DNA of 32,123 nucleotides from Streptomyces hirsutus (GTDB lineage: Bacteria; Actinomycetota; Actinomycetes; Streptomycetales; Streptomycetaceae): NCBI RefSeq assembly GCF_001418415.1, contig NZ_LIQT01000189.1, positions 1-32,123 on the forward strand, written 5' to 3'. The notes beneath the pieces are model-generated. The model saw only the letters and a program-made list of their open reading frames with translations, was not told the origin of the DNA and did not search any database. How positions within the stretch are numbered: position 1 is the first letter of the stretch; every line of letters starts with the position of its first letter. A program made the position numbers and the translations under genes. Positions 1 through 32,123 of the stretch are shown piece after piece.

Positions 1-956
1 CGCCCGCCCTGCACGACGAACTCACCGAGAAGTTCGGCACGTTCCCCCTGTTCCACTTCTGGGGACCCGGGGCCGACCTCGTCTCCAGCCAGTGGATCAT
101 CGACGCCACCCGCCACATCATGCGCACCCGGCATCCCGACCTGACACTGTGCTACCTCCCCCACCTCGACTACGACCTGCAGCGCTTCGGCCCCGACGAC
201 CCGCGCTCCCTGCAGGCCGCCGCGGACCTGGACGCCGCCCTGGCCCCGCTGCTCGACGACGCGCGCGCCGAGGGCCGTACCGTCGTCGCCCTGTCCGAGT
301 ACGGCATCACCCGGGTGAACCGGACCGTGGACATCAACCGCGTCCTGCGCCGCGCGGGCCTGCTGGAGGTGCACACGCAGGACGGCATGGAGTACCTCGA
401 CCCGATGGCCTCGCGCGCCTTCGCGGTCGCCGACCACCAGATCGCCCACGTCTACGTGCGCCGCCCCGAGGACCTCGACGCCACCCGGGCCGCCCTCGAA
501 GGCCTGCCCGGCATCGACCAGCTCCTGGACGACGAGGGCAAGAAGGCCCATCACCTCGACCATCCGCGCGCCGGCGAACTGGTCGCCGTCGCCGAACCCG
601 ACGCCTGGTTCACGTACTACTACTGGTTCGACGACGACCGCGCACCCGACTTCGCGCAGCTCGTCGAGATCCACCGCAAACCCGGCTACGACCCGGTCGA
701 GCTCTTCATGGACCCCCTCGACCCGTACGTCAAGGTGAAGGCGGCCACCGCGCTGGCGCGCAAGAAACTCGGCCTGCGCTACCGGATGGCGGTCGTGCCC
801 CTCGATCCGTCACCTGTTCGGGGCAGCCACGGCCGTCTCCCGGCGAGCGACGACGACGGTCCGCTCCTCATCTGCTCCACCCCCCGTGCCGTCGGTGACC
901 GCGTCGAGGCCACCGATGTCAAGCAACTCCTGCTCCAGCTCGCCGGACTCGGCTGA
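1..956 (+). CDS. Alkaline-phosphatase-superfamily protein (nucleotide pyrophosphatase-like), 5' end cut by window
   Basis: The reading frame is open from base 3 and ends at TGA 954-956, giving the C-terminal 317 residues; the start lies outside the window. The segment resembles type I phosphodiesterase/nucleotide pyrophosphatase proteins found in actinobacterial ebo-like gene clusters, which hydrolyse phosphoester or pyrophosphate bonds with two metal ions. Visible motifs are PHLDYDLQRFGP near 159-194, LSEYGI near 291-308 and ADHQIAHVYV near 429-458. In classical members the second motif is SDHG, so the Asp-His metal pair reads Glu-Tyr here, and the His after PHLDY is also absent. The variation could be a property of the subfamily. 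The next gene, a Tat-exported isomerase, follows about 115 bases later on the same strand, so the two may be co-transcribed. Family confidence is good; substrate is unknown. Confidence 0.75.
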   Translation, partial: PALHDELTEKFGTFPLFHFWGPGADLVSSQWIIDATRHIMRTRHPDLTLCYLPHLDYDLQRFGPDDPRSLQAAADLDAALAPLLDDARAEGRTVVALSEYGITRVNRTVDINRVLRRAGLLEVHTQDGMEYLDPMASRAFAVADHQIAHVYVRRPEDLDATRAALEGLPGIDQLLDDEGKKAHHLDHPRAGELVAVAEPDAWFTYYYWFDDDRAPDFAQLVEIHRKPGYDPVELFMDPLDPYVKVKAATALARKKLGLRYRMAVVPLDPSPVRGSHGRLPASDDDGPLLICSTPRAVGDRVEATDVKQLLLQLAGLG

Positions 957-1072
957 CGCACCACCACGTACGACCCTCCGAGATCCAGCTACTGGGAGTG
1001 AAACACGAGGCACTGACAACGGCCGGTCCCGGCGGGACCGGAACCGGCCACGACCGAGAAGGCAGGCCACTT

Positions 1073-2278
1073 GTGACCCCGTACTCCGACCCCTCCCGTA
1101 CCGAGGCCGTCACCGCCTCGGCCACCGACGCCCCGGACGAGGGACTGCGCCGCGCCCTGGGCGTGGACCGGCGCCGTTTCCTCAGCACCTGCACCGCCGT
1201 TGCGGCCGGAGCCGTCGCGCTCCCCGTCTTCGGGGCCGCCCCCGCCCTGGCCCACGGTCGCGGCAGAGACCACGACCACGGGCACGACCACGGCGGGCAG
1301 GTGCTCGTCCCGCCGCACAAGCGCGGCATCATCCTCTACACCGTCCGTGACGCCACCGGCCGCGACCCGCTGTCCACCGATCTGCCCTCCGGCTTCCGCG
1401 AGGTGTTCAAGCAACTGGCCCGCCACGGCTACCGCCAGGTGGAGTTCGCCGGCTACAACCAGCACGCGAACGCACCCGGCGGCGCCAGTCTCGAATCCGT
1501 CGCGGGAGCCAGGCTGCTGCGCTCCTGGCTCGACGACTACGGCCTGCGCGCCCAGGGCAACCACGGCTTCATCCCGTCCTCCTGGCCGTTGACCACGGCG
1601 GACCTGGACACCTTCAAGAAGCACCTCGAGATCGCCAACATCCTCGGCCTGGACCACATGGGCACCGGCGGCGACCCCACCGGCAGCTCCCACCGCGCCG
1701 ACTGGGACGTGGCCGCCGACAAGTGGAACGCCCTCGGCGCGATCGCCCGCCGCGAGGGCATCAAGCTCTACACCCACAACCACGACGGCGCCTACGGCTT
1801 CCTGCTCGACGGCGGCCCCCTGGACGACCAGGGGCGGCCGACCCGCAGTTCGGGCATCCGGAAACTGGAGTACTTCCTCAAGGTCACCGACCCCAAGGCC
1901 GTCTGGCTGGAGATGGACATCTTCTGGGCGCACGTCGCCCAGTACAAGTTCCACACGTACACCGCCCACGACGGCTCCACGCGCAGGAACGTCTTCGACC
2001 CGGCCGGCCTGGTCGCCCGCAACAACAAGCGCTACCCGCTGTTCCACGCCAAGGACGGCGTCGTCAGCACCACCAACGGCATGGGCTACGAGATGGTGCC
2101 CTTCGGAACCGGCGTCATCGACTACACGACGTTCTTCTCCCGGGTCGGGCAGCGGAACTACCACAACCCGATGGTCGAGGACGACAACGCCCCGAGCGCC
2201 ACCGACCCCGGGCAGTCACTGCGCGAGGCCAAGATCGGCTACGACAACCTGGCGGCCCTGCGCAAGCGGCGCCGCTGA
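1073..2278 (+). CDS. Tat-exported sugar phosphate isomerase/epimerase (xylose isomerase-like TIM barrel)
   Basis: The protein has about 401 residues from GTG 1073. A twin-arginine signal is clear: DRRRFLST followed by an Ala-rich hydrophobic stretch ending in APALA, so the mature enzyme is probably outside the membrane. After a His/Asp-rich segment (possible metal-binding linker) comes a TIM-barrel of the xylose isomerase/AP endonuclease 2 type. Landmarks are VEFAGYN (candidate metal Glu), HMGTGGDPT, THNHDGAYGF, LEMDIFW and FHAKDG. Such enzymes isomerise or epimerise sugars or inositol derivatives; the substrate cannot be told here. GTG 1073 is preferred because GAGAAGG sits about 10 bases upstream; an in-frame GTG at 998 would add 25 residues but has no good ribosome site. 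It follows the phosphatase gene and is closed by a strong hairpin at 2286-2338. Confidence 0.85.
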   Translation: MTPYSDPSRTEAVTASATDAPDEGLRRALGVDRRRFLSTCTAVAAGAVALPVFGAAPALAHGRGRDHDHGHDHGGQVLVPPHKRGIILYTVRDATGRDPLSTDLPSGFREVFKQLARHGYRQVEFAGYNQHANAPGGASLESVAGARLLRSWLDDYGLRAQGNHGFIPSSWPLTTADLDTFKKHLEIANILGLDHMGTGGDPTGSSHRADWDVAADKWNALGAIARREGIKLYTHNHDGAYGFLLDGGPLDDQGRPTRSSGIRKLEYFLKVTDPKAVWLEMDIFWAHVAQYKFHTYTAHDGSTRRNVFDPAGLVARNNKRYPLFHAKDGVVSTTNGMGYEMVPFGTGVIDYTTFFSRVGQRNYHNPMVEDDNAPSATDPGQSLREAKIGYDNLAALRKRRR

Positions 2279-2285
2279 CCGGGAA

Positions 2286-2338
2286 CACGGACCGGGCGGC
2301 CCCTCCCGCGTGCTGCGGGAGGGGCCGCCCGGTCCGTG
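2286..2338. terminator. Strong bidirectional terminator hairpin
   Basis: Perfect 24-bp inverted repeat (2286-2309 with 2315-2338) and a 5-base loop. It starts 8 bases after the isomerase stop and lies beyond the 3' end of the opposite-strand transporter, so it can end both converging transcripts. There is no T-tract, as is common in Streptomyces. Confidence 0.9.
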
Positions 2339-2352
2339 GGGACGAAGCTCTC

Positions 2353-2388
2353 GTGCCGGTGCCGGTGCCGGTGCCGGTGCCGGTGCCG
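2353..2388. repeat. Six tandem GTGCCG hexamers
   Basis: Exactly six consecutive copies of GTGCCG fill 2353-2388, between the terminator and the 3' end of the minus-strand transporter gene (stop at 2428). It is non-coding here. It is a simple-sequence tract likely to vary in copy number by slippage. Confidence 0.95.
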
Positions 2389-2427
2389 TGGGGCAGGGAC
2401 GGTGTGCGGCTCCGGCGGTCCGTGGGG

Positions 2428-3816
2428 TCAGGCCGTCTCGTCACCGAGCGGCTGCGGGTTCGGGCTGATCCGCCTGGGCTTGGGCCGCCCCGGGGGGTGC
2501 AGGAACACCGCGACGCAACCGGCGAACAGGGAGATCGAACCGGCCAGGACGAACGCGCCCGCGTAGTCCCAGCTCGCCACCACGACGGCGCCCATGCCGG
2601 ATCCGAGCAGACCGGAGACGAGCTTCGAGGAGTACACCAGGCCGTAGTTGGTGGCGTTGTTGTTCTCACCGAAGTAGTCGGCGGTCATCGCGGCGAACAT
2701 CGGGAAGATGGCACCGCCGCCGAACCCGGAGATCGACGAGAACAGCAGGAACAGCGGCAGGTTCCCGATGTTCCCGGAGAACAGGATGCCGTACTGGGAC
2801 AGCCCGAGGACGATGCAGACGAAGATCAGGCACTGCTTGCGGCCGTACCGGTCGGAGAGCCAGCCGATGACACCGCGGCCGGTGCCGTTGACGATCGCCT
2901 TCAGGGACATGGCGGTCGCCACGATGCCGCCCGCGAAGCCCGCGTCGTCACCGAAGGGCACCTGGAAGGCGATGCCGAAGATGTTCACCCCCGACGTGCA
3001 CAGGAGGCAGAACCACATCAGGGCCACCCGGCCGGTCCGCCACGCCTCCATGGGGGTGTACTGGTGCACGGCCGGCGGGTTCTTCTCCATCGCGCGCCGG
3101 GTGCGCGCGTCGGTCGGCTTCTTCAGCGGGTCGATGTCGGCCGGCCACCAGTTCTTCGGCGGGTCCTTGAAGAAGTAGCCGGCTCCCGCCACCACACCGG
3201 CCAGGAACACACCCACCGCGACCAGCACCCAGCGGAAGTTGGTGAGGTCCATGTAGCCGGTGAAGATGAAGACGAACGGCACCGAACCGTAGGCGAAACC
3301 GCCGTTCACGAAGCCGGTCTTGCCGCCCTTGCGCTCCGGATACCACTTGGCGACCATGTTCACGCAGGTCGCGTACACCATGCCGGCACCCATACCGCTG
3401 AACATGCCGAAGCCGAGATACGCGACGATCACATGCGGCGCGAAGGCCAGCGAGACATAGCCCAGCAGGGTTCCCACCGCGCCGCACATCATCGCCCAGC
3501 GGGCCGGCAGTCTGCCGCTCTCCCGCAGCTTGCCCGCCGGGAAGGCCACCGCCGCCTGGAAGAACACCCACACGCCCAGCATCCAGAAGATGTGCGCGCT
3601 GCTCCACGAATGGGCCGTGTGCAGCGTGTCCTCGGCGGAAGCGAACGCGTACTCCGCCGAGGAGATGCCCATCATGCCGATCCACGGCAGGATGACCATC
3701 CACTTGCGCTTGCGGCCCATGATGTCGATGTCGGTCTCACCGAGGCGGTAGACGCGTCCGTTCGCGTCGGCCACCTCCCGGTAGGGAACCGAAGTCCGCA
3801 GATCGGTCGTTGTCAT
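2428..3816 (-). CDS. OFA-family MFS transporter, likely oxalate:formate antiporter (OxlT-like)
   Basis: A 462-residue membrane protein with about 12 hydrophobic segments, typical of the major facilitator superfamily. The central stretch NMVAKWYPERKGGKTG followed by a Gly-rich helix is characteristic of the oxalate/formate antiporter (OFA) family. OxlT exchanges external oxalate for internal formate, which makes a proton gradient because decarboxylation consumes a proton. The ATG at 3816 is preferred to an upstream start at 3867 because AAGGGG lies about 11 bases before it. It is the last gene of a minus-strand run with an acyl-CoA synthetase, frc and a ThDP lyase, which supports a carboxylate substrate. 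A hairpin at 3893-3925 separates it from the upstream gene, so it may need its own promoter in the short 3817-3892 gap. A formate/2-hydroxyacid or related anion is possible instead of oxalate. Confidence 0.85.
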   Translation of the reverse strand: MTTTDLRTSVPYREVADANGRVYRLGETDIDIMGRKRKWMVILPWIGMMGISSAEYAFASAEDTLHTAHSWSSAHIFWMLGVWVFFQAAVAFPAGKLRESGRLPARWAMMCGAVGTLLGYVSLAFAPHVIVAYLGFGMFSGMGAGMVYATCVNMVAKWYPERKGGKTGFVNGGFAYGSVPFVFIFTGYMDLTNFRWVLVAVGVFLAGVVAGAGYFFKDPPKNWWPADIDPLKKPTDARTRRAMEKNPPAVHQYTPMEAWRTGRVALMWFCLLCTSGVNIFGIAFQVPFGDDAGFAGGIVATAMSLKAIVNGTGRGVIGWLSDRYGRKQCLIFVCIVLGLSQYGILFSGNIGNLPLFLLFSSISGFGGGAIFPMFAAMTADYFGENNNATNYGLVYSSKLVSGLLGSGMGAVVVASWDYAGAFVLAGSISLFAGCVAVFLHPPGRPKPRRISPNPQPLGDETA

Positions 3817-3892
3817 GTCGTGTTGCACCCCTTGCGTCGAAAGTTCTGGCCAGCGCCCCCTGTCCAATGCCTTTCGTGCGCGTTCGGGTCCC

Positions 3893-3925
3893 GGGGCCGG
3901 CCGACGCGCACCGTCGGCCGGCCCC
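3893..3925 (-). terminator. Hairpin between the acyl-CoA synthetase and OxlT-like genes
   Basis: Perfect 13-bp stem (3893-3905 with 3913-3925), 7-base loop, 15 bases after the stop of the upstream minus-strand gene. It could end or attenuate transcription before the transporter, setting its dose relative to the enzymes. Confidence 0.7.
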
Positions 3926-3939
3926 CCGGTCCGCTCACC

Positions 3940-6087
3940 TCATGAACCGCCCCCCAACAAACCCGCCGCCCGCGCCCAGCGGTACTTCGCCCCGAGCACC
4001 GCCACCGGCCGCTCGGTCGTGTACGGGTACGCCACGACGCCCCGCTCGAAGAGGTACTGGCACGCCTCCTCGACCTCCACGTCGCCCGCCAGCGACGCCA
4101 CCACCGGCTTCTCGACGCCCCGTTCGCGGAACTCCGCCACCACCCGCGCGGTGAGCTCCGCGAACACCATGGGAGGCGTGACGATGGTGTGCCAGTAGCC
4201 GAGGACGAGCGCGTGGATGCGCGGGTCCTCAAGACCCAGCCGGATCGTCGCCTCGTACGTCGACGGCGGCTCGCCCCCGGTGATGTCCACCGGGTTGCCG
4301 GCCGCTCCGAAGGGCGGGATGAACTCGCGGAACGCCGCGTCCAGATCCGGCGGGATCTCCATCAGCGACAGCCCGTTGTCCGTCACCGCGTCCGACAGCA
4401 GCACCCCGCTGCCGCCCGCCCCCGTGATGATCACGACGTTGTCGCCCTTCGGGGCGGGCAGCACCGGCAACGCGCGCGCGTACTCGAGCATGTCGCTGAG
4501 ACCCGGCGCGCGGATCACACCGGCCTGCCGCAGGATGTCGTCGTACACGGCGTCGTCGCCCGCCAGCGCGCCGGTGTGCGAACCCGCGGCCTTCGCGCCC
4601 GCCGCCGTACGGCCCGCCTTCAGCACCACGACCGGCTTCTTCGGCACCGTCTCGCGCGCGGCCCGCACGAACGCCCGCCCGTCCTTGAGATCCTCCAGGT
4701 GCATGGCGATGCAGTCGGTGTGCGGGTCCTGTCCGAACCAGGTCAGCAGGTCGTCCTCGTCCAGGTCCGACTTGTTGCCCAGCCCGACGATCGCCGACAC
4801 ACCCGTCCGGGTGGTGCGCGCGAACCCCAGGATGGCCATCCCGATGCCGCCCGACTGCGAGGTCAGCGCGACCCCGCCCTTGACGTCGTACGGCGTGCAG
4901 AACGTGGCGCACAGGTCCTGCCACGTCGAGTAGTAGCCGTAGATGTTGGGTCCGAGGAGCCGGACGCCGTGCCGCTCGGCGATCGCCACGATCTCGTCCT
5001 GGAGCTCCTGCTCACCGGTCTCCGCGAACCCGGAGGGAATGAGGACGGCGTTCGGGATCCCCTTGCGCCCCACCTCCTCCAGCGCCGCGGCCACGAACCT
5101 GGCGGGAATCGCGAAGACCGCCACATCCACCTCACCGGGGACGTCCGTGACACTCTTGTACGCCTTGCGGCCCAGGATGTCATCGGACTTGGGGTTCACC
5201 GGATGGATCTCCCCGGCGAAGCCGCCGTCCACCAGGTTGCGCATCACCGAGTTGCCGATCTTGCCCGGCTCGGCGGAGGCGCCGATCACGGCGACCGAAC
5301 GCGGCTGCATCAGCCGCCGCATGGAGGCGAGGATCTCCTCACGCGAGTACTGGCGGCGCTCCTTCGGCACCTCGGTCGCCAGGATCACCCGGATGTCGGC
5401 GGCGACCGCGCCGTCCGGTGTGGCGATCACCGGATTGAGGTCCACCTCGGCGATCTCCGGGAAGTCCGCGACGAGTTCCGACACCCGGCGGATCTGCTCG
5501 GCGACCGCCCACCGGTCCACACCGGCCTGCCCGCGTACCCCGCGCAGGATCTCCGCCGACCGGATCGAGTCCAGCATCGACAGCGCCTCGTCGGGGTCCA
5601 CCGGCGCGAGCCGGAAGGTGACGTCCTTGAACACCTCGACGAGCACCCCGCCGAGCCCGAACGCGACCACCTTTCCGAACGTCGGGTCCGTGACCGCCCC
5701 GACGATGACCTCCTGCCCCTGCGGCAGCAGCTCCTGCACCTGCACGCCGTCGATCCGGGCGGCCGGATCGTACGCGCGGGCGTTCTCCACGATCCGGCAG
5801 AACGCCGCCCGCACATCGGCCGCGCCCTCCACACCGACGATCACACCGCCGGCGTCGGTCTTGTGCAGGATGTCCGGTGAGACGATCTTCATCACGACGG
5901 GCCCGCCGAACCGCGCCGCGTACGCCACGGCCTCGTCGACGTCCGTCGCCAGCTCCTCGCCCGGTACGGCGATCCCGTACGCGTCCGCCAGCACCTTGCC
6001 CTCGGGCGCGGTGAGCGCGGTGCGCCCGTCGGCGCGCACCGCGTCGAGCAGCGCGCGCACCCGGAGCGTGCGGTCCTCGGTCATCAC
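3940..6087 (-). CDS. ADP-forming acyl-CoA synthetase (acetate--CoA ligase family), ATP-grasp first
   Basis: A 715-residue protein with the parts of an NDP-forming acyl-CoA synthetase. An ATP-grasp domain occupies about residues 1-240 (MKIVSPDILHKTDAGGV, VDLNPVI). A CoA-binding Rossmann domain begins near residue 260 (MQPRSVAVIGASAEPGKIGN). Succinyl-CoA-ligase-like domains follow, with GSHTGALAGDDAVYDD carrying the candidate phospho-histidine. The beta-like part precedes the alpha-like part, opposite to many archaeal Acd fusions. The reaction is acyl-CoA + ADP + Pi to acid + CoA + ATP, reversible. It begins 1 base (GTG 6087) or 4 bases (ATG 6084) after the frc stop, so the two are translationally coupled. 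Role by inference: making the first acyl-CoA for the CoA-transferase cycle, or recovering ATP from formyl-CoA or another acyl-CoA. Substrate is unknown. Confidence 0.88.
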   Translation of the reverse strand: MMTEDRTLRVRALLDAVRADGRTALTAPEGKVLADAYGIAVPGEELATDVDEAVAYAARFGGPVVMKIVSPDILHKTDAGGVIVGVEGAADVRAAFCRIVENARAYDPAARIDGVQVQELLPQGQEVIVGAVTDPTFGKVVAFGLGGVLVEVFKDVTFRLAPVDPDEALSMLDSIRSAEILRGVRGQAGVDRWAVAEQIRRVSELVADFPEIAEVDLNPVIATPDGAVAADIRVILATEVPKERRQYSREEILASMRRLMQPRSVAVIGASAEPGKIGNSVMRNLVDGGFAGEIHPVNPKSDDILGRKAYKSVTDVPGEVDVAVFAIPARFVAAALEEVGRKGIPNAVLIPSGFAETGEQELQDEIVAIAERHGVRLLGPNIYGYYSTWQDLCATFCTPYDVKGGVALTSQSGGIGMAILGFARTTRTGVSAIVGLGNKSDLDEDDLLTWFGQDPHTDCIAMHLEDLKDGRAFVRAARETVPKKPVVVLKAGRTAAGAKAAGSHTGALAGDDAVYDDILRQAGVIRAPGLSDMLEYARALPVLPAPKGDNVVIITGAGGSGVLLSDAVTDNGLSLMEIPPDLDAAFREFIPPFGAAGNPVDITGGEPPSTYEATIRLGLEDPRIHALVLGYWHTIVTPPMVFAELTARVVAEFRERGVEKPVVASLAGDVEVEEACQYLFERGVVAYPYTTERPVAVLGAKYRWARAAGLLGGGS

Positions 6088-6088
6088 G

Positions 6089-7363
6089 TCAGATCACCCC
6101 GTTCGACTTGAGCAGGCGCAGTTCCTCGTCGCCGAGGCCGAGTTCGCCGACGAACACCTCTTCGTTGTGCTCGCCGAGCAGCGGGGAGGCGACCACGTCG
6201 ACGGGGGAGTCGGAGAGCTTCAGCGGGCTGCCGACGGTGACGAACTCACCGCGCTCGGGGTGCGGGACGGTGACGACCATCCCGTTCGCCGCCAGCGAGG
6301 TGTCCTCGATGATCTCCTTGGTGGACAGGATCGGCCCGCACGGGATGTTGTGCGCGTTCAGCCGCTCCAGCACCTCCCACTTGGGCAGCGTCGAGGACCA
6401 CTCCTCGATCAGCTGGAACATCTTGCCGAGCTTGGGCAGCCGGGCCTGCGGCGTCGCCCAGTCGGGGTCCTCGGCCAGCTCCGGCCGGCCGATCAGCTCA
6501 CTGACGGGCTTCCAGCCGACGGGCTGCACGATCACGTACACGTAGTCGTTCGGGCCGCCCGGCGCGCACTTGACCGCCCAGCCGGGCTGTCCGCCGCCGG
6601 ACGCGTTCCCGGACCGGGGGACCTCGTCGCCGAAGTCCTCGTTGGGGTATTCGGCGAGCGGGCCGTGGGCCAGGCGCTGCTGGTCGCGCAGTTTCACCCG
6701 GCAGAGGTTGAGCACCGCGTGCTGCATGGCCACGTTCACCCGCTGCCCGCGCCCGGTGGTCTCCCGCTGGAACAGCGCGGCGAGGATGCCCGCCACCACG
6801 TGGATGCCCGTGCCCGAGTCCCCGATCTGGGCGCCCGTCGCCAGCGGCGGCCCGTCCTCGAAACCGGTGGTCGACATCGACCCGCCCATGGCCTGCGCGA
6901 CGACCTCGTACGCCTTGAAGGCGGTGTACGGACCGTCGCCGAACCCCTTGATGGAGGCGTAGACGATCCGCGGATTGATCTCCTTGATGCGGTCCCAGGT
7001 GAACCCCATCCGGTCGACGGCGCCCGGCCCGAAGTTCTCGACCATGACGTCCGAGCGCCGGATCAGCTCGGTGAGGATCTCCTTGCCGCGCTCGGTCTTG
7101 GTGTTGAGGGTGATGCTCCGCTTGTTGCAGTTGAGCATCGTGAAGTAGAGGGAGTCGACGTCGGGGAGGTCGCGCAGCTGTTTGCGCGTGATGTCCCCGG
7201 TCGGGGCCTCCAGCTTGACGACGTCCGCGCCGAGCCAGGCCAGCAGCTGGGTCGCGGAGGGTCCGGACTGGACATGCGTCATGTCCAGGACGCGGACGCC
7301 GTCGAGTGCCTTGGCGGTCGGGGCTTCGGGGGTGCGTGCGTTCACGGCGGTCTCGGTGGTCAC
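6089..7363 (-). CDS. frc: Formyl-CoA:oxalate CoA-transferase (class III, CaiB/BaiF family)
   Basis: A 424-residue class III CoA-transferase that moves CoA from formyl-CoA to oxalate through aspartyl-CoA and mixed-anhydride intermediates. It closely follows Frc from Oxalobacter as I remember it: [20 protein letters not shown] at the N-terminus, [35 protein letters not shown], the catalytic Asp in [10 protein letters not shown] near residue 182, the glycine loop [10 protein letters not shown], and NIPCGPI. The start is GTG 7363, with GAGG eight bases upstream. GTG 7372 is in frame and only 1 base past the lyase stop, but has a poor ribosome site. The gene sits between the ThDP lyase and the acyl-CoA synthetase in one tight minus-strand operon. 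Other CoA acceptors are possible in this superfamily, but the Frc match is strong. Confidence 0.92.
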
Positions 7364-7373
7364 CGGGGTCACC

Positions 7374-9056
7374 TCACTTGTACATCGTCTGGTTCATGGT
7401 TCCGGGGGCGTACGCGTCCGGGTCGACCCAGACGTTGATCAGGGACGGCTTGCCCGACTCGCGGGCCCGGCGCAGCGCGGGGCCGATGTCGGCGGGGTCG
7501 CGGACCTCCTCGCCGTGACCGCCCAGCATCTGCGCGAACTTGTCGTACGGGACGTCGCCGAGGGTGTTGCCGACCCGCTCGCGCTCCTTGCCGTACTTGG
7601 CGGCCTGGCCGTAACGGATCTGGTTCATCGAGGAGTTGTTGCCGACGATGCCGACGAACGGCAGGTCGTAGCGGACGAGGGTCTCGAAGTCCCAGCCGGT
7701 CAGCGAGAAGGCGCCGTCGCCGAAGAGGGCGACGACCTCCTTGTCGGGCCGCGCCTGCTTGGCCGCGAGCACGAAGGGGACCCCGACGCCGAGCGTGCCG
7801 AGCGGGCCCGGGTCCATCCAGTGGCCGGGCGACTTGGGCTGCACGACCTGCCCGGAGAAGGTGACGATGTCGCCGCCGTCGCCGATGTAGATCGAGTCCT
7901 CGGTGAGGAAGTCGTTGATCTCGCTGACCAGCCGGTACGGGTGGATGGGTGAGGTGTCCGACCGCAATTGCGGCAGCCGCTTCTCCAACGCGGTCTGCTC
8001 GGCGGCCCGCAGCTCGTCCAGCCACTCCTTGCGCCTGGACGCGCCTCCGTCGATGCGTCCGGACGCCGCCTCGGTCACCGACTTCAGCACCAGCCCCGCG
8101 TCGCCGACGATGCCGAGGTCGATGTCGCGGTTCTTGCCGACGGTGCGGTAGTCGAGGTCGATCTGCACGACCGTGGCGGTGGGGGAGAGCCGCTTGCCGT
8201 AGCCCATGCGGAAGTCGAAGGGCGTGCCGACGATCACGATGACGTCGGCGTTGGTGAAGGCGTACCGGCGGGACAGCTGGAAGTGGTGCGGGTCGCCGGG
8301 CGGCAGGGTGCCGCGTCCCGCGCCGTTCATGTACGCGGGGATGTTGAGGGTGCGGACGAGCTCGATGGCCGCCTCGGTGCCCCGGGTGGTCCACACCTGG
8401 CTGCCGAGCAGGATCGCCGGCTTCTCGGCGTGCGCCAGCAGATCGGCGAGCTTCTCGACGGCCTCCGGGTCGCCGGGCGAGCGCGTCGAGGCGCGGTAGG
8501 CGCCCTGCTGCGGCACGCGCGCCGTGGAGGCCGGCACCTTGGCGTCCAGGACGTCGCGCGGGATCTCCAGGAAGGAGGGACCGGGGGCGCCGTGGTAGCA
8601 CTCGCGGTAGGCCATCGACACCATGTCCGCGGCCCGCGCCGTGTGCGGCACGGTCGCCGCGAACTTGGTGATGGGGCTCATCATGTCGACGTGCGGCAGG
8701 TCCTGCAGGGACCCCATCTTGTGCTGGGACAGGGCACCCTGACCGCCGATCAGCAGCATGGGGGACTCGGCCCGGAAGGCGTTGGCCACCCCGGTGACGG
8801 CGTCGGTGGTGCCCGGGCCCGCGGTGACGACCGCGCAGCCCGGCTTGCCGGTGATGCGTGCGTAGCCGTCGGCCGCGTGCGCGGCGACCTGTTCGTGACG
8901 TACGTCGACGACCTCGATGCCCTCGTCGACGCAGCCGTCGTAGATGTCGATGATGTGGCCGCCGCACAGCGTGTAGATGCGGTCGACGCCCTCGGCCTTG
9001 AGGGCCTTGGCGACGAGATGACCGCCGGAGATCAGGTCCTGTGTGTCGTCGGGCAT
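7374..9056 (-). CDS. ThDP-dependent oxalyl-CoA decarboxylase / 2-hydroxyacyl-CoA lyase-type enzyme
   Basis: A 560-residue thiamine-diphosphate enzyme, the usual length for the family. The cofactor-activating Glu is in [17 protein letters not shown] (residue 55), and the ThDP/Mg motif runs from [13 protein letters not shown] to VGNN near the C-terminus. Oxalyl-CoA decarboxylase turns oxalyl-CoA into formyl-CoA and CO2; 2-hydroxyacyl-CoA lyase splits 2-hydroxyacyl-CoA into an aldehyde and formyl-CoA. Pairing with frc and an OxlT-like carrier argues for oxalate. However, the segment [10 protein letters not shown] (residues 115-124) lines up by eye with the lyase pattern (Phe-Gln) rather than the Tyr-Glu pair of Oxalobacter Oxc. 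The ATG at 9056 is chosen for AGGA seven bases upstream and because it gives the family N-terminus; an ATG at 9077 lacks a ribosome site. It is the first gene of the operon, divergent from sucC. Confidence 0.82.
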
Positions 9057-9120
9057 GGCGAAGTCCTGTCCCTTCATAGGGGGTGCGAACGCTCTCGTGC
9101 ATCGCTCTCGCAGTACATTG

Positions 9121-9144
9121 CATACAGTCGACGAATACTGTATG
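9121..9144. promoter_or_regulatory. Perfect inverted repeat in the divergent promoter region (operator candidate)
   Basis: CATACAGT (9121-9128) and ACTGTATG (9137-9144) are exact reverse complements with an 8-base spacer. They lie in the 213-base gap between the lyase (start 9056) and sucC (start 9270). One dimeric repressor or activator could control both arms. No regulator gene lies in this island, so the protein is unknown; GntR/FadR-type or IclR-type factors would be reasonable guesses only. Confidence 0.7.
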
Positions 9145-9269
9145 AAGCTTGTTATCCCGCATCCCATGGGAGGTGTCCAGGGGGTGCGCGGCACTTTTCC
9201 ACCGCCGGACTCCGGGCCGTCTCCCTCCCTCCCCGCGACCTTCCGGCGACTTCGCAGACAGGAGCCGAG

Positions 9270-10400
9270 ATGGACCTGTACGAACATCAGGCGCGCGAAC
9301 TCTTCGAGGAACACGGCATCGTGGTGCCGGCGGCCGAGGTCACCGACTCGCCCAAACAGGCCCGCGGGATCGCCCGCCGGCTCGGCGGCCGTGTCGTCGT
9401 CAAGGCGCAGGTCAAGACCGGCGGGCGCGGCAAGGCGGGTGGAGTGAAGCTCGCCGCCGACCCCGCCGCCGCCGAACTGACGGCACGCCAGATCCTCGGC
9501 ATGGACATCAAGGGCCACACCGTCGGCAAGGTCATGCTCGCCCAACCCGTCGACATCCAGGACGAGTTCTACGTCTCCTACGTCCTCGACCGCGCGGCCG
9601 GCCGCTTCCTCGCGATCGCCTCCGCGGAAGGCGGCATGGACATCGAGGAGGTCGCCGCCACCCGCCCCGAGGCCGTCGCCCGCATCCCCGTCGACCCCGC
9701 CGAGGGCGTCACCTCGGCGACCGCGGCCCGCATCGCCGACGCGGCCGGCCTGCCGCCGCAGTCCGTCGACGTCCTGGTCCGCCTGTGGGAGGTCCTCGTC
9801 CGCGAGGACGCCCTGCTGGTCGAGGTCAACCCGCTCGTCCGCACCGGCGACGGACGGATCATGGCCCTCGACGGCAAGGTCACCCTCGACGACAACGCCC
9901 GCTTCCGACAGGCCCGTTGGGGCAGCGAGGACACCGCCCACGAGGACCCGCTGGAGGCGTCCGCGGCGGCGAAGGGCCTCAACTACGTCAAGCTGGACGG
10001 CGAGGTCGGCATCATCGGCAACGGCGCCGGCCTGGTCATGTCGACCCTCGACGTCGTCGCCGGCTGCGGGGCCAGGCCCGCCAACTTCCTCGACATCGGC
10101 GGCGGGGCGTCGGCACAGGTCATGGCGGACGGCCTCTCGGTCATCCTCTCCGACCCGGCCGTGAAGTCCGTCTTCGTCAACGTCTTCGGCGGCATCACCG
10201 CCTGCGACGCGGTGGCCGACGGCATCGTCCAGGCCCTCGGCACCGTCCGGCTGACCAAGCCGCTCGTCGTACGCCTCGACGGCAACAACGCGGCCCGGGG
10301 CCGCGCCGTCCTCGACGCGCACGCGCACCCGCTCGTCGAGCAGGCCACCACCATGGACGGCGCCGCGCACCGCGCGGCCGAACTCGCCACCACAGCCTGA
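9270..10400 (+). CDS. sucC: Succinyl-CoA ligase-type beta subunit (ADP/GDP-forming)
   Basis: A 376-residue ATP-grasp protein with the full SucC pattern: [17 protein letters not shown] start, [16 protein letters not shown] nucleotide loop, [20 protein letters not shown], and a C-terminal ligase domain with [11 protein letters not shown] and [10 protein letters not shown]. With SucD it interconverts succinyl-CoA + ADP + Pi and succinate + CoA + ATP. AGGAG ends seven bases before the ATG. sucD follows 11 bases after its stop. Its place beside frc and an aldehyde dehydrogenase, away from TCA genes, suggests a specialised second copy that either supplies succinyl-CoA as CoA donor or acts on another acid (malate thiokinase is a known relative). 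The family is certain; the physiological substrate is inference. Confidence 0.93.
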
Positions 10401-10411
10401 GGAGACCGGTC

Positions 10412-11296
10412 ATGGCGATCCACCTCACCAAGGAGAGCAAGGTCCTCGTCCAGGGCATGACCGGCGGCGAGGGCATGAAGCACACCCGGCGCATGCTCGC
10501 GGCCGGCACCGACGTCGTCGGCGGAGTCAACCCGCGCAAAGCCGGCCGGACCGTCGACTTCGACGACCGCGCCGTCCCCGTCTTCGGATCGGTCGCCGAC
10601 GGCATACAAGCGACCGGGGCCGACGTCACGGTCGTCTTCGTACCACCGGCCTTCGCCAGGTCGGCCGTCGTCGAAGCGGCCGACGCCGGAATCGGCCTGG
10701 CCGTCGTCATCACCGAGGGCATCCCCGTCCACGACTCCGTCGCCTTCACCGCCTACGCACGGCGGAAGGGCACCCGCGTCATCGGCCCCAACTGCCCCGG
10801 CCTGATCACCCCCGGACAGTCCAACGCCGGCATCATCCCGGCCGACATCACCAAGCCCGGCCCCGTCGGACTGGTCTCCAAGTCGGGCACCCTCACCTAC
10901 CAGCTCATGTACGAGCTGCGCGACATCGGCTTCTCCACCTGTGTCGGCATCGGCGGCGACCCCGTCGTCGGCACCACCCACATCGACTGCCTCGCCGCCT
11001 TCCAGGACGACCCCGACACCGACCTCGTCGTCCTCATCGGCGAGATCGGCGGCGACGCCGAGGAACGCGCGGCGGCCTACATCCGCGAGCACGTCACCAA
11101 GCCGGTCGTCGCCTACATCGCGGGCTTCACCGCACCCGAGGGCCGTACCATGGGACACGCAGGCGCGATCGTCTCCGGCTCCTCGGGCACGGCGCGGGCC
11201 AAGAAGGAAGCGCTCGAAGCCGTCGGTGTCCGGGTGGGCGGCACCCCCACGGAGACGGCCCGGCACGTGCTCGCGGTCCTGGAAGCGGGGCGGTGA
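10412..11296 (+). CDS. sucD: Succinyl-CoA ligase-type alpha subunit
   Basis: A 294-residue partner of the upstream beta subunit. It has the CoA-binding Rossmann part ([26 protein letters not shown]), [32 protein letters not shown] and the phospho-histidine loop [13 protein letters not shown] (His near 249). The ATG is preceded by GAGGAG eight bases upstream, which overlaps the sucC stop, so the subunits are translated as a pair. Length and motifs are complete. The 98-base gap after it has no clear terminator, so readthrough into the aldehyde dehydrogenase gene is likely. Confidence 0.94.
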
Positions 11297-11393
11297 CCCC
11301 GGCCCGTCCCTTCGACCGCCACCACCCCAGCCAGGGGCGGCCCCAAGGGCCCCCTTCTCTCGACTGTGCACCGAGAGCGGAGCGAACCGCATC

Positions 11394-12971
11394 ATGGCAT
11401 CCACCCCGACAGCCTCATCCGCTGCGACGGCCCCACCCACCCTCACCCTCAAGGCCGGCACCTCCTGGGCCGACGCCTGGCAGCGCTGCCTCGCCGTCGC
11501 TCCCGAGGCCTTCCAGGACGACCGGGTCCTCAACCTCTGGAACGCCGCCTGGCAGGCCGACGGCCGGGCGCTGCCCGCCGTCAGCCCCGTCGACGGCAGC
11601 CCCGTGGCGGGCCCGCCACGCCTGGACCTGGGCACCGCCCGGCAGGCCGTACACGCCGCGCTCGACCAGCACCGCGCCTGGCGGCACGTCCCGCTGCCGG
11701 AACGCCGGGCCCGCGTCGGCGCCACCCTCGACGCCCTCACCGAGCACCGCGAACTGCTCGCCCTCCTCCTCGTCTGGGAGATCGGCAAACCCTGGCGGCT
11801 CGCCCAGGCGGACGTCGACCGGGCCATCGACGGCGTGCGCTGGTACGTCGACGGCATCGACGCCATGGTCGCCGGCCGCGCCCCGCTGGACGGGCCGGTG
11901 TCCAACATCGCGAGCTGGAACTACCCGATGAGCGTGCTCGTCCACGCTCTGCTGGTCCAGGCACTGGCGGGCAACGCGGTCATCGCCAAGACCCCGACCG
12001 ACGGCGGTGTCGCCTGCCTGACCCTGGCCTCGGCGCTCGCCGCCCGCGAGGGGATCCCCGTGACCCTCGTCAGCGGCGGCGGGGGCGAGCTGTCGGAGGC
12101 GCTGCTGCGGGCGCCCGAGATCGGCTGCGTCTCCTTCGTCGGCGGTCGCTACACCGGCGCCGCCGTGGCCACGGCCGTCGCCGACCTCGGCAAGCGGCAC
12201 ATCCTCGAACAGGAGGGACTCAACACCTGGGGCATCTGGAACCACTCGGACTGGGACGCGTTCGCGGCGGTCGTACCCAAGCTCTTCGACTACGGCAAGC
12301 AGCGCTGCACGGCGTACCCGCGCTTCGTCGTCCAGCGGCAGCTGTTCGACGAGTTCCTGGCCGCGTACCTGCCCGCGGTGCGCACGCTCAGGGTCGGCCA
12401 CCCGCTCGCGGTGGAGCACCCCGACGACCCCTTCCCGCGCCTGGACTTCGGCCCGGTGATCAACGCGGCCAAGGCGAAGGAGCTGCGCGACCAGGTCGCC
12501 GAGGCCGTCGAACGCGGCGCCGTGCCCCTGCATCGCGGCAGGCCCGGGAACGCCCGCTTCCTGCCCGGCCAGGACACCTCGGCGTACGTCCAGCCCGTCA
12601 CGTTGCTGGCCCCGCCCCGCTCGTCCCCGCTGCACCACGCGGAGCCGTTCGGGCCGGTCGACACGATCGTCCTGGTCGACACGGAGGCGGAACTGCTCGC
12701 CGCCATGAACGCCTCCAACGGCGCGCTGGTGGCCACCCTGTCCACGGACGACCGGGCCACCTACGACCGGCTCGCCCCGCAGATCCGCGCCTTCAAGGTC
12801 GGCCACGGCACCCCACGCTCCCGGGGTGACCGCGACGAGCTGTTCGGCGGGTTCGGCGCGTCCTGGCGCGGCGCGTTCGTCGGCGGCGAGCTTCTCGTAC
12901 GTGCCGTGACCCAGGGCCCGGCGGGAGAGCGGCTGCCGGGCAACTTCCCGGAGTACCAGCTCATGCCGTGA
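11394..12971 (+). CDS. Aldehyde dehydrogenase family protein
   Basis: A 525-residue NAD(P)-dependent aldehyde dehydrogenase-fold protein. The catalytic set is visible: Asn in SNIASWNYP, cofactor Lys in AKTPTDGG, general-base Glu in LEQEGLN and nucleophile Cys in GKQRCTAYPR. The usual FTGST glycine motif reads FVGGRYTG, and the N-terminal 45 residues are atypical, so it is a divergent subfamily. It oxidises an aldehyde to the acid or, if CoA-acylating, interconverts an aldehyde and acyl-CoA. Context suggests an aldehyde released by the ThDP lyase, or glyoxylate/oxalyl-CoA chemistry; this is inference. It is the last gene of the sucC-sucD run and ends in a hairpin that starts at its own stop codon. 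The ATG at 11394 is chosen because GGAG lies upstream and no earlier plausible start exists in this frame. Confidence 0.87.
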   Translation: MASTPTASSAATAPPTLTLKAGTSWADAWQRCLAVAPEAFQDDRVLNLWNAAWQADGRALPAVSPVDGSPVAGPPRLDLGTARQAVHAALDQHRAWRHVPLPERRARVGATLDALTEHRELLALLLVWEIGKPWRLAQADVDRAIDGVRWYVDGIDAMVAGRAPLDGPVSNIASWNYPMSVLVHALLVQALAGNAVIAKTPTDGGVACLTLASALAAREGIPVTLVSGGGGELSEALLRAPEIGCVSFVGGRYTGAAVATAVADLGKRHILEQEGLNTWGIWNHSDWDAFAAVVPKLFDYGKQRCTAYPRFVVQRQLFDEFLAAYLPAVRTLRVGHPLAVEHPDDPFPRLDFGPVINAAKAKELRDQVAEAVERGAVPLHRGRPGNARFLPGQDTSAYVQPVTLLAPPRSSPLHHAEPFGPVDTIVLVDTEAELLAAMNASNGALVATLSTDDRATYDRLAPQIRAFKVGHGTPRSRGDRDELFGGFGASWRGAFVGGELLVRAVTQGPAGERLPGNFPEYQLMP

Positions 12972-12991
12972 CGGGGGTTGGACCCCCGTCA
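12969..12991 (+). terminator. Terminator overlapping the aldehyde dehydrogenase stop codon
   Basis: TGACGGGGGT and ACCCCCGTCA form a perfect 10-bp stem with a 3-base loop; the left arm begins at the TGA stop itself. Confidence 0.8.
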
Positions 12992-13041
12992 GCCGTTCCG
13001 CCACCCGGTCCGGACCTCCGTCCAGGGGTACGGAAACGCAG

Positions 13042-13071
13042 GTGAAAGGCACTGCGAAACCTTGGTATGGT
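13042..13071 (+). promoter_or_regulatory. Candidate promoter of tRNA-Leu
   Basis: GTGAAA (13042-13047) and TATGGT (13066-13071) are spaced by 18 bases, about 50 bases before the tRNA 5' end. This fits a vegetative sigma factor (HrdB-type) promoter with a short leader. Confidence 0.5.
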
Positions 13072-13120
13072 TGTCCACGTCGCCGCAGGGATCACCCCCT
13101 GACAAGGCGGCAGACACCTG

Positions 13121-13205
13121 GTCCGGGTGGCGGAATGGCAGACGCGCTAGCTTGAGGTGCTAGTGCCCTTTATCGGGCGTGGGGGTTCAAGTCCCCCCTC
13201 GGACA
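13121..13205 (+). tRNA. tRNA-Leu, anticodon GAG
   Basis: An 85-base class II tRNA. The acceptor GTCCGGG (13121-13127) pairs with CTCGGAC (13198-13204, one G-U pair), and the discriminator is A13205. The anticodon arm is CTAGC-TTGAGGT-GCTAG, so the anticodon is GAG and reads CUC and CUU. A long variable arm (TGCCCTTTATCGGGCG region) fits leucine. The T arm is GGGGG-TTCAAGT-CCCCC. CCA is not encoded. A terminator follows. Both flanks hold unrelated genes and no integrase is present. Confidence 0.96.
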
Positions 13206-13229
13206 CTCGCTGTGGCGATGTGAAAGCAA

Positions 13230-13260
13230 GGGTCTCAACCCAACGGTTGAGGCCCTTTCT
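13230..13260 (+). terminator. Rho-independent terminator of tRNA-Leu
   Basis: An 11-bp stem (13230-13240 with 13245-13255, one G-U pair), 4-base loop CAAC, followed by TTTCTT. This is one of the few hairpins here with a T-rich tail. Confidence 0.85.
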
Positions 13261-13293
13261 TCGTGTTCGCGAAGTCCCCGTGAAGACGACACC

Positions 13294-13330
13294 GCGGCCC
13301 TCTTCCCCCGCACACGGGGAAGAGGACCGC
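13294..13330 (-). terminator. Terminator of the MHS-family transporter
   Basis: A 15-base inverted repeat (13294-13308 with 13316-13330, one mismatch) and a 7-base loop, 17 bases beyond the transporter stop. No T-tract. Confidence 0.75.
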
Positions 13331-13347
13331 AGTGGGACGCGGACGGC

Positions 13348-14763
13348 TCAGGAGGCCACGGCGGCGGACTCGTCCCGGCTCTCCTGACCGACGCCGGCAG
13401 GGGCCTCGCCCTCGTCGAGGTCGAGGTCCTTGGTCTCCTTGCCGATGAGCAGCGAGACCAGGGTCAGCAGCGCCATCGAGGAGAGGTAGACGCCGACCAG
13501 CCGCGGTGAGCCGTCGGCGGCCTCCCACAGCGCCACCGCTATGAACGGGGCGACGGCCGCGCCGAGAATCGAGCTGACGTTGTACGAGATGCCGGAGCCG
13601 GTGTAGCGCACGCTCGTCGGGAAGAGCTCCGGCAGGAGCGCGCCCATCGGGCCGAAGGTCATGCCCATCAGCGTGAAGCCGAGCACCAGCCACAGCACCA
13701 CGCCGAGCGTGCCCATACCGATCAGCGGGACCCACACCAGCCCGAAGACCAGGATCGCGGCGGTGACCCAGATCAGGGTGGAGCGGCGGCCGTACTTGTC
13801 GGCGAGCGGGCCGGAGATCAGGGTGAACGCGGCGAAGAACAGCACCCCGAAGATCATCATCAGGACGAAGGTGGTGTAGCTGTACCCCAGGCCCGGCACG
13901 GCGGCGTCCTTGGCGGTACGGCCGTAGCTGAGCGAGAACGTGGTCATCAGGTAGAAGAGCACGTACGTCGCCAGCATGAAGAAGGTGCCGAGGACCAGCT
14001 GCTTCCAGTGGCTGCGGAAGACGGTGGCCAGCGGCAGCTTCCGCACCAGCCCGGCCTCACGGGTCTTGGAGAAGACCGGCGCCTCGACCAGGCGCATCCG
14101 CACCCACAGGCCGATCACGACCATCACGGCCGAGAACAGGAACGGAATGCGCCAGCCCCAGGTCAGGAAGGCCTCGGAGGGCTGCGAGGGGTCGGCGCCC
14201 GCGCTGGACGGCAGGAGCGCGCCGATGATCAGGAAGAGGCCGTTGCCGATGATGAAGCCGAGGGGGGCGCCCAGCTGCGGGAACGTGCCGTAGAGGGCGC
14301 GCTTGTTCTTCGGGGCGTTCTCCGTGGCGACCAGCGCGGCGCCGCTCCATTCGCCGCCGAGCGCGAAGCCCTGGGCGAGCCGCATCAGCACCAGCAGCGC
14401 GGTGGCGATCCAGCCCGCCTGCTCGTACGTGGGCAGCACCCCGATGAGGAAGGTGGCGATGCCCATGGTGAGAAGCGACGCCACCAGCGTGCCCTTGCGG
14501 CCCAGCCGGTCACCGAGGTGTCCGAAGACCACGGCGCCGATCGGGCGCGCGACCATCGCGGCACCGAACACCGCGAACGACGAGAGCAGCGCCGTGGTCG
14601 GGTCGCTGTTCGGGAAGAAGAGCGAGGGGAAGACCAGGACCGCGGCGGTCGCGTAGATGTAGAAGTCGTAGAACTCGATCGTCGTGCCGATGAGGCTCGC
14701 GACGAGGACGCGGGACCGCGAGTTGGCGGGTGCCTGGGCCGGGCTGGTGGCTGGTGCGGGCAT
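13348..14763 (-). CDS. MFS transporter, metabolite:H+ symporter (MHS) family
   Basis: A 471-residue membrane protein with about 12 hydrophobic segments. SLIGTTIEFYDFYIYATAAV at the N-terminus, GHLGDRLGRKGTL after helix 2 and LRLAQGFALGGEWSGA-type sequence (here MRLAQGFALGGEWSGA) after helix 4 are the signature of the MHS group (KgtP, ProP, ShiA relatives), which import organic acids or small zwitterions with protons. A charged Asp/Glu-rich tail follows the last helix. The ATG at 14763 gives the family N-terminus; a start further upstream would add an unrelated Arg/Pro stretch. The gene stands alone between tRNA-Leu and a long non-coding region. The substrate cannot be predicted; a carboxylate would fit the neighbouring catabolic island. 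Confidence 0.88.
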   Translation of the reverse strand: MPAPATSPAQAPANSRSRVLVASLIGTTIEFYDFYIYATAAVLVFPSLFFPNSDPTTALLSSFAVFGAAMVARPIGAVVFGHLGDRLGRKGTLVASLLTMGIATFLIGVLPTYEQAGWIATALLVLMRLAQGFALGGEWSGAALVATENAPKNKRALYGTFPQLGAPLGFIIGNGLFLIIGALLPSSAGADPSQPSEAFLTWGWRIPFLFSAVMVVIGLWVRMRLVEAPVFSKTREAGLVRKLPLATVFRSHWKQLVLGTFFMLATYVLFYLMTTFSLSYGRTAKDAAVPGLGYSYTTFVLMMIFGVLFFAAFTLISGPLADKYGRRSTLIWVTAAILVFGLVWVPLIGMGTLGVVLWLVLGFTLMGMTFGPMGALLPELFPTSVRYTGSGISYNVSSILGAAVAPFIAVALWEAADGSPRLVGVYLSSMALLTLVSLLIGKETKDLDLDEGEAPAGVGQESRDESAAVAS

Positions 14764-15140
14764 GTCTCGGTCTTTCGCACGAGGGCGGAGAACAGGCGTC
14801 GGCGGCATGCCGCCGACGGCCCGCCCGGCAACGGGTCTTCCCTGGGGAAAATCCGTGTGTACGGTACAGGCAACTTAAGGTTCCCAAACATCTCACTTGT
14901 CAGTCGGCCTGTATCAAGATGTGGGACGAACTCGGGGTGCCGGGCGCCCTGAGCGTGAGCGGGCGGACCACGGGAGCCGGTCCCCTTTCCCCATGTCAAG
15001 GGCCTGGACGGTGGTCGAGAGCGGCTCCGCGCGGGCGATTGCGGCCGGCCCCGTAGGTGCTTCCGGGCCCGAGCGAGCGAGCCGGGGCGGACGGAAGCGG
15101 CCCGGGGCGGACCCGGAGCAGCCGGCGGACGAACGGCGAA
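14764..15140. promoter_or_regulatory. Non-coding leader/promoter region of the MHS transporter, with palindromes
   Basis: No convincing gene is seen in this stretch. An AT-richer part around 14850-14930 holds the 11-base palindrome TGTACGGTACA (14858-14868), and an inverted pair TACAGGC (14865-14871) / GCCTGTA (14907-14913). These lie about 100-150 bases upstream of the transporter start on the minus strand and could be operator sites. The rest is GC-rich without clear structure. Confidence 0.45.
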
Positions 15141-15190
15141 CGGCCTGCGGCACGGGATCCGGGGAAAACCCCGGCCCGTGCCGCAGGCCG
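15141..15190 (-). terminator. Large nested terminator hairpin after the nucleoside operon
   Basis: Outer 16-bp perfect stem (15141-15156 with 15175-15190) continues into an inner 6-bp CCGGGG/CCCCGG stem with an AAAA loop, leaving only an AT bulge. It lies about 60 bases past the stop of the minus-strand MFS gene. Confidence 0.88.
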
Positions 15191-15247
15191 TCGTCAGGTC
15201 GCCGGACCGGACCGCCGCCGGGTCGCGGCGGTACCGGAGGGGCTGAC

Positions 15248-16690
15248 TCAGTCGTCGCGCGCTTCGGCCTCCACCGGCTTCGGGATCATGAAGGACGTCG
15301 CGAAGGCGGCGGCCAGGATGACCACTCCGGCGATCATGCCGGCGGTGTAGTCGGCGGGCGACGTGGGGTCGTCGGGCAGGGCCGCCGTCTTGACCGCGTA
15401 CAGCAGCGCGAAGCTGAGACCGGCGCCGAGGTTGAACGCCCCCGCGTTCAGACCGGGCAGGAATCCCGGGTTCTCCTTGGGGGACAGGACGATGCCGAGC
15501 CCGTTGAGCACGATGTTCGCCACGCCCGCGTAGGCGACGCCGACCAGGATCGAGGTCAGCAGCAGCATGGTGCGGGACTGGGAGTCGAGCGTGAGGATCA
15601 TCAGGACCACGCCCGCCACGGCCCCGATCAGCCCCAGCCGCAGGATGCGGCCGTACCCGTGTGTGGCGGCGAGCCGGCCGGCGAGGGGCCCCATGGCCAG
15701 GCCCGCCAGGGCGTACGGCGTGAGGGTCCACCACGCGGACTGTTCGGCGCTCATGCCGAGTCCGGCGTTCCCGTCCTGGGCGAGTGCCGGGATCAGCCCG
15801 TTCATGACGGCGAACACGCCCGTCATGGTCAGCAGGGTGGTCAGCAGGGTCGCCCAGGTCGAGCGCTGCTTCAGGTGCCGGGTGGCGACCAGCGGGTGCG
15901 TACTGCGGTCCTCGGTCCGCCAGAACAGGGCGAAGGCGACCGCGCCGACGACGATGAGGACGGCGACGAGGAGCCAGTTGGCGTCGGCGAGCTTGCCGGC
16001 CTCGTTCAGCGCGGTGAGCAGTGCGCCGACGGATACGACGAGGAGCGCGACACCCGGCCAGTCCATCCGGTCCGCGGCGGGCGCCTTGGTCTCGGGGGTC
16101 AGGGTGGCGACCAGAACGGCGGCGAGGACCGCTACGACGCCCATGGTCCAGAAGACCGAGCGGAAGCCGTAGTTGTCGGCGAGGTAGCCCCCGGCGAGGG
16201 CGTCGACACCGGCGATGCCGCCGTTCACGGCGGTGATCACTCCCAGCAGGGTGCCGTACCTCTTCGGCTCGGTCACCTCCTGCCGCAGCATGATCAGGCA
16301 GAGGGGGACGACCGGGCCGGACACACCCTGGATGATGCGGCCGACGAACAGCACGGGCACGCTCGGCGCCAGGGCGGCGACGACGCAGCCGACGGCCATG
16401 AGGGCCAGCATGCCGGCCAGGACCTTGCGTCGGCCGATGACGTCGCCCAGCCTCGGCAGGAAGAGCGAGAACAGGGCCGCCGAGGTGAAGAACGCGGTCT
16501 GGGTGAGGCCGATCTCGGCCGAGCTGGCGCCGAAGCTCTCCTCGATGTTCTTCAGCGCGGGGCTGAGCATGCTCGCGTTGAGCTGGAAGGCGAAACAGGC
16601 GGCGAGGAGCGCGGCCATCAGCACGCCCACCCGGGTCGTGCGCCGGCCCGATGCCTCGTCGGGCCGGCTCGTGGTGGTGGGTGCGCTCAT
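15248..16690 (-). CDS. MFS transporter, DHA2-like, linked to nucleoside hydrolase
   Basis: A 480-residue major facilitator protein with roughly 14 hydrophobic segments. It has RLGDVIGRRKVLAG after helix 2 and a conserved GRIIQGVSG region after helix 4, as in the DHA2 group. That group is mostly drug exporters, but operon context overrides it: the ATG overlaps the nucleoside hydrolase stop by 4 bases (ATGA, 16687-16690), so the two are translationally coupled, and a LacI regulator and ribokinase lie just upstream and divergent. By inference it takes up or exports a nucleoside or its base. A strong terminator follows at 15141-15190. Confidence 0.85.
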   Translation of the reverse strand: MSAPTTTSRPDEASGRRTTRVGVLMAALLAACFAFQLNASMLSPALKNIEESFGASSAEIGLTQTAFFTSAALFSLFLPRLGDVIGRRKVLAGMLALMAVGCVVAALAPSVPVLFVGRIIQGVSGPVVPLCLIMLRQEVTEPKRYGTLLGVITAVNGGIAGVDALAGGYLADNYGFRSVFWTMGVVAVLAAVLVATLTPETKAPAADRMDWPGVALLVVSVGALLTALNEAGKLADANWLLVAVLIVVGAVAFALFWRTEDRSTHPLVATRHLKQRSTWATLLTTLLTMTGVFAVMNGLIPALAQDGNAGLGMSAEQSAWWTLTPYALAGLAMGPLAGRLAATHGYGRILRLGLIGAVAGVVLMILTLDSQSRTMLLLTSILVGVAYAGVANIVLNGLGIVLSPKENPGFLPGLNAGAFNLGAGLSFALLYAVKTAALPDDPTSPADYTAGMIAGVVILAAAFATSFMIPKPVEAEARDD

Positions 16691-17634
16691 GCCTCGACGT
16701 CGCCGATCCGCTCGAGGGCGTCCACCACGAGGTCCCAGAAGCGCTCGCGGTCGAGCTCGACCGCGACCTGGGTGTTGCAGTCGGCAGGCGCCGGGGCGCG
16801 GAAGTCCGTCACGGTCATGCCCAGGGTCAGGCCGCCGCTGAGCTCGACGTCCACGGGAGCCTTGCGCACCGTCATGACGGAGGGGTCGATCACGTACGCG
16901 ACCGCGCACGGGTCGTGCACGGGCGGGTGCTCGAAGCCCTGCGCCTCCTTGTAGGTGGCGCCGAAGAAGTCCAGCAGCTCGCCGACGAACTTGGCGGGCT
17001 TGGTGCCGACCGCGGCGATCTTCTCGGCGACCTCGGGCGTCGCCAGGGCCTGGTGCGTCAGGTCGAGACCGACCATCGTGACCGGCCAGCTCTCGTTGAA
17101 GACGATGTGGGCGGCCTCGGGGTCGATGATGATGTTGAACTCGGCGACCGCGCTCCAGTTGCCCTCGTGGTAGCCGCCGCCCATCAGGACGACCTCGCGG
17201 ACCCGCTCGACGATGCGGGGCTCCTTGCGCGCGGCGAGGGCGATGTTCGTCAGGCCCGCCGTCGGGACGATGGTGATCTCGCCGGGCTCGTGCGACATCA
17301 CCGTGTCGATGATGAGGTCGACGGCGTGCCGGCGGTCCAGCTCGAGGGTCGGCTCGGGCAGCACGGGGCCGTCCAGACCGGTCTCGCCGTGGATGTCCGG
17401 CGCCGTTTCGATGGCCCGTACCAGCGGCCGCGGGCAGCCGGCGGCGAAGGGCACACCGGTGATCCCGGCGATGCGCGCCACGGACAGGGCGTTGCGGGTG
17501 ACCTTCTCCAGCGTCTGGTTGCCGACCACGGTCGTGACGGCGACCAGGTCGATGTCGGGGTTGCCGTGCGCCAGCAGCATTGCGATGGCGTCGTCGTGCC
17601 CGGGGTCGCAGTCGAGGATGATTTTCCTGGTCAT
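16687..17634 (-). CDS. Inosine-uridine preferring nucleoside hydrolase family protein
   Basis: A 315-residue enzyme that splits ribonucleosides into base and ribose. The N-terminal calcium-binding motif ILDCDPGHDDA (Asp8, Asp10, Asp14, Asp15) is intact. So are the PTAGLTNIALA strand with the calcium-site Thr, the ribose-binding AEFNIIIDPEAA, and the C-terminal PVHDPCAVAY Asp. ATG 17634 has AAAGGGG eight bases upstream. The free ribose it produces would feed the divergent ribokinase, and the coupled MFS protein would supply nucleoside or remove base. It is probably repressed by the adjacent LacI protein through palindromes at 17843-17957. Base preference cannot be told. Confidence 0.93.
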   Translation of the reverse strand: MTRKIILDCDPGHDDAIAMLLAHGNPDIDLVAVTTVVGNQTLEKVTRNALSVARIAGITGVPFAAGCPRPLVRAIETAPDIHGETGLDGPVLPEPTLELDRRHAVDLIIDTVMSHEPGEITIVPTAGLTNIALAARKEPRIVERVREVVLMGGGYHEGNWSAVAEFNIIIDPEAAHIVFNESWPVTMVGLDLTHQALATPEVAEKIAAVGTKPAKFVGELLDFFGATYKEAQGFEHPPVHDPCAVAYVIDPSVMTVRKAPVDVELSGGLTLGMTVTDFRAPAPADCNTQVAVELDRERFWDLVVDALERIGDVEA

Positions 17635-17842
17635 CGGAAGAGCCCCTTTGCTCTAGCGGGTCTGTGAGGAGGTGGATCTCCCCAGGGGCGGCCGCGGACG
17701 GGCCACTACGGAGGGTGCGTCGGCTCACGTGTCCGGCGCCGAAGGCGGCAGCGGTCTCCGCCGCGTTGTCGGGGCATCGACACGCACGGAATCGCCGTCG
17801 CCGGCCGAAGGCGTGGGCATTGCTGCCCACCTCTTGGCCATA

Positions 17843-17874
17843 GAGTGGGAAAACGTTCTCCGAGAATCTCACTC
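17843..17874. promoter_or_regulatory. LacI-type operator candidate in the divergent nucleoside/ribose promoter
   Basis: GGAAAACGTTCTCC (17848-17861) is a CG-centred palindrome with 6 of 7 base pairs matched, the hallmark of LacI/PurR-type operators. It overlaps a perfect TTCTC-C-GAGAA palindrome (17856-17866) and is framed by GAGTG (17843-17847) and CACTC (17870-17874). It lies upstream of the nucleoside hydrolase on the minus strand and about 170 bases before the lacI-type gene. Confidence 0.7.
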
Positions 17875-17892
17875 AGGCCTCCACTGTTGTCA

Positions 17893-17957
17893 ATGTCGGA
17901 CATCTCATACTTCGATGTGGATAGGCAGGGACTCGGCGGTTGCGTGGTGGTAACGTT
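17893..17957. promoter_or_regulatory. Second cluster of palindromes before the LacI-type gene
   Basis: ATGTCGGACAT (17893-17903) is a perfect 11-base palindrome, and AACGTT (17952-17957) repeats the core of the operator at 17848. Two AACGTT cores about 100 bases apart would suit a looping dimer-of-dimers LacI repressor. The whole gap 17635-18045 holds no other gene that I can support. Confidence 0.5.
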
Positions 17958-18045
17958 TGCCGAAATTGTTTCCGGGAGGCTGTTTCCGGCCCGGTGGGGC
18001 CCCACCGGGCCCAGCGCAGCCGAACCGAACGAAGGGGGCCGTACG

Positions 18046-19098
18046 GTGACCGACGTCACCTTGAGAGAGGTGGCCCGCGCGTCGGGCTGCTCCGTCGCCA
18101 CGGTGTCCCGGGTCCTGGCCGGAACCCGTCCGGTCGGGGCCGAGACGGCCCGCAAGGTACGGGAGGCGGCCGAGAAGCTCGGCTATCGGCCCAACCAGGT
18201 CGCCCGCGCCCTGCGCAGCCGCTCCACCGGCACCGTCGGCCTCGTCCTGCCGCAGATCACCAACCCCTTCTTCCCCTCCCTCGTACGGGAGGTGGAGCAC
18301 GCCCTGCACGCCGAGGGGCGTGCCGTGCTGCTCGCCGACTGCGACGACGACCCGGAGGTCGAGGCCGCCCGGATCGCCGACCTCCTGGACCGGCAGGTCG
18401 ACGCCCTGCTGATCATCGCCGTCGACGAGAGGCAGAGCCGGGACGCGGTGGCGAAGGCCGCGGCCCACGTGCCGCTGGTGCTGCTGGACCGCGGCTGCGG
18501 CCCCGGCATCGCCGACCTGGTCACGACCGACAACGCCACCGGCATGGCGCTCGTCCTCGACCATCTGGTCTCCACCGGCCGCCGCCGCATCTGCTTCGTG
18601 GGGGCCGCCGGAACCGGCTCGGCGGCGGTCGAGCGGCTCGCGGCATACGAGGCCGAGACCAAGGCCCTGGGCCTGCACGGCTTCGGACCGGTCGAACTCG
18701 GCGACTTCTCGCTGGAGTGGGGGCGGGCCGCGGTGGACCGGATCCTGCCGTCCCGGCCGGACGCCGTCGTCTGCGCCAACGACCTCATCGCGATCGGCGC
18801 GCTGCAACGGCTGCGACAACTCGGCGTGGACGTCCCGGGCGACATCGCCGTCACCGGCTTCGACGACATCCCCATGGCGGACCTCGCCGACCCGGCCCTG
18901 ACCACCGTCCGCCAACCCGTGCGCGCACTGGCCGCCGAAGCCGTGCACCTGCTCGGCCATCGGCTGGCCGGACAGAACGACGGGCCGCGCCGGCTGGTCC
19001 GTCTCGCCCCCGAACTCGTCGTACGCGCCTCCAGCGCACCCCGCGCGTCCTCGGCCGAGGACACCCGCAGTACCCGCACCCCAGAGGTAGAACAGTGA
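18046..19098 (+). CDS. LacI-family transcriptional regulator of the ribonucleoside locus
   Basis: A 350-residue repressor-type protein. Residues 1-25 form the LacI helix-turn-helix (TLREVARASGCSVATVSRVL), followed by the hinge LGYRPNQVARALRS and a periplasmic-binding-protein-like effector domain (TGTVGLVLPQITNPFFPSL, ANDLIAIGAL, ITGFDD-type VTGFDDIPMADL). GTG 18046 is chosen because GAAGGGGG sits eight bases upstream and the HTH begins at residue 4. The ribokinase start overlaps its stop by 4 bases (GTGA), so regulator and kinase are one operon. The likely effector is ribose or a nucleoside. It probably binds the AACGTT-centred sites just upstream, thereby controlling itself and the divergent hydrolase/transporter pair. 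Confidence 0.92.
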   Translation: MTDVTLREVARASGCSVATVSRVLAGTRPVGAETARKVREAAEKLGYRPNQVARALRSRSTGTVGLVLPQITNPFFPSLVREVEHALHAEGRAVLLADCDDDPEVEAARIADLLDRQVDALLIIAVDERQSRDAVAKAAAHVPLVLLDRGCGPGIADLVTTDNATGMALVLDHLVSTGRRRICFVGAAGTGSAAVERLAAYEAETKALGLHGFGPVELGDFSLEWGRAAVDRILPSRPDAVVCANDLIAIGALQRLRQLGVDVPGDIAVTGFDDIPMADLADPALTTVRQPVRALAAEAVHLLGHRLAGQNDGPRRLVRLAPELVVRASSAPRASSAEDTRSTRTPEVEQ

Positions 19099-19994
19099 TC
19101 GCAGTCGTCGGAAGCCTGAACCTGGATCTCGTCACACCGGTTCCCCGGCATCCGGTCCCCGGTGAGACCGTCCTCGGTGGCGACATCGCCCAGCACCCCG
19201 GTGGCAAGGGCGCCAACCAGGCCGTCGCCGCCGCCCGGCTCGGCGGAGACGTCGCCTTCGTCGGCCGGGTCGGCGAGGACGACGCGGCCGACGTGATGCT
19301 CGACGCCGTCCGGGCGGAGGGCGTGGACGTCACGCACATCACCCGCACCTCCGGAGTGCCGACCGGCCGGGCCCTGATCGCCGTCGACCCGGCGGGCGAG
19401 AACTCCATCATCGTCAGCCCCGGTGCCAACGCCCGCCTGGGCGCCGCCGACTGCGAGGCAGCGGCGGACCTGCTGCGGAAGGCGGCCGTGACCGTCCTCC
19501 AGCAGGAGGTGCCGGACGAGGCCAACCACGCCGCCGCGCGGCTGGCCGGGGGCATCGTGCTCCACAACCCGGCCCCCGCCGTCGCCGGCGCCGTCCCTCC
19601 GTCCCACGTCGACGTGCTGGTCCCCAACCGCACGGAACTGGCGGCCCTCACCGGCACGCCCGTGCCGGAGACGATCGACGACGTCGTCGCGTCGGCACGC
19701 AAGCTGACCGGGGCCGGCGCGGTGATCGTCACGCTCGGCGGCGACGGGGTACTCCTCCTCGAAGGCACCGCGCACCTGCACATCCCGGCGTTCCGTGTCC
19801 GGCCCGTGGACACCACCGCCGCCGGCGACTCCTTCTGCGGCGCGCTCGCCGTCGCCCTCGCCGAGGGCCGCACCCTCGAACAGGCGGCCCGCTGGGCCTG
19901 CGCCGCCGCCGCGATCAGCACCACACGAGCGGGCGCCCAGCCCTCGCTCGCCCGTCGCGACGAGGTGGAGGCCTTCCTCGCCGGGAACGGCTGA
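19095..19994 (+). CDS. rbsK: Ribokinase (PfkB family)
   Basis: A 299-residue PfkB-family sugar kinase that phosphorylates ribose to ribose-5-phosphate with ATP. Signatures are VVGSLNLDLV at the start, HPGGKGANQAVAAARLG (PfkB motif 1), LHNPAPA, VPNRTEL, VTLGGDG and the C-terminal DTTAAGDSFCGALA with the catalytic Asp in the anion-hole loop. GTG 19095 overlaps the upstream stop and is preceded by AGAGG. It completes the pathway nucleoside to ribose to ribose-5-phosphate with the divergent hydrolase. No ribose ABC genes are present, which fits intracellular ribose release. Confidence 0.93.
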   Translation: MIAVVGSLNLDLVTPVPRHPVPGETVLGGDIAQHPGGKGANQAVAAARLGGDVAFVGRVGEDDAADVMLDAVRAEGVDVTHITRTSGVPTGRALIAVDPAGENSIIVSPGANARLGAADCEAAADLLRKAAVTVLQQEVPDEANHAAARLAGGIVLHNPAPAVAGAVPPSHVDVLVPNRTELAALTGTPVPETIDDVVASARKLTGAGAVIVTLGGDGVLLLEGTAHLHIPAFRVRPVDTTAAGDSFCGALAVALAEGRTLEQAARWACAAAAISTTRAGAQPSLARRDEVEAFLAGNG

Positions 19995-20530
19995 AGCGCC
20001 GTTCCGGCGGGAGGCGCCGGGTCCTGCCGTGTCTGAGGGGACGGGGCGCGTGGCGGTGAGTCGGCGAGCCGGCGCCCGAGCCTCCGGCGCCTCGCCCGGC
20101 ACCCCGTCGGCGTGCCTTTCGGTGCTCTGCGACGGGGCGGCCGATGCCCACGTCGACGTCGGCAGGATCACGGTCACCGAGCGGATGCTTTACGCCACGG
20201 TGCCCCACGATCATCGCCGCCGCCGTCAGCTGTGCCCGGAACGGTGACCGCGTCAACCTCCGCGACATGTCCCGGCCATGCTGTTCGCCGACGAGGTGGA
20301 ACGTTCTCCACACGTTCTCAGCGGCGGATCGTGCGGATCGCGCGGGTCCGGGCCGACCGGGACGCCCATCCGGACCGGGCCGTCGCCGGGGAGATCGCCG
20401 CCGTGACGCGGGCGGAGGTCCGCCCGCGCGGGATTCACCGGGCCCGCGCCCGGGGCCTCGGCGCGGCTCACAGCGGACCGCCGAAGTCGCGGCCCCCAGC
20501 CGCGCCGCCGGTCCCGGCCCACGCCGAAGA
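19995..20530. other. Non-coding stretch after ribokinase
   Basis: No frame here has recognisable protein content, and the frames that stay open are of the kind GC-rich DNA gives by chance. One notable element is TGGAACGTTCTCCA (20297-20310), with the perfect 8-base core GAACGTTC, similar to the LacI-type site at 17848. I saw no strong terminator after ribokinase. Confidence 0.5.
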
Positions 20531-20543
20531 TCTCAACTTGAGA
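20531..20543. promoter_or_regulatory. TCTCAA-C-TTGAGA palindrome upstream of the YceI gene
   Basis: A perfect 13-base palindrome about 100 bases before the YceI start. Spaced CTCAA/TTGAG arms are of the type bound by MarR-family dimers. A related pair CTCAA-N6-TTGAG lies just after the YceI gene (21310-21325). Confidence 0.6.
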
Positions 20544-20645
20544 AAGAATCCGGACAAGATCGTCTTGATGTGCCCTACACCTGTTGAATAGCGGTCTCCT
20601 GAAGCCGTATATGCGGCAGTCATGCCCCCCTCACCGGGAGATCTG

Positions 20646-21299
20646 ATGGTCCTCCGCTCCCTCTTCCGCAACGCACGCTCTGCCGACGACGCCAAGCCGG
20701 CATCGTCACCGGCCCCACCGACGGGCGCAGGCGCCCGGACGTTCATGGCCGACCCCTCCCTGGCCACGATCTCCGGGGAATGGCTGTTCGACCAGGCGCA
20801 CAGCACCATCGGGTTCGCCGCCCGGCACGCCATGGTCACCCGGGTCCGGGGGAGCTTCACCGACTTCGACGGCTGGCTTCTCCTGGACGGTGAGCGACCA
20901 GAACGCTCCGGAGCCGGGGTGGTCGTTCGGGCGGCCACCGTCGACACCCGCGTCGCGCAGCGCGACCGTCACCTCTGCAGCGCCGACTTCCTCGACGTCG
21001 AGCGCTACCCGACCATCGACTTCCGCAGCACCTACATCGAGCAGGCCGGTGAGGACCGCTTCCGGATGACGGGCGCCCTCACCGTCAAGGGCCGCACGCA
21101 TCCGATCACCATTGACCTCCTCTACACGGGCTTGGTGGTCGACGCCTTCGGCGTCGAGCGGATCGGCTTCGACGGCACAGCCGTCGTCAACCGCAGCCAG
21201 TGGGACCTCACCTGGAACGCGAAGCTGGAGACCGGTGGCCTGATGGTCAGCGAGAAGATCGAGCTCGAGTTCGACATCTCGGCGATCCGCGTGCCCTGA
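20646..21299 (+). CDS. YceI family protein (lipocalin-like, polyisoprenoid/lipid binding)
   Basis: A 217-residue protein. After a 45-residue Pro/Ala-rich N-terminus comes the YceI beta-barrel: EWLFDQAHSTIGFAARHAM, VRGSFTDFDGWLLLD, RDRHLCSADFLDVERYPTID, GALTVKGRTHPITIDLLY and NRSQWDLTWN. These proteins bind isoprenoid or fatty-acyl chains and are often induced by base, oxidative or isoprenoid stress. No secretion signal is evident, so it is probably cytoplasmic. ATG 20646 is preferred to ATG 20622 because GGGAG lies five bases upstream. A possible MarR-type operator lies at 20531. The following gene is convergent. Confidence 0.9.
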   Translation: MVLRSLFRNARSADDAKPASSPAPPTGAGARTFMADPSLATISGEWLFDQAHSTIGFAARHAMVTRVRGSFTDFDGWLLLDGERPERSGAGVVVRAATVDTRVAQRDRHLCSADFLDVERYPTIDFRSTYIEQAGEDRFRMTGALTVKGRTHPITIDLLYTGLVVDAFGVERIGFDGTAVVNRSQWDLTWNAKLETGGLMVSEKIELEFDISAIRVP

Positions 21300-21593
21300 C
21301 CGCGCCTGGCTCAAGCATGGTTGAGGTCAGGAGGTGATCGACCACCGACCTCTTGGAATCGATCACCGAGGCGAGTCGCGAGGCCGCCACTGCGGAGGAC
21401 GGACCTCGGGGTGGACCAGGAGCCGCTCCCGGCCAGAGGCGAGCAGCGACAATCCCTACAGCTGGATCGTGGCTCCCCCCTTCTCGTCTCCGCCAGCCTC
21501 GCGTGAGACGCTCGCTCCCCTTGCGACCAGCAAGAAGCCCGCCGGATCCGATCCGTCTCCCGGATCCCTCTCCCGGACCGGAGCGCCGTTGCC
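21300..21593. other. Intergenic stretch between convergent YceI and acyl-CoA synthetase genes
   Basis: No supported gene. Contains the inverted repeat CTCAA (21310-21314) / TTGAG (21321-21325) just after the YceI stop. The remainder is proline/serine-rich in translation in every frame, with no recognisable domain. Confidence 0.5.
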
Positions 21594-21619
21594 CGGCCCG
21601 CAGTGCGAACTGCGGGCCG
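21594..21619 (-). terminator. Terminator of the acyl-CoA synthetase gene
   Basis: CGGCCCGCAGT / ACTGCGGGCCG, a perfect 11-bp stem with loop GCGA, ten bases past the synthetase stop. Confidence 0.8.
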
Positions 21620-21628
21620 ACGGCCGTT

Positions 21629-23233
21629 TCAGCCCTGGATCCGCTTGTCGTGTCCCGCCCACTCTCCGTCACGGAGGACGAATTTCTGGATCTTGCCGGT
21701 CGACGTCTTCGGCAGCTCCGGCACGATGACGACCTCTCGTGGTGCCTTGTAGTGCGCGATCTTGCTCCGCACGTGCGTGATGAGTTCCTCCGGACTCGGT
21801 GCCCGGCCCGCCTTGGGGATGACGAAGGCCTTCGGGCGCTCGCCCCACTTCTCGTCGGGAACGCCGACCACGGCCACCTCGAGAACGGCGGGATGGCTCA
21901 TCAGCGCCTGCTCGACCTCGACCGTCGAGATGTTCTCCCCGCCCGAGATCACGATGTCCTTCTTGCGGTCCCGCAGTTCGACGTACCCGTCGGGGTGCAT
22001 CACACCGAGGTCACCGGAGTGGAACCAGCCACCCGCGAAGGCCTTCGCCGTGCCTTCCGCGTCCTTGAAATAGCCCTTCATCACGTTGTTCCCGCGCATG
22101 ACGATCTCTCCCATGGTGACGCCGTCGGCGGGAACGTCCTTCATCTCGGAGTCGACCACCCGGACCCGCTCGGCCTGGATCATGCCGACGCCCTGACGGG
22201 CGATGAGGCGCGCCCTCTCCGACGGCTCGAGGTCCGCCCACTCGGCCTGCTCCTCGCAGACCGCGTAGGGGCCGTAGACCTCGGTCAGGCCGTAGACGTG
22301 GGTGACAGCGAAGCCCTTCTCCTCCATCTGGCCGATCGTGGTCGGGCTCGGCGGCGCGCCGGCCGTCGTCACCTGGACCGGCGACTCGAGGCGACCGGCC
22401 GTCGTCGCGTTGAGCATCGAGGTGATCACGGTCGGAGCGGCGTTGAGATGGGTCACCCCGGCATTTCGGATGCGGTCCCAGATCACCTCCGGCCGGACTT
22501 CACGCAGGCACACGTGACGAGCGCCGAGGGCCGTGATCGCCCAGGGAGTGCACCACCCGTTGCAGTGGAACATCGGCAGGGTCCACAGGTAGACGGAGTC
22601 CTTCGTGAACCCGGAGTGGAGTGCTTCGCCCAGTGCGTTGAGGTACGCCCCACGGTGCGTGTACATGACGCCCTTCGGGCGACCGGTGGTGCCGGATGTG
22701 TAGTTGATCGAGATGACGGAGTCCTCGTCCTCCACCGTCCACGTCAGAGGATCACCGCCCGCGGCTCGCGCGCGCAGGTCCTCGTAGGACATCGACCGCC
22801 GGTCCTGCGGTGTGCTCCCGTCGCCGACCCACACCACATGCTCTACGTCCGTGTCACCGGCGAGGGCCCCGAGGACGAGGTCCTCGAACCCTCGGTCGGC
22901 GATGAGGATCCTGGAGCCCGAGTGCTCCAGGATGTACCGGATCTCCTCCGCGGACAGGCGGGTGTTCACGGCCACGAGCACGCATCGCGCGAGGGGAACC
23001 GCGAAGTGGGCGACCAGCATGGGCGAGTTGTTCGGGAGCAGGCAGGCGACCCGGTCACCGGGTTCCGGCCCCAGGGATCGCAGGCCGAGGGCCACGCCCA
23101 TGGCCTCCTCACCGAGCTCTGCATAGGTGAGACTGCGGTCGTCATCCAGGACCGCGACCTTGTTCGCCCACACCTCGGACGATCTCTCCAGGAACGACAG
23201 AGGAGTGAGCGGCGTCACGAACGTCTCGGGCAT
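21629..23233 (-). CDS. Fatty/short-chain acyl-CoA synthetase (AMP-forming)
   Basis: A 534-residue member of the ANL adenylating superfamily, which turns a carboxylic acid into its CoA thioester through an acyl-AMP. All core motifs are present: phosphate loop YTSGTTGRPKGVMYTHRG, PMFHCNGWC, the aromatic YGLTEVYGP, the hinge HSGDLGVMHPDGYVELRDR, KKDIVISGGENIS, and the C-terminal catalytic Lys in KTSTGKIQK. The FHCNGW pattern is typical of medium-chain/DmdB-like enzymes rather than long-chain FadD. ATG 23233 has GGAGAG about ten bases upstream; an upstream in-frame ATG at 23284 has none. It stands alone, convergent with the YceI gene, and its upstream side abuts a truncated VOC gene. Substrate is unknown. 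Confidence 0.92.
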   Translation of the reverse strand: MPETFVTPLTPLSFLERSSEVWANKVAVLDDDRSLTYAELGEEAMGVALGLRSLGPEPGDRVACLLPNNSPMLVAHFAVPLARCVLVAVNTRLSAEEIRYILEHSGSRILIADRGFEDLVLGALAGDTDVEHVVWVGDGSTPQDRRSMSYEDLRARAAGGDPLTWTVEDEDSVISINYTSGTTGRPKGVMYTHRGAYLNALGEALHSGFTKDSVYLWTLPMFHCNGWCTPWAITALGARHVCLREVRPEVIWDRIRNAGVTHLNAAPTVITSMLNATTAGRLESPVQVTTAGAPPSPTTIGQMEEKGFAVTHVYGLTEVYGPYAVCEEQAEWADLEPSERARLIARQGVGMIQAERVRVVDSEMKDVPADGVTMGEIVMRGNNVMKGYFKDAEGTAKAFAGGWFHSGDLGVMHPDGYVELRDRKKDIVISGGENISTVEVEQALMSHPAVLEVAVVGVPDEKWGERPKAFVIPKAGRAPSPEELITHVRSKIAHYKAPREVVIVPELPKTSTGKIQKFVLRDGEWAGHDKRIQG

Positions 23234-23294
23234 GGCGGTCCACTCTCCGAAGACTCTTTGGGGCAATTGACTTGAGACGGTCATCCAATGTCAG

Positions 23295-23684
23295 GGATCC
23301 GATCGTGGTCAAGAACAAGCAACGGACCTGATCCGACTGGAGCCCTCCGGTCACCCCGTGGTGAAGCAGTACAAGACGGCCCTGGTCAAGGACGGCGCCC
23401 CGGCCACCTCCTTCGCCGCGGACGACGTACACGCGGAGTTCGGCCGGCTGCGCAGGCTCGGGGCGCACTTCACCGAGGAGCCGCTGGAAACGGGCCCGGT
23501 TGCCACCGCGGTCCTGGACGACGGCTGCGGCAACCTGATCCAGATCGCGCACAGCGAGTGGCGGCGCTCCGCGTGCATGCCCCGCCGCGCGCAGCGGGTT
23601 GCGGTGACGGGCTGTGCGCGCCGGCCCGGAAATCGTTTTGAACGCGTTCGGAGAGCGCTCTATAGTCGTGCAGCCCGCGACTGA
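23295..23684 (+). pseudogene. 5'-truncated VOC/glyoxalase-family gene remnant
   Basis: From about 23295 the frame reads SDRGQEQATDLIRLEPSGHP, then PATSFAADDVHAEFGRL, LGAHFTEEPLETGPVA and TAVLDDGCGNLIQIA, ending near 23550. This is the second beta-alpha-beta half of a vicinal-oxygen-chelate protein with the metal-site Glu in LEPSGHP-type context. The first half is missing: upstream bases belong to the leader of the divergent acyl-CoA synthetase. After the normal family end the frame runs on to 23684 without similarity. No plausible ribosome site or start precedes it. Confidence 0.72.
23638..23666 (+). promoter_or_regulatory. Promoter of the LamG protein with two overlapping palindromic operators
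   Basis: TTGAAC (23638-23643), a 17-base spacer and TATAGT (23661-23666) make a near-consensus vegetative promoter. Two perfect 10-base palindromes fill it: GAACGCGTTC (23640-23649) over the -35 box and AGAGCGCTCT (23652-23661) reaching the -10 box. CG-centred sites of this type are used by LacI-family carbohydrate repressors. The leader to the ATG would be about 120 bases. Confidence 0.75.
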
Positions 23685-23791
23685 TGGTGAGCATGACAGC
23701 TGTTGGTTTCCGCGTGGCCCCTGCACGAGTCGAAGGGCGGCGAACCGCCCCCGCGCGAGACCGGACAACCGAAACAGGGGGACCCCACCGC

Positions 23792-25912
23792 ATGAACACG
23801 CATTCCGGCCGGCGCGCCAGAACCGCCGCCGCGGCCACGGGACTGGCAGCCGTGCTGCTCGCCGCCACCCCGGGCATCGCCACGGCGGCCGGGGAGAACC
23901 TTCCGCCGCTTCAGCCGAGCATCGACACCCTCACCGCCAACTGGAGCAAAGCCTGCTCCGCCGAACCCGTCCACGTCCCCGACGCGCCCGAACTCCGGGC
24001 CGTCGTCGAGGACCCGACGGAGGACAACCAGGAGTGGGAGACCAACGGGGCCGGGGCCGAGTTCGAGGTCTGGTGGACCGACGCCGACGGAGTGCAGCAG
24101 CGCCGCAGCCACACCTCCGGCATCGTGCACTCTCCGATCACCCAGTTGTGGCGGACCCCCTCCGACCTGCCGGCCGACACCGTCGTCTCCTGGCACGTCC
24201 GGGCCGTCGACCGCGAGGGCGCGACCTCCGCCTGGAGCGACGAGGCCCCCGGCATCACCTGCCGGTTCGTCATCGACACGGTCAACCCCGAGCCGGCGAC
24301 GATCGTCTCGGAGCAGTACCCGGACGACGACAACGGCTGGCACGACGGCGTCGGCGTCTACGGCAGCTTCACGTTCGACTCCCCGTCCGAGGACGTCGTC
24401 GAGTACGTCTACTCCGTCCTCGGCTCCGCCCCCAAGCGGGTCCGGCCCGAGGAACCGGGCGGACCGGTCACCGTCCGGTGGATGCCGGAGGACAGCGGGC
24501 CCTACTACCTGCAGGTCCGCGCCGTCGACCGGGCCGGGCGGTCCAGCTCCCAGACGACCCACGACATGCGCGTCGCCGCCGGCCGCGCCCCCGTCGCCCA
24601 CTGGACGCTCGCCGATCCGGCCGGAGCCGACGACGCCGCCGCCGAGGCCGGCCCCGTGGCCCGCGCCGAGGACGGCGTCGTCTTCGGCGCCCCCGCACCC
24701 TCCCGCACCGACCTCACCTCCACCGTCACCCTCGACGGCCGGGGCAACAGCTACCTCACCCCGGACGCCCCCGCGACGGACACCGCCAGGACCTTCGCCC
24801 TCTCCGCCTGGGTCCGCCCCGCCGCCACCGACTCCCCGATGACGGTGGCCAGCCAGGATGCCGCCGACGGCACTTCAGCCTTCACCCTCGGCCTGCGCCC
24901 GACCGCGGACTCCCCGGCCACCTGGGCCTTCCGCTACGGCGCCACCACCCTCACCGGCGGCAGCGCCTCCGCCGGCGGCTGGGCCCACCTGACCGGCCTG
25001 TACGACACCGAGGACGACACCCTGCGCCTCTACGTCAACGGCAAGGAGGTCGCCTCCGAGACCGGCGTCGCCCCGGTGGCCGCCCCCGGCGCCTTCCAGA
25101 TCGGCCGCGCCCGCGGCGACGCCGGTGCGCGCTGGCAGGGCGAGATCGGCGACGTCCGGGTCTGGGACCGGGTCGTGCCCCGCAAGGAGATCGAGAGGCT
25201 GGGTTCCCGCCCCGCCGAACTGGTCGCCGCCTGGGACATCGAGCGCACCGATGACGGTGTGATCCCCGACCGGGACGGCGACAAGCCGCTCACCCTGCAC
25301 GGCGGCGCCGGCTTCTACACCCCCGACTACGACGCCTGCTTCGAAGACCCCGAGTGCGTCGAGTTCCCGGCGGACGCCCTCGACGGCAACGACCACCTGG
25401 CCCTGGACGGCACGGACGACTACGCCGCCGCAGGTGACCCCGTCGTCGACACCGCCGACAGCTTCAGCGTCGGCCTGCGGGTCCGTTTCGCCGACACCAC
25501 CCCCGACCGGCCGATGACCCTCCTGTCCCAGGGCGACGCCGACAGCGACGCCTTCAAGGTCCGCTACGACCCGGCCGCGTCCGAGTGGCAGCTGGTCGTC
25601 ACCCGAGGCAGCGAGCCGGGCGCCGCGGAGACCGTTGTCGCCGGGCCCGGCGCTCCCACGTCCCACACCGACGAAGTGGTCGTCGTGTACGACGACTCCG
25701 AGGGCCACATCACCTTGTACGTCAGGGGCGAGGTTGTGGCCACCACGGAGTTCAACGCCTCCTGGAGCGCCCCCGGCCCGCTTCAGATCGGCCGCGGCCA
25801 CACCGCCGACGGCGGCTGGGGCGAGTACTTCCACGGCGGGGCGGACACCGTCCGCGTCTTCAGCGGAGCCCTCACCGCGTCCCAGGTGAAATCGTTCGCC
25901 TACCTCTACTGA
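23792..25912 (+). CDS. Secreted protein with two LamG-like (concanavalin-fold) domains
   Basis: A 706-residue exported protein. Residues 1-33 are a Sec signal (RRAR, hydrophobic Ala/Leu core, ATA-A cleavage region). Residues about 36-260 hold two fibronectin-like beta domains (WHVRAVDREGATSAWSDE and YYLQVRAVDRAGRSS repeat the same ending). Residues 268-470 and 479-705 are two LamG-like jelly rolls, each with FALSAWVRP- or FSVGLRVRF-type strands, LRLYVNGKEV/ITLYVRGEVV and FQIGR or LQIGR near the end. No catalytic domain or cell-wall anchor is visible, so it is likely a free carbohydrate- or surface-binding protein. The ATG at 23792 follows AGGGGG by about ten bases. The promoter has tight operator-like palindromes, pointing to sugar-dependent control. 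Ligand unknown. Confidence 0.85.
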   Translation: MNTHSGRRARTAAAATGLAAVLLAATPGIATAAGENLPPLQPSIDTLTANWSKACSAEPVHVPDAPELRAVVEDPTEDNQEWETNGAGAEFEVWWTDADGVQQRRSHTSGIVHSPITQLWRTPSDLPADTVVSWHVRAVDREGATSAWSDEAPGITCRFVIDTVNPEPATIVSEQYPDDDNGWHDGVGVYGSFTFDSPSEDVVEYVYSVLGSAPKRVRPEEPGGPVTVRWMPEDSGPYYLQVRAVDRAGRSSSQTTHDMRVAAGRAPVAHWTLADPAGADDAAAEAGPVARAEDGVVFGAPAPSRTDLTSTVTLDGRGNSYLTPDAPATDTARTFALSAWVRPAATDSPMTVASQDAADGTSAFTLGLRPTADSPATWAFRYGATTLTGGSASAGGWAHLTGLYDTEDDTLRLYVNGKEVASETGVAPVAAPGAFQIGRARGDAGARWQGEIGDVRVWDRVVPRKEIERLGSRPAELVAAWDIERTDDGVIPDRDGDKPLTLHGGAGFYTPDYDACFEDPECVEFPADALDGNDHLALDGTDDYAAAGDPVVDTADSFSVGLRVRFADTTPDRPMTLLSQGDADSDAFKVRYDPAASEWQLVVTRGSEPGAAETVVAGPGAPTSHTDEVVVVYDDSEGHITLYVRGEVVATTEFNASWSAPGPLQIGRGHTADGGWGEYFHGGADTVRVFSGALTASQVKSFAYLY

Positions 25913-26284
25913 GGTCCGCGGGAGCATCCTCCACCTGTTCCCGACCCCGCTCCTCTCCTATGTCCCCCAGGCCCCGGACCACTTGGTATTTCGACCGGAT
26001 GCCCAGTGGGCCGGGAGCCATGCGGTGTCCGGTTTCCGGGTCGTGGTGGCGGAAGACGTCGCAGTGGAGGCCGGTCCCGGGGCCGGCACGGAGGTCCGAG
26101 CCCGCCGGCAGCATGGCGGTCCTTCGGCGCCCATACGCGGAAGGGCCACCACCGGCGCCGCCACGCCCGCGACAACGGCCTGGAGGCCAGGCTCAGCGAC
26201 CGGGAACTGCGCGACGAGTGCGCGGGCTGGTGGCCGCAGGGCTTCGGACAGGCCGCTGCCGTTGAAGAAGTACCCCGGTGACCT
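25913..26284. other. Intergenic debris after the LamG gene
   Basis: No intact gene. On the minus strand around 25970-26110 one frame reads VFRHHDPETGHRMAPGPLGI with coding-like composition, perhaps a short remnant, but I do not recognise its family. It lacks a start and merges with the helicase remnant further upstream. Confidence 0.35.
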
Positions 26285-26737
26285 GCCCGAGCCGGCCGTC
26301 GTGTCGAGGATGACGATCGGTCGTTGGCTCCCCTGGAGCCGGCGGACGGTGTCCACGAGCCCCTCGTACGACTTCCCGAAGCGGTACGCCAGACTGCTCT
26401 TGAGGGCTTGCACCTGCGCGCGGTACGGGGCGATCACCGCCAGCCGGTCCGTGGCCTGCTCGCCGGCGGGTACGTCCCCCGCCTTGCGGCCGGGCAGGAC
26501 ACCCTCGTACTGGAGGCCGCGGACGAGTTCGTGGACGGCCGCCTCGTGCACCGTGTCGGTGAGGTGGTCAGGCCCGACGATCCGCTGCTTCGACGTGTCG
26601 ATGAGGATCACCGGTGCGTCGACCAGCGGATTGAACACCGGGCACGCTCGGCAGCGGCGAGGGTCGACGTGATCGACTCCAGCCGGGTGCGGGCACCGGT
26701 GACGACGGCGCGTGCGTCGTCCAGTTGCTTCTGCTTC
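26285..26737 (-). pseudogene. Truncated superfamily 1 (AAA_12/DNA2-NAM7-type) helicase remnant
   Basis: Reading leftward, one frame (26737 to about 26635) gives a coiled-coil-like piece, KQKQLDDARAVVTGARTRLE. A different frame then runs from about 26640: NPLVDAPVILIDTSKQR, DRLAVIAPYRAQVQALKSSL, DTVRRLQGSQRPIVILDT and SPGYFFNGSGLS. The second piece matches the C-terminal RecA-like domain of SF1B helicases (IAPYRAQV and TVRRLQG correspond to motifs V and Va/VI approach). The N-terminal Walker A domain and the final Arg-finger motif (NVALSRAR-type) are both missing. It is therefore a deletion remnant and cannot be an active helicase. Confidence 0.65.
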
Positions 26738-26975
26738 CGGTCGGCGAGAGCGGTGACGATGAGCAGGCCGCGGCCCGACTCGCTGTGCAGGGGCGCGACG
26801 AAGTCCGTCACGGGGGTGGGCAGTCGTTCCCCACCCGCATCCGTGACCGCGATGCGGAGAACACCGGCGTCCGGGTCGTGGGTGAGGCCGAGACGGAAGT
26901 CCCGTCCCTGGACGCGGCCGTGCAGTACCGAGTTGTTGGCGAGTTCCGCCCGGTCACTCCGGATGCCCTTGATCG
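26738..26975 (-). pseudogene. Remnant of an ATP-binding (HATPase, anti-sigma/SpoIIAB-like) regulatory protein
   Basis: The middle of the small ATP-binding protein that often sits divergent from XRE/DUF5753 genes in Streptomyces. RAELANNSVLHG is the N-box, VLRIAVTDAGG the G1 region and SESGRGLLIVTALADR the G2 region. The frame then passes directly into the helicase-derived coiled coil at about 26738, so the end of the protein is lost. The N-terminal 40-50 residues are also missing or unrecognisable, because the XRE gene begins at 27016. Not functional as it stands. Confidence 0.68.
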
Positions 26976-27015
26976 CGGGGAGTTGGCGCGTGTGCACGCA
27001 TCTGGAGGTGGCCTC

Positions 27016-27455
27016 ATGACGACCGATCACGCCGGACCGGCGGTACCGGGCGGGGAGTGTGAGCGGGAACCGGACCCGTCGGACAGTCTGCGGACGTTCG
27101 GGGCGGTCGTCCAGGCGCTGCGCGAGCATGCGGGGCTGAGTCGGGTGCAGTTCGGGGAGATCGTCCGGTTCTCCAAGCACACGGCGGAGTCGGTGAGTTG
27201 GGGCGGCGGATGCCGGACCCGTCGTTCGTGGAGCGCGCGGAGGAGGCGCTGGGCAACACGGGGGCGCTGCGGAACTCGGCGCGGTTCCTGACGCGAGGGG
27301 AGGCGGGGCTGGCGGCTTGGCTCCGGCAGTGGGCGAGGCTGGAGCGTACGGCGGTGAGTCTCTGTACGTATGAATGCCGACTGGTTCCAGGACTGTTGCA
27401 GTCGGAGGGGTACGTGCGGGCCCTCTGTGAGAACGAGATCCCGCCCCTGCCGGAG
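27016..27455 (+). pseudogene. XRE/DUF5753 regulator, frameshifted and 3'-truncated
   Basis: ATG 27016 has a strong GGAGG seven bases upstream. Frame one gives the HTH ([25 protein letters not shown]) up to 27195. Restoring one base there, GTG-(G)AG-TTG, would give [15 protein letters not shown] and join the second frame: [60 protein letters not shown]. This is the start of DUF5753. The rest of DUF5753 is absent: at about 27450 the frame continues without a stop into PglZ-like sequence. Such regulators pair with HATPase proteins like the divergent remnant here. The single-base loss could be real or a sequencing error; the chimera is not explained that way. Confidence 0.78.
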
Positions 27456-28168
27456 ATCATGCTGTCCGGCTCCCGGGTCGTCTGGCCCGAGCCTGGCGCA
27501 ACCATCGTCGCCCTGTGGGACGCCGACTCCCGCCATACCTCCCTCAAGGCCGGCTACCACGGCGGCGCCTCACTCGCCGAGTTCACCATTCCGGTGCTGG
27601 CGTTCCTCCCGTTCGGCGCGGAACCGCCCAAGGGGTGGCGGGAACTGGGCGACCAGCGTCCGCAGTGGGGTCCTCCGGGGCGCGGACCGGCGATCCCGTC
27701 ACACCCCGTCCGGCGTCTCCGGCCGCCGTCCCGGCGAAGAGAGCGCCGGTCAAACCGAAGAAGGAACAGGCCGAACTCGCGAAGGCGCACGAGGCACTCT
27801 TCGACGTGACCGTCACGGCGGGCGGCGACGACACACTCGTCACCCCGACCCTGGTTTCCCCGGACGAGACCCTCGTCAACGGGCTCCTCGCCTCGGAGGC
27901 CTACCAGGCCCAGCTCGGGCTCCTGGCCCGCAAGCCGCCACAGGAACAGATCCGGAAGGCGCTCGCGACACTCGTCGACGCGGGCACCCTCCCGGTCACC
28001 GCCCTCGCCCAGCGCGTAGGGCTGCCGCCCACGCGGGGCGACGGTTTCGCGGCGGTCCTGCGACAGCTCCTCAACTACGACGGAGTCCAGGTCCTGGAAA
28101 CCCTCCCGGACTGCCGCACGCCACGGCTCCACACAGCCCTGCTGCGCGACCAGTTCGACCTGCGATAG
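27456..28168 (+). pseudogene. pglZ: C-terminal remnant of BREX type 2 phosphatase PglZ
   Basis: Reads [59 protein letters not shown], then after a shift of frame at about 27668 [75 protein letters not shown] and a natural end at TGA 28166-28168. The HGG-S-LAE-PVLAF block is the typical close of the PglZ alkaline-phosphatase fold, and the rest fits the BREX-2 PglZ C-terminal domain as I know it. One missing base at 27668 (restoring QWWSS) explains the shift. The N-terminal phosphatase domain is gone, replaced by the XRE fragment joined in frame. PglZ is an essential Pgl/BREX phage-defence component, so this copy is dead. Confidence 0.72.
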
Positions 28169-28407
28169 TCGCCGCCGGGCGGACGCCTTGCCGACGCGGG
28201 CGCCGGGGCATCCGTCCGGCGGTACGGGCCGAAGCCGCGTGCCGGCGACGAGCAGGATGACTCCGGGGAATCGGTGCAGGCCACGAGTGCCTTCGACGAC
28301 TCCTGTTGGTGTCCGGGCCCGGATCGGCAGCCGTTAACATCTCCATATGTCGGTAACTGTCGCGCAGTGCCTCCTGCACGGCGTCCGGCGGCGCGGGACG
28401 TGTCTCT

Positions 28408-29865
28408 GTGAAGGGGCGGCGTACCGGCCTCCGAGGCTCGCAGCTCGACACGTCCGAAGAACTCGTCGAAAGGGCTGGAGAACCGTTGTCCGATCTGCTG
28501 GCCATGGACCGGCGCACCGCCAGAGCCGCCGCGGGTGAGAGCATCTCCCTGTCCGACGAACAGGCGAAGGTGCTGCTGGGAGAACTGGGACCCCAGGAAG
28601 ACGCCCTGGCCATCTACCACAACGGCTGGGGCTGTGTCGTGCTCGCGAGGGACGGCCTCATCCTTCTGCGGAACCTCCTGAAGCCCATAGCGATCCGCGT
28701 CCCCGCGCCCCTGCGGATCCTCCGCCGCACCTACGGCATGTCCGACTCCGTCGATGTCCTCGTCCTCGGGCATCCGTACAAGCTGTGGGGCTCGAAACTC
28801 GACCCGAAGGGCGAGCTCCTCATGGCCATGGGCGAAATCCTGCCCCCCGGCTCCCCCTTGCGCCCCGGCCGCGGAATACGGCTCTCCACCTGGATGAGCC
28901 GACACCCTGTTTTCATGGCCGCAGCCGTGTTCGGAGTCCTCTTCGCCGTCCTGGGCCAGGGCTCCAGTGAGAAGGAGGTCGTGGCCCAGAAGTCCGAACC
29001 CGCTCTGGCCGTTCCCGACTTCAAGGGGACCCCTCTCGCCATAGCGGCTGTGTCGGCCGGCCGGCATCCGTGGCAGACGGTGTCGGCAGCCGACGCCTCC
29101 TCTGACCAACGGCCTGTGAAGACCACTGCGAGCGGCTGGCAGGTCTGCTTCCAGAGCCCGTCCCATGAGGAGACGGTCCGTCCCTCAGCCGGGACGCTGA
29201 CCCTGTACGCGGTTCCGAAGCAGGAGGAGTGCCCGACCCGGCTGCACGGCCCCCGCCGGATCGTCATGCCGGACCTCGTCGGCGAGCAGGCCGACGATGC
29301 TTCCCGCGTTCTCGGCGACCTCGGCCTCGAGCACGTGATCTACTTCCATGCCCACACCGGCAAGCGTCTGTACGACGGGCTGCAGGACCTGGCCGACTGG
29401 CAGGTGTGCCGGCAGCAGCCGGAACCCGACACCGAGGTCTCGACCGGGACGCAGATCGACCTGTGGCTGATCGGCCCCAGCGACCCCTGCACCAAACCCA
29501 AGCCGAAGCCGAAGCCCGAGCCGAAGCCCGAGCCGAAGCCGCGACCCCAGCCCTCGTACGGCACCAGCTCGGGCGGCGGTTCCACAGGCAGCAGCGACAA
29601 TGGCGGCTCGTCCGGAGGGGGTACCACAGGCGGCAGCAACAGCGGCGGCTCGTCCGGCGGCAGTTCCGCCGGCGGGGGTTCCACCAGCGGTGGTTCCTCC
29701 GGTAACTCGGGCGGTAGTACCGGCGGCACCGGGAGCCGGCCCGGCGTCCAGTTCGGTCAGTACTGTTCTCCCGTCGGTGCCGTCACGACGACCACCGACG
29801 GGCGGCCCGCGAAGTGCTTCATGGGCAAGGACGGCAACGCACGGTGGGGCTACAACTCCGGCTGA
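28408..29865 (+). CDS. Membrane protein with PH-like domain, one TM helix and two PASTA-like domains
   Basis: Up to 485 residues, apparently intact. Residues 50-150 form a cytoplasmic PH-like domain (ALAIYHNGWGCVVLARDG, RRTYGMSDSVDVLVLG, LWGSKLDPKGELL). Residues 167-184 are a single TM helix. Residues 200-270 and 286-356 are two PASTA-like domains, each opening VPDFKG or MPDLVG and each holding a WQVC cysteine motif. Residues 362-446 are a Lys-Pro then Gly-Ser linker, and 447-485 a small two-Cys tail domain (YCSPVGA, GRPAKCFMGKDG). PASTA domains usually sit on Ser/Thr kinases or PBPs and sense cell-wall precursors; here there is no kinase. GTG 28408 gives the longest form; TTG 28486, with GGAG five bases upstream, would give MSDLLAMDRR and may be the true start. 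It lies between the pglZ and brxD remnants and is the only whole gene there. Confidence 0.85.
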   Translation: MKGRRTGLRGSQLDTSEELVERAGEPLSDLLAMDRRTARAAAGESISLSDEQAKVLLGELGPQEDALAIYHNGWGCVVLARDGLILLRNLLKPIAIRVPAPLRILRRTYGMSDSVDVLVLGHPYKLWGSKLDPKGELLMAMGEILPPGSPLRPGRGIRLSTWMSRHPVFMAAAVFGVLFAVLGQGSSEKEVVAQKSEPALAVPDFKGTPLAIAAVSAGRHPWQTVSAADASSDQRPVKTTASGWQVCFQSPSHEETVRPSAGTLTLYAVPKQEECPTRLHGPRRIVMPDLVGEQADDASRVLGDLGLEHVIYFHAHTGKRLYDGLQDLADWQVCRQQPEPDTEVSTGTQIDLWLIGPSDPCTKPKPKPKPEPKPEPKPRPQPSYGTSSGGGSTGSSDNGGSSGGGTTGGSNSGGSSGGSSAGGGSTSGGSSGNSGGSTGGTGSRPGVQFGQYCSPVGAVTTTTDGRPAKCFMGKDGNARWGYNSG

Positions 29866-29923
29866 CCGCGGAACAACTCCCGGCCCCGTACTGCCGTACT
29901 CCACGGGAGGGGAAAATGCTCCC

Positions 29924-30418
29924 GTGAGCACCACCGGATCCAAGCGGCCCGCCCAGGTGAGCGCAGCCCGCCGCCGTCCCGTCCTCGACGCGCTGCGCCG
30001 CGGCGCCGTACCCGAGAGCGGACTCGACCTGCTCGCCACCGGACTCGACCGGTTCGTGGCGGCCCTCGACGCGGAACTGGACGCCGTCGCCTCCGGCGGG
30101 TCCGTGTTCAAGGCCGTGCGCGGCGAGTACGGGTCCGGCAAGACCTTCTTCACCCGCTGGCTGGAGGAGCGGACCAAGCGCCGCAACTTCGCCGTGGCCG
30201 AGATCCAGATCTCGGAGAACGAGACCCCGCTGCACAAGCTGGAGACCGTCTACCGGCGGCTGACCGAGCGGCTCACCACGTCCAGCTTCCCGCCCAGCGC
30301 ACTGCGGCCGGTCGTGGACGCCTGGTTCTAAGCCCTGGAAGAGGACGCCCTCGCCACCGGCGCGACCGAAAAGGAGCTGCCGGAAGAGGTCGAGAAGCTG
30401 CTCGTCGCGCGGCTCGCC
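29924..30418 (+). pseudogene. brxD: BREX type 2 ATPase BrxD: nonsense-interrupted and truncated
   Basis: GTG 29924 opens 135 codons that read ARRRPVLDALRRGAVPESGL, a Walker A loop in VRGEYGSGKTFFTRWLEE, AEIQISENETPLHKLETVYR and PPSALRPVVDAWF, then TAA at 30329-30331. The same frame carries on at once with ALEEDALATGATEKELPEEV, so the stop sits inside the normal sequence; one base change to TAC would give WFYALEEDAL. At about 30418 the frame runs into sequence that codes on the other strand, so more than half of the protein, including Walker B, is absent. BrxD is an AAA ATPase of the Pgl/BREX-2 system, normally just after pglZ, as here. A four-codon ATG at 29916 overlaps the GTG. Confidence 0.8.
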
Positions 30419-30861
30419 CGCCGGGTCGGCGAACCAGGTCAGCCACTTGCCGAGCAGTGGCACGGACGGGTCCACGGCGTACGGGCCCTCGAGGGCACGG
30501 AGCCGGGTGAGCCGGCCGAGCAGCCGGATGCACGCGATGCCGTCGCCGTTGGGCACGAGGAGTTGCGGCGCGCGCAGAGGGCGCTGACGCTCCTCCTTGT
30601 CCGCGCCGCGGCCCACGGTGTACATCTCCGTCTCCGTCGCACGACACTGCTCCAGGTACGGCAGCAGCAGTGTGGCGAGACGCTCGACAAACGGAATTGC
30701 TCAGCACGGTCGCTGGGCTGACGTACCGTCAACAACACCGGATGGGCCGGATCGGTGCCCGCGAGGGCAGCCGGCGGTGCGCAGGCCTTCCCGGCGAGCC
30801 GCAGCGGCACCAGCACGAAGGGGCGGTCGTCCAGGTGGTCGTGGCGTACCGTCTCGGCCAT
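30419..30861 (-). pseudogene. Remnant of a conserved Streptomyces protein of unknown function
   Basis: Reading leftward from ATG 30861: HLDDRPFVLVPLRLAGKACA and HPVLLTVRQPSDR, then a shift of frame near 30700 to PFVERLATLLLPYLEQCRAT, APQLLVPNGDGIACIRLLGR and VDPSVPLLGKWLTWFAD, which stops abruptly at about 30419 where the brxD remnant meets it. I recall similar conserved proteins of unknown function beside SF1 helicases in Streptomyces, but have not checked. The frameshift and the lost C-terminus make it a pseudogene. It may once have been paired with the helicase whose remnant lies at 26285-26737 on the same strand. Confidence 0.55.
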
Positions 30862-30974
30862 TGAGTTCCAAGCTGATCCAATCTTTTCCAAGATCGCGTG
30901 CTCTGCTCGGTTGAGAGCAGTGCGCGCCACTGTGCTCCCGGTAGCCGCAGAGGGCGTTCGTTCGAGGGGTGGGG

Positions 30975-31910
30975 TCAGTGCTGTGTGGCGACCATGCTTT
31001 CGATCTCCTTGAGCACGAGGCCGGGGCGGTCCTTCGGGACGTCGTGGGAGCTGCCCTCGGCGGTGACGAGCGTTCGGTGGGGCCCGTCCCGGACGAACGA
31101 GGCGGCGGCGTCCCGCCAGCGCTGGGCGTCCTCGGGGGATCCGTCGAACGGGGTCTTCTCCGAGACGATGACCGTTGCCGGTACCGCGTCCGGCCACGTG
31201 ACCTTGTGGTAGGCCTTGTTCGTCGAGACGAAGCTCTCCGCGGTGGAGATGAGCTGACGGTTCTGCGGCTTGTCCGGGTCCTTCTTCGCCGCGTCGACCT
31301 GGGGCCGGCTGATGGCTACGAGGCGGGCGATCCCCTCGTCCGTGAAGAGCGGGGGCAGGTTGGCGTCGACGAGGACCGCACCGGAGAGCATCTTCGGGTT
31401 GTCCTTGGCGAAGCAGGTCGCGATCTGGCCGGCCTGGGAGTGGGCCACCAGGGTCACGTTCTCGGTGACGCCCAGCTGCTGGAGCCCCGACTCGAGGTCA
31501 CTGACGGCGCTCTCGACCTTCCACGGACCGGGCACCACGTCGCTCTTGCCGAGTCCGGCCCGGTCGTAGGTGATGACGGTGGCGCCGGTGGCCGCGTGAA
31601 GCTTGGGGACGAGGTCCTCCCAGTAAGAGGAGTCCTCGCCGCCGCCCGAGTCCAGGACGATGGTGGAGCCGTGGCCCTGCGTGACGTGGAAGGCCAGACG
31701 GTGACCGCCATGGTCGATCATGTGCAGCTTCGCTTCGCCCGCCTGGCTGCTCCCCGGCGAGGCGGACGAGGTGGCGGACGGCGAGGGCGGGTGCTCGGAA
31801 GCGGAGTCGTGGTCGCTGCAGGCCGTGACGGCGCCGGCAGTCAAGGCCAGCAGGGCGAGGGCCGATAGGGCCCGGTGTGCGGACCGGCGGTCGGGCGTGG
31901 TGCGGGACAT
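30975..31910 (-). CDS. Lipoprotein alpha/beta hydrolase
   Basis: A 311-residue protein. The N-terminus has RR, a hydrophobic core and lipobox VTAC with Cys31, followed by a Ser/Pro/Ala-rich tether to about residue 60, so it is probably anchored outside the membrane. The fold is alpha/beta hydrolase: IVLDSGGGEDSSYW (oxyanion region), VITYDRAGLGKSD, nucleophile Ser158 in LVAHSQAGQ, and a His in EGSSHDVPKD near the end. The nucleophile elbow reads A-H-S-Q-A instead of the usual G-H-S-x-G. ATG 31910 has AAAGGA about seven bases upstream. Upstream, 31911-32123 holds the short palindrome ATTC-GGT-GAAT (31958-31968) and no supported gene. It could be an esterase, lipase or peptidase; substrate unknown. 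Confidence 0.88.
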   Translation of the reverse strand: MSRTTPDRRSAHRALSALALLALTAGAVTACSDHDSASEHPPSPSATSSASPGSSQAGEAKLHMIDHGGHRLAFHVTQGHGSTIVLDSGGGEDSSYWEDLVPKLHAATGATVITYDRAGLGKSDVVPGPWKVESAVSDLESGLQQLGVTENVTLVAHSQAGQIATCFAKDNPKMLSGAVLVDANLPPLFTDEGIARLVAISRPQVDAAKKDPDKPQNRQLISTAESFVSTNKAYHKVTWPDAVPATVIVSEKTPFDGSPEDAQRWRDAAASFVRDGPHRTLVTAEGSSHDVPKDRPGLVLKEIESMVATQH

Positions 31911-32123
31911 GACTGATCCTTTGGACTACGGGTGCTGTGGAGACTGCGATATCCATCATTCGGTGAATCGGTTGATCGCAGAATCCGGCTGGCACGCGTG
32001 TCGGTGGTGCAGCTGAGGCGAGTGTGCGCGGTGGGGTTTACCCCCGCAAGCGATCACTGGTCCGGTGTCTCCGGGCGCTGCCCGCGTAAGTGCCTGTCCG
32101 CACCGCCGGCCTCGGTGACCAGG

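Follow-up and report, generated by a model that had tools for sequence, protein, structure and literature searches.

A ThDP-dependent enzyme encoded beside frc in Streptomyces as a probable second, non-orthologous oxalyl-CoA decarboxylase

The window analysed here, a stretch of 32,123 nucleotides from Streptomyces hirsutus (contig NZ_LIQT01000189.1), contains a gene coding for a ThDP-dependent enzyme (Table 1) which is very probably a second, non-orthologous oxalyl-CoA decarboxylase, with its origin among the AcHACL/PRK05858-like members of the ThDP decarboxylase superfamily. By descent the protein is not a standard Oxc; by function, as we infer, it probably is one. Taken together, the results make it quite probable that there are two non-orthologous families of oxalyl-CoA decarboxylase, the second of which has an AcHACL-like active site, lacks the Tyr and Glu positioning the oxalyl group in Oxc, occurs in most frc-bearing Streptomyces and in some Cupriavidus, Caballeronia, Phyllobacterium and Nonomuraea, and has repeatedly been replaced by canonical Oxc beside one conserved cluster.

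The ThDP-dependent enzyme and its gene cluster

The gene is complete, consisting of a single open frame of 560 codons and a stop, and its product contains three TPP domains (Pfam). None of the best 25 NCBIfam families listed for the protein scores over its own cut-off: the top one, PRK05858, named acetolactate synthase, gives 510.6 bits (cut-off 587), NF058623, the model of the actinobacterial 2-hydroxyacyl-CoA lyase AcHACL, gives 374 bits (cut-off 600), and the Oxc model TIGR03254 gives 248 bits (cut-off 739.4). The latter match is also the best to TIGR03254 in the entire genome, in which no canonical Oxc was detected. The closest solved structure by sequence is the lyase AcHACL. The structure prediction made with 33 near-identical orthologs as input had a mean pLDDT of 49.8 and was not used.

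On the minus strand the ThDP gene is followed by frc, the ACD ligase gene and the OFA transporter gene, with sucC, sucD and the aldehyde dehydrogenase gene located divergently (9270-12971). The first-pass annotation had named the neighbouring gene frc, and its TIGR03253 score identifies it as a canonical one (Table 1). In all 81 loci examined the ThDP gene and frc are on the same strand, -11 to 67 bp apart. The OFA-family transporter is under both oxalate/formate cut-offs.

The cluster includes two ADP-forming CoA ligases, namely ACD and the sucCD paralogs, from Streptomyces through Cupriavidus, which could serve for oxalate charging or for ATP recovery from formyl-CoA; according to an excerpt of PMC10192776, oxalate CoA-transferase EC 2.8.3.2 and formyl-CoA hydrolase have no known gene. 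In most Streptomyces loci the aldehyde dehydrogenase gene is found together with sucCD, and this applies to loci that have lost the ThDP gene as well.

The palindrome in the divergent promoter region, a likely operator, is the sole site with at most one mismatch in its own genome and was found, with a spacer of 8-10, in 81 of the 87 divergent regions, including those of loci having no ThDP gene. Out of 21 upstream regions of canonical oxc, a related palindrome was detected only in L128 (G482) and L159 (G582); it is of the ATACTG-NAT-CAGTAT type, is located about 60 bp upstream of the gene and has a half-site in common with the operator, and most of the other canonical oxc genes share, by eye, a different upstream motif. 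This is only suggestive of canonical oxc being tied to the same operator as the cluster.

Table 1 Features of the ThDP gene and its cluster in the window
Feature	Coordinates	Strand	Basis or remark
OFA-family MFS transporter (start inferred)	2428..3816	-	TIGR00890 172 bits, under 375; TIGR04259 126 bits, under 335
ADP-forming acyl-CoA ligase, ACD type	3940..6087	-	profile/Pfam; also in the cluster of relatives
frc, canonical formyl-CoA:oxalate CoA-transferase	6089..7372	-	TIGR03253 695 bits, cut-off 504
ThDP-dependent enzyme of 560 aa (non-orthologous oxalyl-CoA decarboxylase, as proposed here)	7374..9056	-	reading frame, profile scores, tree
C-terminal tail (12 residues)	7377..7412	-	invariant in 33 orthologs
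11-residue motif, residues 473-483	7608..7640	-	Ile480 in the column of AcHACL Glu493, which is Tyr in Oxc rows
Arg263 (AcHACL R273, CoA contact)	8268..8270	-	in Oxc rows too; absent from IlvB and Gcl of the same genome
10-residue motif, residues 115-124	8685..8714	-	Gln118 aligns with AcHACL Gln128; solved OXC enzymes have Glu
Glu55, ThDP-activating Glu (AcHACL E65)	8892..8894	-	alignment
His34 (AcHACL H44, one of three residues holding the central water)	8955..8957	-	alignment
Palindrome ATACAGT-N8-ACTGTAT, likely operator, divergent promoter region	9122..9143	.	genome scan
sucC-like ADP-forming ligase beta subunit, divergent	9270..10400	+	PRK00696 492 bits, over 370
sucD-like ligase alpha subunit	10412..11296	+	PRK05678 439 bits, over 336
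Aldehyde dehydrogenase family protein (start inferred)	11388..12971	+	Pfam PF00171; in most mapped Streptomyces loci

Active-site residues and phylogenetic position

The first-pass annotation, made by eye, had described the motif of residues 115-124 as lyase-like, without the Tyr-Glu pair of Oxc, and the region after VGNN as different from Oxc, and the alignment agrees on both points. At the positions aligned with AcHACL L127-Q128 the enzyme has Leu-Gln where the three solved OXC enzymes have Tyr-Glu and the HACL1-type 8VZJ has Phe-Gln; the Oxc rows have Tyr-Glu there in eight cases out of ten and Tyr-Gln in two (L053, L056). In the column of AcHACL E493 the enzyme has Ile and 10 of 10 Oxc rows have Tyr. 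Neither motif is due to chance, because every residue of both is invariant in 33 aligned orthologs (at least 93% identity). The YAPGT and QTMYK parts of the C-terminal tail are kept also in Cupriavidus, Caballeronia, Phyllobacterium and Nonomuraea.

According to excerpts of PMC7190790, the substitutions Y126A and E127A strongly reduce the activity of the OXC from Mycobacterium mageritense, and Y485A reduces it. The absence of residues important in canonical OXC is direct counter-evidence to the assignment as an oxalyl-CoA decarboxylase, and, if the assignment holds, catalysis must rely on another set of residues. Common features with Oxc (Oxalobacter formigenes 2C31, Escherichia coli YfdU 2Q27 and Methylorubrum 7AYG; TIGR03254) are the partner Frc, the oxalate cluster, the ThDP-activating Glu (Glu56 in Oxc, Glu55 here), one CoA-contacting Arg and the reaction proposed here, whereas the clade is different, Oxc Tyr120-Glu121 correspond to Leu-Gln and the column of Tyr483 to Ile, and the score is far under the family cut-off.

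AcHACL (NF058623) has in common with the enzyme the GGHI and LQD-P-H motifs and Gln128, His44 and Thr88, located around the substrate and the central water. Altogether AcHACL E65, H44, T88, L127, Q128 and R273 are kept, whereas E493 is replaced with Ile and I492 with Gln, the CoA contacts R362 and R417 are lost, and the score of 374 bits is well short of the model cut-off of 600. The enzyme is shorter (560 aa versus 590 aa for AcHACL, as given in part of PMC7176365), and the tails differ, AcHACL having a large C-terminal lid. The gene settings also differ: the ThDP gene adjoins frc, whereas the neighbours of the AcHACL gene are hcl, mpdB and mpdC (excerpt of PMC7176365), not frc. Excerpts of PMC13327070 mention decarboxylases with Leu at the Glu493 position and human HACL2 with Ile there; Ile480 is therefore an argument for a decarboxylase, not proof.

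In the 51-protein tree all 10 Oxc rows cluster in a single clade (support 100/99) with the ThDP enzyme outside it, so that the clear placement in the Oxc clade which would have spoken against the first-pass annotation did not occur. The lone HACL1-type row, 8VZJ, joins Oxc (100/100), and the ThDP enzyme is not placed with the HACL1-type. Instead, its family groups with relatives of 43-47% identity and with the PRK05858 group (100/99). A joint clade of Oxc and the ThDP enzyme family is rejected (p-AU 1.2e-6), which, along with the TIGR03254 score and AcHACL as the best solved match, bears out the earlier view that the enzyme is not a standard Oxc. A joint clade of the family with AcHACL is disfavoured (p-AU 0.003), AcHACL being a long branch of whose exact position in the tree we are unsure. 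Row L099 was left out of this tree and the p-AU tests, as well as of the later tree including a Bosea enzyme described below.

PRK05858 is thus, together with the 43-47% relatives, the nearest large family in the tree, but its group keeps Glu at position 493 (10 of 10 rows, three rows verified by score) and the ThDP enzyme family does not. The mycobacterial HACL candidate P66947 is presumably a member of the PRK05858 family; it is placed near AcHACL in an excerpt of PMC13327070. In the phylum draw of 396 genomes the next best relatives of the ThDP enzyme are 44-47% identical. In relatives of 43-47% identity from other actinobacteria (L027-L040) the Glu493 position is occupied by Ile or Met and frc has no match nearby, and no frc, ACD, OFA or sucCD was found near 19 relatives of 37-46% identity (L080-L098, some on short contigs).

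Distribution and loss beside canonical oxc

The sample comprised 246 evenly drawn Streptomyces genomes, with E ≤ 1e-100 required for the ThDP gene and scores over the curated cut-offs for Oxc and Frc. The ThDP gene was found in 102 genomes, canonical oxc in 23 and canonical frc in 122, and none of the three in 123. Out of the 122 frc genomes, 99 have the ThDP gene only, 21 oxc only, two both and none neither. Canonical frc accompanies the ThDP gene in 101 of 102 genomes, the exception being G507, in which the gene is split over contigs. The ThDP gene and oxc avoid each other (Fisher p 6e-4).

When 177 genomes were drawn at the order level, the ThDP gene (E ≤ 1e-150) was present in 58, all within one of six genera. 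In G747 this draw gave a match to residues 139-560 of the enzyme only (C2:6950573-6951841), possibly another decaying copy. Orthologs include WP_121547999.1 of Streptomyces fungicidicus. Of 80 named loci coding for the nearest orthologs (95%), 78 are titled Streptomyces, and the titles of the remaining two, L180 (Kitasatospora aureofaciens NRRL B-2183) and L219 (Actinobacteria bacterium OV320), may be outdated.

The loci of all 23 oxc genomes were mapped (in G526 and G574 the frc cluster only, with the oxc locus left out). Twenty of them retain an frc cluster of the type found in the window (Frc identity 81-95%), and in three (G510, G596 and G606) the sole Frc is Oxc-linked, with an identity of 52-54% to that encoded at 6089-7372. 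Of the 20 genomes with both the cluster and oxc, 16 lack the ThDP gene, two have it truncated, one has it full-length but altered at the active site, and one has it intact. No trace of it was detected in the sucC-frc gap of 100-221 bp in 13 oxc genomes, and it was not found in G481, G482 and G619, the layouts of which are broken in different ways (missing sucCD; lack of sucC beside Frc, with Oxc located downstream of Frc-ACD; ends of contigs). In the stretches from G482 and G619 another ThDP protein, probably the Oxc itself, matches the ThDP enzyme at 28-30%.

The two truncated copies correspond to residues 2-19, 299-447 and 540-560 in G582 and to residues 200-560 in G589, so both are devoid of the stretch bearing Glu55. 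The full-length copy of G422, a genome with two canonical Oxc genes and an assembly listed as 4% contaminated, is altered at Cys31, His34, an 11-residue loop and the GDGGD motif. It is 74.9% identical to the enzyme from the window, with Frc being 91.2% identical, which is 12 s.d. under the trend of 79 loci; dN/dS against the genes of S. hirsutus is 0.31 for the G422 ThDP gene and 0.125 for its frc, compared to a median of 0.106 for the 79 other ThDP genes. G499 carries both genes intact. Thus, all 99 genomes that have frc and no oxc possess an intact ThDP gene, with each listed match extending from residue 1-7 to residue 560 with no stop, as does only one of the 20 in which the cluster occurs along with oxc (Fisher 4e-21, relatedness being ignored).

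The spacing, dN/dS and Frc-tree analyses covered the mapped loci of 81 of the 102 genomes with the ThDP gene. The Frc tree includes 106 rows, 79 of them oxc-less and 27 from 19 of the 20 oxc-bearing cluster genomes (the Frc of L154 being too short). The ThDP gene is lost in none of the 79 oxc-less rows and lost or decayed in 26 of the 27 oxc rows; along the tree the oxc label changes nine times (six or more of these on starred branches) and ThDP loss eight times. Six independent pairs gave 5.0 in the same direction, 0 in the opposite one and 1.0 with no difference (p 0.0625, with p 0.05 unreachable because fewer than six pairs differ).

In 15 mapped oxc loci canonical oxc adjoins a second frc, 50-55% identical to that at 6089-7372, and in five (G182, G482, G582, G589 and G605) no second frc was found adjacent to oxc. 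The newcomer is therefore often an oxc-frc pair, the arrival of which may have substituted for more than a single function. Six loci from oxc-bearing Streptomyces (L131, L134, L146, L147, L148 and L155), forming one clade in the Frc tree, have two frc copies of the 6089-7372 type flanking ALDH/sucCD and no ACD match in the stretch mapped.

A search of plasmids for the ThDP enzyme gave 17 records, eight of them with at least 60% identity, including those from Nonomuraea (84%) and from Caballeronia, Phyllobacterium and Cupriavidus metallidurans (66-68%). In four of four fetched loci frc directly follows the ThDP gene, passing the equivalog cut-off with 623-738 bits, and ACD is present as well; the three proteobacterial ones possess sucCD and a canonical oxalate:formate antiporter gene oxlT over the equivalog cut-off (601-653 bits, cut-off 335).

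The megaplasmid of Cupriavidus campinensis codes for an Oxc 63.5% identical to canonical Streptomyces Oxc. Next to it are two further frc genes and the cluster of C. metallidurans, sucD-sucC / frc (93%) - ACD (93%) - oxlT, minus the ThDP gene, no remnant of which was detectable in the 323-bp gap. This is the replacement pattern of Streptomyces repeated in another phylum. Among plasmid records, i.e. single replicons, which is the scope of the proteobacterial Oxc comparison, the 27 with Oxc (E ≤ 1e-150) and the eight with the ThDP enzyme family do not overlap in a single case.

A Bosea plasmid (L309:4696-7644) encodes a 36% identical ThDP enzyme and a CoA transferase (TIGR03253 396 bits, under the cut-off); the pair adjoins MmgE/PrpD and isocitrate dehydrogenase genes, and the ThDP enzyme branches beside the Oxc/HACL1 clade.

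Proposed reaction and its alternatives

By analogy with the known Frc/Oxc cycle, Frc would transfer CoA from formyl-CoA onto oxalate, and the ThDP enzyme would act on the resulting oxalyl-CoA: Glu55 would activate ThDP, the ylide would attack the oxalyl carbonyl, and CO2 would leave. The carbanion would then be protonated, probably by water held, as in AcHACL, by His34, Thr78 and Gln118, and the product, formyl-CoA, would return to Frc. The lyase Glu493, with Ile480 in its place, would not be needed, because there is no C-beta hydroxyl to deprotonate. In OXC the C-terminus closes the active site. The conserved tail YAPGT-x2-QTMYK may do the same here.

The main rival is a 2-hydroxyacyl-CoA lyase: Frc would convert a hydroxy acid to its 2-hydroxyacyl-CoA at the expense of formyl-CoA, the ThDP enzyme would split this CoA ester into formyl-CoA and an aldehyde, as the first-pass annotation had suggested, and the aldehyde dehydrogenase would oxidise the latter. 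Such a role agrees with AcHACL being the closest solved structure, with the retained equivalents of Gln128, His44 and Thr88, with the aldehyde dehydrogenase gene in most mapped Streptomyces loci and with the Ile which human HACL2 also has at the Glu493 position (PMC13327070, in part). Nevertheless, it is unlikely. The replacement of Glu493 by Ile is unfavourable, as the substitutions E493A and E493Q cost AcHACL lyase activity 10- and 50-fold, respectively (excerpts of PMC8760513), and the neighbours are canonical oxalate genes, with frc in all but one of the genomes bearing the ThDP gene and no aldehyde dehydrogenase match in the tblastn maps of the three proteobacterial loci. Furthermore, the arrival of canonical oxc would hardly make a lyase dispensable, but 19 of the 20 frc-cluster genomes with canonical oxc have either no ThDP gene or a decayed one; a lyase would also leave the 99 frc genomes without oxc lacking any known oxalyl-CoA decarboxylase.

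Less likely still, and by a wide measure improbable, is a carboligase in oxalate assimilation that would ligate, for example, an aldehyde with formyl-CoA or glyoxylate, the oxalyl-CoA being reduced to glyoxylate rather than decarboxylated. ThDP enzymes of this superfamily do ligate, and the Phyllobacterium locus includes a 2-dehydropantoate 2-reductase-like gene; the oxalyl-CoA reductase of Methylobacterium is a protein of this kind. However, a glyoxylate carboligase scoring over its cut-off (L005) is already encoded in the S. hirsutus genome, Frc requires formyl-CoA regeneration, and replacement by canonical oxc would be hard to explain. The acetolactate synthase suggested by the best-scoring NCBIfam name was rejected as having next to no likelihood, since the top family, PRK05858, at 511 bits is under its cut-off, an IlvB-type protein over its cut-off is encoded elsewhere in the genome (L001), and no branched-chain amino acid gene is among the named neighbours.

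Against the decarboxylase stand the absence of OXC-essential residues, the non-conserved R362 and R417, the relatedness of the genomes compared, the genome G499 keeping both enzymes, the possibility that an incoming oxc-frc pair took over several functions, and the transporter scoring under its cut-offs.

Two oxc surveys call oxc highly conserved in key residues (excerpts of PMC7190790 and PMC10192776). A literature search, covering mostly papers outside subscription, yielded neither a description of a second family of Oxc nor a paper on the cluster under the locus tags presumed for it in Streptomyces coelicolor. Degraders of oxalate by the CoA route are defined by oxc searches, which in Streptomyces find 23 genomes out of 246, while 99 more carry frc and the ThDP gene. 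If the enzyme is indeed an oxalyl-CoA decarboxylase, the map of oxalate breakdown in soil would change, with oxc surveys missing many Streptomyces; the catalytic need for the Tyr-Glu-Tyr set of Oxc could be tested directly by comparison with a natural alternative, and a new scaffold would become available to formyl-CoA chemistry.
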